A stretch of DNA of 64,000 nucleotides. It comes from Roseibium sp. Sym1 (lineage in GTDB: Bacteria > Pseudomonadota > Alphaproteobacteria > Rhizobiales > Stappiaceae). The position numbers and the translations under genes were made by a program. The stretch is from assembly GCF_027359675.1 (NCBI RefSeq), contig NZ_CP114786.1, forward strand, positions 4,686,501-4,750,500. The letters run 5' to 3'. The notes below the pieces were generated by a model. It saw only the letters and a program-made list of their open reading frames with translations. It made no database searches and had not been told where the DNA came from. Positions 1-64,000 of this stretch are shown piece after piece; position 1 is the first letter of the stretch; each line of letters starts with the position of its first letter.

Positions 1-939
1 ACCGGCAAGTCGCGCGTCGTCATGGATCTGACCGGCCCGGTCAAGGTCGACAAGACCTTCTTTCTGCCTGCCGTTGACGATCAGCCGGCCCGCCTGGTCG
101 TGGATCTTGTGCGTTCGTCCGCGAAGGATTTCGACGCATTTGTCGAATCATCGAAGGTGAAGAAAAGCGCCCAGGTCACGAAACCTGCGCCGAAGAGCGA
201 CCGGTTGACGGATCCAAAGGAAAAGGACAAGCCGCTGATTGTCCTTGATCCCGGCCATGGCGGCATCGACAGCGGCGCAACCGGCGTTCATGGAGCGCTG
301 GAAAAGGCGATCGTGCTGGACTTCGCAAATCTGTTGAAGGCGAAACTCGACGAAAGCGGGCTTTACACGGTGGAACTGACGCGCGATGACGACACGTTCG
401 TGCCGCTGTCGCGCCGTGTGGAGATCGGTCACGAGCTGGAAGCGGACCTGTTCATCTCGATCCATGCCGATTCCGTGCGCCGCGGGCAGAAATTCGCGCG
501 TGGTGCGACGGTCTACACAATCTCGGACAAGGCCTCCGACCAGCTTTCCGAGGATCTCGCCGTTTCGGAAAACATGTCTGACGTGATCGCAGGTGTCGAT
601 CTGGACGAGGAGCCTACCGATGTCACCGATATCCTGCTGGACCTTGCGCGCCGGGAGACGCGGTCATTCTCGGTCTATTTCGCGCGGTCTCTCGTCAGCG
701 AGCTGGAAAGTGCCGTCCGGCTGATCAACAATCCGCACAGGTCGGCGGGTTTCCGGGTGCTGAAGGCGCACGACGTGCCTTCCGTTCTCGTGGAGCTCGG
801 CTACCTGTCGAACGAACATGACGAGAAACTTCTGATCTCAGACGAATGGCGCGAGCGCATGGCCAGTGCCATGACGGAGGCCGTGCACGGGTTTTTCAGG
901 CCCCGGCTGGCCCGACAGCAAGAGGCACCATCGCAGTAA
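1..939 (+). CDS. amiC: N-acetylmuramoyl-L-alanine amidase, Amidase_3 type (5'-truncated by window edge)
   Basis: The reading frame is open from base 1, so the true start lies upstream; 312 residues are visible. The family cleaves the amide bond between MurNAc and the stem peptide during cell separation in the periplasm. The first ~45 residues look like the end of an AMIN (septal peptidoglycan-targeting) domain, followed by a charged linker. The catalytic Amidase_3 domain runs from about residue 75 to 305. It shows the zinc ligands in LDPGHGG (His86 of the visible part), Glu101 and His155 (SIHADS), and the catalytic Glu265 in VLVELGYLSN. An inhibitory-helix-like insert lies around residues 185-225. 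PBP1A follows in the same direction 204 bp downstream, fitting a cell-wall cluster. The gene symbol is by family analogy. Confidence 0.92.
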   Translation, partial: TGKSRVVMDLTGPVKVDKTFFLPAVDDQPARLVVDLVRSSAKDFDAFVESSKVKKSAQVTKPAPKSDRLTDPKEKDKPLIVLDPGHGGIDSGATGVHGALEKAIVLDFANLLKAKLDESGLYTVELTRDDDTFVPLSRRVEIGHELEADLFISIHADSVRRGQKFARGATVYTISDKASDQLSEDLAVSENMSDVIAGVDLDEEPTDVTDILLDLARRETRSFSVYFARSLVSELESAVRLINNPHRSAGFRVLKAHDVPSVLVELGYLSNEHDEKLLISDEWRERMASAMTEAVHGFFRPRLARQQEAPSQ

Positions 940-1143
940 AAACATTGAATTGCCTTGTAAAACCGGAGGGTCGTGCCGGAATTGCCTCAGCATCGCCATA
1001 TTAGTGCACGAGGAAGGCGGACAAGTTTGTGCGACAGTCGGTATCTGGGCGTGCCGTGTTCAGGTTTCCGTGTTAAAAGCCGGAGACGACTGAGCGCAAC
1101 GATCTCAGACTGATTCAAAGACGGGGAAAGACGAGCCCGCGGT

Positions 1144-3624
1144 ATGAAATTCCTGGTGAAGTTTTTTGGCTACCTGTTCGGAATCGGGGCGGTGTTCGCG
1201 CTTCTGATTGCGGCCGGCGTGTGGATGTATCTGCAGACCCTTTCAGAGGATCTGCCGGACTATACAGCGCTGAAGAATTACGAGCCTCCGGTCATGACCC
1301 GCGTTCATGCCGCGGACGGCAGCCTGATGGCCGAATACGCGACACAGAGGCGCATGTTCCTGCCGATCCAGGCGATTCCAGACCGGGTGAAGCAGGCGTT
1401 CATCGCGGCGGAAGACAAGAACTTCTACAAACATATCGGGGTGGACCCGGAAGGCATTGCCCGTGCGGTCGTGAGGCTCGTTCAGAACTACGGCTCCGGA
1501 CGGCGCCCGGAAGGCGCTTCGACCATCACCCAGCAGGTGGCGAAGAACTTTCTCCTGTCGGACCTCGTGAGCGAAGAGCGCCAACGCCGTTCCGCCGCCT
1601 ACGAGCGCAAGGTCAAGGAAGCGATCCTCTCGCTCAGGATCGAGCAGGCCTACACCAAGGACGAGATTCTCGAACTCTATCTCAACGAGATCTATTTCGG
1701 CTTCGGCGCCTACGGCGTGGCCGCTGCCTCGCTGATCTATTTCGACAAGTCGGTGCATGAACTGACGCTCGAAGAGATCGCCTACATGGCGGCGTTGCCC
1801 AAGGGGCCGAGCAACTATCATCCCTACCGGAAGACCGAAGCGGCGATCGCGCGCCGCAACTACGTGCTCGACCGCATGATGGCCGATGGCTACATCAGCA
1901 CGGAGGACGGCGAGGAAGCCAAGCAGAAGCCGATCGTGGTCAAGCCGCGCGAAACCGGCTCGCGGCTGTTTGCCGCCGAGTATTTCACCGAGGAGGTCCG
2001 GCGCGAAGTTGCCGATATCTTTGGCGACAAGCGTCTCTACGAGGGCGGGCTGTCGGTGCGCTCGACCCTGGATCCGGAAATGCAGAAACTGGCGCGCAAG
2101 TCGCTGATGGACGGCCTGATCGATTTCGATCACAAGCGCGGCAGCTGGAGGGGACCGGTCGACCGGATCACTCTTGGCGCCGACTGGGGCGTGGACCTTG
2201 CCAAGGTCGAGGCGCTCAGCGACATTCCCGAGTGGCAGCTCGCCGTGGTTCTGGAAAGCGGCAGCGACCAGGCACAGGTTGGCATTCAGCCGAAAAACCT
2301 GGTCAGCGGAAAGCTGTCCGACGAACGCCAGACCGGTGCGCTGTTTCTTGAAACCATGAAATGGGCCCGGGTCAACGGGAGGGCGCCAGGTTCCGTGTCC
2401 GACGTTCTTGCGCCGGGCGATGTGGTCTACGTTCAGGAAAGCGATGTCGCGCCCGGCACCTTCGAGTTGCGCCAGATCCCGAAGGTCTCCGGCGCGCTGG
2501 TTGCGATGGATCCCTATACCGGGCGTGTTCTGGCACTCGTCGGTGGCTTCAGCTTCGCGCAGAGCGAATTCAACCGCGCCACCCAAGCCTACCGCCAGCC
2601 CGGTTCGTCCTTCAAGCCGTTCCTTTATGCAGCGGCTCTCGACAACGGCTACACACCGTCTTCGGTGATCATGGACGCGCCGCTGGAAATCAGCCAGGGG
2701 CCGGGCCTGGGAACCTGGCGTCCGCAGAATTATGGCGGCAAATTCTACGGTCCGTCGACTTTGCGCACGGGCATCGAACTGTCCAGAAACGTCATGACGG
2801 TGCGTCTTGCCCAGGACATGGGCATGCCGCTGGTGGCCGAGTATGCCAAGCGGTTCGGTATCTACGACAACATGCTTCCGGTGCTGTCCATGTCGCTGGG
2901 AGCCGGGGAAACCACGGTGCTGCGTCTGACCACCGCCTATGCGACCATCGCAAATGGCGGCAAGAAGGTGCGTCCGACCCTGATCGACAGGATCCAGGAT
3001 CGCTATGGACGCACGATCTACAAGCATGACAGCCGCATCTGCGACGGCTGCACCCAGGACATCTGGGAAGGGCAGGGCGAACCGTCGCTGATCGATGACC
3101 GGGAGCAGGTACTCGATCCGATGACGGCCTACCAGATCACCTCGATGATGGAAGGCGTGGTCCAGCGCGGCACGGCAACGCGTGTTCGCGCCGTCGGACG
3201 CCCGGTCGCCGGCAAGACGGGAACCACCAACGACGAGAAAGACGCCTGGTTCATGGGGTTCACCCCGGATCTCGCGGTCGGTGTGTTCGTCGGCTACGAC
3301 AATCCCAAGCCGATGGGACGTGGTGCCACAGGCGGCCAGGTTGCCGCTCCGATCTTCGTGAACTTCGTCAAGCAGGCGCTCGCGGAAAAACCGCCGGTGG
3401 AGTTCCGCGTGCCCAAGGGACTTCAGCTGATCGCCATCAACCGCAGGACGGGCCAAAGGGCTGCACCGGGGACACCTGGTGCGATTCTGGAAGCGTTCAA
3501 GCCGGGAATGGCTCCGAACGACAGTTATTCGGTGATCGATTTCCAGAGCTCCATGGGTGTGCCCACCGCAGTGTCGCCGGAAGCCGCCGGCGCCGTCTTC
3601 AACGGAACAAGCGGGCTTTACTGA
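1144..3624 (+). CDS. mrcA: Penicillin-binding protein 1A (bifunctional glycosyltransferase/transpeptidase)
   Basis: This 826-residue class A PBP polymerises glycan strands and cross-links peptides at the outer face of the inner membrane. Residues 7-30 form a membrane anchor. The glycosyltransferase domain follows, with catalytic Glu90 in AAEDKNFYKHIG, then GASTITQQVAKN and the ELYLNEIYFG motif. An OB-like insert lies around residues 300-440. The transpeptidase domain has SxxK at Ser488-Lys491 (GSSFKPF), SRN at 547-549 and KTGTT from Lys691. All catalytic motifs are intact and the length is normal for alphaproteobacterial PBP1A. The start is preceded by the purine-rich stretch GGGGAAAGACGAG. 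It sits between the amidase and prfB. Confidence 0.97.
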   Translation: MKFLVKFFGYLFGIGAVFALLIAAGVWMYLQTLSEDLPDYTALKNYEPPVMTRVHAADGSLMAEYATQRRMFLPIQAIPDRVKQAFIAAEDKNFYKHIGVDPEGIARAVVRLVQNYGSGRRPEGASTITQQVAKNFLLSDLVSEERQRRSAAYERKVKEAILSLRIEQAYTKDEILELYLNEIYFGFGAYGVAAASLIYFDKSVHELTLEEIAYMAALPKGPSNYHPYRKTEAAIARRNYVLDRMMADGYISTEDGEEAKQKPIVVKPRETGSRLFAAEYFTEEVRREVADIFGDKRLYEGGLSVRSTLDPEMQKLARKSLMDGLIDFDHKRGSWRGPVDRITLGADWGVDLAKVEALSDIPEWQLAVVLESGSDQAQVGIQPKNLVSGKLSDERQTGALFLETMKWARVNGRAPGSVSDVLAPGDVVYVQESDVAPGTFELRQIPKVSGALVAMDPYTGRVLALVGGFSFAQSEFNRATQAYRQPGSSFKPFLYAAALDNGYTPSSVIMDAPLEISQGPGLGTWRPQNYGGKFYGPSTLRTGIELSRNVMTVRLAQDMGMPLVAEYAKRFGIYDNMLPVLSMSLGAGETTVLRLTTAYATIANGGKKVRPTLIDRIQDRYGRTIYKHDSRICDGCTQDIWEGQGEPSLIDDREQVLDPMTAYQITSMMEGVVQRGTATRVRAVGRPVAGKTGTTNDEKDAWFMGFTPDLAVGVFVGYDNPKPMGRGATGGQVAAPIFVNFVKQALAEKPPVEFRVPKGLQLIAINRRTGQRAAPGTPGAILEAFKPGMAPNDSYSVIDFQSSMGVPTAVSPEAAGAVFNGTSGLY

Positions 3625-3637
3625 TCCCGGATTTCAA

Positions 3638-3672
3638 CGGGGCGGCGCCGCGTTCTCGCGGAGGCCGCCCCG
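3638..3672 (+). terminator. GC-rich hairpin after mrcA
   Basis: CGGGGCGGC (3638-3646) pairs with GCCGCCCCG (3664-3672) to give a 9-bp stem and a 17-nt loop starting 14 bp after the mrcA stop. Only a short T-rich tail (ACTGTTTA) follows, so termination strength is uncertain. Confidence 0.35.
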
Positions 3673-3780
3673 ACTGTTTACAGGGACATGCCACGCGGGT
3701 AATGTCCCGCTCCAATTCGCGGCCCGACGTCCTGTTGTTGGACGGGCGGGCCGAATCCAGAACAACAAGCGAGGTATCCG

Positions 3781-4912
3781 ATGCGCGCCGAAATGGAAGC
3801 GATCGTCGATGAAATCAAGCAGGCCATAAGCCTGCTGAGGAGGCATCTTTGACTGGGACCAGGCTCTTGTCCGTCTGGACGAACTGAATGCCCTGTCGGA
3901 GGATCCCGACCTCTGGAACGATCCGGGCAAAGCGCAGAAGCTGATGCGCGAACGCCAGCAGCTTGATGACGGTATCAGCGGCGTCAGGGAGCTGGAACAG
4001 GATCTGTCCGACAATGTCGAGCTGATCGAACTCGGCGAAATGGAAGACGACAAGTCCGTTGTCGAGGACGCGGAGGCGGCGCTGCGCGGCCTGAAGGACA
4101 AGGTCAACAAGCTTCAGCTCCAGTCCCTCCTTTCCGGCGAGGCCGACGCAAACGATACCTATCTTGAAATCAACTCCGGCGCGGGTGGCACGGAAAGCCA
4201 GGACTGGGCTTCTATGCTGTTGCGCATGTATCGCCGCTGGGCCGAGAAACATGGCTTCAAGGTCGAGGTGCTGGAATACCACGACGGCGAAGAAGCGGGC
4301 ATCAAGTCGGCGACTCTGCTGATCAAGGGCGAAAACGCCTATGGCTGGCTGAAGACCGAATCCGGTGTTCACCGGCTGGTACGGATCTCGCCCTATGACA
4401 GCAACGCCCGCCGTCATACCAGCTTCTCCAGCGCCTGGGTCTATCCGGTGATCGACGACAGCATCGAAATCGATGTGAACGAAAGCGATTGCCGTATCGA
4501 TACCTACCGGGCCTCCGGTGCGGGCGGACAGCACGTCAACACGACGGATTCGGCCGTGCGTATCACGCACCAGCCGACCGGGATCGTGGTCCAGTGCCAG
4601 TCGGAGCGTTCGCAACACAAGAACCGGGCAACCGCCTGGGGCATGCTGAAGGCGCGGCTCTACGAAGCCGAGCTGAAAAAGCGGGAGGAAGCGGCCAATG
4701 CAGAGGCGGCTTCCAAGACCGACATCGGCTGGGGACACCAGATCCGCTCCTACGTCCTGCAGCCCTATCAGCTGGTCAAGGACCTGCGCACGGGGGTCGA
4801 AAGCACGTCGCCGGGCGATGTGCTGGACGGAGACCTTGATGCGTTCATGGAAGCGGCGCTGGCCCAAAGGGTTTTTGGCGGCGACCCCGTCGAGGTGGAA
4901 GACGTCGAATAG
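3781..4912 (+). CDS. prfB: Peptide chain release factor 2, programmed +1 frameshift
   Basis: RF2 reads UAA and UGA and triggers peptide release on the ribosome. Frame 1 runs from ATG 3781 for 23 codons to an in-frame TGA at 3850-3852. Reading continues in the +1 frame from GAC at 3851, giving a 376-residue product of normal RF2 length. The shift site is CTT-TGA-C, preceded by an internal Shine-Dalgarno AGGAGG (3838-3843) at the same 3-nt spacing as in E. coli. This is the classical autoregulatory signal: low RF2 makes the ribosome stall at UGA and slip. The catalytic GGQ lies at about residues 248-250, and the codon-recognition loop reads SPYDSN, where E. coli has SPF. The [14 protein letters not shown] start resembles alphaproteobacterial RF2. 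Confidence 0.96.
3838..3853 (+). promoter_or_regulatory. Programmed +1 frameshift signal of prfB
   Basis: The sequence AGGAGG CAT CTT TGA C combines an internal anti-SD-pairing motif, a 3-nt spacer, a slippery CTT and a weak UGA-C stop context. It matches the arrangement known from E. coli prfB. Confidence 0.95.
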
Positions 4913-4935
4913 GGTGCTGGTTCAGGACAAACGAA

Positions 4936-4966
4936 AACGGGGCCGATCGGCCCCGTTCTTGTTTCT
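4936..4966. terminator. Bidirectional terminator between prfB and the M23 peptidase
   Basis: AACGGGGCCGATCGGCCCCGTT (4936-4957) is a perfect palindrome followed on the plus strand by the T-rich tail CTTGTTTCT, with AAAACG-type A residues on the other side. The flanking genes converge here. Confidence 0.8.
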
Positions 4967-4974
4967 GTGGCGGT

Positions 4975-6327
4975 TCAAAGGGAAAGCTCGGCCAGCTTGT
5001 CTCCGGCGGCCAGGAAGGCCGCGGGGTTGCTGGGCTTTTCATGCCTGCGGATTTCGTAGTGCAGATGCGGGCCGGTGGACCGTCCCGTCGATCCGACATT
5101 TCCGATCAGATCGCCGGCAAGAACATGGTCGCCCGCGGAGACCTGGATGCGGCTGAGGTGGGCGTATCGCGTGACAAAGCCGTTGGCGTGGCGGATCTCG
5201 ACCATCTTGCCGTAACCGCCGTGGCGTTCAGCGCTCAGGATTGTTCCGGGAGCAGTGGCAAACACACGGGCGCCGTAGGGGGCCTTGAAGTCGATGCCGG
5301 TGTGCAGGGCCAGTTGCCCCAGGAAGGGGTCAACACGCGGACCGTAGCTGCTGGAAACGGATCCGTTGCGGATCGGCCGCTTCACAGGCAGGCGCAGCGC
5401 GGTGAATTTGACCCGGCGCAACGCCGTCAGTGCCACCCTGGCGCGTTCAAGGCGGTCCGGAAAGTTTTCTTCCGTAATCGGCTGGAAGGGGCCGCCAATG
5501 GCAGTCTGCTCCCGTAGCGCTTTGTTGACGCCCGGTGTGATTGAGCTGGTGATCCCGAGGATCTCGTCAATACGGCTTTCCGTTGCGACGGTGATCGCGT
5601 CTACCGCGGCGGTGCTTTCCACATCCATCGCTGAAATATGGGCCTTTACCGCGTCGAGTGCGGCCTGTTTTTCAGAGTTTTTTTTTAGGCCCTGCGGCAC
5701 GCCGTCCCTGCCGGAAATCGGTTGCTGCAGGACCGTCAGGGGATCGAAAGACTTGCTGTTGCCGTCGCGCAGTCCAAGAGCCTTGACCGGCTCCTCAATC
5801 AGCTGGCTCTCGCCGCCGATGGCCGTGGCATCGTCGCCGTCGAGAGACGCCAGTCCGCGGGCATCCAGAGACGGCTTTTGCGGCGGGAGCGGCTTGTCGT
5901 TGCTCAGGTAGATGCCGACGCTCTCGGCGCGGGCAACAAGGTCGGCGACAATGGCGTGGCGTTGGTTGAGATCCTGCTGACGCCGCAGAACATCCATGAC
6001 CTGGATCTCGACTGTTTCCCTGTCGACCATCTGCCGGCTGGTGAGCGTCTCGATTTCCGCGCGCAGGCGGTCGATATGATCCTGGTATTCCAGAACCAGC
6101 TCGGTCCGTTCGGCGCTTGCTTCCGCGATGATGTCGCCGCGAAGCACGTAATATCCGATAGAGCCGGCAATGGTGAGTGTCGCCGCCACGCATGCCAGCG
6201 CGCCGCCCGCCAGATGCATCGGCCGCATGTTGTAGGTCGTCGTTTTCACGTCTGTCCGGGCCTCCGCTTGCTTGGGAGCCGCGGTAGGTGCCCGGTAGGG
6301 TCGCGTCGATTCTTGGCGCTGTCGCAT
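4975..6327 (-). CDS. M23-family peptidoglycan metallopeptidase, membrane-anchored with coiled coil
   Basis: This is a predicted inner-membrane-anchored periplasmic peptidase of about 450 residues. After a short cytoplasmic N-terminus, a hydrophobic segment (about residues 40-62) is followed by a coiled coil (about 70-130) and a long linker. The C-terminal M23 (LytM) domain has the zinc motifs HTGID and GPHLHYEIR and the intermediate segment RYAHLS, so it is probably catalytically active rather than an EnvC-type pseudo-enzyme. It would cut peptide cross-links during growth or division. I use the ATG at 6327; a GTG two codons upstream is equally open. It converges with prfB across a shared terminator. 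Confidence 0.88.
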   Translation of the reverse strand: MRQRQESTRPYRAPTAAPKQAEARTDVKTTTYNMRPMHLAGGALACVAATLTIAGSIGYYVLRGDIIAEASAERTELVLEYQDHIDRLRAEIETLTSRQMVDRETVEIQVMDVLRRQQDLNQRHAIVADLVARAESVGIYLSNDKPLPPQKPSLDARGLASLDGDDATAIGGESQLIEEPVKALGLRDGNSKSFDPLTVLQQPISGRDGVPQGLKKNSEKQAALDAVKAHISAMDVESTAAVDAITVATESRIDEILGITSSITPGVNKALREQTAIGGPFQPITEENFPDRLERARVALTALRRVKFTALRLPVKRPIRNGSVSSSYGPRVDPFLGQLALHTGIDFKAPYGARVFATAPGTILSAERHGGYGKMVEIRHANGFVTRYAHLSRIQVSAGDHVLAGDLIGNVGSTGRSTGPHLHYEIRRHEKPSNPAAFLAAGDKLAELSL

Positions 6328-6417
6328 GGTCACTCAGTCACTGCCTGCATTCTGCAAAAGAACTGAGTCTGATTAGAATTTGGTAAGGTTAATAATTCGT
6401 CTTCACGGTGCCGGAAA

Positions 6418-7254
6418 TTACCCGACGATCGGTGCAAGAGGTTTGTAAAAACCGGGGGTTAGTCCCGCTTCGGAACGCGCGCGATCGTTGAAGGGAGGCT
6501 TGAGCGCTCCGCGAAAGTGGCGTCGCACAAAGCCATGGAATGCCGGTTCCGGTCTGTTTCCCTGACGGTCGCACAGAAAACGGAACCACTTGGCGCCGAA
6601 GGCAACGTGGTTCTTCTCGTCCCTGTAGATGATGTCGAGGCATTTTGCGGTCTGCTCGTCACCGATCGCGCGCGCCTTTTCGATCATGGGCGGTGTGATG
6701 TCGAGGCCGCGCGCCTCAAGGACCAGCGGAATGATGGCCAGGCGGGCCGCAAGGTCATGCCCCGTATCCTGTGCCGCCTGCCACAGGCCGTCATGGGCGG
6801 GCAGGTCGCCATAGGTGGCGCCGAGCTGTGCCAGCCTTTCCTGTAGCATGGCAAAATGCTTGGCTTCCTCCAGTCCGACACGCACCCAGTCGTCATAATA
6901 GGACCTCGGCAGACGCACGTGGGCGAATCGGCCGACCAGATCCCAGGTCAGGTCGACGGCGTTCAGCTCGATATGTGCCAGGGAGTGAATCAGCGCAAGA
7001 CGTCCGGCCTGTCCCCGCAGGCTGCGCTTGGGCATGTCCCGCGGCGCCCGCAATTCCGGCCTGTCCGGACGCCCCGGACGGTCCGGCATGGCGCCGTCCA
7101 GGGAGGGAGTGCCCAGGGCAAGGTCGCGTTGAAACCAGGCCTTGGAAACGGCGTAGGCAAGACGAACCTTCTCGGCCGTGTCCGGGGAGCGCACGATGGC
7201 GCGGGCCCCGGCCACAAGGCTTGCCGGTATTTTGGCTGTTGCAGTGTCAGACAT
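6418..7254 (-). CDS. DUF455 family ferritin-like protein
   Basis: This 278-residue protein belongs to the DUF455 family, which has a ferritin-like four-helix fold. It has the expected carboxylate and histidine pairs for a di-iron site: AHIELNAVDL, GLEEAKHF, VLEARGLD and DEKNHVAFG. The substrate is unknown; related helical di-iron proteins act as oxidases or hydroxylases. I chose ATG 7254 (MSDTATA), which has GGGGA just upstream; a GTG at 7272 would add six residues and come within 9 bp of the bcp stop. It lies directly downstream of bcp in the same direction, so the two are probably co-transcribed, consistent with a redox or stress role (inference). Confidence 0.85.
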   Translation of the reverse strand: MSDTATAKIPASLVAGARAIVRSPDTAEKVRLAYAVSKAWFQRDLALGTPSLDGAMPDRPGRPDRPELRAPRDMPKRSLRGQAGRLALIHSLAHIELNAVDLTWDLVGRFAHVRLPRSYYDDWVRVGLEEAKHFAMLQERLAQLGATYGDLPAHDGLWQAAQDTGHDLAARLAIIPLVLEARGLDITPPMIEKARAIGDEQTAKCLDIIYRDEKNHVAFGAKWFRFLCDRQGNRPEPAFHGFVRRHFRGALKPPFNDRARSEAGLTPGFYKPLAPIVG

Positions 7255-7281
7255 CTGTCCCCAACTGTTCACGGCAGGCGC

Positions 7282-7752
7282 TCAGAGCGCGCGGACGGCC
7301 TCGAGAACGGTCTCGGCATGTCCGGGCACCTTCACCTTGCGCCAAATCTGCGAAATTCTCCCGTCGGCACCGACCAGGAAGGTCGAGCGTTCCACACCCA
7401 TGTATTTCCTGCCATACATCGACTTCTCAACCCAGACGCCGTAGGCCTCGGCCGTCGCTTTCTCGGTGTCGGCACCCAGGCGAATCGCGAGGTTGTGCTT
7501 GGCCGCGAACTTGTCGTGTTTGGCGGCCGTATCCGGCGAAAGCCCTATGACGGTGGCTCCGGCTTTTGCGAACTCATCGGCCAGGCCCGTGAAGGCGATC
7601 GCTTCCTTGGTGCATCCCGGAGTGTCGTCCTTGGGATAGAAATAGACGACCACGGGTTTTCCTATCAGGGCACTCAGACACACGCGTGCGCCGCCATTGC
7701 CCTCAAGATCGAAATCCGGTGCGATATCTCCGACTGTCAATTCCCCCATCAT
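7282..7752 (-). CDS. bcp: Thioredoxin-dependent thiol peroxidase (Bcp/PrxQ)
   Basis: Peroxiredoxins of this type reduce H2O2 and organic peroxides in the cytoplasm through a peroxidatic cysteine. The 156-residue protein has the characteristic YFYPKDDTPGCTKEA block, where the Cys is the peroxidatic residue. The usual resolving Cys five residues later is replaced by Ile (CTKEAI), so this copy would work as a 1-Cys enzyme or use another thiol. One other Cys lies near residue 25. The length and overall fold motifs are normal. It is the first gene of a two-gene unit with the DUF455 protein. Confidence 0.93.
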   Translation of the reverse strand: MMGELTVGDIAPDFDLEGNGGARVCLSALIGKPVVVYFYPKDDTPGCTKEAIAFTGLADEFAKAGATVIGLSPDTAAKHDKFAAKHNLAIRLGADTEKATAEAYGVWVEKSMYGRKYMGVERSTFLVGADGRISQIWRKVKVPGHAETVLEAVRAL

Positions 7753-7997
7753 GCCTTCCTTCTGTCAAAGTTTGTGCGTTAATGCCGGTATCCGGCCGCT
7801 TATCGGCTTGCTGCTGTCGCTTTTCATGATGCTTTCGCAGTATCATGAATTGGCACGCTCGACTCGTTCAACGATGCCAAGGGTTAGCCCGGAGCCCCGT
7901 TTAGAATCAAACTGAAGCGCCTGCTATACGAAGCAGGCAGAAAAGTGGATTGACGTATTTGCCACAAGGCGGCGAAGCAGAAAAAACGGTTCGAGCA

Positions 7998-10900
7998 ATG
8001 CCGCAGAAGCGCAAGCGCCTGCGACTGATTGCCGTTGCAGTCCTGCTTTGCATGGTGGCAGGAGTTGTTGCCTTGTTCGCGTCCGGGCCCGTGCGGGTCC
8101 CGATGCTCGGCAGTCTGCTCGCGCTTCAGGGAACACGCGGGCCTGTCACGCTTGAGATCGCGCAGGCCAGCCTCGACTTCACCGCGCCCGACGGAATCAA
8201 TGTCCTTGTCGAAGGCGTGCAGGCGGACATCGACGGTCCGTCGCCCGTTCGCATCAGCCTGCCGAAGATATTGGCCCCGCTTGATCGTGACGCCCTCCTG
8301 TCCGGACGGGTCCATTTCTCCTGGCTTGACCTGGAAGAACCGCACGTGAAGGTGGTTCTGGACGGCCGGTCCGCCAAGGTTCCGGAGATGGAACCGCTCA
8401 TGGAGGCTGTTGACCGTGTGAGCGATGTCATCGACGACCAGTTTGCCCGGCGCGCCCTGCGGTTCGTGCGCATCAGAAGCGCGTCCGTGGAACTTGCCGG
8501 CGCGTCCCCCAGGCGGTTCAAAGGCATAGACGCGGATATCTTTCGGGGAGATAACCGAACGATCCGGGCCTTTGCCAAGGTTTCCGGAAACGTTTCGACC
8601 TGGCGGATGGAATTGGCCCGCAGCGCTCCGGAGGATGCGCGGCAGAAAAATATCGGCGTCGTGGTCAACGGAATCACGCTTGCCGAATTGCTTGGGCCGG
8701 AGGCGCGTCTCGTACAGGGCAAGGGACTTGGCCTGCCCGCGTCGGCAAAGATCGAAAGCCGGCTCAGCAAGGACGGAAAGTTCCTCTCGGCCAATGCCGT
8801 TGCCCGCGTGCGCAACGGCTGGTTCCAGATGGGCAAGACGCTGGTTGCCTTTGACGATGCCGCCCTGTCGCTGGTGTTTCGGCGGGGACAAGGTGAAATC
8901 GAAATCACGCGGTCGCATGTCATTCGCGGCAACACGCGTGTCTTTTTCACTGGAGTGCTCGCGCCGGCGAAGGATGACAGCGGCGAATGGCAGATCAGCC
9001 TGGACACGGAACACCCCCAATTCGGGTCCTCCGACGTCGCGGAAGCGCCTCAGATGATGGACGGAATCCAGGTTCGAGGGCGTTTCGACCCACAAGACAG
9101 ATTGTTGTCCGTCGACAGGTTTACGGCCAGGTCCGGCAAGGCGGTGGCGCATGGAGTGGCTTACCTGCAATTCACGCCCGAGGGACCGTATCTCGCGATC
9201 GCCGCGGAAGGTGAGCAGATCCCGGTGGCGCTTGCCAAGCAGCTCTGGCCGATCACGCTCGTGCCGCCGGCGCGGCGCTGGATCAACGAGCGGGTCAAGG
9301 CTGGCCTGATCGAGACCCTGTCCTATACCGGTGCAATTCGACCGCCCGCGTTTGATCACCGCGACCCCGACGCGGGCTGGTCGGGCGATGACATGCGCCT
9401 GGACATGACTTTCACCGGCGGTGCCGTGGCGCCGATCGGCGATGTGCCGGAGATTTCCGGAGCGAGCGGGACCATGACGGTGAGGGACGAGACGCTGACC
9501 GTTCATGCCACGGCGGCATCCGCAAAAGCTGCCACCGGCGGCATGGTGCAGGTGCCGGAAACGGTTTTCAAGATTTTCAATTTGCCGTTGAGAGAGGGCA
9601 AGATTGCCGCTCTCACCACCAGAATTGAAGGGGAAGCCCTGGACCTTGGAGACCTTGTCAACCGGGCGCCGTTCAAGGTCCTGGATCGCGCAGGGCTGGA
9701 AAAGGGCGGCGTCCAGGGGGAGGGGCAACTCGATATCGAGGCGCGTTTCCCGCTTGGCAAGCAGATCGACCTGACGGATGTCGACTGGCGGGCGACCGGA
9801 GAACTGAAGAATTTTACCGACACCAATCCGATCATGGGACACACCGTGGCCAAAGCTGATGTCTCCCTGGAAGCAAACCGGGAGCAGGTCGCGATCATAG
9901 GAAAGGGTGTTCTTGACGGTCTGCGCGCCGATATCGATCTCGTGGTGCCGCTGGGTGAGTCCGGGATCGCGGCGCGGCAGGATGTCGTGGTCAGCGTCAC
10001 GGCGGAGCAGCTTAAGGACAAGGGCATCGACCTGACGGCCTTCCTCGACGGGGGCATGACGTTGAGCGTTGCCAAGGCGGGTGACGGTCAGGAGTTCGTC
10101 ATTGACCTGAAACAGACGGAGATGCATCTGCTCGCCCTCGGCTGGCAGAAGGCAAAAGGGGTTCCGGCCACGGCGTCCTTCAAGCTTCTCGAGACGGATG
10201 GTCAACGCAAGGTCACGGACTTCAAGCTCGTTTCCGAAGGGGTGGATGTCACAGGTTACATGAACCTCTCCGCAGCCGGTGATCTGGTCAGGGCCGAATT
10301 CGATACGTTCAAGCTGCGTCCGGGCGACGATGTCGAGGTCGATATCCAGAGAGCCTCCGACGGCCGTTACGACATCATCTTTGCCGGGCCGTCCTTTGAC
10401 AGCCGGGGCCTGATCCGCAGCTTGCGCAGCCCGGGCGGCAGCAAGGGGGCCGGAGACTTTTCGGGCGGCGCCAGGATCGCGGCGACAATCGACCGGGTGA
10501 TCGGCTTCAACAACCAGTCCATCGACAAGTTCACCGGCCATGTCGAGACGGGGGCCAAGGGCCTGGTTTCCGCGGACCTGAAAGGGAAGGTAAACGACCG
10601 TTCCAATTTCGAATTTGTCGTCACCGAGCAGAACGGCACCCAGACCGCGAATGGACGCTTCGCCAACACGGGCGCGACACTTCGGTTCCTCGACCTCTAC
10701 GAGCGCATGCGCGGGGGAACGGGATCGCTCAGCGTTGCCATGGCGGATGAAGACAGCTGGGTCGGCGATTTCAACGTGCGGTCCCTGCGCATCACCGAGG
10801 ACCCGGCGATCAGGCGGATTCGCGAGCGTGACAACCGGTCCAATCTCAATCCTGACGGCTCGGTTGTCCGTGCCCGTGGCGAAACGGGAAGCGCTTCCTT

Positions 10901-11243
10901 TGACACGCTCGATATCAGTTTTTCCCGGGACGGCGACCTGATGACGATCAGCCGGGGGGCTTTAAGAGGCAACGCGCTTGGCGGTACGGTCAGCGGAACC
11001 GTCGACCTGGATCAGCAGACGCTGAACCTGACCGGCACGTTCGTTCCGATCTATGCGATCAACAACTTCTTTGCCAAGATCCCGCTTCTGGGATTTGCCC
11101 TTGGAGGCAATTCGGGTGAAGGCCTGATTGGCGTCACCTACCGGTTGTCGGGATCGGTGTCGGATCCGGACCTGTCGGTCAATCCGATTTCGGCGATCGC
11201 GCCGGGAATCTTCCGCAAGATGTTCGAATTTCAACCCAATTGA
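7998..11243 (+). CDS. Large AsmA-like / DUF3971 family membrane-anchored protein
   Basis: The ATG start gives 1081 residues; an upstream TTG at 7950 would add 16. A basic N-terminus (KRKRLR) precedes a hydrophobic signal anchor (about residues 9-30), and the rest is a very long beta-rich periplasmic region. The pattern matches the DUF3971/AsmA_C family (YhdP/TamB-like repeating-beta-groove proteins), which are linked to lipid transport between inner and outer membrane. The C-terminal AsmA-like part is recognisable around residues 900-1050 (LRGNALGGTVSGTVDL, GNSGEGLIGVTYRLSG). It is transcribed toward tyrS, which lies on the other strand. Function is from family knowledge only. Confidence 0.85.
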   Translation: MPQKRKRLRLIAVAVLLCMVAGVVALFASGPVRVPMLGSLLALQGTRGPVTLEIAQASLDFTAPDGINVLVEGVQADIDGPSPVRISLPKILAPLDRDALLSGRVHFSWLDLEEPHVKVVLDGRSAKVPEMEPLMEAVDRVSDVIDDQFARRALRFVRIRSASVELAGASPRRFKGIDADIFRGDNRTIRAFAKVSGNVSTWRMELARSAPEDARQKNIGVVVNGITLAELLGPEARLVQGKGLGLPASAKIESRLSKDGKFLSANAVARVRNGWFQMGKTLVAFDDAALSLVFRRGQGEIEITRSHVIRGNTRVFFTGVLAPAKDDSGEWQISLDTEHPQFGSSDVAEAPQMMDGIQVRGRFDPQDRLLSVDRFTARSGKAVAHGVAYLQFTPEGPYLAIAAEGEQIPVALAKQLWPITLVPPARRWINERVKAGLIETLSYTGAIRPPAFDHRDPDAGWSGDDMRLDMTFTGGAVAPIGDVPEISGASGTMTVRDETLTVHATAASAKAATGGMVQVPETVFKIFNLPLREGKIAALTTRIEGEALDLGDLVNRAPFKVLDRAGLEKGGVQGEGQLDIEARFPLGKQIDLTDVDWRATGELKNFTDTNPIMGHTVAKADVSLEANREQVAIIGKGVLDGLRADIDLVVPLGESGIAARQDVVVSVTAEQLKDKGIDLTAFLDGGMTLSVAKAGDGQEFVIDLKQTEMHLLALGWQKAKGVPATASFKLLETDGQRKVTDFKLVSEGVDVTGYMNLSAAGDLVRAEFDTFKLRPGDDVEVDIQRASDGRYDIIFAGPSFDSRGLIRSLRSPGGSKGAGDFSGGARIAATIDRVIGFNNQSIDKFTGHVETGAKGLVSADLKGKVNDRSNFEFVVTEQNGTQTANGRFANTGATLRFLDLYERMRGGTGSLSVAMADEDSWVGDFNVRSLRITEDPAIRRIRERDNRSNLNPDGSVVRARGETGSASFDTLDISFSRDGDLMTISRGALRGNALGGTVSGTVDLDQQTLNLTGTFVPIYAINNFFAKIPLLGFALGGNSGEGLIGVTYRLSGSVSDPDLSVNPISAIAPGIFRKMFEFQPN

Positions 11244-11298
11244 ACGAAAAAGCCGGGCAGTGCCCGACTTCCTGGTCCTTGCGCTGAAAGGCAGCCGG

Positions 11299-12552
11299 TC
11301 AGACCGGTTTCAACAGCACGTGTTTCTTCTTGCCCAGGGACAGCTTGATGATGCCGTCATCCGTCAGATCGGCCGGGGTCAGCTGGCGCTTGTCGTTCTG
11401 TTCGCCCTTGTCGTTGACCCTGACGGCGCCGCCCTTGATGTTGCGGCGGACATCACCGTTGGAGGCACACAGGCCCGCGGTGACAAAAGCGGACAGCACG
11501 CCCAGTCCGGCCTCGAGATCCGCCGCGGCAATCTCGACTGTTGGCAGTCCTTCCGCCGACTGGCCTTCCTCAAACGCCTTGCGGGCGGTTTCTGCAGCAG
11601 CCTCTGCCTTGTCCCGGCCGTGGATCAGCGCGGTCGCCTCGGTTGCCAGGATCTTCTTCGCCTCGTTGACTTCGGAGCCCTGGAGGGCGGCCAGACGGGC
11701 AATCTCGTCCATGGGCAGAACCGTGAACAGTTTCAGGAACCGCTCGACATCGGCATCCTCGGTGTTGCGCCAGTACTGCCAGTAATCATAGGCCGACAGC
11801 TGTTCCTCGTTGAGCCAGACTGCGCCGGCGGCGGTCTTGCCCATCTTGGCACCGGAGGAGGTTGTCAGCAGCGGGGAGGTGAGCGCGAAGGCCTCGACCT
11901 CTTCCAGTCGGCGGACAAGGTCCGTACCGGACAGAATGTTGCCCCACTGGTCCGAGCCGCCCATCTGCAGGCGGCAGCCGGTGCGCCGGTAGAGTTCCAG
12001 GTAGTCGTAGCCCTGGAGCAGCATGTAGTTGAATTCGAGGAAGGACAGGTGTTGCTCGCGTTCCAGGCGCAAGCGGACCGAATCCCGCTGGATCATCTGG
12101 TTGACGGAGAAATGCCGGCCGATCTCGCGCAGGAAATCGACATAATTCAGCTTCAGGAGCCAGTCGGCATTGTCGAGCATCATGGCGTCGGTCGGTCCGT
12201 CGCCGAAGGTGAGCAGCTTCTCGAAAACCTTGCGGATGCCGGCCTTGTTCTCCTCGATGAGGTCCTCGGTCAGCATCTTGCGCGACTCGTCCTTGCCCGA
12301 CGGGTCGCCGACACGGGTGGTGCCGCCGCCCATGAGGGCAATCGGCCGGTGGCCGGTCTTCTGGAACCAGTGCAGCATCATGATCGGCACGAGCGAACCG
12401 GCATGAAGGCTCGGTGCCGTGCAATCGAATCCGATATAGGCGGTCACTGTTTCCCTTGCACACAGGTCGTCGAGGCCCTTCGGGTCCGAGATCTGATGAA
12501 TGAAACCGCGCTCGGTGAGAACGTTTAGAAAGTCCGATTTGAACTCGCTCAT
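11299..12552 (-). CDS. tyrS: Tyrosyl-tRNA synthetase
   Basis: This enzyme charges tRNA-Tyr with tyrosine in the cytoplasm. The 417-residue protein has a class I Rossmann domain with a HIGH-type motif ([10 protein letters not shown] near residue 50), [13 protein letters not shown], tyrosine-pocket segments, and a KMSKS-type loop written KMGKT. A C-terminal S4 RNA-binding domain begins around residue 350 ([16 protein letters not shown]). The length is typical of the bacterial enzyme. It is flanked by a convergent AsmA-like gene and a 165-bp gap to the next minus-strand gene. Confidence 0.97.
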
Positions 12553-12717
12553 GCCTGCCTGTCCGTTGTTTTTGCCTGGTGGCCTACTTGGCGAAGTGCT
12601 CTAGCGCGTGCAGCCGGGCTTGTAAATTGCTGCGGATCGGAAAACAGGAGGCTCTGCTTCAGTTCGCTGTTGGAACCGTGATGGACGGCGAGGTTTCAAG
12701 CGGAGCCTGGGATCAGG

Positions 12718-13596
12718 TCAAAACGAAATCGGCACAAAGATGCTCGTAACAAAGCCCGCCGCGGCCAGAATGGCGAAGGAGACCACGATCAGCACGATCT
12801 GCACGGGAAGGGACAGTTTCCGCATTTCCATTTTGCCGTGTCCTGCGTGCATTGTCCCTTCGGAGCCGTGATGCTGCATGTTGCCTGTCATGCCTTCATG
12901 CAGCGCGGCTTCAGGTGACCTGTGCCCGAGATCCAGGGCATCCTTGCCGGGCAGGGTCATGCAGCCATGCTTGAGGTGCGAAGCGACCAGCCAGTGGTTG
13001 ACCGGGTACGCCGCCGCGAGGCCGACGATCGAGGCAAGGCTCATCCGGAACCAGAATTCAGCCGCCAGAGGGTCTTCCGAGTCCGGCCAAAAGCTGCTCA
13101 GGATTATCATGGTCGGCAGCATGCCGGCCATGACGCAGTTCATGGACACGGTTTCCGCGAAGAAGGTCTTTCGGACGGCCTTCCAATAGTCGCCTTCAAA
13201 CATGCCGCGCATCATCAGGGCCTGGAAAATGAACAGGCCGCAGACGAAGCCGGCGCCATATTCAAGCACAGCGTCCCAGCCGTTTGTCAGCCCGAGCAGG
13301 GGAACTATGGCGGCCGCGATCACGATGCCGGTGGCGTCTCCCGCAAGGCAATGCATCTCGCTGTTGATGGCCTGTTTCCAGGTCCTGTTGGTGAAACGGT
13401 CGTGCCCTCCGGGAAAAGGGCGCCGGCAAGTCAACAGGTAGAGGAAACACCCGACCGGCCCGGTATAGGCGACAACCAGTATCCAGGCGAGCCGCTGCAC
13501 CCAACTGGTGACGCCGTTGGCGAGGGAATCCCACAGAACAAAAATCAGGCTGGCCGCCGTCAGGGCGAACCAGACAATCATGGCACCTTGCAACAT
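12718..13596 (-). CDS. DUF4396 family multi-pass membrane protein with Met/His-rich loop
   Basis: This 292-residue protein has about seven hydrophobic segments and matches the DUF4396 family, often found near metal-resistance genes. Between the last two segments (about residues 225-260) is a Met/His-rich loop containing EGMTGNMQHHG and MHAGHGKMEM, which looks like a soft-metal (Cu/Ag) binding stretch. Two Cys lie near residues 50 and 57 (GCFLYLLTC). The start has a good SD (GGGGAGA). The function is unknown; a role in metal sensing or handling is an inference from the loop. No copper-efflux gene is adjacent. Confidence 0.8.
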   Translation of the reverse strand: MLQGAMIVWFALTAASLIFVLWDSLANGVTSWVQRLAWILVVAYTGPVGCFLYLLTCRRPFPGGHDRFTNRTWKQAINSEMHCLAGDATGIVIAAAIVPLLGLTNGWDAVLEYGAGFVCGLFIFQALMMRGMFEGDYWKAVRKTFFAETVSMNCVMAGMLPTMIILSSFWPDSEDPLAAEFWFRMSLASIVGLAAAYPVNHWLVASHLKHGCMTLPGKDALDLGHRSPEAALHEGMTGNMQHHGSEGTMHAGHGKMEMRKLSLPVQIVLIVVSFAILAAAGFVTSIFVPISF

Positions 13597-13671
13597 CTGT
13601 TTCTCCCCGGATCTGCCGGCCGGTGACGCCGACGGTACAGTGCGTTCAGCTGTCTTCAGGCGCGGTCTGCG

Positions 13672-13875
13672 TCAGGAGTCTCGCACCTTGATGCAGAGAA
13701 ACTTCAGTTCGCTTTGCTCCCAGGCGAGCCGCATCCCGTCGGAAAGCGTGCGCGGCACCGCTTCCGAAAGCGCCGCCTCACATGCGTCTTCACTTTCAAA
13801 CGTTCCCTGATCCGCCACGGCCCAGGAATTGGGGCCCGAGAGCAATTGTATGGAAACGGCCATGATCACCCACAT
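13672..13875 (-). CDS. Small predicted exported protein (67 aa)
   Basis: The ORF starts at an ATG preceded by a strong SD (AAAGGGAG, 7-nt spacing). The N-terminal 20 residues (MWVIMAVSIQLLSGPNSWAV) are hydrophobic and signal-like. Two Cys in the mature part (ACEAAL and FLCIKV) could form a disulfide. I do not recognise the family. It lies between the DUF4396 gene and a divergent small gene. Confidence 0.6.
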   Translation of the reverse strand: MWVIMAVSIQLLSGPNSWAVADQGTFESEDACEAALSEAVPRTLSDGMRLAWEQSELKFLCIKVRDS

Positions 13876-14044
13876 GGGAAACTCCCTTTAATCCCTTCGC
13901 CCAGACACGCTCCGGTCCCTTCCTAGCACAACCATGGGAAAGTGACCCAACGTGATTACGGTCACAGTGGGCGTCTTCGTCATTGTGTAGGTTACTTTCA
14001 TCAGCGGTGAGGATCCCGCTGTCAACCAACAGAGAGGACCCGAT

Positions 14045-14317
14045 ATGTTCCGCAAGTTTGCAATCGCCACCGTCGCCGTCGCCACACTGGCAACCGCTGC
14101 CGTCACCATCGCTCCGAATGAAGCCCACGCCAAGAACCGCCGCGCAGGCGCAATCGCGGCCGGTGCCATCATCGGTCTTGCCGCCGGCGCCATCATCGCC
14201 AACCAGGCCCGCCCGCGCTACTATGCGCCCGTGCGCTGCAGCTATCGGCCGGTGACCCGCTGGGACCCCTATTACGGCCGTCACGTGGTCGTCGCGCACC
14301 GCAAGGTCTGCTACTGA
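14045..14317 (+). CDS. Small secreted protein with glycine-zipper-like segment (90 aa)
   Basis: A clear signal peptide (residues 1-29, ending NEAHA) is followed by basic residues and an Ala/Gly zipper-like helix (AGAIAAGAIIGLAAGAIIA). A Tyr/Arg-rich tail follows with two Cys (VRCSYRP and the C-terminal VCY). The SD is AGAGAGG. The architecture resembles small cell-envelope proteins common in rhizobia and relatives. The exact function is unknown. A strong terminator follows 29 bp downstream, so it is a one-gene transcript. Confidence 0.8.
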   Translation: MFRKFAIATVAVATLATAAVTIAPNEAHAKNRRAGAIAAGAIIGLAAGAIIANQARPRYYAPVRCSYRPVTRWDPYYGRHVVVAHRKVCY

Positions 14318-14345
14318 TCCTGCTGTCATGCACCGATAACGAATT

Positions 14346-14372
14346 GGCCTCCTTCGGGAGGCTTTTTCGTTT
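14346..14372 (+). terminator. Intrinsic terminator
   Basis: GCCTCC and GGAGGC form a stem around a UUCG tetraloop, followed by TTTTTCGTTT. It ends the 90-aa secreted-protein gene and lies upstream of the P1 peptidase start. Confidence 0.9.
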
Positions 14373-14430
14373 GCATGAACGACAATCCATCCTATCAAAA
14401 CGGGCTCAGGTCTCTCTTTCCAGGTGCCCC

Positions 14431-15480
14431 ATGTCCGCAAAGCCTCTCTCACCGTCCAGATCCGCGGGCCTTGTCTGCGGTTCGCTTCGAGCCGGTCCGA
14501 GCAATTCCATTTCCGACGTTGACGGGATCACCGTCGGTCACTGCACCTTGGACAAGGGAAGTCTCAGAACCGGATTTACCGCAATCCTGCCTCATCAGGG
14601 CAATCTCTTCCGCGACAAGCCGGTTGCGGCGGTTGAGGTGATCAACGGTTTCGGCAAGAGCGCCGGCCTTGTTCAGGTCGACGAACTGGGCACGCTCGAG
14701 ACGCCGATCCTCTTGACCAACACCTTTGGCGTCGGGACAGGCGTCAATGTCCTGATCAGACGGGCTGTTTCTGAAAACCCGGAGATCGGCCGCTCGACCG
14801 GCACCGTCAATCCTGTTGTCCTTGAATGCAATGACGGTTATTTGAGCGACATTCAGGCGATGGCCCTTTCGGAGGAGGATGCTGAGACCGCTCTTGCGGC
14901 GGCTTCACCGGACTTTGAACAGGGCAGTGTCGGCGCAGGGACCGGCATGAGCGCGTTCGGTTTCAAGGGCGGCATCGGCACCGCCTCCCGCATATTCGAG
15001 CTGGATGGCCGCGTGTTCTCGCTCGGGGCCCTGGTTCTGGCCAATTTCGGAAGGCCAGGCGACTTGATCCTGCCGGACGGACGCAGGGCGCATCCCAAGG
15101 GAGAGAGGCAAGGCGAAGAGCGCGGCTCGGTGATCGTCGTTCTGGCCACGGACGTTTCCCTAGAAAGCCGCCAGCTGAAACGGATTGCAAGACGTGCCGG
15201 CGCCGGCCTTGCCAGGCTCGGAGCCTTTTATGGCAATGGCAGCGGTGATATCGCCCTGGCATTTTCAACCGGGCGGCGGCTGCCTCATTTTGGGGAGTGC
15301 GATTTCATCGCTTGCGATATTCTTAAGGAGGGCAGGATCGATGTCCTGTTCCAGGCTGCCGCCGAGACCACCCAGGAAGCCGTTCTGAACGCGATGATCG
15401 CCGCGCCCGCCATGCGCGGCTGGCGGCGGAGCAAGCGGCCCTCGCTCGCAGACTGGCTCGAAGAGAACGGGCGGTGCTGA
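14431..15480 (+). CDS. P1 family peptidase (DmpA/BapA-like, self-processing aminopeptidase)
   Basis: This is a 349-residue member of MEROPS family S58, whose members release N-terminal amino acids or cleave beta-peptides. The N-terminal half has the family block NSISDVDGITVGHCT, and NTFGVGTGVNVL lies nearer the middle. The autoproteolytic junction is YGNG|SGDIALAF, with Ser271 expected to become the N-terminal nucleophile after cleavage behind Gly270, as in DmpA. I start at ATG 14431 because an upstream ATG in frame overlaps the preceding terminator. No signal peptide is evident, so the protein is probably cytoplasmic. It stands alone on the plus strand. Confidence 0.87.
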   Translation: MSAKPLSPSRSAGLVCGSLRAGPSNSISDVDGITVGHCTLDKGSLRTGFTAILPHQGNLFRDKPVAAVEVINGFGKSAGLVQVDELGTLETPILLTNTFGVGTGVNVLIRRAVSENPEIGRSTGTVNPVVLECNDGYLSDIQAMALSEEDAETALAAASPDFEQGSVGAGTGMSAFGFKGGIGTASRIFELDGRVFSLGALVLANFGRPGDLILPDGRRAHPKGERQGEERGSVIVVLATDVSLESRQLKRIARRAGAGLARLGAFYGNGSGDIALAFSTGRRLPHFGECDFIACDILKEGRIDVLFQAAAETTQEAVLNAMIAAPAMRGWRRSKRPSLADWLEENGRC

Positions 15481-15831
15481 AGGCAGGCTTCGGCAAAAGG
15501 GCCTTGTCCGGGCCGCAAAAGCCGACAGGAGAGCGGCAAGGTTCCAACGGCAAAAGAGCCAACAAGGATCTCCGGTCAATTGAAGCGACCGCCTTTGGTT
15601 GTCGTCTTTTCGGAATACCTACTTTCGAGGGTGGGAAAAGCTTGTGCCGGCCGGTCTTTCAAGATCTCTGATCCCGTTTTTCCGTTTTCCGGTCCAGTGA
15701 TGACTTGAAAGACGCGGTCGACATGTTGCATGACAGGAGCCTGTGGCCTGTTGAAACCGAGAGCCGGTTTCCTTCGCCAAGGGTACGCATCCGGCCGGGT
15801 TTGGAGACAGGAGATTGAGATCAAAAAGGAA
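15481..15831 (+). other. Intergenic stretch, nothing identified
   Basis: Short open frames here lack ribosome binding sites and recognisable residues. I see no terminator, RNA gene or repeat. The beginning of the next gene may extend back to an ATG at 15730. Confidence 0.5.
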
Positions 15832-17043
15832 TTGAAGCGTCTGGTCTTCTATTTTCCAGGCTATGATCTGCGTCCTGCACGTCAAACCTTCCACCTTATC
15901 CGCACGGAATTCGAAAGCTTTCTGAACATCAGAAACGTCGACGGTGCCCTAAGCCCTCTCACCGAGAGCCTGGAACCCGGCGGATCCACGGTCACCTGGA
16001 ACGGCCAGGTGACATGGCCGGACGGCAAGGTCGAGACACGTTTCGTGCAACTGGGCTGGCGGGATATCATCAAGCCCGACTTTCAACGGTCGTGGCCGCG
16101 TACCCTGTTCGATGCCGTCGCATCCATTTTCAGATACGCCCGCGCCGGCGGCTATCAGGCTGTCTTCCGAAGCAACTGGGCGCACGGGATATTCTGTCTA
16201 TACCCGGCCGTCGGACTTCTTCTCTACGCGATGGCCTGTCTGGTGCCGCCGGTTCTCATGGCTTCCACCGTCCTGCGCGGTATGGCGGCTTTGGTGCCGC
16301 AAGAATATGCGGGTCTCGTCTCCTGGACCGTTCTGCTCGGAGGCAGCGCACTGTGGATGGCGGCGGTCCATATGCTGGTGTCCTGGCTGGAGCCAAGATC
16401 CTATTTCCGTTATCTGGTCAACAGCTGGCACTTCATTGCCCGGCTCGCGCGACACGATCATGCCAGCATGCTGGCGCGGATCGAGGAGTGCGCCGACCTT
16501 ATCGTGGCAAAAGCGAAGCAGGCGGACGAGGACGAAGAGCTGGTGTTCGTCTCGCACAGCTGCGGCACCTTCGTGGCGATCTATATTCTCGCAGCGGTCC
16601 TGCGCCGGGACCCGGACATCGGCCGCCGGCCGGGAGGCTTCGCATTTGTCACGCTCGGGCCCGCCTTCGACTGCCTCGGTGGTTACGGTGCGGAGCACGG
16701 GTTCGGCGAGGCGATGGCGGCCGTTGCCGGGTCCGGGGTCGACTGGACGGATCTCTATTCCCCCCATGATCCCATTTGCGGCGGGCGAACGCCCCCGGTG
16801 GCGCGCTATGCGCTGCCCGCACGGGGAAGCGGCGGAAGACCGGAGCCCAGGCGGTTCAGCGTGTGCATCCCCGACCGGATGTCCGCGCAGAGATACCGCT
16901 ACCTGCGCTACCGGTTCTTTCAACTTCATTTTTGCTATTTTCTCGCGTCCGTGCGTCCCGGGCTGTTTGATTTCTACAGGCTGACCCTTGGTCCGAAGAG
17001 GGCCGTCCCGCAGCTCGAGGCCTGGGCGAAGGGCCAGGACTGA
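15832..17043 (+). CDS. Alpha/beta-hydrolase-like protein with membrane-spanning insert
   Basis: The protein begins (L/M)KRLVFYFPGYDLRPARQ, a strand-and-loop opening typical of alpha/beta hydrolases. A nucleophile elbow FVSHSCGTF carries Ser243, the GxSxG position but with Ser in place of the first Gly. A pair of hydrophobic segments (about residues 115-150 and 160-185) is inserted between strand 1 and the elbow, so the enzyme is probably membrane-bound. An acidic and a histidine candidate are seen in the C-terminal half (DLYSPHDP). I use TTG 15832, preceded by AAAAAGGA; an ATG at 15730 would add 34 residues that look non-coding. The substrate is unknown; esterase or lipase is plausible. Confidence 0.65.
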   Translation: MKRLVFYFPGYDLRPARQTFHLIRTEFESFLNIRNVDGALSPLTESLEPGGSTVTWNGQVTWPDGKVETRFVQLGWRDIIKPDFQRSWPRTLFDAVASIFRYARAGGYQAVFRSNWAHGIFCLYPAVGLLLYAMACLVPPVLMASTVLRGMAALVPQEYAGLVSWTVLLGGSALWMAAVHMLVSWLEPRSYFRYLVNSWHFIARLARHDHASMLARIEECADLIVAKAKQADEDEELVFVSHSCGTFVAIYILAAVLRRDPDIGRRPGGFAFVTLGPAFDCLGGYGAEHGFGEAMAAVAGSGVDWTDLYSPHDPICGGRTPPVARYALPARGSGGRPEPRRFSVCIPDRMSAQRYRYLRYRFFQLHFCYFLASVRPGLFDFYRLTLGPKRAVPQLEAWAKGQD

Positions 17044-17204
17044 TCTTCAGTTGGGAACGTGCTCCAAACGGTGACTGAATATCGCCCAGCAGAACAGTAC
17101 GGCGCCGGCGTTACGGGATCCTCCGGCGATCCTCCGGAAAACGTCTTGTATTGACATCCTGCAAGGCATCCGGACTGCAAGACAGGGGCACCGGTTGGGC
17201 CCGC

Positions 17205-17238
17205 AAACGCAAAAAGGCCGGGCTGGTGCCCGGCCTTT
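17205..17238 (-). terminator. glnA terminator
   Basis: Read on the minus strand, AAAGGCCGGGC pairs with GCCCGGCCTTT around a 4-nt loop, followed by TTTTTGCG. It lies 24 bp beyond the glnA stop. Confidence 0.9.
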
Positions 17239-17261
17239 CCGTCTCGTCGGGTCCCGAAGGA

Positions 17262-18671
17262 TCAGACGGAGTAGTACATGTCGAACTCGACCGGATGCGG
17301 GGTCATTTCGTAGCGCTCGACTTCTTCCATCTTCAGTTCGATATAGGCATCGATCTGGTCGTCGTCGAACACGCCGCCGGCCTTCAGGAAGTCGCGGTCG
17401 GCATCGACAGCTTCCAGGGCTTCGCGGAGGGAGCCACAGACGGTCGGGATCTCTGCGAGTTCTTCCGGCGGAAGGTCGTAGAGGTTCTTGTCCATTGCAT
17501 CACCCGGGTGCAGCTTGTTCTTGATGCCGTCGAGGCCGGCCATCAGGAGCGCGGAGAAGCACAGGTACGGGTTCGCGGTCGGATCCGGGAAACGGACTTC
17601 AACGCGCTTGGCCTTCGGAGATGCGGTGAACGGAATGCGGCAGGAGGCAGACCGGTTGCGCGAGGAGTAGGCCAGCAGAACCGGAGCTTCATAACCCGGG
17701 ACCAGACGCTTGTAGGAGTTGGTCGACGGGTTGGTGAAGGCGTTCAGGGCTTTCGCGTGCTTCAGGATACCACCGATGAAGTACAGGCAGGTCTCGGAGA
17801 GATCGGCGTACTGGTTGCCGGCAAAGGTCGGCTCGCCGCCGTTCCAGATGGACAGGTGGCAGTGCATGCCGGTGCCGTTGTCGCCGAAGACCGGCTTCGG
17901 CATGAAGGTCGAGGTCTTGCCATAGGCATGAGCGACCTGGTGCACGACATACTTGTAGACCTGCATGTTGTCGGCGCAACGGGTCAGGTGGTCGAACTTC
18001 ATGCCGAGTTCGTGCTGGGCAGCCGCCACTTCGTGGTGATGCTTCTCGGTCGGCACACCCATTTCGCCCATGACGGACAGCATTTCGGAGCGGATGTCCT
18101 GGGCGCTGTCGACCGGCGGGACCGGGAAGTAGCCGCCCTTGGTGCGCGGACGGTGGCCGAGGTTGCCGGTTTCATACTCGGAACCCATGTTGGACGGCAG
18201 CTCGGAGCTGTCCAGGATGAAGCCGGTGTTGTACGGGTCGGCGTTGAAGCGGACATCGTCGAACATGAAGAACTCGGCTTCCGGGCCGACATAGATGGTG
18301 TCGCCGAAACCACCGGACTTGACGTAGGCTTCCGCTTTCTTGGCGGTCATGCGCGGGTCGCGGTTGTAGCCTTCACCGGTGATCGGGTCGACGATGTCGC
18401 AGAAGATTGCCATGGTGGACTGGGCGAAGAACGGGTCCATGTGAGCGGATTCCGGATCCAGGATCAGCATCATGTCGGACTCGTTGATGGCCTTCCAGCC
18501 GGCAATGGACGAGCCGTCGAAGGCGACGCCTTCGGCGAACATGTCTTCATCGACAAGTGCAACATCCATGGTGACGTGCTGCATTTTGCCCTTCGGATCG
18601 GTAAAGCGCAGGTCGACGAATTTCACGTCCTTTTCCTGAATCTCCTTCAGGACTTCAGCGGCAGTGGTCAT
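17262..18671 (-). CDS. glnA: Glutamine synthetase type I
   Basis: GlnA makes glutamine from glutamate, ammonia and ATP, and is the main ammonium-assimilation enzyme. With the ATG at 18671 the protein is 469 residues, the standard GSI length; an ATG three codons upstream sits directly on the SD (AAAGGGA) and is less likely. Visible motifs include FDGSSIAGW, the EAEFFMFDD metal site, [13 protein letters not shown], and the ATP-binding region around NRSASCRIP. The adenylylation tyrosine is present in [10 protein letters not shown] near residue 397, so GlnE-type control is expected. It lies 128 bp downstream of glnB in the same direction, the classic glnBA unit. Confidence 0.97.
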
Positions 18672-18799
18672 ATTGTCCATCCCTTTGATTTTTCGTGTGA
18701 ACGGTTGGGTTTGGTTCCGGCCCGGCAGAGTGTCTTTAAATTTGGCTCTGGGACTATCGGACCGGAATTCGGAATACCGGCGAATGCCGGAATGGTGGG

Positions 18800-19201
<402 letters not shown>

Positions 19202-19247
19202 TCAAAATCAGCCCGTCGGGCCCGGACGGGACCGTTGCGACCTTCAA

Positions 19248-19263
19248 AGCACGATGTGTGCCA
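19248..19263 (-). promoter_or_regulatory. Sigma-54-type promoter upstream of glnB
   Basis: The minus strand reads TGGCACACATCGTGCT: a -24 TGGCAC and a -12 GTGCT with the invariant GG-N10-GC spacing. It differs from consensus at one base of the -12 box (TTGC to GTGC). The transcript leader to glnB would be about 100 nt. Confidence 0.7.
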
Positions 19264-19294
19264 ATCGGTAGAGGGGCCCCGGAATTTTTTTTGG

Positions 19295-19333
19295 AGCCGG
19301 GATTTCCGCCACCAAAAGCGGCAGATCCCGGCT
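19295..19333. repeat. Extended inverted repeat between glnB and nnr
   Basis: AGCCGGGAT (19295-19303) pairs with ATCCCGGCT (19325-19333), with an inner CCGC/GCGG pair. A run of eight T precedes it on the plus strand, so neither direction has a proper terminator U-tract. It lies upstream of the sigma-54 promoter and may be part of the control region. Confidence 0.45.
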
Positions 19334-19500
19334 GTGCAGTTGGTAGCATGCGGTCTTTCAACCTATCAAGTGATTATAAAGTGTGCAAAGTGCCGTAAAA
19401 ATAGGCGGCATTTGCCGAGGCGCGGCCGTCACTGCAGAGGCACTCGACAAAACTGCAGATCCCGGCCACCTTGCCGAAGACATCAGGAGAGCTCTGCACA

Positions 19501-21036
19501 ATGAAGCCAGGAAAGTCACGGGATAATGCGGTTTTGCTGACGCCGGACGAGATGGCGCAGGCCGACCGGATGACTATTTCTGCCGGAGTAGAAGGCATTG
19601 TGCTCATGGAACGGGCAGGTCAGGCGGTGGCACGGGCCGCGGCCAGTCTGGCCGTGAAGGGAGCACGGATTGTCGTGCTGTGCGGGCCCGGCAACAACGG
19701 GGGCGACGGCTTTATCGCTGCACGCTGCCTGGCCGCCGCCGGGTTCCGCGTCAGCGTTCTGCTGCTCAAGGCGGCAGACGTCTTGAAGGGAGATGCCCTT
19801 GAGGCGTATGGCCGAATGGGACTGCCGGGCGTTCCGGCACTTGATGATGCCCTGGTTGCGGACGATGTCCCCGCGCTGCTGGCGGATTCGGACATGATCG
19901 TCGATGCCCTGTTCGGGGCCGGGCTGGACCGGCCGCTGACCGGTGCCGTTGGCAAGCTTGTCGAGAGCGTCAACAAGACAGGAAAGCCGGTGCTCTCGGT
20001 TGATCTTCCATCCGGCGTGAACGGGGCGGATGGCGCCACGGCCGGAGCCGCCATCAAGGCGCAGGCGACAGTCACCTTTTTCCGCGAAAAACCCGGGCAT
20101 CTGCTGCATCCGGGCAGGGCGCTTTGCGGCGCCGTCGAAGTTGCCGACATCGGCATCACGGCGCAGGTGCTCGACGAGATCGCGCCAGAAACGTTCGCCA
20201 ACGGTCCGGATCTCTGGCTGCAGGCCTGGCCGGCCCACGATCCTGCCGGGCACAAATATTCAAGAGGCCATGCGGTTGTTTTCGGCGGACCGGTTGCCGC
20301 CACGGGCGCGGCTCGGCTTTCGGCGGGCGCGGCGCTGAGGGCAGGGGCGGGACTTGTGACGCTGGCGTCGCCGCCGGACGCGGTGATGGTCAATGCCTGT
20401 CACCTGACGGCCGTCATGCTGAAAAAGCTGGCGGGAGAGGACGCGATCGCGAACCTGCTGGGAGACGCGCGCCTGAACGCGATTCTGATCGGGCCGGGCT
20501 TTGGCATTGGGGAAAGGACCCGTGCCGCAGTCGGGGACATCCTGAAGGCGGGGCGGGCGACGGTGCTTGATGCGGACGCACTGACAAGTTTTGCCGATTG
20601 CCCGGAAACCTTGTTCGAATGGATCAGGGGAAACGGCTCACCTGTCATTCTGACGCCGCACGAAGGTGAATTCGCGCGGCTGTTTGCCGGGCTGGAAGGC
20701 GGAAAGCTTGAGCGCGCACGCGCGGCGGCCGCCAAGTCCGGTGCAATTGTCATTCTCAAGGGACCGGACACGGTCATCGCCGCGCCGGATGGCCGGGCGG
20801 CGATCAACCGCAACGCGCCGCCCTGGCTGGCAACCGCAGGGTCAGGCGATGTGTTGGCCGGCATTGCGGCAGGTCTGCTCGCACAGGGCGTGCCGGGCTT
20901 TGACGCGGCCGCCCAGGCGGTCTGGCTGCACGGGGAAGCCGGCCTGGAAGCGGGACCGGGCCTGACCGCGGAAGACCTTGCGCCGGCGCTGAAACCGGCG
21001 ATCCGCGCGCTTGTGGAGAAAACCGGGCAGGGCTGA
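19501..21036 (+). CDS. nnr: Bifunctional NAD(P)H-hydrate epimerase / ADP-dependent dehydratase
   Basis: This fused repair enzyme converts damaged R- and S-NAD(P)HX back to NAD(P)H in the cytoplasm. The 511-residue protein has an N-terminal YjeF_N epimerase domain (about residues 10-220) with CGPGNNGGDGF. The C-terminal ribokinase-like dehydratase domain (about 230-505) has the signature ATAGSGDVLAG. The start at 19501 has a CAGGAG SD; an upstream ATG in frame has none. It is divergent from glnB. Confidence 0.95.
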   Translation: MKPGKSRDNAVLLTPDEMAQADRMTISAGVEGIVLMERAGQAVARAAASLAVKGARIVVLCGPGNNGGDGFIAARCLAAAGFRVSVLLLKAADVLKGDALEAYGRMGLPGVPALDDALVADDVPALLADSDMIVDALFGAGLDRPLTGAVGKLVESVNKTGKPVLSVDLPSGVNGADGATAGAAIKAQATVTFFREKPGHLLHPGRALCGAVEVADIGITAQVLDEIAPETFANGPDLWLQAWPAHDPAGHKYSRGHAVVFGGPVAATGAARLSAGAALRAGAGLVTLASPPDAVMVNACHLTAVMLKKLAGEDAIANLLGDARLNAILIGPGFGIGERTRAAVGDILKAGRATVLDADALTSFADCPETLFEWIRGNGSPVILTPHEGEFARLFAGLEGGKLERARAAAAKSGAIVILKGPDTVIAAPDGRAAINRNAPPWLATAGSGDVLAGIAAGLLAQGVPGFDAAAQAVWLHGEAGLEAGPGLTAEDLAPALKPAIRALVEKTGQG

Positions 21037-21125
21037 GGTGAGCGCCCGCTTTTTCCTTTGACGGGAAAATCAGCGGTGCTATAGAGGCCCCGCTTCAAAC
21101 GCGGGGCGCCCAAAGCCTGCGCGAT

Positions 21126-21210
<85 letters not shown>

Positions 21211-21480
21211 TGCTTTTTGAGCTACCTGAGAAGGTTGAACGGAAGTTGGTTGAGCCGCTCATGAGCCGCGTTTTCTCCCGCAAATCCCCGCTCTCCCCTT
21301 GACACTTCAAGGTCCAAGCTTTATCGCGCTCCCATCGTGCGTCTCGGACTCTGTTCGGGGCGATGCATGGCCGTTTGAACGCTCCTGTCAAAAGGGGAGT
21401 GCAGGCAATGCGGCACACGGGATTTTAAAAACGAAACCTCCGGGGCGGATTGCCGCTCGGGATCGAGGACGACAAAACCC

Positions 21481-22830
21481 ATGCAGGTAACCGAAACCCT
21501 TTCCGAGGGCCTCAAGCGCGAGCTGAAAATCGACATTCCGGCTGGTGATCTCGCCGCCAAGCTCGACGATTACATGGCCGACCTGAAATCCAAGGCCAAC
21601 ATCAAGGGCTTCCGCCCGGGCAAGGTTCCGCTCGGCCATCTGAAGAAGATGTATGGCCGCCAGGCCATGGCCGAGATCCTGTCGAACACCATCCAGGAAA
21701 CCACCCAGAAGGCCGTTGAAGAGCGCTCCGAGCGCCCGGCTCTGACCCCGGAAATCGATCTGCCGGAAGAAGACGCCGAGAAGATCATGGCCGGTGACGC
21801 CGACCTGTCCTTCAAGATGACCTACGATGTTCTGCCCGAGTTCGAAATCGTCGATTTCGCCGGCATCGAGATCGAGCGTCCGGTGGTCGAGATCGACGAA
21901 AGCGAAGTCGACGAGCAGGTCGCCGAAATCGCCAAGAACAACACCCCGTTCGATGCCAAGAAAGGCAAGGCCAAGGATGGCGACCGGGTGACCATGTCCT
22001 ATCTCGGCAAGATCGACGGTGAGCCGTTCGAGGGCGGTGCCGACGAGAACGGCATGCTGGTGCTCGGTTCCGGCCAGTTCATCCCGGGCTTCGAAGAGCA
22101 GCTCGTCGGCGTCAAGGCCGGCGACGAGAAGGTCGTCGAAGTCAGCTTCCCGGAAGACTACCCGGCAGCTCACCTGGCGGGCAAGGCGGCGACGTTCGAC
22201 GTCGTGGTCAAGGAAGTCGCCGCTCCGGGTGAAGCCAAGATCGACGACGAGTTCGCCAAGGGCCTCGGCCTTGAGTCGCTCGACAAGCTGAAGGAAATCG
22301 TCCGCGGCCAGATCGAGGGCCAGTTCGGCCAGATGACCCGCCAGCGCGTCAAGCGCCAGCTTCTGGACAAGCTGGACGAGCATTACTCGTTCGATCTTCC
22401 CGAAAAGCTGCTGGACAGCGAATTCGATGTGGTCTGGCGCCAGGTCGAAGAGGACATGAAGCGCAACGAGAAGACCTTCGAGGACGAGGACACCACGGAA
22501 GAAGAGGCGAAGGCGGAATACCGCAAGATCGCCGAGCGCCGTGTCCGTCTCGGCCTTGTTCTCTCCGAGATCGGCGAGAAGAACGAGATCCAGGTCACCG
22601 ACGAGGAACTGCAGCGCGCGCTCTATGATCGTGTCCGCCAGTTCCCGGGCCAGGAGCAGCAGGTGTTCGAATTCTACAAGAACAACCAGCAGGCCCTGGC
22701 GAGCCTGCGTGCGCCGATCTACGAGGAAAAGGTCGTCGACTACATGCTCGAGCTCGCCAAGGTGACCGACAAGACGGTGACCAAGGACGAGCTGGAGAAG
22801 CTGGTTGCAGAGGACGAGGAAGAAGCCTGA
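21481..22830 (+). CDS. tig: Trigger factor, ribosome-associated chaperone/PPIase
   Basis: Trigger factor binds near the ribosome exit tunnel and folds nascent chains. The 449-residue protein has the N-terminal ribosome-binding domain with the signature GFRPGKVPL at residues 41-49. An FKBP-type PPIase domain follows (about 160-245, GDRVTMSYLGKIDGEPFEGG), then a helical C-terminal chaperone domain with an acidic tail. It starts the tig-clpP-clpX-lon-hup block, a common bacterial arrangement. A terminator with a T6 tail lies between it and clpP, so clpP probably has its own promoter. Confidence 0.97.
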   Translation: MQVTETLSEGLKRELKIDIPAGDLAAKLDDYMADLKSKANIKGFRPGKVPLGHLKKMYGRQAMAEILSNTIQETTQKAVEERSERPALTPEIDLPEEDAEKIMAGDADLSFKMTYDVLPEFEIVDFAGIEIERPVVEIDESEVDEQVAEIAKNNTPFDAKKGKAKDGDRVTMSYLGKIDGEPFEGGADENGMLVLGSGQFIPGFEEQLVGVKAGDEKVVEVSFPEDYPAAHLAGKAATFDVVVKEVAAPGEAKIDDEFAKGLGLESLDKLKEIVRGQIEGQFGQMTRQRVKRQLLDKLDEHYSFDLPEKLLDSEFDVVWRQVEEDMKRNEKTFEDEDTTEEEAKAEYRKIAERRVRLGLVLSEIGEKNEIQVTDEELQRALYDRVRQFPGQEQQVFEFYKNNQQALASLRAPIYEEKVVDYMLELAKVTDKTVTKDELEKLVAEDEEEA

Positions 22831-22852
22831 CCGGTTTTCTCCCCGTCATCCC

Positions 22853-22895
22853 CAGATGCGGCGCTTGCTTTAACCTTGCATTCACGCCGCATCTG
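22853..22895. repeat. Inverted repeat after tig
   Basis: CAGATGCGGCG (22853-22863) and CGCCGCATCTG (22885-22895) form a perfect 11-bp stem with a 21-nt loop. There is no U-tract, so it may be an RNA-stabilising or palindromic intergenic element rather than a terminator. Confidence 0.5.
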
Positions 22896-22914
22896 CCATG
22901 ACTTTGCGTTGAGG

Positions 22915-22948
22915 GCGACATCCCATATATACGGGGTGTCGCTTTTTT
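22915..22948 (+). terminator. Intrinsic terminator between tig and clpP
   Basis: GCGACATCCC pairs with GGGGTGTCGC (10 bp with one U-G pair) around an AT-rich loop, followed by TTTTTT. Confidence 0.75.
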
Positions 22949-23033
22949 CGAGTCAGGCCCAGATTCGATGCGCTTCTAGGCCTGTTTCCTGTCCGGTGAC
23001 CGCCGGGCAACATCTCAAGCATATGGATGAGGT

Positions 23034-23669
23034 ATGAAGGATCCTGTCGATATCTACATGAACACTCTCGTGCCGATGGTTGTCGAACAGACAAACCGGG
23101 GCGAGCGGGCCTTCGATATCTACTCGCGCCTGCTGAAGGAGCGCATCATCTTCATGACCGGTCCGGTCGAAGATCACGTGGCCACCCTGATCAGCGCCCA
23201 GCTTCTCTATCTGGAGGCTGAGAACCCGAGCAAGGAAATCGCGATCTACATCAACTCCCCGGGCGGACTCGTCACGTCCGGGCTGGCGATCTATGATACG
23301 ATGCAGTTCATTCGGCCCGCCGTGTCGACGCTGTGCATCGGCCAGGCTGCGTCCATGGGCTCCTTGCTCCTGGCGGCCGGCGAGAAGGACATGCGCTTCA
23401 TTCTGCCGAACGCGCGCGTGATGGTGCACCAGCCGTCCGGCGGGTTCCGCGGCCAGGCCGCCGACATCATGCTGCATGCCCAGGAAATCCTGGCCATGAA
23501 GCGGCGGCTGAATGACATTTATGTCAAGCATACCGGACAAAGCCTGGATCAGGTCGAAGAGGCGCTCGAGCGCGACAACTTCATGACCGCGGAGCGTGCC
23601 AAGGAGTTCGGTATTGTTGACAAGGTCATTTCTGACCGCATGACGCTTGGCGCTGATGACGACAAGTAA
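23034..23669 (+). CDS. clpP: ATP-dependent Clp protease proteolytic subunit
   Basis: ClpP forms the 14-mer serine protease chamber that works with ClpX or ClpA. The 211-residue protein has catalytic Ser107 in GQAASMGS, the His in MVHQPSGG (about residue 132) and the Asp near 181. It starts [19 protein letters not shown], typical of alphaproteobacterial ClpP1. clpX follows 235 bp downstream in the same direction. Confidence 0.97.
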
Positions 23670-23904
23670 GCGGGCTTACCTGGCCTTAAGCATGGAACCA
23701 GATTCCGTGGTTTTGGCCGGGAAATCCCCAAGAGATGCCGGGTTTTCATCTTTGCCTTAAACCTATATTGATTTTTACTGGCGAAGCATGATGACATCAT
23801 GGTGTGAAGAGGCGCCCGTCGTCGCTCAGGAGCCGGTTCAGCCACAAAGTGGCCGCATCCGGACAGAATAAGGGGAAACTCCCCACAAACGCGAGGTTGA
23901 CTAC

Positions 23905-25170
23905 ATGACCAAGGCCAGCGGCAGCGATTCAAAGAATACGCTCTACTGTTCCTTCTGCGGCAAGAGCCAGCATGAGGTTCGTAAGCTGATCGCCGGCCCG
24001 ACTGTTTTCATTTGCGATGAATGTGTCGAGCTGTGCATGGATATTATCCGCGAGGAGAACAAGTCCTCGCTGGTGAAGTCTCGGGACGGAATCCCGACCC
24101 CTCAGGAGATTCGCGACGTTCTTGACGATTATGTGATCGGTCAGGGCAGCGCCAAGAAGGTCCTTTCGGTCGCCGTCCACAATCACTACAAGCGCCTCAA
24201 TCACGCATCGAAGAACAACGATGTGGAATTGGCGAAATCGAATATCCTGCTGGTCGGACCGACCGGTTGCGGCAAGACCCTTCTTGCGCAGACCCTTGCG
24301 CGCATTCTGGACGTGCCGTTCACGATGGCCGACGCGACCACGCTGACCGAAGCCGGCTATGTGGGCGAGGATGTCGAGAACATCATCCTGAAACTGCTGC
24401 AATCGGCCGACTACAATGTCGAGCGCGCGCAGCGCGGCATCGTCTATATCGACGAAGTCGACAAGATCAGCCGCAAGGCCGACAATCCGTCGATCACGCG
24501 TGATGTCTCGGGCGAGGGCGTGCAGCAGGCACTTCTGAAGATCATGGAAGGCACGGTGGCCTCCGTTCCGCCGCAGGGCGGGCGCAAGCATCCGCAGCAG
24601 GAATTCCTGCAGGTGGACACGACCAACATCCTGTTCATCTGCGGCGGTGCCTTTGCCGGTCTCGACAAGATCATCTCTGATCGAGGCACGCAGACATCCA
24701 TCGGTTTCCAGGCCCAGGTTCACGCTCCCGAGGATCGCCGGATCGGCGAACTGTTCTCGGAACTGGAACCGGAAGACCTGCTCAAGTTCGGTCTCATTCC
24801 GGAATTCGTCGGCCGTCTGCCGGTGATCGCGACCCTGGAAGACCTCGACGAAGATGCCCTGGTGACAATCCTGACCGAGCCGAAGAACGCGCTCGTCAAG
24901 CAGTACCAGCGTCTGTTCGAGATGGAGCAGGTGGAGTTGTCCTTCCACGAGGAGGCACTCAAGGCGATTGCCCGCAAGGCGATCGAGCGCAAGACCGGTG
25001 CACGCGGTCTCCGTTCCATCCTGGAATCCATCCTGCTCGACACGATGTACGAGCTTCCGGGCCTCAAGGGCGTGAAGGAAGTCGTGATCTCGCCGGAAGT
25101 GGTGAAAGGGGAGGCGCGTCCTCTCTACATCTACGAGGATCGGGAAGAAACCTCCGCGACCAGCGCATGA
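23905..25170 (+). CDS. clpX: ATP-dependent Clp protease ATP-binding subunit ClpX
   Basis: ClpX is the AAA+ unfoldase that feeds substrates to ClpP; in alphaproteobacteria it also degrades cell-cycle regulators. The 421-residue protein has the N-terminal C4 zinc-binding domain (CSFCGKSQ and CDECVELC). Walker A is GPTGCGKT at residues 118-125, Walker B is IVYIDEVDK, and the pore loop GYVGEDVE and sensor regions are present. A strong terminator follows. Confidence 0.98.
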
Positions 25171-25201
25171 TGACCCGGCGCGGACGCACATAACCGTGAA
25201 G

Positions 25202-25234
25202 AAATGCCGCTTCCCCGGGAGCGGCATTTTTTTT
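25202..25234 (+). terminator. clpX terminator
   Basis: AAATGCCGCT and AGCGGCATTT pair across a short loop, followed by a run of eight T. Confidence 0.93.
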
Positions 25235-25327
25235 GAATTTCGTGCGTTTGAGGGTTTCCGTGGCGGTTTTCCACCGGCGCCCTGAGTCGTCAACAGACAA
25301 GAGTTGCGGTCGTTGCGCGATTGCCTT

Positions 25328-25348
25328 GACACCGGCAGGTCCGGTGTC
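25328..25348. promoter_or_regulatory. Perfect inverted repeat upstream of lon
   Basis: GACACCGG-CAGGT-CCGGTGTC is an 8-bp perfect dyad overlapping a TTGACA-like -35 element, 160 bp upstream of lon. It could be an operator or an RNA hairpin. The rest of the 338-bp clpX-lon gap shows nothing else clear. Confidence 0.4.
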
Positions 25349-25508
25349 CACCTAATAGAGACAAGTACGGCTTGCGCGGTCCGTCAGTGCGCCCAATTCG
25401 GGGTACTGCGGTCAGGCCACCAGGACCTCTGGGTCCGGAAGCCGTGTTCCAGTGTTTCGGCTGCCTTTTTGTTGAGTGGGGCCGCGACACGCTGAGAAAG
25501 GAAAAAAA

Positions 25509-27935
<2,427 letters not shown>

Positions 27936-27963
27936 AGTCCATGTTGCAGTGCGGAAAATGAAG

Positions 27964-27992
27964 AACCCCGGGAAAACCGGGGTTTTTCTTTT
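27964..27992 (+). terminator. lon terminator
   Basis: AACCCCGG and CCGGGGTT pair around GAAAA, followed by TTTCTTTTG. Confidence 0.9.
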
Positions 27993-28122
27993 GAAAAACA
28001 GGTCAAAATGGCTGTTTTCTGCGAAAAAAACCCTTGCGTTTCATGTCAAATCAACCGAATTTCGCGCAACGGCGCTGACAGGAATCGTCGGCACTCTGCC
28101 GTTTCTTAGAAAGGTATCTGCT

Positions 28123-28398
28123 ATGAATAAGAACGATCTGATCGCAGCTGTTGCAGAAAAGACCGGCCTCACCAAGGCGCAGGCAGGCGAAGCAGTTGAC
28201 GCTACTTTTGACGCAGTCACTCAGACGCTGAAGAGTGGCGATGAAGTCCGCATCATCGGCTTTGGCAACTTCACGGTGTCCGCACGCGCTGCCACCGAAG
28301 GCCGTAACCCGCGGACTGGCGAAACGATCCAGATCCCGGCTTCTAAGACGCCGAAGTTCAAGGCCGGCAAGGGCCTGAAGGACGCTGTGAACGCCTAA
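28123..28398 (+). CDS. hupB: HU family DNA-binding protein
   Basis: HU is a small nucleoid protein that bends DNA. The 91-residue protein starts [20 protein letters not shown] and has the beta-arm segment [14 protein letters not shown]. The C-terminal basic helix [11 protein letters not shown] is present. The length is exact for the family. The SD AGAAAGGT precedes ATG 28123. It is a single-gene unit with its own strong terminator. Confidence 0.97.
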
Positions 28399-28423
28399 GG
28401 CCTTCGCACGCGAATTTCTTCGG

Positions 28424-28461
28424 AAAACCCCGTGTCCGGGATACCGGACACGGGGTTTTTT
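28424..28461 (+). terminator. hupB terminator
   Basis: CCCCGTGTCCGG and CCGGACACGGGG form a 12-bp stem around a short loop, followed by TTTTTT. Confidence 0.95.
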
Positions 28462-28562
28462 GTGTCCGTCTTGACAATCATCGGTTGGCTCATTCATCTG
28501 ATGCACGCTTCCTGCCGGGGAGGTGCAAACCGAGGCTCCGGACTGTTCATCGAAAGGCCGCC

Positions 28563-29216
28563 ATGTCCCTGCATGCCATCATTCGCAACCGCCAACGGGC
28601 TCTCTACAATGCCTGGGTACGGCAACCCATGATGCAGATGCAGGTCGAACACCCGGGGGTGCTCGGCAGACTGGTGTTTCTGGATAGCTACGACGACAGC
28701 ATCCAGGCGCGTCAACTCGGCCGCAGCAGCTTAACGAATGTGGCTCTGGTTCAGCGCCCGGGGAATCCGGACGAGAATGCCAGCGTGTGGGTGCGTGCCG
28801 GTTACAGCGGCTACAGGCAGGCCTGGGTCAATTTCATCGAGGAAGTCTACGGCACGAGAGTCTCCTCCAGCGATCTGGCCGGCTACAACATCGATCATCT
28901 CTTCAACAGGGCACGAAGCCCGGCGCAGGCCGGCTTCGTCCGCATCGAGGCCATCGACGGCGCCATCAACCAGGCATGGGGCCGGAATTTCGAACGGGCT
29001 GTCAGCGACACGAAATCCGGCGGCAACGACCGCCTCAGAAACACGATGAGCTGGGTGATCGCCGCCAAGCTTATGAACCAGCCACCTCCACGCGGTCCCA
29101 ACGATGTGCAGGGGATCGCGGATCTGGTGCGGTTCTTCAGCCGCAACGGTTTCAGCGCGGCCGAAGCGCAGCGGGGCGTGGATGGCATGTTCGAGCATGC
29201 CTACCGCTTCCGCTGA
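28563..29216 (+). CDS. Hypothetical protein (217 aa)
   Basis: The protein starts MSLHAIIRNRQRALYNAW. It has no signal peptide or membrane helix and is basic. A segment GYNIDHLFNRARS around residue 108 places His, Asn and Arg in a way loosely reminiscent of nuclease-like motifs, but I cannot assign a family. The C-terminal part (DLVRFFSRNGFSAAEAQRGVDG) looks like a compact helix pair. The coding frame is supported by codon periodicity and the convergent amine oxidase, whose stop lies only 3 bp away. Confidence 0.6.
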   Translation: MSLHAIIRNRQRALYNAWVRQPMMQMQVEHPGVLGRLVFLDSYDDSIQARQLGRSSLTNVALVQRPGNPDENASVWVRAGYSGYRQAWVNFIEEVYGTRVSSSDLAGYNIDHLFNRARSPAQAGFVRIEAIDGAINQAWGRNFERAVSDTKSGGNDRLRNTMSWVIAAKLMNQPPPRGPNDVQGIADLVRFFSRNGFSAAEAQRGVDGMFEHAYRFR

Positions 29217-29219
29217 GCC

Positions 29220-30581
29220 TCACCGCGCGGCCGCAAGCAGGTTTTCGGCTGCGTTCAGGCCGCTCAGATAGGCTCCGTGGACGGTGGCAGGGTAGTCCGG
29301 GCTGGTGGCTTCCCCCGCGAAAAACACCCGGTCTAAGACCGGAGCAGCCAGGTGCCTGCGTGTCGAGAAACCTGTCCCGGCGGGCAGGTACGAGTAGGAT
29401 CCGAAGGCTTGAGGGTCCCTTGCCCAGGCGGTGGAGAGTCCCGACACCAGGGGCGGGAGGCTGTCGAGCATTGTGTCGAGTGCTTCGTGGGCAGCCTGTA
29501 CGCGGCCTGCATTGTCCAGGCGTTCCAGTTCGCGGGCGAAAGAGCCCGCATTGAGAACGCCCAGCACCGGTCTCCCGGCCGGTTCGCTGAGATTGACCCA
29601 GAACGGGAACGCCTGCGGCCGGTGGGAGACCCGGACAAGGTTCAGGACATCCAGGTCCGGGACGGGCCCGGAAAAGGTGAGATAGACCTTGTTGAGAAGA
29701 CCCATCTCCAGAGAAGCGATGGCGCTGCGCTTGCTCTCGGGAAGGGGAGGGTCGAAGGCGATTCTGTCTGCCTTGAGAACCCCGAGCGGCACCGTAACGA
29801 GGGCAAAGTCGGCGTCAAATGCACGGTTGTCTGCCTGGATCGAAACGCCGGCCGCCGAATAGGCAACGCTGTCGACGGATGTCGAAAGGCGAATGTCGAA
29901 ACCCTGGGCCAGACCCTGCGCGAGACGATCATACCCGCCGGGCAGAATCGCGTCCCCGCCGCCGAAGGCGCTGCCTTCCTCCAGTGCGGCGAGGGCGAGC
30001 ATTTCCTTGTCGGCGGCGTATTCCAGCTCCACCAGGTAGACCAACAAGGCATCCAGTTCGAGGGATGAAAGATCGGCAAACCGCCGGTCTTTCCGGATCT
30101 GGCTGATGGCGTCCCTGACGGAACTGCCGTCCGACCTGCTGACGCTGCGATCGGCCAGGTCCTCCAGACGGTCCTGCAACAGGTCAATTCTGTCTTCCAG
30201 GCGCCCCTGGTTCGCGGTCAGGTCGATGATCTCCGCATCCTCATAGTCCCACTTGAACAGCGGCTGCGAGAAGCTTTGTGCGAGTTTCGTGATCGGGTTG
30301 TTGCGGGTTCCGTGGATCCAGCTTGCACCAAGATCCAGTGGTACACCCAACGAACGGTCGGTCCACAACCGTCCGCCGATCCGGTCCCGGGCTTCGAGGA
30401 CCGTGACGGCGACGCCGAGATCCGCAAGCTGACGAGCCGCCGCCAGCCCGGCGATCCCGGCGCCGATCACGACCGCCGAAACACCTTTCCGGGCCCAGGC
30501 AGTTGTGGCAGGCCATGGCGGGACAGGCCCCAGCAGGCCAAGGCCTAGTCCCATGAGCACCGAGCGTCGCGAGGGCCGCAT
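29220..30581 (-). CDS. Tat-exported flavin monoamine oxidase family protein
   Basis: This FAD-dependent amine oxidase has 453 residues. It oxidises primary or polyamines to aldehydes, giving ammonia and H2O2; the substrate is unknown. The N-terminus SRRSVLMGLGLGL is a twin-arginine signal, so the folded flavoprotein is probably exported. The dinucleotide fold VVIGAGIAGLAAARQL and LEARDRIGGRLWT follow, then GASWIHG. The C-terminal FAD motif is FFAGEATSPDYPATVHGAYLSG with the usual spacing. The SD AAGGAG supports the start. It is a single gene on the minus strand, convergent with the hypothetical gene. Confidence 0.88.
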   Translation of the reverse strand: MRPSRRSVLMGLGLGLLGPVPPWPATTAWARKGVSAVVIGAGIAGLAAARQLADLGVAVTVLEARDRIGGRLWTDRSLGVPLDLGASWIHGTRNNPITKLAQSFSQPLFKWDYEDAEIIDLTANQGRLEDRIDLLQDRLEDLADRSVSRSDGSSVRDAISQIRKDRRFADLSSLELDALLVYLVELEYAADKEMLALAALEEGSAFGGGDAILPGGYDRLAQGLAQGFDIRLSTSVDSVAYSAAGVSIQADNRAFDADFALVTVPLGVLKADRIAFDPPLPESKRSAIASLEMGLLNKVYLTFSGPVPDLDVLNLVRVSHRPQAFPFWVNLSEPAGRPVLGVLNAGSFARELERLDNAGRVQAAHEALDTMLDSLPPLVSGLSTAWARDPQAFGSYSYLPAGTGFSTRRHLAAPVLDRVFFAGEATSPDYPATVHGAYLSGLNAAENLLAAAR

Positions 30582-30724
30582 TTCGAGGGCTCCTTTTTCC
30601 CTGAAAGACCAGTGTGCCAGTGTCTGGATCGCTCATCCACAGCAATCGGCATTGGGCACAAAATGTTCGTTTTGGGTCTTGCCAAGTCAAAGGCGAGGCC
30701 ATACAAGGCGTCTCACCTCGTAGA

Positions 30725-30800
<76 letters not shown>

Positions 30801-30936
30801 TTCTTCTCAATTTCTTGTTTTACCATCCAGGGTCGATATTACGCCCGTATGTCGCCTGAAATCCCGAACCATAACGTGTCCGGATGCCGTGAAATCGCGT
30901 CCGCGATTGCCTTCCGGTGCATGGGTGAAGGATCAC

Positions 30937-30950
30937 ATGATCTGGATCAA
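30937..30950 (+). promoter_or_regulatory. FNR/CRP-family operator
   Basis: ATGAT-CTGG-ATCAA matches the FNR consensus TTGAT-N4-ATCAA at 9 of 10 half-site bases. Its centre (30943.5) lies about 30 bp before a TGTAAT -10 hexamer, the class II activation geometry. The first gene of the radical SAM operon starts at 31112. Confidence 0.65.
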
Positions 30951-30970
30951 TGTGACGGTGAAGCAAAAAT

Positions 30971-30983
30971 TGTAATTCTTCTC
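30971..30983 (+). promoter_or_regulatory. Predicted -10 element and start region of the radical SAM operon
   Basis: TGTAAT (30971-30976) resembles TATAAT, and transcription would begin near 30983. No good -35 is present where the FNR-type box sits, as expected for an activator-dependent promoter. Confidence 0.5.
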
Positions 30984-31111
30984 AAGACAACCCAGCGATC
31001 CGCAAGGAAATACATAGTGTACTCTGCGGGTTAGCTGCTGCTTACGCAACGGTATCGCCTCGTTGTAAGGCAGCCTGCGTCTGCGTCAGGTCCGGGAGGA
31101 AGCGCATAGCC

Positions 31112-31513
31112 ATGTCCGAAGGTGTCAACACGTTCTGGGGCCTGATTCAGAGCACGCTGACGGCCATGAGCGAGGTCTATGTCAAGATCAAGGCCGGCAC
31201 CGCAAGCCAAGCCGAGAAGAACGGCTTTCTCGCCCAAGGCAATGCCCTGGGCCTGCATTCCGGACAACTGTTCGAGGAACTCAAGAAACTCGAGGACGCC
31301 GCCGAGGCCGGTGCCATGAGCCGGATCCATCACGACCTTGCCGCCTTGCTGGCCGGCGACTTGAAAAACGCCCGGGCCCTGTGCCGCGATCTCGTTCGTC
31401 AACTCCTGCGCATCGCCAATTTCCACGTGCTTCATGACGACGGCGATCAGGCCCTCTGGAAGCCGGTTCAGAAAAAGTATCAGAAGATGTTGGACGCATT
31501 ACCAACCGAGTAG
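31112..31513 (+). CDS. Helical protein of unknown family, first gene of radical SAM peptide operon (133 aa)
   Basis: The start has an SD (GGGAGGA, 11-nt spacing). The protein is predicted all-helical, with amphipathic stretches from residues 5-30, 35-65 and 70-105. It has no signal peptide, one Cys, and a His/Asp cluster at FHVLHDDGDQ. I do not recognise a family. It lies 24 bp upstream of the NAGPA gene and is the leading gene of a five-gene unit ending in the repeat peptide. A partner, carrier or adaptor role is inference only. Curiously it contains EVYVKIK, a chance echo of the YVK repeat in the peptide. Confidence 0.7.
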   Translation: MSEGVNTFWGLIQSTLTAMSEVYVKIKAGTASQAEKNGFLAQGNALGLHSGQLFEELKKLEDAAEAGAMSRIHHDLAALLAGDLKNARALCRDLVRQLLRIANFHVLHDDGDQALWKPVQKKYQKMLDALPTE

Positions 31514-31537
31514 GGCGGTCGGGGTAGAGGAGGGACC

Positions 31538-32284
31538 ATGCTCACACATTCGCACATCGCCGGAAGTGGACATGAAATCTGGATCCAGCCCGCAGGCCCT
31601 TCCGGCGCCGGTTTGACATTCGACGTGCATATCGGTGGTGGCGGCATCGCAAGCATCGCAAGCCTGGCGCATCGGAAGGCGACAAAAGGCCGGAGTTTCG
31701 TCATCAACGGGACGTTTTTCTTCAATGGCTCGATCCTTGGCGACATGCTCCGCCGTGACGGGCACTTCCGGAAAACAGCCGAGCCGAAGGCAAAGAAGCG
31801 ATTCGGGTTCGCGATCACCACATTCGGTCAGCCGACGGTCTATGAGCGCGAACCGCTCCCGGACGACCCGACGCAGCTGGAGGCGGTCTATACGGCGATG
31901 TACTCCATGGCCATGGGCGGCCTTGGCCGGCTCCTGGAAGGTGGCGTCAACAAGGCCGCACGATCGATCCTCAAGGACCCGGCGGGCCAGTATTTCCAGG
32001 ATGACGCCATCCGTGAGGCCCCCCGGTCGGCGCTTGGCATAGACAATCGCGGCAGGGTGATGGTGTTTGTCGCGACACCCGGACCTGATCCGGCGAACTA
32101 CGGCATGACGCCGGACGAGATGGCCGTGTTCATGAAAGCGCGCGGTGTGACCGATGCCGTTTTCCTGGACGGCGGCCGGTCAACCTCGCTCGCCGTCAAC
32201 GGCAGGGTGCTCATGACGGGCGGCAACTATGCCGCCGGCGGGAATGACAGCACGATCCCTTGCTGGGTGATCGGCTATGAATAG
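31538..32284 (+). CDS. Phosphodiester glycosidase (NAGPA) domain protein, no signal peptide
   Basis: The 248-residue protein matches the NAGPA/DUF2233 family, whose best-known member removes GlcNAc from a GlcNAc-phosphodiester. Motifs include the core FVINGTFFFNG, RSALGID, and the late block VFLDGGRSTSLAVNG, close to the usual LDGGGSTT. Most relatives are exported, but the N-terminus (MLTHSHIAGSGHE) is not a signal peptide, so this one appears cytoplasmic. It overlaps the next gene by 8 bp and has an SD (GGAGGGACC) upstream. Its role in the peptide operon is unknown; it could edit a sugar-phosphate on the peptide or cleave a leader-linked group. Confidence 0.8.
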   Translation: MLTHSHIAGSGHEIWIQPAGPSGAGLTFDVHIGGGGIASIASLAHRKATKGRSFVINGTFFFNGSILGDMLRRDGHFRKTAEPKAKKRFGFAITTFGQPTVYEREPLPDDPTQLEAVYTAMYSMAMGGLGRLLEGGVNKAARSILKDPAGQYFQDDAIREAPRSALGIDNRGRVMVFVATPGPDPANYGMTPDEMAVFMKARGVTDAVFLDGGRSTSLAVNGRVLMTGGNYAAGGNDSTIPCWVIGYE

Positions 32285-34007
32285 TCATGTCAAAGCAAGT
32301 GAGTTCACAGCCGACGCTCATGACGCTTGGCTCGACCGGAACCGTCACGCGCTCAAGTTCGTATCGAGCGCCAAGGTTATTCCGGACCGGGCTTCCGATC
32401 GGTTTGCCGTGTTCAACGACTATGAAGCCCCGGTTGACCACTACATGGTGTTCGATGGCGCAGATGCGCCCGTCCTTGCCCTGAAAGAGGGCTGCACCTA
32501 TGACACGCTGTCAGGCACGCTCGGGCGCGAGAAGGCGGATGCCTATCTGAAGACGTTCCAGGAGCAGGGTCTCTTCGCGCATGCCGAGCCTCCCGCAGAG
32601 CGCATCGAGCGCGTCCGCAGCGCCTACAACGCCCAGGGACGGGGCGCGGGGCTGAGGGACGATCTCGAAGCCAAGCTCGTCCGCTACAAGGCCGACGGCA
32701 GCACGCCGTGGTCGGCGTTTTCCCCGCATCCGGAAGCACCGGCTGTCGAGGTATCGCTTCTGATAACCGATGCCTGCAATCTGCGCTGCCGTTATTGCCA
32801 CGTGATGGACAGCGACAATGTCCTGCCGGCGGTCCCCAAGACCGGTGTCATGTCCGAGGAGGTCCTGCAGGATTTTGCCCGGACCTTCATCGGCTTCATC
32901 AAGCAAAGATGGGGGACCGGTTGCCTGAATGTCGTTTTCTTCGGCGGCCAGCCGTCCTTGAGAGGCAAGGTCCGTGCCTTCCTGTTCGAGGCAGCGGATT
33001 ATCTGGCTTCCCAGGCGGCGCGCGAGAAGGTCTTCATCCGCTTCTCCATCGACGACAACGGGACCCAGATCGACGATGAGCTGATAGCCTTCTTCACAAA
33101 ATACGATTTCGACGTTTCCCTGTCGTTCGATCCCCCAGTCGCGGCAAACGACTGGCAGCGGCCGTTTCCGGGCAAGGACCCGAAGAGCGGAGCCACGATC
33201 GAGGAAGGCCTGCGCCGCCTCGTTCAGAGTGACGTCCGGGTCGGGCTGCGCGCGACGGTGAGCGACCGAAACCAGGATCATGTCTACGAATCGGTCGTAA
33301 AATATTCCGGCTGGGGCCTAAGGTCCGCGTCCTTCATTCCGATGCAGGATGTCGCCCACGGCCGGACCGTCGCAGGGGTTCGTGCTCCGGACCCCGCAGT
33401 GCTGTCGCAACAATACACGAGAGCGTTCGAGCACGTGCTCGACCTCTTCGAGAAGACCGGCGCCGTTTTCGATTTCGGGCCGGTGACCTCCATTCTCCAT
33501 CGCATCGCCAACGGGGGGGAAATCCAGACCTGTGGCATGGGAGACGTCTATTTCGCGGTCGACCCGAGGGGCGGTGCCTATTCCTGCCACCGGGACCTGA
33601 CGTCCGACTTTTTCATAGGGGACGTGAGCGAGCCGGCGTGTGTCGACGCACTGTTGCACCCGCCGCTGAAGACGACCTGCCCGCAAGTGACCAGCTTCTA
33701 CGACCCCTCCCTGTTCTGCAGCAACACGGGTTGCTGCAACTGCGAGCCGGGGACGCCTGCAGCCTGCCGGGATTGTCCGATCCTGGCCTTTTGCGGCGGG
33801 TCCTGCCCGGCAGCAAGCTTTGCGCATTACGGCTGCACAAATATCGGACTGTCGGTGCTGGTCGATTCCGACCCGGCCCGCGGAGACGAAAGGTGCCGCT
33901 GGAGCAAGGACTTCGTTTCGGGGCTCTTCTGGCGGTTCATCGACGAAAAACCGGGCTCGGTCTTTCAACGCTATCTCGCGGCGCTGTTCGGACAGGTGAT
34001 GCCATGA
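32277..34007 (+). CDS. Radical SAM/SPASM peptide maturase with N-terminal leader-recognition-like domain
   Basis: This 576-residue protein would install radical-generated crosslinks or other bonds on a peptide. Residues 25-105 look like a PqqD/RRE-type winged helix that binds peptide leaders (FAVFNDYEAPVDHYMVFDG, then TLGREKADAYLKTFQEQGLF). The radical SAM core has CNLRCRYC with Cys167, 171 and 174 for the 4Fe-4S cluster, and GGQPS (223-227) where GGEP is usual. A long Cys-rich SPASM region carries Cys419, 437, 468, 481, 486, 487, 489, 497, 500, 506, 510 and 520, enough for two auxiliary clusters. It overlaps its neighbours at both ends (8 bp and ATGA), indicating translational coupling. Confidence 0.9.
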   Translation: MNSHVKASEFTADAHDAWLDRNRHALKFVSSAKVIPDRASDRFAVFNDYEAPVDHYMVFDGADAPVLALKEGCTYDTLSGTLGREKADAYLKTFQEQGLFAHAEPPAERIERVRSAYNAQGRGAGLRDDLEAKLVRYKADGSTPWSAFSPHPEAPAVEVSLLITDACNLRCRYCHVMDSDNVLPAVPKTGVMSEEVLQDFARTFIGFIKQRWGTGCLNVVFFGGQPSLRGKVRAFLFEAADYLASQAAREKVFIRFSIDDNGTQIDDELIAFFTKYDFDVSLSFDPPVAANDWQRPFPGKDPKSGATIEEGLRRLVQSDVRVGLRATVSDRNQDHVYESVVKYSGWGLRSASFIPMQDVAHGRTVAGVRAPDPAVLSQQYTRAFEHVLDLFEKTGAVFDFGPVTSILHRIANGGEIQTCGMGDVYFAVDPRGGAYSCHRDLTSDFFIGDVSEPACVDALLHPPLKTTCPQVTSFYDPSLFCSNTGCCNCEPGTPAACRDCPILAFCGGSCPAASFAHYGCTNIGLSVLVDSDPARGDERCRWSKDFVSGLFWRFIDEKPGSVFQRYLAALFGQVMP

Positions 34008-35020
34008 ATATTCTTTTGGTCGACACGTGCAATCTCGCCTGTTCCTATTGCTTTCTGCAGGGAAGCCTGAACACCAGGTCCCGCCACGACGGGGATGCCG
34101 GCAAGATGTCGCTCGCCGAGTTCAGGCACGCGCTCGACTATGCCCGGGAGCTGATTGTTGCAGGCACCAAGGACAGCGCCAATCTGCTGGGTGGCGAGCC
34201 GACTCTTCACCCGCTCTTCAGGGAGTTCCTGAGCCTCGCCCTGTCACCGGCCTATTCACTGCCCGGCGGTAGCCCGTTGCCAGTGAACGTCTTCACCAAT
34301 GGCATCTTCTCCCCGGAGATGGCGGGGTTTCTCGGGTCTCAGCCTTGCGGTCTGATGATCAACATCAACCATCCGTCGTTCTACAAGGGGACGCAATGGT
34401 CTCGTCTGAACGACAATCTGCAGCGGATTTCGAGCCTTCGCGGGGAGCGCGCGTTCAGCGTCAGCCTGAACCTCTACCAACCGGAACAGGATGTTGCGTT
34501 CGTCTTCGAGGTCATGTCCCGCTACGACCTCGGGCAACTGCGCGTCGACTTTGCCAAGCCGAACGCGGCGCAGACCAACGAACATATCTCCTTTAAAGAC
34601 GTCTCCGCCATGCTTCCGCTTCTGGAGACGATTGCCGAGAGATGTACCGAGAACGGCATTGACCTGATAACCGACTGCTGTGTCCCGGTCTGCTCGGTCG
34701 ATGACGGACAGCTCAAGCGGCTGAAGGACAAGGGTATCTTCCTGTCGTTCACCTGCCCAGGCGCCATCGATGTGGGACCAGGGCTCGAGGTCTTTTTCTG
34801 TGGTCCATTGAAGGATGTCCGTTTCGGGCAGCTGACCGACTATCCCACCGGCGGAGACCTCGTCCGCAAGATGGATGACGTCATCGACCCGCTGCGCTGG
34901 GAGGTGCCGACATGCACCGCTTGCGAGACCTGCAAATGGCAAACGCTGAACATCTGTCAGGGTGGATGCCTGGCGTTCAAACAGAGATCAGAAGGTGACG
35001 GTCAGGAGGTGCTGCAATGA
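34004..35020 (+). CDS. Second radical SAM/SPASM enzyme (338 aa)
   Basis: The radical SAM core starts almost at residue 1 (MNILLVDTCNLACSYCF; Cys9, 13, 16), so there is no leader-recognition domain. GGEPTLHP is intact. Around residues 250-275 lies FTCPGAIDVG and FFCGPL. The C-terminus carries CTACETC and ICQGGC, a twitch/SPASM-like auxiliary cluster site. It overlaps the upstream gene at ATGA and the downstream peptide at ATGA. Without its own recognition domain it may borrow the leader-binding region of the larger enzyme, or act on a second type of site. Confidence 0.88.
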   Translation: MNILLVDTCNLACSYCFLQGSLNTRSRHDGDAGKMSLAEFRHALDYARELIVAGTKDSANLLGGEPTLHPLFREFLSLALSPAYSLPGGSPLPVNVFTNGIFSPEMAGFLGSQPCGLMININHPSFYKGTQWSRLNDNLQRISSLRGERAFSVSLNLYQPEQDVAFVFEVMSRYDLGQLRVDFAKPNAAQTNEHISFKDVSAMLPLLETIAERCTENGIDLITDCCVPVCSVDDGQLKRLKDKGIFLSFTCPGAIDVGPGLEVFFCGPLKDVRFGQLTDYPTGGDLVRKMDDVIDPLRWEVPTCTACETCKWQTLNICQGGCLAFKQRSEGDGQEVLQ

Positions 35021-35199
35021 AGAAGAAATATACGCTTCAGGTCTATGGCAGGGAGCCGGATACCAAGTCAGAGAACGAGACGCGGGAAGGGCGTGCCCAA
35101 GAAAGTGCCCGTTCCGTGGGTGCGACCTGCTACGTGAAGAATCCCTGTTATGTAAAGAACCCCTGCTATGTAAAAGACCCCTGCTATGTGAAGAGCTGA
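35017..35199 (+). CDS. Predicted RiPP precursor peptide with four CYVK(N/D/S)P repeats (60 aa)
   Basis: The 60-residue peptide begins MKKKYTLQVYGREPD, with a polar, charged leader-like region to residue 37, then four tandem six-residue units: CYVKNP, CYVKNP, CYVKDP and CYVKS (Cys38, 44, 50, 56). A strong SD (AGGAGGT, 35004-35010) lies 6 nt upstream, and the ATG overlaps the stop of the second radical SAM gene. Each unit offers a Cys for thioether bonds and a Tyr-Val-Lys triad of the aromatic-X-X type used in radical-SAM cyclophanes (triceptides), but chemistry cannot be read from sequence. The N-terminal KKKY.....YG pattern is a possible recognition sequence. I know no named family with this repeat. 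Confidence 0.8.
   Translation: MKKKYTLQVYGREPDTKSENETREGRAQESARSVGATCYVKNPCYVKNPCYVKDPCYVKS
35128..35196 (+). repeat. Tandem 18-bp coding repeat (4 units)
   Basis: Units lie at 35128-35145, 35146-35163, 35164-35181 and 35182-35196 (last unit short). Codons vary between units (TGC/TGT, TAC/TAT, GTG/GTA, AAG/AAA) while the residues CYVK are constant, so the repeat is held at protein level. Confidence 0.95.
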
Positions 35200-35616
35200 A
35201 TTCGGCTTCGGTTTCCGGCATGGTTCATGCGCGGGCCGGTTGGGATGTCCCGGCTGCAGGGCATCAAAGGTCTTTGAAGGCGCTCTTTCGGAACACCGCG
35301 AACGCGTGATTGATGCGGACCGGCGGCCGAGTCGGGAGATCTTACTCTGGACGCAGGGATTGAGGTCTTGAAGAGCCTGGCCGACGATGCGAACGGTTTG
35401 CGGTGCTGTGCCTGTTCGCGGCAACGTTCGGGCTGAATGCCCTGGATCCGGACGCATGTTTCCCGCAGTCATTTCCGTCATGCCGCATTCCCTGGCAAGC
35501 CATATCCGCAGTGCGGTTTCGTTTTGGCTTCGAATGCTGTGTTTTCTTTTTCATACCATTCCCATAAACTTCTCCGGCTAAGTAAAAACCTGCAGCGTGG
35601 AGAGAAGATTAGCCAT
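35200..35616 (+). other. Intergenic stretch after the peptide gene, nothing identified
   Basis: About 417 bp with no convincing gene, terminator or repeat. Open frames here have no SD or recognisable residues. Any cleavage protease or exporter for the peptide is not encoded here. Confidence 0.5.
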
Positions 35617-37275
35617 ATGGGAATCGTCGTTGTCATTAAGATGTTCGGGGCAGTTATGCTGCTTCTCTACGCGGTCAGGATGGTGCGTACGGGGTTCGAG
35701 CGCGCGGCCGGCCCGGCCCTGAGGCGCGTCATCGGGAAGGCCTCGGCCGGACCCGTGTCCGGGGCCGGTTCCGGCGTGGCGGTGGCGATTCTGCTGCAGA
35801 GCGCGACCGCCGTTGCGATGCTGGCCGCCGGATTTGCGACTTCCGGGTTTATCACCACTGCGGCCGGGTTGGCCGTGCTGCTGGGGGCGGATCTCGGGTC
35901 GGCGCTGGTGGTCCAGTTTCTGGTTTTCGATCTGAGTTGGCTCATTCCGCTGTTGCTTGCCGCGGGTGCCTGGCTTTTCCTGAAGCTTGAAGCGCGCTCA
36001 GCCAAGCAGGCCGGGAGAATTCTCCTGGGTATTGCCTTCATCCTGCTGGCCCTCGGGATGATTGGGGAGGCGACCGCGCCCCTGAAGGAAGCCCGGTTCA
36101 TGCCGCAGGTCGCGGGCTACCTGGGGCAGGATGCGCCCATGGCGATGGCCTTCGGTGCGTTGCTGGCCTTTCTGGTCCACTCCAGTGTGGCCGCCGTTCT
36201 GATGATTGCCGCTCTCGTCCAGAACGCGGGTCTTGCACAGGACGCGGCCATCCCGCTTGTGCTCGGTGCGAATGTCGGGGCAGGGATCGTGGCGCTCTGG
36301 CTGACGCGCGGCATGGACAGGAAGGCCAGGCTGCTGCCTCTTGGAAACTTCATCTTCCGTGCGGTCGGGGCGGTTCTGGCCTTTTTGGTCCTGAGGAAGT
36401 TTGCGCCGCCTCTCGACGTGATCAGCGGCAACCCGGCCCAGCAGATCGTTGCCGTGCATGTCGCCTTCAACCTGTTGCTCGTTGTGTCCTGTCTTCCGCT
36501 GACAGGGCCGGTTTCTTGGCTCGTGGAAAGGCTTGTGCCCGACAGGTCGAAGGAGCAGGAAAGCGAGAGCCTTCTGCCCAAAAGCGCTCTCGATCGGCAG
36601 CTCATCGGCAATCCACGGCTGGCCCTGGCCAGTGCAACCCGCGAACTCCTGCGCATGGGGGAACTGGTCGAGGTGATGGCAAGACCGGTCATACTGATGC
36701 TGGAAAGGGGCAGCGAAGCCGAAATACGGCGGCTTCAGCAGCTGGACCGGCACGTCAACACCATCCATTCGTCCATCAAGCTCTATATCGCCGAGGTCAA
36801 TCGCGGTGAACTGACTGCCGGGCAGGCTGAAAGAGGCATGGAACTGGTCGGTTTCGCGGTCAATCTGGAACGGGCGGGGGATCTTGTCGCAAAGAACCTC
36901 CTGGAGCTGGCACTGGAACTGCAAGTGAACAAGATCAGCTTTTCGCAGGAGGGGCTGAAGGAGCTGACACGCATGCATGACCGCGTCCTTGCCAACATGG
37001 AGCTGGCCCTGAATGTCCTGGTCTCCGAAGATGTTGCCTCCGCGCGCGAACTGATTGCCGAGAAGGACAAGATGCGCGCCCTTGAACGGGAGAGCCACAA
37101 CCGGCACCTCGACCGTTTGAAAACGAAAACCGTGCAAAGCATGGAATCGAGCAATGCCCATCTGGAAGTGATGCGCAGCCTCAAGGATATCAACGCCCTG
37201 TTCGCGACCGTCGCGGTGCCGATCCTCGCCAGGGAAGGACAACTCCGGGATACGAGGCTAGTTCCCGCGGAATAG
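35617..37275 (+). CDS. Na/Pi cotransporter family protein with PhoU-like domain
   Basis: With ATG 35617 (SD GAGAGAAGA) the protein has 552 residues. Two Na/Pi-cotransporter repeats are recognisable by the paired GSGVAVAILLQSATAV (about residue 50) and LVHSSVAAVLMIAAL (about residue 185) motifs within eight or so membrane segments. Residues 340-540 form a helical PhoU-like cytoplasmic domain. The family imports or exports phosphate coupled to sodium. An upstream in-frame ATG at 35437 would add 60 improbable residues. No Pho box was recognised. It is a single gene between the peptide operon and two tRNA-Asp genes. Confidence 0.88.
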   Translation: MGIVVVIKMFGAVMLLLYAVRMVRTGFERAAGPALRRVIGKASAGPVSGAGSGVAVAILLQSATAVAMLAAGFATSGFITTAAGLAVLLGADLGSALVVQFLVFDLSWLIPLLLAAGAWLFLKLEARSAKQAGRILLGIAFILLALGMIGEATAPLKEARFMPQVAGYLGQDAPMAMAFGALLAFLVHSSVAAVLMIAALVQNAGLAQDAAIPLVLGANVGAGIVALWLTRGMDRKARLLPLGNFIFRAVGAVLAFLVLRKFAPPLDVISGNPAQQIVAVHVAFNLLLVVSCLPLTGPVSWLVERLVPDRSKEQESESLLPKSALDRQLIGNPRLALASATRELLRMGELVEVMARPVILMLERGSEAEIRRLQQLDRHVNTIHSSIKLYIAEVNRGELTAGQAERGMELVGFAVNLERAGDLVAKNLLELALELQVNKISFSQEGLKELTRMHDRVLANMELALNVLVSEDVASARELIAEKDKMRALERESHNRHLDRLKTKTVQSMESSNAHLEVMRSLKDINALFATVAVPILAREGQLRDTRLVPAE

Positions 37276-37392
37276 GAGAAACGGCAGCAGAGAAGCGAAT
37301 TCCGAAAGACCTCGCCGGCAAAAGAATCTGAGGCCCGCGGCAGGTCTTGCCCGGTCGGTGTCATGGCGACAATTCCGTTACGAAACAGAAAG

Positions 37393-37401
37393 TTATCCAC
37401 A
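37393..37401 (+). promoter_or_regulatory. Isolated consensus DnaA box
   Basis: TTATCCACA occurs once in the 275-bp gap between the transporter and the first tRNA-Asp. A single box does not make an origin. Confidence 0.35.
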
Positions 37402-37550
37402 TTCAATGGCGTAAACGATACCGAAGAATCCGGGGGCTGGGCACGGCAATGTCAAAAAACGGCAATTCGGACGGAATAGGGTGCTTGACTTCGCCATCCA
37501 GCCGCCGTACATCAGCGCCACTTCAGGGCGACAGCTTGTTGCCTGACGAA

Positions 37551-37627
37551 GCGGGTGTAGCTCAGTTGGTTAGAGTGCCGGCCTGTCACGCCGGAGGTCG
37601 CGGGTTCGAGCCCCGTCACTCGCGCCA
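37551..37627 (+). tRNA. tRNA-Asp (GUC), copy 1
   Basis: The acceptor GCGGGTG pairs with CACTCGC, and GCCA is encoded at the 3' end. The anticodon loop CTGTCAC in CCGGC/GCCGG gives GUC. The length is 77 nt with canonical D and T arms. Confidence 0.97.
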
Positions 37628-37685
37628 CTTCCCTTACAAGGTACAAGAGTACTGAAGCGGGAAGGGCGCAATATACCGTGAATGT

Positions 37686-37762
37686 GCGGGTGTAGCTCAG
37701 TTGGTTAGAGTGCCGGCCTGTCACGCCGGAGGTCGCGGGTTCGAGCCCCGTCACTCGCGCCA
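37686..37762 (+). tRNA. tRNA-Asp (GUC), copy 2
   Basis: This 77-nt gene is identical to the copy at 37551-37627 and follows 58 bp after it. Confidence 0.97.
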
Positions 37763-38280
37763 CTCACGGTTCCCTCAAGTCTTCCAGACACTTCCTTTCA
37801 AACCTTGACGTATCGCATGAACGTGATGCGCTCTTGTTTGGCGACAAGTGTCCCGGCTTTGCATTTCCACCGCCGGATTTCTTCAGGTGAACGCCTGACG
37901 CGGCAGGGTGCAGCATATTCATTTTTCTTGAGTTTTGCGTGCCGGGCATCCGGAAAATCCGATTCTGGTGCGGGGGTGGTAATCCGTCCCGGGTGCGTCA
38001 TAATTCCTCATGGGTTGTGCAAAGTTTTTGCCTGGGCACAAACTGGCTGAAACAGGGGGTTTGATGAGGGTCGGCGCAAAGTTGGTCCAAGTATGGCAAT
38101 AGTTTGACCTGGAGAGGGTCTTGCGTTGCACCAAAGCGTAAGCTAAGCGTGCGCTCGCATGTTGGTTTCATTGAGCCGACGGGATGAGCGTGACCTGCCG
38201 GTATAACGAGGCGATGGGGAACGCGCCCCAGGCACCGGATCTCCTCCGGATCCGCCTCCATATGCAAGGACGCGAAAGAC
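37763..38280 (+). other. Intergenic stretch upstream of the nuo operon
   Basis: About 518 bp with no gene I can support. It must hold the nuo promoter, but no clear -35/-10 pair, FNR box or terminator is recognisable. Confidence 0.5.
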
Positions 38281-38646
38281 ATGGAAGATCTCTTGCGGGA
38301 ATATGTCCCGATCGTCGTGTTCATCGGCATCGCGCTGGTGATCGGCCTGGCGCTGCTGATTTCACCGTTCATTCTGGCCTACAAGAACCCGGATCCGGAA
38401 AAGCTCTCGGCCTATGAGTGCGGTTTCAACGCCTTTGACGATGCCCGCATGAAATTCGATGTGCGGTTCTATCTTGTCTCCATCCTGTTCATCATCTTCG
38501 ATCTGGAAGTTGCGTTCCTGTTCCCCTGGGCAACGGTTTTCGGTGAACTGGGCTGGTTCGGCTTCTGGTCCATGATGGTGTTCCTTGGCGTCCTGACCGT
38601 CGGCTTTATCTACGAATGGAAGAAGGGAGCGCTGGAATGGGATTGA
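38281..38646 (+). CDS. nuoA: NADH-quinone oxidoreductase subunit A
   Basis: NuoA is a membrane subunit of respiratory complex I near the quinone site. The 121-residue protein has three hydrophobic segments and the conserved loop [20 protein letters not shown]. It opens the nuo operon and overlaps nuoB by 10 bp. Confidence 0.97.
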
Positions 38647-39215
38647 CCACCACCGAGCCGCTCGTTGCTCCGCAGCCCAAAGGCGTGATCGACCCGAACA
38701 CGGGCAAGCCGGTCGGCGCCGATGACGCGTTTTTCCTGGAAGTGAACAACGAGCTTGCCGACAAGGGCTTTCTCGTCACGTCCACCGACAACCTGATCCA
38801 GTGGGCGCGCACGGGCTCGCTCATGTGGATGACCTTCGGTCTCGCTTGCTGCGCCGTGGAAATGATGCAGATGTCGATGCCGCGTTATGACGCTGAACGT
38901 TTCGGCTTCGCGCCGCGCGCGTCTCCGCGCCAGTCCGACGTGATGATCGTCGCCGGGACCCTGACCAACAAGATGGCGCCGGCGCTGCGCAAGGTCTACG
39001 ACCAGATGCCGGAACCGCGCTACGTTATCTCGATGGGGTCCTGCGCAAACGGTGGCGGCTATTATCACTATTCCTATTCGGTGGTGCGCGGCTGCGATCG
39101 CGTGGTGCCGGTCGATATCTATGTCCCGGGCTGTCCTCCGACGGCCGAGGCCCTTCTTTACGGTGTGATGATGCTGCAAAAGAAGATCCGGCGCACGGGC
39201 ACGATTGAGAGATAG
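38637..39215 (+). CDS. nuoB: NADH-quinone oxidoreductase subunit B
   Basis: NuoB holds the terminal 4Fe-4S cluster N2 that passes electrons to quinone. The 192-residue protein has the tandem cysteines in LACCAVEMM, plus [14 protein letters not shown] and [11 protein letters not shown] use ATG 38637, inside the nuoA end, in line with family length; an upstream ATG in frame would add seven residues. Confidence 0.97.
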
Positions 39216-39304
39216 GGATCCGGGGCCGCAAGGCCGCGGATCTTGAAGGAGAGGGGCGCCCCGCGCCCGTCAATTTGGACTCCATTGGAGTGAGGGCGAA
39301 CAGG

Positions 39305-39910
39305 ATGGACGAGACGTTGAAGGAACTCGCCGAGCATATCGAGCTTGGCCTGGGTGAGTCCCTTGTGTCCTGGCAGGTGGCGTATGGTGAGCTGACGCTG
39401 ACCGTGACTGCGACCGACATTCTCGACGCGGTCCGCTTTCTACGCGACAACAGCTCGTGCAAATTCGTCAATCTGACCGACATCTGCGGTGTGGACTATC
39501 CGGCGCGCGAAAAGCGCTTCGATGTCGTCTATCACTTCCTGTCCCCGGTCCAGAACCAGCGCATTCGCGTCAAGGTGGCCACCGACGAGGTGACGCCGAT
39601 TGCCTCGCTCACTCCGGTGTTTCCGGGTGCGGAATGGTTCGAGCGCGAAGCCTATGACATGTACGGCATTCTTTTCTCCGGCCATCCGGACCTGCGCCGT
39701 ATCCTGACCGATTACGGTTTCGACGGTCATCCGCTGCGCAAGGATTTCCCTGTGACCGGATTTGTCGAGGTCCGTTACGACGACGAGAAAAAACGCGTCG
39801 TCTACGAACCGGTCCGGCTGAACCAGGAAATGCGTTCCTTCGATTTCATGTCACCCTGGGAAGGCACCGACTACGTGCTGCCGGGTGACGAGAAAGCAAC
39901 GACGAGCTGA
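39305..39910 (+). CDS. nuoC: NADH-quinone oxidoreductase subunit C
   Basis: NuoC is the 30-kDa peripheral-arm subunit that packs against NuoD. The 201-residue protein has the signature [20 protein letters not shown] and ends with [18 protein letters not shown]. The start at 39305 fits family length. It is separate from nuoD, not fused as in E. coli, and is followed 14 bp later by a non-nuo gene. Confidence 0.96.
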
Positions 39911-39924
39911 GGGGCGGGGCAGGG

Positions 39925-40368
39925 ATGAGCGAACGGCTTTCAGGTGGATGTCTTTGCGGTGCGGTGCGCTTCGCCGCCACGCCGACCGACGGCGAGATGG
40001 GCGTTTGCCATTGCGGCATGTGCCGTCGCTGGACCGGCGGCACCTACATGGCGGTCAGCTGTGGCCCGATGTCCGGCGTCGATGTCGAGGGCTCCGATGC
40101 GCTCGGCGTTTACAAGTCCTCCGATTACGGCGAACGCGTCTTCTGTTCCAAATGCGGATCCACCCTGATGTGGCGCATGGCGGACGGTTCGCATGTTTCC
40201 ATGTCCGCCCAGGCTTTCGATGACCCGTCGCAATTCAAGTTCACGTCCGAGATTTTCGTTGACGAACAGCCGGATAATTACGCTTTCGCGAACGAAACCC
40301 GCCGAATGACCGGCCCCGAAGTCATCGCTTATTTCACGCAGAAAATGCAGGAACCTCAAAATGGCTGA
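39925..40368 (+). CDS. GFA/CENP-V family zinc protein inserted in the nuo operon
   Basis: The 147-residue protein belongs to the glutathione-dependent formaldehyde-activating (GFA/CENP-V) family. Zinc-binding cysteines are in [21 protein letters not shown] and FCSKCGSTL. The family includes S-hydroxymethylglutathione synthase-like proteins, but most members have no proven reaction. It sits between nuoC and nuoD and overlaps the nuoD start by 8 bp, so it is co-transcribed and perhaps co-translated. No complex I role is known for it; the placement is of interest. Confidence 0.9.
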
Positions 40369-41545
40369 GGCTCAGGTCCGTAACTTCAACATCAACTTTG
40401 GCCCGCAGCACCCGGCGGCGCATGGCGTGCTGCGTCTTGTGCTTGAACTCGACGGCGAAGTGGTCACCCGTGTCGATCCGCATATCGGGCTTTTGCACCG
40501 CGGCACCGAGAAACTGATCGAGCAGAAGACCTATCTGCAGGCCGTGCCGTATTTTGACCGCCTCGACTACGTGGCGCCGATGAACCAGGAGCATGCCTTC
40601 GCGCTCGGCGTGGAGCGCCTGATCGGCATCGAAGTGCCCAAGCGCGGCCAGCTGATCCGTGTGCTTTTCTCCGAGATCGGCCGCCTGCTGTCGCATCTGC
40701 TCAACGTCACCACGCAGGCCATGGACGTCGGTGCCCTGACACCGCCGCTGTGGGGCTTCGAGCCGCGCGAGGAGCTGATGGTATTCTATGAGCGTGCCTG
40801 CGGCGCGCGCATGCACGCTGCCTATGTGCGCCCGGGCGGCGTCCATCAGGACCTGCCGCGCGACCTGCTCGACGACATCTGGGATTTCTGCGATCCGTTC
40901 CTGCAGACGCTGGACGACATCGAGGGCCTTCTGACCGACAACCGCATCTTCAAGCAGCGCAACGTCGACATCGGCGTCGTCGATCTTGATGATGCCTGGG
41001 CCTGGGGCTTTTCCGGCGTGATGGTGCGCGGCTCCGGCGCGCCGTGGGATCTGCGCAAGTCGCAGCCCTACGAGTGCTACTCGGAGCTCGACTTCGACAT
41101 TCCGATCGGCAAGAACGGCGACTGCTACGACCGTTACCTGATCCGCATGGAAGAGATGCGCCAGTCGGTCCGGATCATGAAGCAGTGCCTGGAAAAGCTG
41201 ACCGTTGAAACCGGTCCGGTCTCGTCGACCGACGGCAAGATCGTGCCGCCGAAGCGGGGCGAGATGAAGCGTTCCATGGAAGCGCTGATCCACCACTTCA
41301 AGCTCTACACCGAGGGCTACCATGTCCCGGCCGGCGAGGTTTATGCCGCCGTGGAAGCGCCGAAAGGCGAATTCGGTGTCTATTTGGTCGCCGACGGCAC
41401 CAACAAGCCGTATCGCTGCAAGATCAAGGCGCCGGGCTACGCCCATCTCCAGGCGATGGATTTTCTCTGCAAGGGCCACATGCTCGCCGACGTCTCGGCG
41501 GTGCTCGGCTCCATGGACATCGTGTTCGGCGAGGTCGACCGCTGA
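40361..41545 (+). CDS. nuoD: NADH-quinone oxidoreductase subunit D
   Basis: NuoD (49-kDa) forms the quinone-binding pocket with NuoB. The 394-residue protein has [30 protein letters not shown] and the C-terminal DIVFGEVDR. The length is typical of the separate NuoD found in alphaproteobacteria. Its start lies inside the upstream GFA gene. Confidence 0.97.
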
Positions 41546-41626
41546 TGCGGCCGGCCCGTCACCAATTTTCGACCCTGGCAGCCGCCCGTCCGGCTCCGGT
41601 CACATTGACAGAACGGGGATAACACC

Positions 41627-42862
41627 ATGGCAGTTCGCCGACTTGCCGCGGAACAACCAGAAAGCTTCGCGTTCACCGAGAAGAACCTCGCGTGGGCAAA
41701 GAAGCTGATCGACCGCTATCCGGCAGGCCGCCAGGCCTCGGCGGTGATTCCGCTTTTGTGGCGTGCGCAGGAACAGAATGACGGCTGGGTCAGCGAGCCG
41801 GCGATCCGCTACATCGCCGAAATGCTGGACATGCCCAAGATCCGCGTCCTGGAAGTGGCGACCTTCTACACCATGTTCCAGCTGCAGCCAGTGGGCAAGA
41901 AAGCCCATATCCAGGTCTGCGGGACGACGCCTTGCCAGCTGCGTGGCTCCGAGGACCTGATCAAGATCTGCAAGTCGCGCATTGCCAAGCACATGCACGA
42001 GATTTCCGAGGACGGCATGTTCTCCTGGGAAGAGGTCGAGTGCCTGGGCGCCTGTGTCAACGCGCCGATGGTTCAGATCTTCAAGGATACCTACGAGGAC
42101 CTGACCCCGGACAGCTTCAACCAGCTGATCGACGACATTGCCGCCGGCAAGGAAGTCACGCCCGGTCCGCAGAACGGGCGCCGCTTCGCGATGGCCGAGG
42201 GCGGTCAGACGTCTCTGACGGAGATCGACGACACCACCAAGGGCACCTTGCCGGCGCCGCATGTGGTCGACGGCTCGGAGAAGGCCTCCCATGACTTTGC
42301 CGGCGCCGCGATCAACGCGGGCGGCAACGATTATGACGGGGTGCCGACGCCCGCCGAAGACGCGGTTGCCAAGGTCAAGGCCGCTTTTGCCGCCAAGTCC
42401 GCGAAAAAGGACGATGTGCCCGCAGCTGCTGTGGCGCCGAAAAAGGCGGCCGCCAAGACCGCCGAGAAGGTCGAGAAGGCTGCGAAGAAACCGGCAGAGC
42501 CGAAGCCTGTCGCCAAGGCCAAGCCGAAGGCGGCGTCTGCCGCCGAGGCGGACGTTGCCGAGAAAGCACCAGAACTTCTGAAGAAAGCCCGGGGCGGCAA
42601 ACCCGACGATCTGAAGAAACTGAAGGGTGTCGGTCCCAAGCTGGAAGCGACGCTCAACGAACTCGGTTTCTTCCATTTCGACCAGGTCGCCAGCTGGGGC
42701 CCGGAAGAGATCGCCTGGGTCGACAGCCGGCTGAAGTTCAAGGGCCGCATCGAGCGGGACGGCTGGATCGACCAGGCCAAGCTGCTCGCCAGCGGTGAAG
42801 AGACTGAATTTTCCAAGCGCGTGGAAGCCGGCGAAGTGGCCTCCTCCAAGAGCGAAGACTAG
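41627..42862 (+). CDS. nuoE: NADH-quinone oxidoreductase subunit E with C-terminal helix-hairpin-helix extension
   Basis: NuoE (24-kDa) carries the 2Fe-2S cluster N1a beside NuoF. The N-terminal ~180 residues are normal, with CGTTPCQL and CLGACVNAP. The remainder, to 411 residues, is an Ala/Lys/Pro-rich linker (about 235-315) and a helix-hairpin-helix-like domain with [15 protein letters not shown] (KGVGPK at 333-338). Such tails occur in rhizobial NuoE; their function is not established. The SD lies in the preceding AACGGGGATAAC region. Confidence 0.95.
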
Positions 42863-42871
42863 GGGGAAGAG

Positions 42872-44173
42872 ATGCTGAAGGATCAGGATCGGATCTTCAC
42901 CAATATCTACGGTCTGCATGACTGGGGCCTGGAAGGCGCGAAGAAGCGCGGCCAGTGGGACAACACCAAGGGTCTGCTCGACAAGGGCCGTGACTGGATC
43001 GTTCAGGAAATGAAGGATTCCGGTCTGCGCGGCCGTGGCGGCGCGGGCTTCCCGACCGGGCTGAAATGGTCGTTCATGCCCAAGGAATCCGATGGCCGTC
43101 CGGCCTATCTGGTCGTCAATGCCGACGAATCCGAACCGGGCACCTGCAAGGACCGCGAAATCCTGCGCCACGACCCGCACACGCTGGTCGAGGGCTGCCT
43201 CGTTGCCGGTTTCGCCATGGGGGCGATCGCTGCCTACATCTATGTGCGCGGCGAGTTCATCCGCGAACGCGAGCGCCTGCAGGCGGCCATCGACCAGGCC
43301 TACGACGCCGGTCTGATCGGCAAGAACAACAAGAACGGCTACGACTTCGACATTTACGTCCACCACGGCGCCGGCGCCTATATCTGCGGCGAGGAAACCG
43401 CGCTGCTGGAGAGCCTGGAAGGCAAGAAAGGCCAGCCGCGCCTGAAGCCGCCGTTCCCGGCCAATGTCGGTCTCTATGGCTGCCCGACCACGGTGAACAA
43501 CGTGGAATCGATCGCGGTGGCACCGACCATCCTGCGCCGCGGAGCGGCCTGGTTTTCCGCGCTCGGGCGTCCGAACAACACCGGCACCAAGCTGTTCTGC
43601 GTCTCCGGCCACGTCAATCAGCCGGCGACCTTTGAAGAGGAACTCGGCGTTCCCTTCGACGAGATGATCGAGAAACATTGCGGCGGCATTCGCGGCGGCT
43701 GGGACAATCTGCTGGCGGTGATCCCGGGTGGATCCTCCGTACCGTGCTGCACGGCGGAGCAGATCAAGGAAGCGCCGATGGATTTCGACACGCTGCGCGG
43801 CCTGGGCTCCGGCCTCGGCACGGCAGCGGTCATCGTCATGGACAAGTCCACCGACATCATCAAGGCGATCGCGCGGCTCAGCTATTTCTACAAGCACGAG
43901 AGCTGCGGCCAGTGCACGCCCTGCCGCGAGGGCACGGGCTGGATGTGGCGCGTGATGGAACGCATGGTCAAGGGCGAGAGCTCCTACGAGGAAATCGACA
44001 TGCTGTTCAAGGTGACCAAGCAGGTCGAAGGCCACACCATTTGCGCACTCGGGGATGCGGCCGCCTGGCCGGTTCAGGGTTTGATCAAGAATTTCCGGCC
44101 TGTCATCGAAGCGCGCATCGATGACTATGTCGCCAAGTCGAAGTCGTCTTCGACCATGGTGGCGGCTGAGTAA
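42872..44173 (+). CDS. nuoF: NADH-quinone oxidoreductase subunit F
   Basis: NuoF (51-kDa) binds NADH, FMN and cluster N3, and is the electron entry point of complex I. The 433-residue protein has [13 protein letters not shown], the NADH/FMN loop [16 protein letters not shown], and the 4Fe-4S motif [12 protein letters not shown]. It follows nuoE by 9 bp. Confidence 0.98.
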
Positions 44174-44199
44174 GCGGAACGGGATTTGGAGAGCAACGG

Positions 44200-46263
44200 A
44201 TGACGAAGCTCATCATCGACGGCAAGGAAGTGGAAGTCCCGGCGGACTACACGCTGCTTCAGGCCTGTGAAGAGGCGGGCGCCGAGGTTCCGCGGTTTTG
44301 TTACCACGACCGGCTGTCGATTGCCGGCAACTGCCGCATGTGCCTGGTGGAAGTGAAGGGCGGACCGCCCAAGCCGACCGCCTCCTGCGCCATGGGCGTG
44401 AAGGATCTGCGTCCGGGCCCGAACGGCGAACCGCCGGTGGTCGAGACCAAGTCCGAGATGGTCAAGAAGGCCCGCGAAGGGGTGATGGAGTTCCTGCTCA
44501 TCAACCACCCGCTGGATTGCCCGATCTGCGACCAGGGCGGCGAGTGCGACCTGCAGGACCAGGCCATGGCCTATGGCGTCGACGGCTCCCGGTTCCACGA
44601 GAACAAGCGCGCGGTCGAGAACAAGGAAATCGGCCCGCTGATCAAGACGATCATGACGCGCTGCATCCACTGCACCCGCTGCGTGCGCTTCACGACGGAA
44701 GTCTGCGGCGTCACCGACATGGGCCTGGTGGGCCGCGGCGAGGATGCCGAGATCACCACCTACCTGGAAGCAGCGCTGTCCTCCGAGATGCAGGGAAATG
44801 TGGCCGACCTTTGCCCGGTTGGCGCACTGACCCACAAGCCCTATGAGTTCCACGCCCGTCCGTGGGAACTGACCAAGACCGAGAGCGTCGACGTGATGGA
44901 CGCGGTCGGGTCGGCAATCCGCGTCGACACGCGCGGCAAGGAAGTCATGCGCGTGATGCCGCGCCTCAATGAAGAGGTCAACGAGGAGTGGATCTCCGAC
45001 AAGTCCCGCTACATCTGGGACGGTCTGAAGACCCAGCGCCTCGACCGGCCTTATGCCAAGAAGGACGGCAAGCTTCAGCCGGTGTCCTGGGGCGAGGCGT
45101 TCCAGATCATTGCCGACAAGGTGAAGGGCGCTTCCGCCGACAGGATCGGCGCGCTTGCCGGTCAGATGGCGGGCGTCGAGGACATGTTCGCGCTGAAGAG
45201 CCTGATGGAAAAGCTAGGTGTCGCCAACCTCGACAGCCGTTTCCCGGGCTCGCCGCTGCATCCGAAGAACGGCCGGGCCAGCTATCTCTTCAATTCCACG
45301 ATCCAGGGGATCGAGGATGCCGATGCGATCATGCTGATCGGCACCAATCCGCGCCAGGAAGCGCCGGTCCTGAACGCCCGCATCCGCAAGCGCTGGACCC
45401 GCGGCGACCTGACCATCGGCCTGATCGGCGAAAACGCCGACCTGACCTACCCGGTGACCTATCTCGGTGCCGGACCGGACAGCCTGAAGGACTTCGTCAA
45501 GCATGCCCCGGCCAAGGCCGAGCGGCCGATGTTCATCATCGGCCAGGGTGCGCTCAACCGTCCGGACGGGGCCGAAGTGCTGGCAACGATTGCCGCTGCC
45601 GCCAAATCGCTCGGCGTGATCAAGGACGGCTGGAACGGCTTCAACATCCTGCACACCGAGGCCTCCCAGGTCGGTGCGCTGGATCTGGGTTTCGTGCCCG
45701 GAGAAGGTGGCAAGGACACGGGTGCGATGCTCGAACCGGGGGCTCTGGACGTCCTGTTCCTGCTCGGCGTCGACGAGGTCGAGGTGCCGGAGGGAGCATT
45801 CGTTGTCTACCAGGGCACCCATGGCGACCGTGGCGCGCACCGGGCCGACGTGATCCTGCCGGGCGCCGCCTATACCGAAAAATCCGCGATCTACGTCAAC
45901 ACCGAGGGCCGCGTGCAGATGGCCGACCGGGCCGCGTTCCCTCCGGGCGAAGCACGCGAAGACTGGGCGATCCTGCGGGCACTGTCGGCCGTGCTCGGCC
46001 AGACGCTGGAATTCGACTCGCTCAGCGCGCTGCGTGCAAAGCTCTTTGAAGCAGTGCCGCACATGACCGGCATTGATGCCATCGAGGCGGGCGACGCGGC
46101 GGATATCGGCAAGCTGGCCAATGCGAAAGCGAAAATGGACAGTGCCGGTTTTGCCAACGTGATCCGTGATTTCTATCTGACCAACCCGATCGCCCGCGCC
46201 TCCAAGGTGATGGCCGAGTGTTCGGCGCTCGCGAAGACGCGGGCGGCAGAAGCAGCAGAATAA
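44200..46263 (+). CDS. nuoG: NADH-quinone oxidoreductase subunit G
   Basis: NuoG (75-kDa) conducts electrons through several Fe-S clusters. The 687-residue protein has an N-terminal ferredoxin domain ([15 protein letters not shown]), the [18 protein letters not shown] motif, and a second 4Fe-4S set around [10 protein letters not shown]. The C-terminal two thirds are a degenerate molybdopterin-oxidoreductase fold. The length matches alphaproteobacterial NuoG. Confidence 0.97.
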
Positions 46264-46279
46264 GGGGCAGGGGACCGAA

Positions 46280-47341
46280 ATGGTTGAGTTCTTTACGACC
46301 ACCTATCTGGGACAATTCCTCCTGATGGCGCTGCAGAGCGTGGTCATGATGGTCGTGCTTCTGGTGATCGTCGCCTATGTACTGCTGGCGGACCGCAAGA
46401 TCTGGGCGGCCGTGCAGATTCGCCGTGGCCCGAACGTGGTCGGTCCGTGGGGCCTGCTGCAGAGTTTTGCCGACCTTTTGAAATTCGTTCTGAAGGAACC
46501 GGTCATCCCGGCCGGTTCCAACAAGATCCTGTTCCTTCTGGCGCCGCTGGTTTCCGTGCTGCTGGCACTGGCTGCCTGGGCGGTGATCCCGGTTGCCGAC
46601 GGGTGGGTGATCGCGAACATCAATGTCGGCGTCCTGTTCGTTTTCGCGGTGTCCTCGCTCGAGGTCTACGGCGTCATCATCGGCGGTTGGGCCTCGAACT
46701 CGAAATATCCGTTCCTGTCGGCGCTGCGTTCGGCGGCCCAGATGGTGTCCTACGAGGTCTCGATCGGTTTCGTGATCGTCACCGTGCTGCTGTGTGCCGG
46801 TACGCTGAACCTGACGGGAATTGTCGAATCCCAGCAGACTGGCCTGGCGACCTGGCTCGGGGTGCCGTGGCTCAGCTTCCTGAACTGGTACTGGCTGCCG
46901 CTGTTCCCGATGTTCGTGGTGTTCTTCGTGTCCGCGCTGGCCGAAACCAACCGTCCGCCGTTCGACCTTGCGGAAGCGGAATCGGAGCTGGTCGCCGGCT
47001 TCATGGTGGAATACGGCTCGACCCCGTACATGATGTTCATGCTCGGTGAATATGTCGCCATCTGCCTGATGTGCGCTCTGATGACGATCTTCTTCATGGG
47101 GGGATGGCTGCCGCCGTTCGACTTTGCACCCTTCACCTGGGTGCCCGGCGTGGTCTGGTTCCTGTTGAAGTGTTTCCTGGGCTTCTTCATGTTCGCCATG
47201 GTGAAGGCCATGGTGCCGCGCTACCGCTATGACCAGCTGATGCGCCTGGGCTGGAAAGTGTTCCTGCCGCTGTCGCTGGGCATGGTCGTCGTTGTCGCCG
47301 CAGTCCTGATGGTCATGGGCTGGGCACCGGGCGCGGCGTGA
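46280..47341 (+). CDS. nuoH: NADH-quinone oxidoreductase subunit H
   Basis: NuoH joins the peripheral and membrane arms and lines the quinone tunnel. The 353-residue protein has about eight membrane helices, [19 protein letters not shown] and the conserved acidic loop [20 protein letters not shown]. Its stop overlaps the GTG start of a small membrane protein (GTGA). Confidence 0.97.
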
Positions 47342-47574
47342 GCATATCACTCGCCGGCGTGATCGGCGCCGCCGTCGGTCTCTACATGGGCTGGCTCGAC
47401 TGGAAGATCCTGAAGGGCATGCTTCAGGCGGCGGAAACGAAGAACAGGCAGGCCGGCGGCGACGGTGGCGCCGCGGCCAGATACAAGGCGCTCTGGAGCG
47501 CACTGATTTTTGGAGTTCCGGTGATCGGCTTCCCGATCATCGGCTATTGGGCCGGCCACCAGCTGGCTGGTTGA
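47338..47574 (+). CDS. Small two-helix membrane protein inside the nuo operon (78 aa)
   Basis: A GTG start overlaps the nuoH stop by 4 bp. Two hydrophobic segments (about residues 3-22 and 52-74) flank a basic, Gly-rich loop with [11 protein letters not shown] do not recognise a family. Its translational coupling to nuoH and its position just before nuoI make it a candidate accessory or assembly subunit of complex I (inference). Confidence 0.75.
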
Positions 47575-47594
47575 GGAAAGAGAGGCAAAAAGCG

Positions 47595-48083
47595 ATGGGA
47601 CTTAGTCAAGCCGTCAAATCGCTGTTCCTGCAGGAGTTCGTGTCCGCCTTTGTTCTGGCGATGCGCTACTTCTTCAAGCCGAAGCCTACGGTCAACTATC
47701 CGTTCGAGAAAGGCCCGGTGAGCCCGCGTTTCCGTGGCGAACACGCGCTGCGCCGCTATCCGAACGGCGAGGAACGCTGCATCGCCTGCAAGCTGTGCGA
47801 GGCCATCTGCCCGGCCCAGGCGATCACCATCGAGGCCGGTCCGCGCCGCAATGACGGCACCCGCCGGACCACCCGCTACGACATCGACATGGTCAAGTGC
47901 ATCTATTGCGGCTTCTGCCAGGAAGCCTGCCCGGTGGACGCGATCGTGGAAGGGCCGAATTTCGAGTTCGCGACGGAGACCCGCGAGGAGCTTTACTACG
48001 ACAAGGAAAAGCTGCTTGCGAACGGCGACCGCTGGGAACGCGAAATTGCCCGCAACATTGAAATGGACGCTCCTTACCGCTAG
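47595..48083 (+). CDS. nuoI: NADH-quinone oxidoreductase subunit I
   Basis: NuoI (23-kDa) holds clusters N6a and N6b. The 162-residue protein has two ferredoxin motifs, [12 protein letters not shown] and [15 protein letters not shown] 47595 is preceded by GAAAGAGAGG. An upstream ATG in frame overlaps the small membrane gene and is unlikely. Confidence 0.97.
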
Positions 48084-48171
48084 GAGCTAACCGACTTCTG
48101 ATTTCAGCCCGGCAATCCGGCCGGGCCCCGCAGTTCCGGCCGCAAGGCCACACGACAGGCAGGTCTTCGAA

Positions 48172-48786
48172 ATGATCCTGAAAGCCCTCTTCTTCTACCT
48201 GTTTGCCGGCGTCACCCTGGCGTCAGGCTTCATGGTGATCGCGTCCCGCAATCCGGTGACCTCGGTCCTGTTCCTGATCCTGGCCTTCGTCAATTCCGCG
48301 GGTCTGTTCATTCTGCTCGGGGCCGAGTACCTGGCCCTGCTGCTGGTGGTCGTCTATGTCGGCGCCGTCGCGGTGCTGTTCCTGTTCGTCGTCATGATGC
48401 TCGATGTCGATTTCGTCGAGCTGCGTCAGGGCTTCCTGCAGTATCTGCCGATCGGCGGCCTCGTGGGCCTGATCCTGATGGTCGAGCTGCTCATGGGTCT
48501 CGGCGCCTGGATCATTGCGCCCGAGGTGCTCGGACACGGCTCCGAACCGACGCCGGCGCTGACCGAGATGAGCAACATCCAGGCGCTCGGCTCGGTGCTC
48601 TACACCAAGTACATCTATTTCTTCCAGGTCGCTGGCCTGGTTCTCCTGGTGGCCATGATCGGGGCGATCGTCCTGACCCTGCGCCACAAGCCGAATGTCA
48701 AACGTCAAAGCATTCCGGATCAGGTTGCGCGCAACCGCGAAACCGCCATCGAGGTCCGGAAGGTGGAAACGGGCAAAGGTATCTGA
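48172..48786 (+). CDS. nuoJ: NADH-quinone oxidoreductase subunit J
   Basis: NuoJ is a membrane-arm subunit of complex I. The 204-residue protein has five hydrophobic segments and the conserved YVGAVAVLFLFVVMMLDVD. It follows nuoI by 88 bp and the order continues with nuoK. Confidence 0.96.
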   Translation: MILKALFFYLFAGVTLASGFMVIASRNPVTSVLFLILAFVNSAGLFILLGAEYLALLLVVVYVGAVAVLFLFVVMMLDVDFVELRQGFLQYLPIGGLVGLILMVELLMGLGAWIIAPEVLGHGSEPTPALTEMSNIQALGSVLYTKYIYFFQVAGLVLLVAMIGAIVLTLRHKPNVKRQSIPDQVARNRETAIEVRKVETGKGI

Positions 48787-48882
48787 CGCGGGAAAAGCGT
48801 CGTTCGATAATGTCCGGGCACATGCACGCTCCTCCGTGCGGTGCCGGGTTGGGGTAAACGAGGGGAGCACGGCGAGGCGCCC

Positions 48883-49191
48883 ATGGAAATCGGTCTGTCG
48901 CACTATCTGTCGGTCGCGGCGATCCTGTTCACGATCGGGATCTTCGGGATCTTTCTGAACCGGAAAAACGTGATTGTCATCCTGATGTCGATCGAGCTGC
49001 TGCTGCTCTCGGTGAACATCAACTTTGTCGCCTTTTCGTCGTTCCTCGGCGACATGATGGGACAGGTATTCACCATGCTGGTGCTCACCGTTGCCGCCGC
49101 CGAAGCGGCGATCGGCCTGGCGATCCTGGTGGTATTCCACCGGAACCGCGGCTCCATCGCCGTGGAAGACGTCAACGTGATGAAAGGGTAG
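48883..49191 (+). CDS. nuoK: NADH-quinone oxidoreductase subunit K
   Basis: NuoK is a small membrane subunit with key glutamates for proton transfer. The 102-residue protein has three helices, with [15 protein letters not shown] and [16 protein letters not shown] 48883 gives the family length; an upstream ATG at 48841 would add 14 polar residues. Confidence 0.96.
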
Positions 49192-49197
49192 GAACCG

Positions 49198-51201
49198 ATG
49201 TATTCCGCAATTCTGTTCCTGCCGCTGATCGGCTTCCTGATTGCAGGCCTTTTCGGCCGCGCCATCGGTGCCAAGGCCTGTGAATATATCACCAGCGGGT
49301 TTCTCATCCTGGCGGCGCTGCTCTCCTGGATCGTTTTCTTCGGCTTCTGGCTGGGCGGCTCGGAACTGCAGATCGTCGATCTGTTCCGCTGGATCGATGC
49401 CGGTAACCTGAAGGTCTCCTGGTCGATCCGCGTCGATACGCTGACCGCCGTGATGCTGGTCGTCGTGACCACGGTGTCCGCGCTGGTGCATGTCTATTCG
49501 ATCGGCTACATGCATCACGACCCGCACCGTCCGCGCTTCTTCGCCTACCTGTCCCTGTTCACCTTCGCCATGCTGTCGCTTGTGACGGCCGACAACCTGC
49601 TGCAGATGTTCTTCGGCTGGGAAGGCGTCGGTCTCGCCTCCTACCTCCTGATCGGTTTCTGGTACCAGAAACCGTCCGCCAACGCGGCCGCGATCAAGGC
49701 CTTTGTCGTCAACCGTGTCGGTGACTTCGGCTTCGCGCTCGGCATTTTCGGTGTGTTCTACCTGTTCGGCAGCATCGAGTTCACCAAGATCTTCAACGAT
49801 GCGCCGTCCTTCATCCAGGGCCATGACGAGGTGATGACCTTCCTCGGCTATCACCTGGATCCGCATTCGGCGATGACCATCGTCTGCCTGCTTCTGTTCA
49901 TGGGCGCCATGGGCAAGTCGGCGCAGTTCCTGCTGCACACCTGGCTTCCGGACGCGATGGAAGGCCCGACACCGGTCTCCGCGCTGATCCACGCCGCGAC
50001 CATGGTGACCGCGGGTGTGTTCATGGTGGCGCGCCTGTCGCCGCTGATGGAACTGTCGCACACCGCGCTGACCGTGATCGTGTTCTTCGGTGCGACCACG
50101 GCCTTCTTTGCCGCAACGGTCGGTCTCGTTCAGAACGACATCAAGCGCGTGATCGCCTATTCGACCTGTTCCCAGCTCGGCTACATGTTCGTCGCACTCG
50201 GTGTCGGGGCCTATTCGATCGGCATCTTCCACCTGTTCACCCATGCCTTCTTCAAGGCGCTCCTGTTCCTCTGCGCCGGCTCCGTCATTCACGCGGTCTC
50301 CGACGAGCAGGACATGCGCAAGATGGGCGGCCTCAGGAAACACATTCCGATCACCTATTGGACGATGATGATCGGCACGCTGGCCCTGACCGGTGTCGGC
50401 ATACCGTTCACCCATCTCGGTTTTGCCGGTTTCATTTCCAAGGACGCCATCATTGAGGCCGCCTTTGCCGGTTCGGTCGGCGAGCATGCCAACCCGATGG
50501 CGCTCTACGGCTTCTGGCTGACCGTCATCGCCGCCGCTCTCACGGCGTTCTATTCGTGGCGCCTGACGTTCATGACCTTCCACGGCAAGCCGCGTGCGCC
50601 GGTGGACGTGATGAAGCACGTCCATGAATCGCCGCTGGTCATGACCGTGCCGCTGTTCATCCTGGCGATCGGCGCAGCGCTGGCCGGCATGGTGTTCTAC
50701 GGCTCCTTCTACGGCGAGGGCTATTCGGAATTCTGGGACAAGGCCCTCTTCGTCAGCGAGACCAATCACATACTCCATGCCATGCATGAGGTGCCGGCCT
50801 GGGTGAAGGTGTCTCCGTTCGTGATGATGGTGCTCGGCTTCCTGGTCGCCTACCAGTTCTACATCCGCGCGCCGGAAATGCCGAAGCAGTTGGCGGAGCG
50901 CCATTCCGGCCTCTACCAATTCCTGCTCAACAAGTGGTATTTCGACGAGCTCTACGATTTCATCTTTGTCCGTCCTGCACAGTGGCTCGGCCGCATGCTC
51001 TGGAAGAAGGGCGACGGCACCGTGATTGACGGCTTCGGCCCGAACGGCGTCGCCGCGCGCGTCCAGAACGTCACGTCCTGGGTCGTCCGCCTGCAGACCG
51101 GATATCTCTATCACTATGCATTTGCGATGCTGATCGGGGTGGCTCTGCTGATCACCTGGTCGATGTTCACCGGTGCGGGCACCGGCGGGGGTGCACACTA
51201 A
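49198..51201 (+). CDS. nuoL: NADH-quinone oxidoreductase subunit L
   Basis: NuoL is the most distal antiporter-like proton pump of complex I. The 667-residue protein has the family core [18 protein letters not shown] and [20 protein letters not shown], and the long lateral C-terminal helix. Its stop overlaps the nuoM start by 1 bp. Confidence 0.97.
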
Positions 51202-52760
51202 TGATTGACTGGCCAATTCTGTCACTCACAACGTTCTTGCCGCTGCTGGGGGTGCTGTTCATCCTGCTGGTTCCGGGCAATGACGAGGGCAGCAAGAAAA
51301 ACATCCGCATGGTCGCGCTGGTGACCACGTCGGTGACCTTCCTGCTGTCGCTGTTCATCTGGGGCAACTTCGACTACGCCAACCCGGGCTTCCAGTTCAT
51401 CGAGGAGAAGGACTGGCTGCCGAGCGGCATCGCGGCGCAGTTGGGCGCCGAGGACATCAAGTACCGCATGGGCGTCGACGGCATTTCCGTGCTGTTCGTG
51501 ATCCTGACCACCTTCCTGATGCCGTTCTGTATCCTGGCCTCCTGGGAAAGCATCCAGAAGCGCGTCAAGGAATACATGATCGCCTTCCTGGTGCTGGAAA
51601 CGCTGATGATCGGCGTCTTCTGCGCGCTCGACCTGGTGGTGTTCTACGTCTTCTTCGAGGCCGGCCTGATCCCGATGTTCCTGATCATCGGCGTTTGGGG
51701 TGGTGCCCGCAGGGTCTATGCCTCCTACAAGTTCTTCCTCTACACGCTGCTCGGCTCGGTGCTGATGCTGATCGCGATCATGGCGATGTACTGGACGGCC
51801 AAGACCTCCAACATCGCCGAGCTGGTCACCAGCAACGCGTTTCCGCCGGAAATGCAAACCTGGCTCTGGATCGCCTTCTTTGCCAGCTTCGCGGTAAAGA
51901 TGCCGATGTGGCCGGTGCATACCTGGTTGCCGGATGCGCACGTGGAAGCGCCGACGGCAGGCTCGGTGATCCTGGCAGGCATTCTCCTGAAGCTCGGCGG
52001 CTACGGCTTCCTGCGCTTCTCCCTGCCGATGTTCCCGGTTGCCTCGGACCTGTTCGCGCCGATGATCTACACGCTGTCTATTGTGGCGATCATCTACACC
52101 TCGCTGGTGGCGCTGGCGCAGGAGGACATCAAGAAGCTGATCGCCTATTCCTCCGTGGCGCATATGGGTTACGTCACCATGGGCATCTTCACGATGACGG
52201 AGCAGGGCGTGCAGGGCGGCATCTTCCAGATGCTGTCGCACGGCATCGTCTCCGGCGCGCTGTTCCTGTGTGTCGGCGTGATCTATGACCGGATGCACAC
52301 CCGCGAGATCTCGGCCTATGGCGGCCTGGTCAACCGGATGCCGAAATACGCTGTCGCCTTCCTGATCTTTACCATGGCCAATGTCGGCCTGCCGGGCACG
52401 TCCGGGTTCGTCGGTGAAATCCTGACGCTGATGGGGGCCTTCCAGGTCAACACCTGGGTGGCGTTCTTCGCCACAACCGGCGTGATCCTGTCGGCGGCCT
52501 ATGCGCTCTACCTCTACCGCCGCGTCGTCTTCGGCGCGCTGGAGAAGGAAAGCCTGAAGTCGATCCTGGACCTGAACCTCCGGGAAAAGGCCATCCTGCT
52601 GCCGATGGTGGTGCTGACGATCTTCTTCGGCTTCTACCCGATGGCCATTCTGGACGTGACCCAGGGCGCGGTCGACAATCTTATCACTCACTACACGGCG
52701 GCGCTTGACGCCGCCGGGGTCACCCAGCACGCCGCGGCAGCCGCCGCGACAGCACACTAA
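51201..52760 (+). CDS. nuoM: NADH-quinone oxidoreductase subunit M
   Basis: NuoM is an antiporter-like membrane subunit. The 519-residue protein has about 14 helices and the core [18 protein letters not shown] and [20 protein letters not shown]. The C-terminal tail is Ala/His-rich. Confidence 0.97.
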
Positions 52761-52783
52761 GGTTTCGAGGACGAGACAGAGCC

Positions 52784-54223
52784 ATGTCAGACATGACCCA
52801 ACTGCCAGATCTCATGCCGGCCCTGCCGGAGATCATCCTGGCCCTCGGAGCGATGGTGCTGCTGATGATCGGTGCCTTTGGCGGCAAGGGCGTCAGCTAC
52901 GCCGTCTTCGGCGGCGCGATGGGCCTGCTCGGCGGCACCTTCCTGGTACTGCTGTTCGTGCCGACCTTCGACGTCACTTTCGGCGGCTCCTTCGTCCTCG
53001 ACGATTTTGCCCATCTTCTGAAACTGCTGGTGCTGGCGGGCTCGTTCTTCGCCATCGCCATGTCGTGGGCCTATGCCAAGAGCCAGTCCTTCGATCATTT
53101 CGAATATCCGATCCTGATCGTGCTGGCGACGCTCGGCATGATGCTGATGCTGTCGGCAAACGACATGATCGCGCTCTACCTTGGTCTCGAACTGCAGAGC
53201 CTGGCGCTCTACGTGGTTGCCGCGATCAACCGGGACAGCGTCCGCTCCACGGAAGCCGGCCTGAAATACTTCGTGCTCGGCGCCCTGTCCTCGGGCATGC
53301 TTCTTTACGGCATGTCGCTGGTCTACGGCTTCTCCGGCCAGATCGCCTTTGCCGGCATTGCCGAAGCGCTGACCCATGAGGGGGCCTCGATCGGTCTCGT
53401 GATCGGGCTGACTTTCATCCTGGCCGGCCTTGCCTTCAAGATCTCGGCCGTGCCGTTCCACATGTGGACGCCGGACGTTTATGAAGGCGCGCCGACCCCG
53501 GTTACCGCCTTCCTCGCGGCCGCGCCGAAGGTCGCCGCGATGGGCATGTTGGTACGGATCGTCATCGAGGCCTTCCAGCCCGTCACCAGCGACTGGCAGC
53601 AGATCATTGTGTTCGTTTCGATCGCCTCCATGGCACTCGGGGCCTTCGCCGCGATCGGGCAGAGCAACCTGAAACGGCTGATGGCCTATTCGTCGATCGG
53701 TCACATGGGCTATGCCCTTGTCGGTCTGGCGGCCGGCACCCAGACCGGTGTCGAAGGCGTGATCTTTTACATGATGGCCTATCTCGGCATGACCCTCGGT
53801 GTCTTCGCTTGTATCCTGTCCATGCGCCGCAAGGACGGCATGGTGGAGGAAATCAATGACCTCTCGGGCCTTTCCCAGACCAATCTGCCGATGGCGATCC
53901 TGCTCGGGCTCCTGATGTTCTCCCTGGCCGGCATTCCGCCGCTGGTCGGTTTCTTCGGCAAGTGGTACGTGTTCGTGGCCGCTGTCGAGGCCGGTCTTTA
54001 TCCGCTGGCCGTTATCGGCGTGCTGATGTCGGTGGTTGGCGCCTATTATTATCTGAGGATCGTGAAGGTCATGTTCTTCGACGAACCTGCGGAGGCGTTC
54101 GAACGGATGCCGGTGGAACTGAAGGTCGTTCTGGGCCTGTCCTCCGTGTTCGTGGTCTTCTTCTGGCTGGCGCCGGGACAGGTGGTCAGTGCGGCCAGCG
54201 CGGCGGCGCAGTCGCTGTTCTGA
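52784..54223 (+). CDS. nuoN: NADH-quinone oxidoreductase subunit N
   Basis: NuoN is the third antiporter-like subunit. The 479-residue protein has [33 protein letters not shown] and [20 protein letters not shown]. It closes the nuo set, and birA begins 8 bp later. Confidence 0.97.
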
Positions 54224-54231
54224 CCGGTGAC

Positions 54232-55005
54232 ATGACAAGCGGAACAAACCAACGTCCGGCGCCCGGTGCGCCGGACTTTCGCGTTGAAGAGCACGTTACT
54301 CTCGGGTCGACCAACACGGCGTGTTTCGACCGTGCCAGGGCCGGGGATACCGGCCGCCTCTGGGTCCGCGCGGAGGAACAGACCGAAGGCCGGGGCAGGC
54401 GGGGCCGGGACTGGTCCTCGCCAGGGGGAAATCTCTTTGCCAGTCTGTTGCTGGTGGCCCCTGAACCAGCCAACCGTATCGGCGAATTGCCTCTTGTGGC
54501 TGCGGTCGCATTGGCGGAAGCCGTTGACAAAGCGCTCGGCACACTGCAACTGGTACAATTGAAATGGCCGAATGACCTGCTGGTCGAAGGCGCAAAACTG
54601 TCCGGCATCCTTCTGGAGGCCGAAGCACTTGCCGATGGTCGGCAGGCTGTGGTCATCGGTTTTGGTGTGAATTGTGTATCCCACCCGGAGCTTTCGCTTT
54701 ATCAGGCCACGGATCTGAGAAGTCTCGGGTTTCAGGTGAGCGCGGAGAGACTGTTCGAGTTTCTTGCAGCTTCCCTGGCCGAGAAGCTGACGGTGTGGGC
54801 GCAGCCCGGCGGCTTTGACGACATCCGTCGCGGCTGGTTGAAGCGGGCGGCCCACCTGGGCAACCGGATCACGGTCAGGACCGCACAGGAAGAATTAAGC
54901 GGCATATTTGCCGATCTGGATGCGCGCGGCCATCTGGTCCTGAAGCAGGACGATGGCCGGTTGCGCACCCTATACGCGGGCGACGTGTTTTTACCTGGCG
55001 TTTGA
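54232..55005 (+). CDS. birA: Biotin--[acetyl-CoA-carboxylase] ligase
   Basis: BirA attaches biotin to the carboxyl-carrier protein of acetyl-CoA carboxylase. The 257-residue protein has the biotin/AMP loop GRGRRGRDWSSPGGNLF, the catalytic KWPNDLL, and the C-terminal SH3-like domain. There is no N-terminal helix-turn-helix, so this is a monofunctional enzyme, not a repressor. ATG 54232 lies 8 bp after nuoN, and rnj follows by 43 bp, the usual alphaproteobacterial neighbourhood. Confidence 0.94.
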   Translation: MTSGTNQRPAPGAPDFRVEEHVTLGSTNTACFDRARAGDTGRLWVRAEEQTEGRGRRGRDWSSPGGNLFASLLLVAPEPANRIGELPLVAAVALAEAVDKALGTLQLVQLKWPNDLLVEGAKLSGILLEAEALADGRQAVVIGFGVNCVSHPELSLYQATDLRSLGFQVSAERLFEFLAASLAEKLTVWAQPGGFDDIRRGWLKRAAHLGNRITVRTAQEELSGIFADLDARGHLVLKQDDGRLRTLYAGDVFLPGV

Positions 55006-55048
55006 CGCCGGGGCGGGTCGCTTACGCGCTTGCTTAAAGGAGCAATAG

Positions 55049-56728
55049 ATGGCTTCGGCCAAGAAAACTGAAAACGACATCGTCTTCCTGCCGTTGGGCG
55101 GGGTCGGTGAAATCGGCATGAACCTCGGCCTTTACGGCTATGGCCCCGAAGATGACCGCACCTGGTTGATCGTCGATTGCGGCGTGAGTTTCGCCGGTCC
55201 GGAACTGCCGGGCATCGATGTGGTCGTACCGGACATCAAGTTCCTGGAGGACGAGGTCGACAACGTCGCCGGCATGGTGATTACCCATGCCCACGAAGAT
55301 CATTACGGCGCGATCCTGCACCTGTGGCCCTATTTGAAGGTTCCCGTCTTCGCGACGGCTTTTACCGCCGGATTGCTCGCGGCCAAGACCGAGAGCGAGC
55401 CCGGGGCCGAGGAGGTCCCCGTTACGGTGGTCAAGCAGGGCGAGCGTCACAAGATCGGGCCGTTCGATGTGGAATTCGTCGCGATGGCGCACTCCATCCC
55501 GGAGCCTTGCGCACTCGCGATCCGCACACCTGCCGGCATGGTCCTCCATACGGGCGACTGGAAAATCGACCCGACACCCGGCGTCGGCAAACCGATCGAC
55601 ATGGACCGTCTTGCCGAACTCGGGCGGGAAGGGGTGATGGCCCTTGTCTGTGACAGCACCAATGCCGTGCGCGACGGTGTCAGCCCCAGCGAAAGCGATG
55701 TTGCCAAGGAGCTGACCAAGGTCATGTCCAAGGCGAAACACCGGATCGCGGTGACCACGTTTGCGTCCAATGTCGCCAGGATCAGGGCAATCGCGGAAGC
55801 CGCGGCGGCCAATGAGCGTGATGTGGTCGTTGTCGGACGGTCCATGCACCGGGTCATCGAAGTGGCCGGCGAACTCGGCTATCTGGAAGGCCTGCCGCAG
55901 TTTCATGACGAGGAGGCCTTTGGCTATCTGCCGCGCGAGAAGGCTGTGCTGCTTTGCACGGGCTCGCAGGGCGAGAGCCGGGCTGCCCTGGCGCGTATCG
56001 CGGCAGGCGATCACCGCAACATCGCGCTCACCAAGGGCGACATGGTGATCTTCTCCTCGCGCACCATTCCGGGCAACGAAAAGGACGTCGGCGCGGTCAT
56101 GAACAATCTCGCCGACAAGGATGTCGAGATCGTCACGGACCGGGATGCGCTGGTGCATGTTTCCGGCCACCCGCGGCGCGGTGAACTGGAACAGCTCTAC
56201 AAGCTGATCCAGCCGAAAGTCGTGCTTCCCGTCCATGGCGAGCCCCTGCATCTTGGCGCCCATGCCGCCTTTGCCAGGGACCTCGGCGTTCGCGAAGTGG
56301 TGCGCGGCAAGAACGGTGACATTGTCCGGCTGACGGCGGGACGGGCCGGGGTTATCGACGAGGCACCTTCCGGCATCCTGGTCAAGGACGGGGATATTCT
56401 CGATGACCCGGAAGTGACCGGCGTGAAGGAAAGGCGGAAACTGTCTTTCGCCGGCGCGGCGGTCATTGCGCTGGTCGTCAACCGTGCGGGGGATCTGCTG
56501 ACGGATCCGTCGATCACGCTGCTGGGACTTCCGGACACCGACGATGACGGCGAGCCCATGGAGGACATTGTCTCCAAGGCCGTGACCGGCGCGGTCAGGA
56601 GCATCCCGAAGGGGCGTCGCAAGGACAAGGACCTCGTCGGAGAGGCAGCCCGGCGGGCGGCCCGGTCCGAGATCCAGAGCGTCTGGGGCAAAAAGACGCT
56701 CTGCAAGGTGATGGTGACCCAACTATAG
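55049..56728 (+). CDS. rnj: Ribonuclease J (beta-CASP metallo-beta-lactamase)
   Basis: RNase J is a 5'-exo/endonuclease for mRNA decay and rRNA maturation. The 559-residue protein has the metal motif HAHEDH (His80, His82, Asp84, His85), the HTGDWKIDPTP motif, and the beta-CASP segment with VVGRSMHRVIEVA, CTGSQGE and HVSGHPRRGEL. Alphaproteobacteria keep RNase J alongside RNase E. The length is normal. Confidence 0.95.
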   Translation: MASAKKTENDIVFLPLGGVGEIGMNLGLYGYGPEDDRTWLIVDCGVSFAGPELPGIDVVVPDIKFLEDEVDNVAGMVITHAHEDHYGAILHLWPYLKVPVFATAFTAGLLAAKTESEPGAEEVPVTVVKQGERHKIGPFDVEFVAMAHSIPEPCALAIRTPAGMVLHTGDWKIDPTPGVGKPIDMDRLAELGREGVMALVCDSTNAVRDGVSPSESDVAKELTKVMSKAKHRIAVTTFASNVARIRAIAEAAAANERDVVVVGRSMHRVIEVAGELGYLEGLPQFHDEEAFGYLPREKAVLLCTGSQGESRAALARIAAGDHRNIALTKGDMVIFSSRTIPGNEKDVGAVMNNLADKDVEIVTDRDALVHVSGHPRRGELEQLYKLIQPKVVLPVHGEPLHLGAHAAFARDLGVREVVRGKNGDIVRLTAGRAGVIDEAPSGILVKDGDILDDPEVTGVKERRKLSFAGAAVIALVVNRAGDLLTDPSITLLGLPDTDDDGEPMEDIVSKAVTGAVRSIPKGRRKDKDLVGEAARRAARSEIQSVWGKKTLCKVMVTQL

Positions 56729-56777
56729 TCAACTACGCATCCTGTTTTGGCTGCGGTAAAACCCTGAAGCCTCATCC

Positions 56778-56802
56778 AGAGACGGACCGCGGGTCCGTCT
56801 CT
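56778..56802. repeat. Strong hairpin after rnj
   Basis: AGAGACGGACC (56778-56788) and GGTCCGTCTCT (56792-56802) form a perfect 11-bp stem with a 3-nt loop. There is no U-tract, so it may terminate poorly or protect the 3' end. Confidence 0.55.
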
Positions 56803-56836
56803 TAGGATCGCCCGCCTGTCGCGGAATGTGTTGCCG

Positions 56837-56874
56837 ATCCTTCGAGACGGGCCGTTGGCCCTCCTCAGGATGAC
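56837..56874. repeat. REP-like intergenic palindromic element
   Basis: The stretch with ATCCTTCGAGACGGG at one end and CCTCAGGATGA at the other folds as an imperfect palindrome. It resembles a repeat family often found between genes in alphaproteobacteria. Only one copy was noticed in this window. Confidence 0.55.
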
Positions 56875-56925
56875 GCTGAGTTTTTGGGGTCTGTGGAAGA
56901 CGGAATGTCTGGTGGAGGGAAATTC

Positions 56926-57330
56926 ATGATCGGACGGCTCAATCACGTTGCCATCGCGGTGTCGGACATCGAGGCGGCGACGGCTGTCTACCGGGACACG
57001 CTCGGGGCGGAGGTCTCTGCCAAGGAAGAACAGCCGGATCACGGGGTGAGCACGGTGTTCATCAACCTGCCCAACACCAAGATCGAGCTGCTGGAGCCGC
57101 TTGGAGCGGAGTCGCCCATTGCCAAGTTCCTGGAGAAGAACCCGTCCGGCGGCATTCACCATGTCTGCTACGAGGTCGACGACATCATCGCCGCCCGCGA
57201 CAAGCTGGTCGCCGAGGGTGCGCGGGTGCTGGGTGACGGCGAACCGAAAATCGGCGCGCACGGCAAGCCGGTGCTGTTCCTTCACCCCAAGGACTTTCTC
57301 GGTACGCTGACCGAGCTGGAAGAGGCTTGA
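56926..57330 (+). CDS. mce: Methylmalonyl-CoA epimerase
   Basis: Mce interconverts (R)- and (S)-methylmalonyl-CoA in propionyl-CoA catabolism. The 134-residue VOC-fold protein starts MIGRLNHVAIAVSDIE with the first metal His, then GIHHVCYEVDD with the second. The Glu residues ELLEPLG and GTLTELEE complete the site. The ATG at 56926 has an SD GGAGGG; an upstream ATG adds 14 unlikely residues. DUF1467 follows by 4 bp. Confidence 0.94.
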   Translation: MIGRLNHVAIAVSDIEAATAVYRDTLGAEVSAKEEQPDHGVSTVFINLPNTKIELLEPLGAESPIAKFLEKNPSGGIHHVCYEVDDIIAARDKLVAEGARVLGDGEPKIGAHGKPVLFLHPKDFLGTLTELEEA

Positions 57331-57334
57331 CACC

Positions 57335-57625
57335 ATGTCCGTGGCATTTGGCCTGGCAATCTATTTCATGCTCTGGTGGATCATCCTGTTCGCCATTCTG
57401 CCGTTCGGCATGCGCCGGACTCAGGAAGAGGCAGGTGAGGTGATTCAGGGGAGCGAACCAAGCGCGCCGGAAAAGCCGCAGTTCCTCAAGGTGATCGTGA
57501 TCACGACCGTTGTCACCACAATCGTGTTTTCCGGGTATGTTGCCTTGCGCAACTCCGGTTTCGGGCTCGATGACATCCCGTTTTTGCAGCCGCCGGCCGG
57601 TGACTACGCCCATCCCGGCGACTGA
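57335..57625 (+). CDS. DUF1467 family small membrane protein (96 aa)
   Basis: The DUF1467 family is a small alphaproteobacterial protein, very often next to mce and proS. The N-terminus (IYFMLWWIILFAILPFGMR) is a membrane helix, and a second follows around residue 55 (VIVITTVVTTIVFSGYVAL). The function is unknown. It is in the same transcript as mce. Confidence 0.9.
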   Translation: MSVAFGLAIYFMLWWIILFAILPFGMRRTQEEAGEVIQGSEPSAPEKPQFLKVIVITTVVTTIVFSGYVALRNSGFGLDDIPFLQPPAGDYAHPGD

Positions 57626-57679
57626 TCTGCGCCCGGGTTTCCGACTATCAGGGAATTCGGCTGTAAGCCGGCAAAGAAA

Positions 57680-57705
57680 AAAGGCAGAGCCGAAGCTCTG
57701 CCTTT
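57680..57705 (-). terminator. Intrinsic terminator, best read on the minus strand
   Basis: AAAGGCAGAGC and GCTCTGCCTTT pair across a 4-nt loop. On the minus strand the tail is TTTTTTCTTTG; on the plus strand it is only TTTAAAAG. It could serve both the DUF1467 gene and a minus-strand transcript. Confidence 0.8.
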
Positions 57706-57731
57706 AAAAGTTCCGCGTCTAATTCGACCCT

Positions 57732-57845
57732 TTAACCCTTGCCGATCGATTGCTCAATCCGGCTGGGCGGCTGCGAACCGTGAGGTGCGCCTGAGGGTCC
57801 TTCCTCCCAAGACTCAGACCGCGATGTCCTTAAGCTTCTTAGCAT
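57732..57845 (-). ncRNA. Candidate minus-strand transcript (small RNA or 37-aa ORF)
   Basis: A minus-strand open frame (ATG at 57845, MLRSLRTSRSESWEE...) ends 27 bp before the strong minus-strand terminator at 57680-57705. No gene lies on this strand nearby to explain the terminator. Third-position GC looks lower than in neighbours and there is no convincing SD, so a regulatory RNA is as likely as a peptide. The rest of the 529-bp gap to proS shows nothing else. Confidence 0.35.
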
Positions 57846-58154
57846 TTCTGCCGAGGCATCTTTTTCTTATGAGAAGGGAAACTAGCTGATTGATTCCGGC
57901 TTGTCACCTATTTGTCGTGCACAGCTCAATTTTTTTGCTTGCCTATTTCCTTGGCGTCAATTGCTACTAAGGTCTTAGTTTGCTTGCGGGTAGGGCATGA
58001 TGTGAAAATGGTTGGGAAAACGCCCGTATTTCGGCCAATTTGACACGCTTGTCCGCAAAAGCCGGCCGGCGTTTCGCAAAGGGCTTGTGTTTGGCGCCCG
58101 CATGCGCTTTGACTGCGCTCAAAACAGGCGATGCCAAAATCAGAGAGAACCTAG

Positions 58155-59483
58155 ATGCGTCTTTCCCGCTACTTCCTGCCCATCCTGAAAGAAACGCCCA
58201 AGGAGGCGGAAATCGTGTCCCACCGGCTGATGCTGCGGGCGGGGATGATTCGACAGCAGTCCGCCGGGATCTATTCCTGGCTGCCGCTCGGCCTGAAGGT
58301 TCTGCGCAAGATCGAACGGATCGTCGAGGAAGAACAGGCGCGTGCCGGCGCGATCCAGCTGCTGATGCCGACCATCCAGTCCGCCGACCTCTGGCGTGAA
58401 AGCGGGCGGTACGATGCCTATGGCAAGGAAATGCTGCGCATCACCGACCGTCACGAGCGCGACATGCTGTTCGGACCGACCAACGAGGAGATGATCACCG
58501 ACATCTTCCGCGGCTACGTGCGCTCCTACAAGGACCTGCCGCTCAATCTCTACCACATCCAGTGGAAGTTCCGAGACGAGGTCCGCCCTCGTTTCGGGAT
58601 CATGCGAGGCCGCGAGTTCCTGATGAAGGACGCCTATTCCTTCGACGTCGACAAGGAAGGCGCACGCCACGCCTATAACCGCATGTTCGTAGCCTACCTG
58701 CGCACGTTCGAGCGGATGGGGCTGAAGGCGATCCCGATGAAAGCCGAGACCGGCCCGATCGGCGGCGACATGAGCCATGAATTCATCATCCTGGCGGAGA
58801 CCGGCGAGAGCGAGGTCTTCTGTGACAAGTCGCTTCTGGAAATGCCGACACCGCCCGCGGAGACGGATTTCTTCTCGGACCTGACTCCGATCGTGACGGA
58901 GTGGACGACGCCCTATGCGGCCACCGACGAGATGCATGACGCGGACGCCTTCGCGGCACTGCCCGAAGCCGATCGCGTCTCGGCCCGCGGCATCGAAGTC
59001 GGCCACATCTTCTATTTCGGCACCAAGTATTCCGACGCCATGGGAGCCAAGGTGGCCACCGCCGAAGGCATCGAGGTTCCGGTCCACATGGGCTCCTACG
59101 GGGTTGGTGTGTCACGCCTTCTTGGCGCCTTGATCGAAGCCAATCATGACGACAACGGAATCATCTGGCCGAAATCGGTCGCCCCGTTTCATGTCGGACT
59201 GGTCAACCTCAAGCCGGGCGACGAACTGACGGACGGGGCTTCGGAGGATCTTTATGCCAAGCTGGAGGCGGCGGGCATCGAGGTGCTCTACGATGACACG
59301 GATACCAGGGCCGGGGCGAAATTCGCCACCATGGACCTGATCGGTCTGCCGTATCAGGTGGTGGCGGGGCCCCGTGGACTGAAGGACGGCGTTCTGGAGG
59401 TCAAGGACCGCGCAACTGGGGAAAAGGAAATGCTTTCCCCGGAAGCCACCTTGAACAAGCTGACCGCGGCATTGACGGACTGA
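58155..59483 (+). CDS. proS: Prolyl-tRNA synthetase
   Basis: ProS charges tRNA-Pro. The 442-residue protein is the short bacterial type without the long editing insertion, as found in alphaproteobacteria. Motifs include [33 protein letters not shown] (motif 2 region), KDAYSFD and [13 protein letters not shown] (motif 3). A GAGAGAA SD precedes the start. Confidence 0.97.
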
Positions 59484-59562
59484 AGCCGTCCGTCGATGCT
59501 TTGTTGCAGGGATTCGGCGCGCCGCAAGGCGCGCCACCGGGCATTGCTGAAGTGGATGGACA

Positions 59563-60867
59563 ATGACAGCGGCAGACACGGCGGACGTTGAGGACGGTCA
59601 CAGACCGGCAGCTCCAACCCGCCCCTTTTCCGCCTTCGAATGGATGATCGCGGGCCGGTACCTGCGATCGCGGCGGCGTGAAACCTTCATTTCCGTGATT
59701 GCCGGTTTCTCCTTTGCCGGCATCATGCTCGGTGTGGCGACCCTGATCATCGTCATGGCGGTGATGAACGGGTTCCGGACCGAGTTGCTGGGCAAAATCC
59801 TCGGCATCAACGGCCATATGCTGGTTCAGCCGATCGACATGCCCCTGACGGATTACGACGAGGTTGCATCCAGGCTCGAACGTGTTCCGGATGTCGTGGC
59901 CGCCATCCCCTTCATTGAAGGACAGGCACTTGTGTCCGGCCCCGCCGGCAATCTCGGCGCACTGGTGCGCGGTGTTCACGAGAGCGACCTGCGCCGCATT
60001 CCCCTGATCGCGGACAACATCCAGCTGGGCACGCTGGACGGTTTCGCCGAAGGCGAAGGCGTTGCCATCGGCTCCAACATGGCGCAACAGCTCGGGATTA
60101 CCGTCGGCGACAACATTACCGTGATCTCGCCGCGCGGCAGTGTGACCCCGATGGGCGTAACGCCCCGGCTGAAGGCCTACCCGGTCACGGCGATCTTCAA
60201 GATCGGCATGAGCGAATATGATGCCACCTTCCTGTTCATGCCCCTTGAGGAGGCGCAGGCCTATTTCAACATGGATACCAAGGCAACCGGGGTCGAGCTT
60301 TACGTGGTCGACCCGGACAGTGTCGGTATCATGAAGGCGGCGATCGAGGAGGGCGCGGACAGACCCACCTTCGTGACGGACTGGCGCCAGCGCAACGTGA
60401 CCTTCTTTTCCGCCCTGGAGGTGGAGCGCAACGTCATGTTCATCATCCTGTTCCTGATCGTTCTGGTGGCTGCGCTCAACATCATTTCCGGCATGATCAT
60501 GCTGGTGAAGGACAAGGGCAAGGACATCGCCATCCTCAGGACCATGGGGGCAACCCGCGGCGCGATCATGCGGATTTTCCTGATCACCGGGGCCAGCATC
60601 GGCTGTGTCGGCACGCTGGCGGGATTTGTTCTCGGGCTGGTCGTCTGCCTCAACATCGAGAGCATCCGGCAGTTCGTTTCCTGGATGACGACCACCGAGT
60701 TGTTCTCGCCGGAACTCTATTTCCTGTCGAAACTGCCGGCGGAAATCGACAGCGGCGAAACCACGACCGTGCTTGTCATGGCCCTGGTCCTGTCCCTGCT
60801 GGCGACGGTCTATCCGGCATGGCGCGCGGCGCGGCTCGATCCTGTCGAAGCGCTCAGGTATGAATAG
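59563..60867 (+). CDS. lolC: Lipoprotein-releasing ABC transporter permease (LolC/E)
   Basis: LolC/E is the inner-membrane permease that extracts lipoproteins for transfer to LolA. The 434-residue protein has four membrane helices: one near residues 40-65 ([22 protein letters not shown]) and three in the C-terminal third. It has the family N-terminal motif [19 protein letters not shown] and ends [13 protein letters not shown]. Alphaproteobacteria often have one LolC/E permease acting as a homodimer. lolD follows by 11 bp. Confidence 0.95.
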
Positions 60868-60878
60868 GGAGACGGGAG

Positions 60879-61595
60879 ATGGACATGGCCGTTGATCCGC
60901 AAGGCGCACCGGGCCTCGCTCCCGCAGCGCTCGAGCTTTCCGGCATCGCGCGCAGCTTCGAGGAAGGCGACCGTCAACTGCACATTCTCAACGGAGCCAA
61001 CCTTCGGATCGAGGCGGGGGAGATGGTTGCGCTGGTCGCAGCTTCCGGCACCGGAAAATCGACCTTGCTGCATATCGCCGGGCTGCTGGAGCGCCCCGAC
61101 GAGGGCGACGTGTTCCTCGGTCCGGTCAATTGTTCGGAACTCAATGATGTAGAGCGCACCGCGATCCGGCGCAACGACATCGGCTTCGTCTACCAGTTCC
61201 ATCACCTGCTGCCCGAGTTCACGGCGCAGGAGAACATCATGATGCCGCAGATGATCCGGGGCCTGCCGAAGAAGGTGGCGGCCGAGCGCGCGAATGAACT
61301 GCTCTCCTACCTGCGGCTCGGTGAGCGCGGACTGCACAGGCCATCGGAATTGTCAGGCGGTGAACAGCAACGCGTCGCGGTCGCGCGCGCCGTGGCAAAT
61401 GCACCGCGCATCCTGTTGCTCGACGAGCCGACGGGCAATCTCGATCCGAACACGGCCGCCTATGTCTTCGATGCCTTGTCTGCGCTCGTGCGGGCGTCCG
61501 GCGTTGCCACCCTGTTCGCAACCCACAACATGGAACTTGCCGGGCGCATGGACCGGGCAATCACCCTTGAGAACGGTCTCGTGAAGGCCCTTTAG
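60879..61595 (+). CDS. lolD: Lipoprotein-releasing ABC transporter ATPase LolD
   Basis: LolD powers lipoprotein release. The 238-residue protein has Walker [10 protein letters not shown], with Ala for the usual first Gly. The ABC signature is [14 protein letters not shown], Walker B is [13 protein letters not shown] and the switch His lies in FATHNMELA. It is translationally close to lolC. There is no clear terminator after it. Confidence 0.96.
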
Positions 61596-61726
61596 CCGGG
61601 TCAGGACCACCGGTATTTGGCTTCGGCCCGTTGGCCCGGCAGGCGAAAACCGGTCACCGTCGAGCTGCTCAGGCGGTCGTGAACAAAGCGAAAACCCCAA
61701 GTTTTCAGCAAATTTGATTTGCCTGT

Positions 61727-61765
61727 TTGCAAGGAGAACAAAAAGTGCTTGCAAAGAGAACAAAA
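61727..61765 (+). repeat. 17-bp direct repeat in the SOS promoter region
   Basis: TTGCAAGGAGAACAAAA (61727-61743) and TTGCAAAGAGAACAAAA (61749-61765) differ at one base and start 22 bp apart, two helical turns. Each contains a GAAC half-site. Confidence 0.8.
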
Positions 61766-61777
61766 TTAGAACATAGT
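61749..61777 (+). promoter_or_regulatory. SOS promoter with alphaproteobacterial LexA box
   Basis: The LexA box GAACAAAATTAGAAC (61758-61772) fits the alphaproteobacterial GAAC-N7-GAAC form exactly. It lies within the 17-bp spacer of TTGCAA (61749-61754) and CATAGT (61772-61777), where repressor binding would block polymerase. It points toward the small ORF at 61812 and dnaE beyond. Confidence 0.7.
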
Positions 61778-61811
61778 CCTTTTACGCAATCAGCAAGGGT
61801 TGGAGGATGTG

Positions 61812-61910
61812 ATGTTCCATATCGCTCGTGATTTTGCCGCTTTCGGATCTCTCGTCTGTTTCTGCACCACACTCGCAGTTTGGGGCGACGTGCTTTTTTC
61901 CGTCAATTGA
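61812..61910 (+). CDS. Candidate SOS-induced 32-aa single-pass membrane peptide
   Basis: ATG 61812 has an SD GGAGG (61802-61806) with 5-nt spacing. The peptide reads MFHIARDFAAFGSLVCFC, then a hydrophobic run to ...VWGDVLFSVN. A short amphipathic N-terminus with Arg6 and Asp7 is followed by one membrane helix (about residues 8-29) with two Cys. It begins about 35 bp after the LexA-box promoter. The layout matches small SOS-induced membrane division inhibitors such as Caulobacter SidA (29 aa), but I see no firm sequence similarity. The call is an inference. Confidence 0.5.
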   Translation: MFHIARDFAAFGSLVCFCTTLAVWGDVLFSVN

Positions 61911-62090
61911 CAATACCTTTGCAGGTCTGCTCCGCTGCATGAATTGATCGCTTCTCTGACAGGTGCCGCAATTGCTGCTTGTTGAGGGGGCGCATGTCCC
62001 GTTTACGGGTCGGCGTTGCGAATCCAAAGAACAGCGGGGACGACCTTGCTGTCGCCTCGACAGGCGGCTCCGGACCGGGTTCACTTGGGT

Positions 62091-62107
62091 TCTGATTCTC
62101 AGAACAA
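62091..62107. promoter_or_regulatory. Inverted repeat just upstream of dnaE
   Basis: GTTCTGA-TTC-TCAGAAC is a perfect 7-bp dyad ending 15 bp before ATG 62123. It could be an operator or affect translation of dnaE. Its spacing does not match the LexA consensus. Confidence 0.4.
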
Positions 62108-62122
62108 GCCGTGAGTGCCGTT

Positions 62123-64000
62123 ATGCCTGGTCCCGCCGATGTTTCTTCTCTATCCGCTGAAACGGATGCAGCCGGCCGGAATGGGGCCGGGGGGCCGGGC
62201 TATGTTCATCTGAGGGTGCATTCCGCCTTGTCGCTTCTTGAAGGCGCCTTGCCGATCAAGAAGCTTTTGGACCTGGCAAAGGCCGATGCGCAGCCGGCTC
62301 TGGCAATCGCCGATACCAACAACCTGTTTGGCGCCCAGGAGTTCTCCGGGAAAGCGTGGGGCGCGGGGATCCAGCCGATTACCGCCTGCCAGCTCTCGAT
62401 CTTTTTCGACGACGGTTTAGAAAGCAGCCGCAAAGGCGAGCCCGCGCTTGCGGACGTCGTGCTCATCGCGATGGACGAGACCGGATACGGCAACCTGATG
62501 GAGCTCAGCTCGCGGGCGTTTCTCGATACCGAAACCGGACTGCGGCCGCATGTATCCGCCAGCTATCTTTTTTCGAAATCCGAGGGTGTGATCGTTCTGA
62601 CCGGCGGGGTCAACGGACCGGTCGGCGCTGCGCTGCTTGCCGGCAGAAAGGATCTCGCCAGGAACCGCCTTGAAGTCCTTGCGGACCGTTTTCCGGGCCG
62701 GTGCTATGTCGAAATCCAGCGCCACGGCATGGAAGCGGAGCGCAAGACAGAGGACGCCTTCCTGTCGCTCGCCTACGAGCTTGATTTGCCGGTCGTGGCC
62801 ACCAACGAGGCCTTCTTTCCCAAGCGCGAGGATTATGAGGCCCATGACGCCTTGATCTGCATTTCGGAAGGGCGGGTGCTGATCGAGGATGACCGGCGCC
62901 GCCTGACGCCGGAACATTATTTCAAGAGCCGCGCGGAGATGTGCGCGCTGTTCGCGGACCTGCCCGAAGCCCTTGCCTCGACGGTCGAGATCGCCAGGCG
63001 GTGCAGTTTCCGGCCGCTCAAGCGGGCGCCGATCCTGCCGCGGTTCGCTGGGGCCGATGCCGATCCGGAAGAAGCGGAACGCGCGGAAGCCGAGGAACTC
63101 AAGCGGCAGGCCCGTGAGGGCCTTCAGGCGCGCCTTGATGCCCACGGACTGGCGCCCGGGCTGGAGGAAAAGGACTACTGGGAACGCCTCGACTACGAGA
63201 CCGGCATCATCGAACGGATGAAGTTCCCGGGCTACTTCCTGATCGTTGCCGACTTCATCAAATGGGCGAAGAACAACGACATACCGGTCGGACCAGGGCG
63301 TGGCTCCGGCGCGGGCTCGCTGGTTGCGTGGTCGCTGACCATCACCGACCTGGACCCCATGCGTTTCTCGCTCCTGTTCGAGCGCTTCCTCAACCCGGAA
63401 CGTGTGTCGATGCCGGACTTCGACATCGATTTCTGCCAGAGCCGTCGTGAAGAGGTGATCCGCTACGTCCAGGAAAAATACGGCCGTCAGCAGGTGGCTC
63501 AGATTATCACCTTCGGTTCGCTGCAGGCGCGCGCGGTGCTGCGCGATGTCGGCCGTGTGCTGCAGATGCCCTATGGCCAGGTCGACCGGCTGTGCAAGCT
63601 GGTGCCGGCCAATCCGGCCAACCCGGTCACGCTCGGTCAGGCGATCGAGGATGAACCGCGCCTGCGCGAGGCCGCAAGGGAAGAGGAAATCGTCGAGCGG
63701 CTTCTGGGCATGGCGCAGAAGCTGGAAGGGCTCTACCGCCACGCCTCGACACACGCCGCCGGCGTGGTCATCGGCGACCGGCCGCTGGAGCAGTTGGTGC
63801 CGCTCTACCGCGATCCGCGTTCCGACATGCCGGTGGCGCAGTTCAACATGAAGATGGTCGAGGATGCGGGCCTCGTGAAGTTCGACTTCCTCGGCCTGAA
63901 GACGCTGACCGTGATTGATACCGCGGTCAAGCTGATCGAGCGCCGCGGCATCAACGTGGATGTGGCGGGGCTACCGATCGACGATCTGAAGACCTATCAG
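62123..64000 (+). CDS. dnaE: DNA polymerase III alpha subunit (3'-truncated by window edge)
   Basis: DnaE is the replicative polymerase. The frame is open to base 64000, giving 626 visible residues. The N-terminal PHP domain begins [19 protein letters not shown]. The polymerase palm begins with [16 protein letters not shown], and the catalytic aspartates PDFDIDF lie at Asp432 and Asp434. I use ATG 62123; an in-frame GTG at 62111 is possible. It is the replicative DnaE1 by context (lolCD-dnaE order), not the SOS imuB-dnaE2 type. Confidence 0.95.

What the first reader, a model, noticed from the sequence alone, without database searches (positions are those of the whole stretch)
31112..35199. 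Five-gene operon for an unrecognised radical-SAM-modified repeat peptide
Genes for a helical protein, a NAGPA-domain protein, two radical SAM/SPASM enzymes and a repeat peptide are spaced 24 bp, -8 bp, -4 bp and -4 bp apart, so they form one translationally coupled unit. Seen: SAM motifs (CNLRCRYC and CNLACSYC), many auxiliary Cys and the CYVK repeat. Known: peptide maturases with SPASM domains build crosslinks in RiPPs. Inferred: this is a RiPP class with no name I can give, with an unusual NAGPA partner and no protease or transporter in the operon.
Basis: partly seen in the sequence, partly recalled or inferred. Interest (0 to 1): 0.9.

Follow-up and report, generated by a model that had tools for sequence, protein, structure and literature searches.

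The report
Five-gene cassette for CYVK-repeat peptide
A compact block of five genes, found whole at unrelated places in two bacteria of one order, appears to encode a small repeat peptide and two radical enzymes that probably staple it into rings, with an unusual sugar-phosphodiesterase-like partner; no named peptide family fits it, and its product can be tested directly.

Summary
In detail: five packed genes (31112-35199) encode a helical protein, a NAGPA-domain protein, two radical SAM enzymes (rSAM-B, 576 aa; rSAM-C, 338 aa) and a 60-aa peptide ending in four CYVK units. The same five genes in the same order occur in Afifella marina, with seven CYVK units; every difference inside those units is synonymous. 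In both lineages the block is an insert of about 4.7 kb at unrelated sites; sister species have the site without it. So it is a self-contained RiPP-type module without a dedicated transporter or protease. rSAM-B scores best against PapB, a thioether-forming maturase (112.7 bits, cut-off 340); its fold resembles CteB and anSME. The repeat C-Y-V-K-D/N has PapB's Cys-X3-Asp spacing in 6 of 11 units and Asn in 3 of 11. Most likely rSAM-B makes a Cys-Asp/Asn thioether per unit and rSAM-C adds a second change, perhaps a Tyr-X-Lys link. No tested named class fits. The chemistry and the role of the NAGPA protein are inferred; gene neighbourhoods of nine distant rSAM-B relatives could not be read.

The parts
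30808..35516 (.). approximate extent of the inserted block (junctions: similarity to congeners ends at 30802-30807 and resumes at 35517-35528 in the four closest)
   Evidence: blastn against congeneric loci L019-L029; tRNA-Val directly upstream of the Na/Pi gene in 10 of 11 of them
31112..31513 (+). helical protein, 133 aa; predicted five-helix bundle, no family; 42% identical over 118 residues to the Afifella protein
31538..32284 (+). NAGPA-domain (phosphodiester glycosidase, PF09992) protein, 248 aa, no hydrophobic N-terminus by eye; 62% identical to the Afifella protein; the only PF09992 match in this genome
32277..34007 (+). rSAM-B, 576 aa: recognition-type N-terminal domain, radical SAM core, Cys-rich SPASM-like C-terminal part
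32364..32570 (+). rSAM-B residues 30-98: three strands then three helices, the order expected of an RRE (precursor recognition) domain; Pfam PqqD does not match here
   Evidence: model; aligned to CteB from residue 30 on; no PqqD match
32775..32798 (+). rSAM-B CX3CX2C motif (CNLRCRYC)
33531..33896 (+). rSAM-B residues 419-540 with 11 Cys conserved in 12 of 12 members, 3 to 4 more than a SPASM domain needs
   Evidence: the SPASM ligand count is recalled
34004..35020 (+). rSAM-C, 338 aa: starts almost at the SAM motif, no N-terminal recognition domain
34028..34051 (+). rSAM-C CX3CX2C motif (CNLACSYC)
34676..34969 (+). rSAM-C residues 225-322 with 8 conserved Cys (7 in 20 of 20, one in 19 of 20), enough for two auxiliary clusters
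35017..35127 (+). precursor peptide, leader part (residues 1-37); MKKxYTLxxYGR shared with Afifella
35128..35196 (+). precursor peptide, core part: CYVKNP CYVKNP CYVKDP CYVKS

Best explanation
A self-contained, horizontally moving RiPP (ribosomally made, enzyme-modified peptide) module. Shown by sequence: five genes always together in the two loci read, a peptide with a conserved leader start and a varying number of CYVK units under selection for its residues, two radical SAM enzymes, and module ends fixed by empty sites. Inferred: the leader (MKKxYTLxxYGR) binds the N-terminal recognition domain of rSAM-B; rSAM-B then joins each Cys sulfur to a side-chain carbon of the Asp or Asn four residues on (C-Y-V-K-D/N), as PapB does for Cys-X3-Asp, giving up to three rings here and six in Afifella, the last unit (S or G in place of D/N) staying open. 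rSAM-C, which has no recognition domain of its own, makes a second change on the same unit, possibly a Tyr-X-Lys ring; the helical protein serves as scaffold or chaperone; the NAGPA protein is a tailoring or release hydrolase acting in the cytoplasm. Export and leader removal, if any, rely on host enzymes.
For: Same five genes in Afifella marina with 58-63% identical SAM enzymes; repeat number 4 against 7 and only synonymous differences within CYVK. Inserts with empty sites: 10 of 11 congeneric loci have tRNA-Val next to the Na/Pi gene; in Afifella, bases 6215-10969 of L008 are missing from 4 of 4 sister genomes, exactly so in L051 and L052; no similarity between the two copies outside the block beyond chance-level pieces. 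PapB is the best of 55 NCBIfam matches of rSAM-B, 112.7 bits against 87.3 for the next, and PapB, nif11, SCIFF and QhpD type models are matched by 12 of 12 family members. Foldseek's best solved structure is the thioether maturase CteB, E 5e-13. C-X3-D in 6 of 11 units, C-X3-N in 3 of 11. PapB joins Cys to Asp or Glu in CX3D/E units, and a streptococcal enzyme joins Cys to Asn (passages in PMC9413430, and PMC11002830).
Confidence: 0.5

Rival explanations
1. The Y-V-K part, not the Cys, is the main target: one or both enzymes make three-residue cyclophanes (Tyr ring carbon to Lys beta carbon), and Cys serves another purpose such as metal binding or surface attachment.
For: YVK is invariant in 11 of 11 units while the D/N position varies. 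YhhB-type cyclophane models match 12 of 12 rSAM-B members; YhhB links Tyr to Arg two residues on (passage in PMC11002830).
Against: YhhB scores 65.2 bits for rSAM-B against 112.7 for PapB. Cys is as invariant as Tyr, and the last unit lacks only the D/N, which fits a thioether acceptor that is spent or absent there.
Confidence: 0.2
2. Sactipeptide-type chemistry: Cys sulfur joined to alpha carbons (of Lys, Asn, Asp or Pro/Thr).
For: Both enzymes are radical SAM with auxiliary cluster Cys, and Cys-rich peptides with two radical SAM enzymes occur among sactipeptides (titles and abstract starts).
Against: The best NCBIfam matches of rSAM-B are models of non-alpha-carbon thioether formers, PapB and SCIFF. 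Sactipeptide maturase models are not among the 25 rows shown.
Confidence: 0.12
3. The NAGPA protein and the helical protein are the effectors, or an immunity or sugar-processing part, and the modified peptide is their regulator or cofactor rather than a secreted product.
For: No transporter or protease in the module in either lineage. The NAGPA protein is the most conserved non-SAM member, 62%.
Against: No known case found: paper searches for radical SAM with 'phosphodiester glycosidase', NAGPA and DUF2233 gave nothing on the subject.
Confidence: 0.15

Closest known systems
PapA/PapB (freyrasin), ranthipeptides; NCBIfam NF047865
   Same: Several Cys-X3-Asp units in one small peptide with a leader; RRE plus radical SAM plus SPASM-type maturase; best family match of rSAM-B
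   Different: 112.7 bits against a cut-off of 340; Asn or nothing in place of Asp in 5 of 11 units; strict six-residue repeat with invariant Tyr-Val-Lys; second SAM enzyme, NAGPA and helical partners
SCIFF / CteB (thermocellin), TIGR03974
   Same: Thioether-forming maturase; best Foldseek match, aligned from the recognition domain on
   Different: 82.9 bits against 425; no six-Cys-in-45 peptide (recalled definition)
Triceptides (YhhB, XyeB, FxsB, GrrM/OscB families)
   Same: Aromatic-X-basic motif Y-V-K resembles YhhB's Tyr-X-Arg (PMC11002830)
   Different: YhhB 65.2 bits against 445; Cys and D/N are equally part of the repeat
Cys-every-fifth system (CefB, NF038107)
   Same: Tandem repeat peptide with one Cys per short unit and a SPASM maturase (name only; no paper found)
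   Different: 40.3 bits against 600; period here is six
His-Xaa-Ser (HxsABCD) system
   Same: Two radical SAM enzymes and a repeat peptide
   Different: HxsB 55.1 bits against 370; HxsC not among the 25 rows shown for rSAM-C; no HxsD-like match for the small proteins; repeat is not H-X-S

Membership tests
PapB-type ranthipeptide | maturase above the curated cut-off of NF047865 (340 bits) | tested here: not met
   rSAM-B 112.7 bits, rSAM-C 37.3 bits
PapB-type ranthipeptide | Cys-X3-Asp/Glu units in the peptide | tested here: inconclusive
   Asp in 6 of 11 units, Asn in 3 of 11, Ser or Gly in 2 of 11 over the two peptides
PapB-type ranthipeptide | Cys sulfur bound to a non-alpha carbon | not testable with these tools
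   needs mass spectrometry and NMR
SCIFF system | maturase above the cut-off of TIGR03974 (425 bits) | tested here: not met
   82.9 bits
Triceptide, YhhB type | maturase above the cut-off of NF041707 (445 bits) | tested here: not met
   65.2 bits
Triceptide, any | C-C bond between aromatic residue i and residue i+2 | not testable with these tools
   Y-V-K motif present in 11 of 11 units, bond not observable
HxsABCD | HxsB above the cut-off of TIGR03978 (370 bits) | tested here: not met
   55.1 bits
HxsABCD | HxsC partner | tested here: inconclusive
   TIGR03977 not among the 25 of 30 rows shown for rSAM-C; the five unshown rank below E 0.016
CXXX-repeat system | a CXXX-system maturase or partner model matched | tested here: inconclusive
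   no row bears that name among those shown for the five proteins (25 of 55 and 25 of 30 shown for the SAM enzymes); the period here is six, not four
Cys-every-fifth (CefB) | maturase above the cut-off of NF038107 (600 bits) | tested here: not met
   40.3 bits
NAGPA / phosphodiester glycosidase (PF09992) | domain above the gathering score (25 bits) | tested here: met
   66.7 bits, residues 51-226
NAGPA / phosphodiester glycosidase (PF09992) | hydrolysis of a sugar phosphodiester | not testable with these tools
   activity not testable; catalytic residues were not mapped
Radical SAM superfamily (PF04055) | domain above the gathering score and CX3CX2C motif, both enzymes | tested here: met
   39.5 and 33.4 bits against 29.5; motif in 12 of 12 and 20 of 20 aligned sequences

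The most novel reading that the evidence does not exclude
Each six-residue unit becomes a doubly bridged cage: rSAM-B ties Cys to Asp/Asn (i to i+4) while rSAM-C ties Tyr to Lys (i+1 to i+3) inside that ring, giving a rigid rod of stacked bicycles whose length is set by repeat number; and the NAGPA protein is a new kind of RiPP enzyme, a phosphodiester-glycosidase fold used on a peptide or on a sugar-phosphate group placed on it. The 11 conserved auxiliary Cys of rSAM-B would allow a third auxiliary cluster.
Probability: 0.12. Interest if true: 0.85.

Novelty: new variant of a known kind. Interest (0 to 1): 0.62.

Why it matters
It adds a RiPP module with a partner set (NAGPA plus a helical protein of no family) that the searches here did not find described, in a form that is easy to test: five genes, 4.1 kb, ends fixed by empty sites, and a strictly periodic peptide in which each unit is an internal repeat of the same experiment. 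If both enzymes act on one unit, it would be a natural route to short, length-tunable, multiply bridged peptides, and would give the large unnamed rSAM-C family a first substrate.

Tried and rejected
Precursor profile A1 against the protein collection: 271 candidates, none with E up to 1; since the source peptide itself was not found either, this tells nothing about spread.

Spread of rSAM-B: strong matches in 2 of 397 genomes of the order, 1 of 398 of the phylum, 1 of 11 of Afifella's family; viral contigs, 51 pattern stretches and no relative; plasmids 124 and phages 22 records with matches below 60% identity, the best of the rows shown being generic maturases. Spread of rSAM-C: 6 of 201 relatives at E up to 0.001, of which only this genome and G191 (Afifella) match over the full length; a profile search of 398 phylum genomes gave 6 with matches, apart from this genome only to the N-terminal part.

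None of their contig lengths equals one among the 120 rSAM-C hits listed of 366 (compared by eye), so rSAM-C may not accompany them; left open, and it counts against a fixed five-gene set in those lineages.

Defence system: only viperin-type SAM core similarity, at most 32.3 bits; rejected. Promoters 0, terminators 3 against 4.2 expected in shuffles; no RNA family besides tRNAs. Composition does not mark the block as foreign: GC 0.588-0.624 for the four large genes against 0.611 for the window, GC3 0.755-0.766 against 0.76 for the Na/Pi gene; Afifella block 0.637 against 0.617 around it.

Papers seen: PMC9413430 and PMC11002830, passages; PMC4289311, one passage; all others only as search listings. 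Searches that gave no paper.

Full report
What is there. Five + strand genes, 31112-35199, spaced +24, -8, -4 and -4 bases, encode a 133-aa helical protein, a 248-aa NAGPA-domain protein (PF09992, 66.7 bits), rSAM-B (576 aa), rSAM-C (338 aa) and a 60-aa peptide, MKKKYTLQVYGR... ending CYVKNP-CYVKNP-CYVKDP-CYVKS. Both enzymes pass the Pfam radical SAM score (39.5 and 33.4 bits, cut-off 29.5).

The same module elsewhere. The scan of one genome per species gave one relative of rSAM-B, in Afifella marina DSM 2698 (63% in the best segment). Around it lie the same five genes in the same order: helical protein 42% identical over 118 residues, NAGPA protein 62%, rSAM-C 57-58% and a peptide with seven CYVK units. 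The NAGPA/rSAM-B and rSAM-B/rSAM-C overlaps are again 8 and 4 bases; the peptide gene overlaps the end of rSAM-C by 98 bases there, against 4 here, and the NAGPA start is uncertain. P0122 and P0002 carry the same longest contig length and source, so a third B+C pair on one metagenome contig is likely; I infer this and did not see the contig.

Selection on the repeat. Within the 11 CYVK units the two peptides differ at C, Y, V and K codons only by synonymous changes: at least four kinds here and four in Afifella. About one in six random changes in these codons would be synonymous, so eight of eight is unlikely by chance, with the reservation that tandem repeats can copy one another. The residues between units vary: D/N/S/G, and P or T.

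A mobile accessory module. In the window, similarity to congeners stops at 30802-30807, just after tRNA-Val, and resumes at 35517-35528 in the four closest loci. tRNA-Val stands next to the Na/Pi gene without the block in 10 of 11 congeneric loci fetched (in L023 about 0.9 kb apart; in L024 no tRNA-Val lies within the stretch held). In Afifella the block, L008 6215-10969, is missing from 4 of 4 sister genomes; in L051 and L052, whose flanks are 94-95% identical on one side and 86% on the other, 33 bases stand in its place. The two copies share the genes but no flanking DNA beyond short chance-level pieces. The five genes leave about 300 bases on either side inside the window's insert, so there is no integrase, transporter or protease in it. 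Composition is not foreign. rSAM-B is otherwise rare: 2 of 397 genomes of the order, 1 of 398 of the phylum, 1 of 11 of Afifella's family.

rSAM-B. In the protein collection it has 11 close relatives (506-799 bits, 42-64% identity; Afifella, Acetivibrio cellulolyticus, a Brocadiae MAG and others) and then a drop to 82 bits (only the 7998 candidates sharing most words were scored, and a twelfth hit is this genome's own). NCBIfam's best match is PapB (112.7 bits), followed by nif11 maturase, SCIFF maturase, sulfatase maturase and QhpD type models, all far below cut-off. Eleven models match 12 of 12 members, thioether and cyclophane formers among them. The predicted model (mean pLDDT 77.0) begins with three strands and three helices, the topology of an RRE domain; Foldseek ranks CteB first, VIA ranks anSME slightly above CteB. 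Beyond the SAM motif, 11 Cys are kept in 12 of 12 members, more than the 7-8 that I recall for SPASM domains; the model is poor exactly there.

rSAM-C. Three close relatives (45-58%), then a broad group at 24-32% (120 of 366 listed). It starts almost at the SAM motif and keeps eight auxiliary Cys. Ten members of the broad group, scanned against NCBIfam, reach no cut-off in the rows shown. Two plasmid-borne distant relatives, 25% identical over 96-97%, sit in peptide-modification-like surroundings: in Candidatus Thiodictyon next to a PqqD-domain radical SAM protein, an amidohydrolase, and genes annotated YcaO-like and TfuA-like; in Candidatus Chlorohelix between two other radical SAM genes and beside two proteins with Cys-rich tails. 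This supports, weakly, a role in modifying Cys-bearing peptides together with a recognition-domain partner.

How it most likely works. Leader bound by the N-terminal domain of rSAM-B; Cys sulfur to Asp/Asn carbon in each C-Y-V-K-D/N unit, n-1 rings for n units; a second modification by rSAM-C. Passages in PMC9413430 say that PapB links Cys to Asp or Glu in CX3D/E and tolerates other spacings; passages in PMC11002830 mention a Cys-Asn thioether in streptococcal peptides and a Tyr-Arg cyclophane by YhhB. That Asn is accepted by a PapB-like enzyme is my inference. The reverse pairing, D/N-X-C, would also give n-1 rings and is not excluded. The helical and NAGPA roles are guesses from position and fold; the NAGPA protein is the only PF09992 match in this genome, while Afifella has a second.

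Novelty. It works like a ranthipeptide or triceptide system but is a tested member of none: every maturase cut-off checked was missed. Paper searches combining radical SAM with NAGPA, DUF2233, phosphodiester glycosidase, CYVK and Afifella gave nothing on this module by their listings; subscription papers are not held. I file it as a new variant of a known kind.

Noticed in passing
L041 5995-12465 (Candidatus Chlorohelix plasmid, NZ_CP128402.1): A distant rSAM-C relative lies beside a WD40-repeat protein and a 422-aa protein that both end in Cys-rich tails (PAGAVCTCNCVAGT..., PAGAVCVCNCVAGT... with further CTC units), with two more radical SAM genes; looks like an undescribed tail-modification system.
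   Followed up: partly
L042 4576-10653 (Candidatus Thiodictyon plasmid, NZ_CP020371.1): PqqD-domain radical SAM protein, distant rSAM-C relative with a sub-threshold C-terminal PqqD match (22.4 bits, cut-off 23.4), amidohydrolase, YcaO-like and TfuA-like genes in one row.
   Followed up: partly
window 33531-33896: rSAM-B keeps 11 auxiliary Cys in 12 of 12 members, enough for a possible third auxiliary cluster; the model is too weak there to tell.
   Followed up: partly
L008 6384-6420: A piece of about 37-41 bases inside the left end of the Afifella insert resembles DNA of sister genomes beyond the insertion point (L051, L052, L054); perhaps a dispersed short repeat.
   Followed up: no
window 28485-29213: A 243-aa ORF next to the HU gene has no Pfam match at E up to 0.001.
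   Followed up: no
window 37551-37762: Two tRNA-Asp genes 58 bases apart directly follow the Na/Pi gene; the order tRNA-Val, Na/Pi, tRNA-Asp, tRNA-Asp is kept in 10 of 11 congeneric loci fetched.
   Followed up: partly
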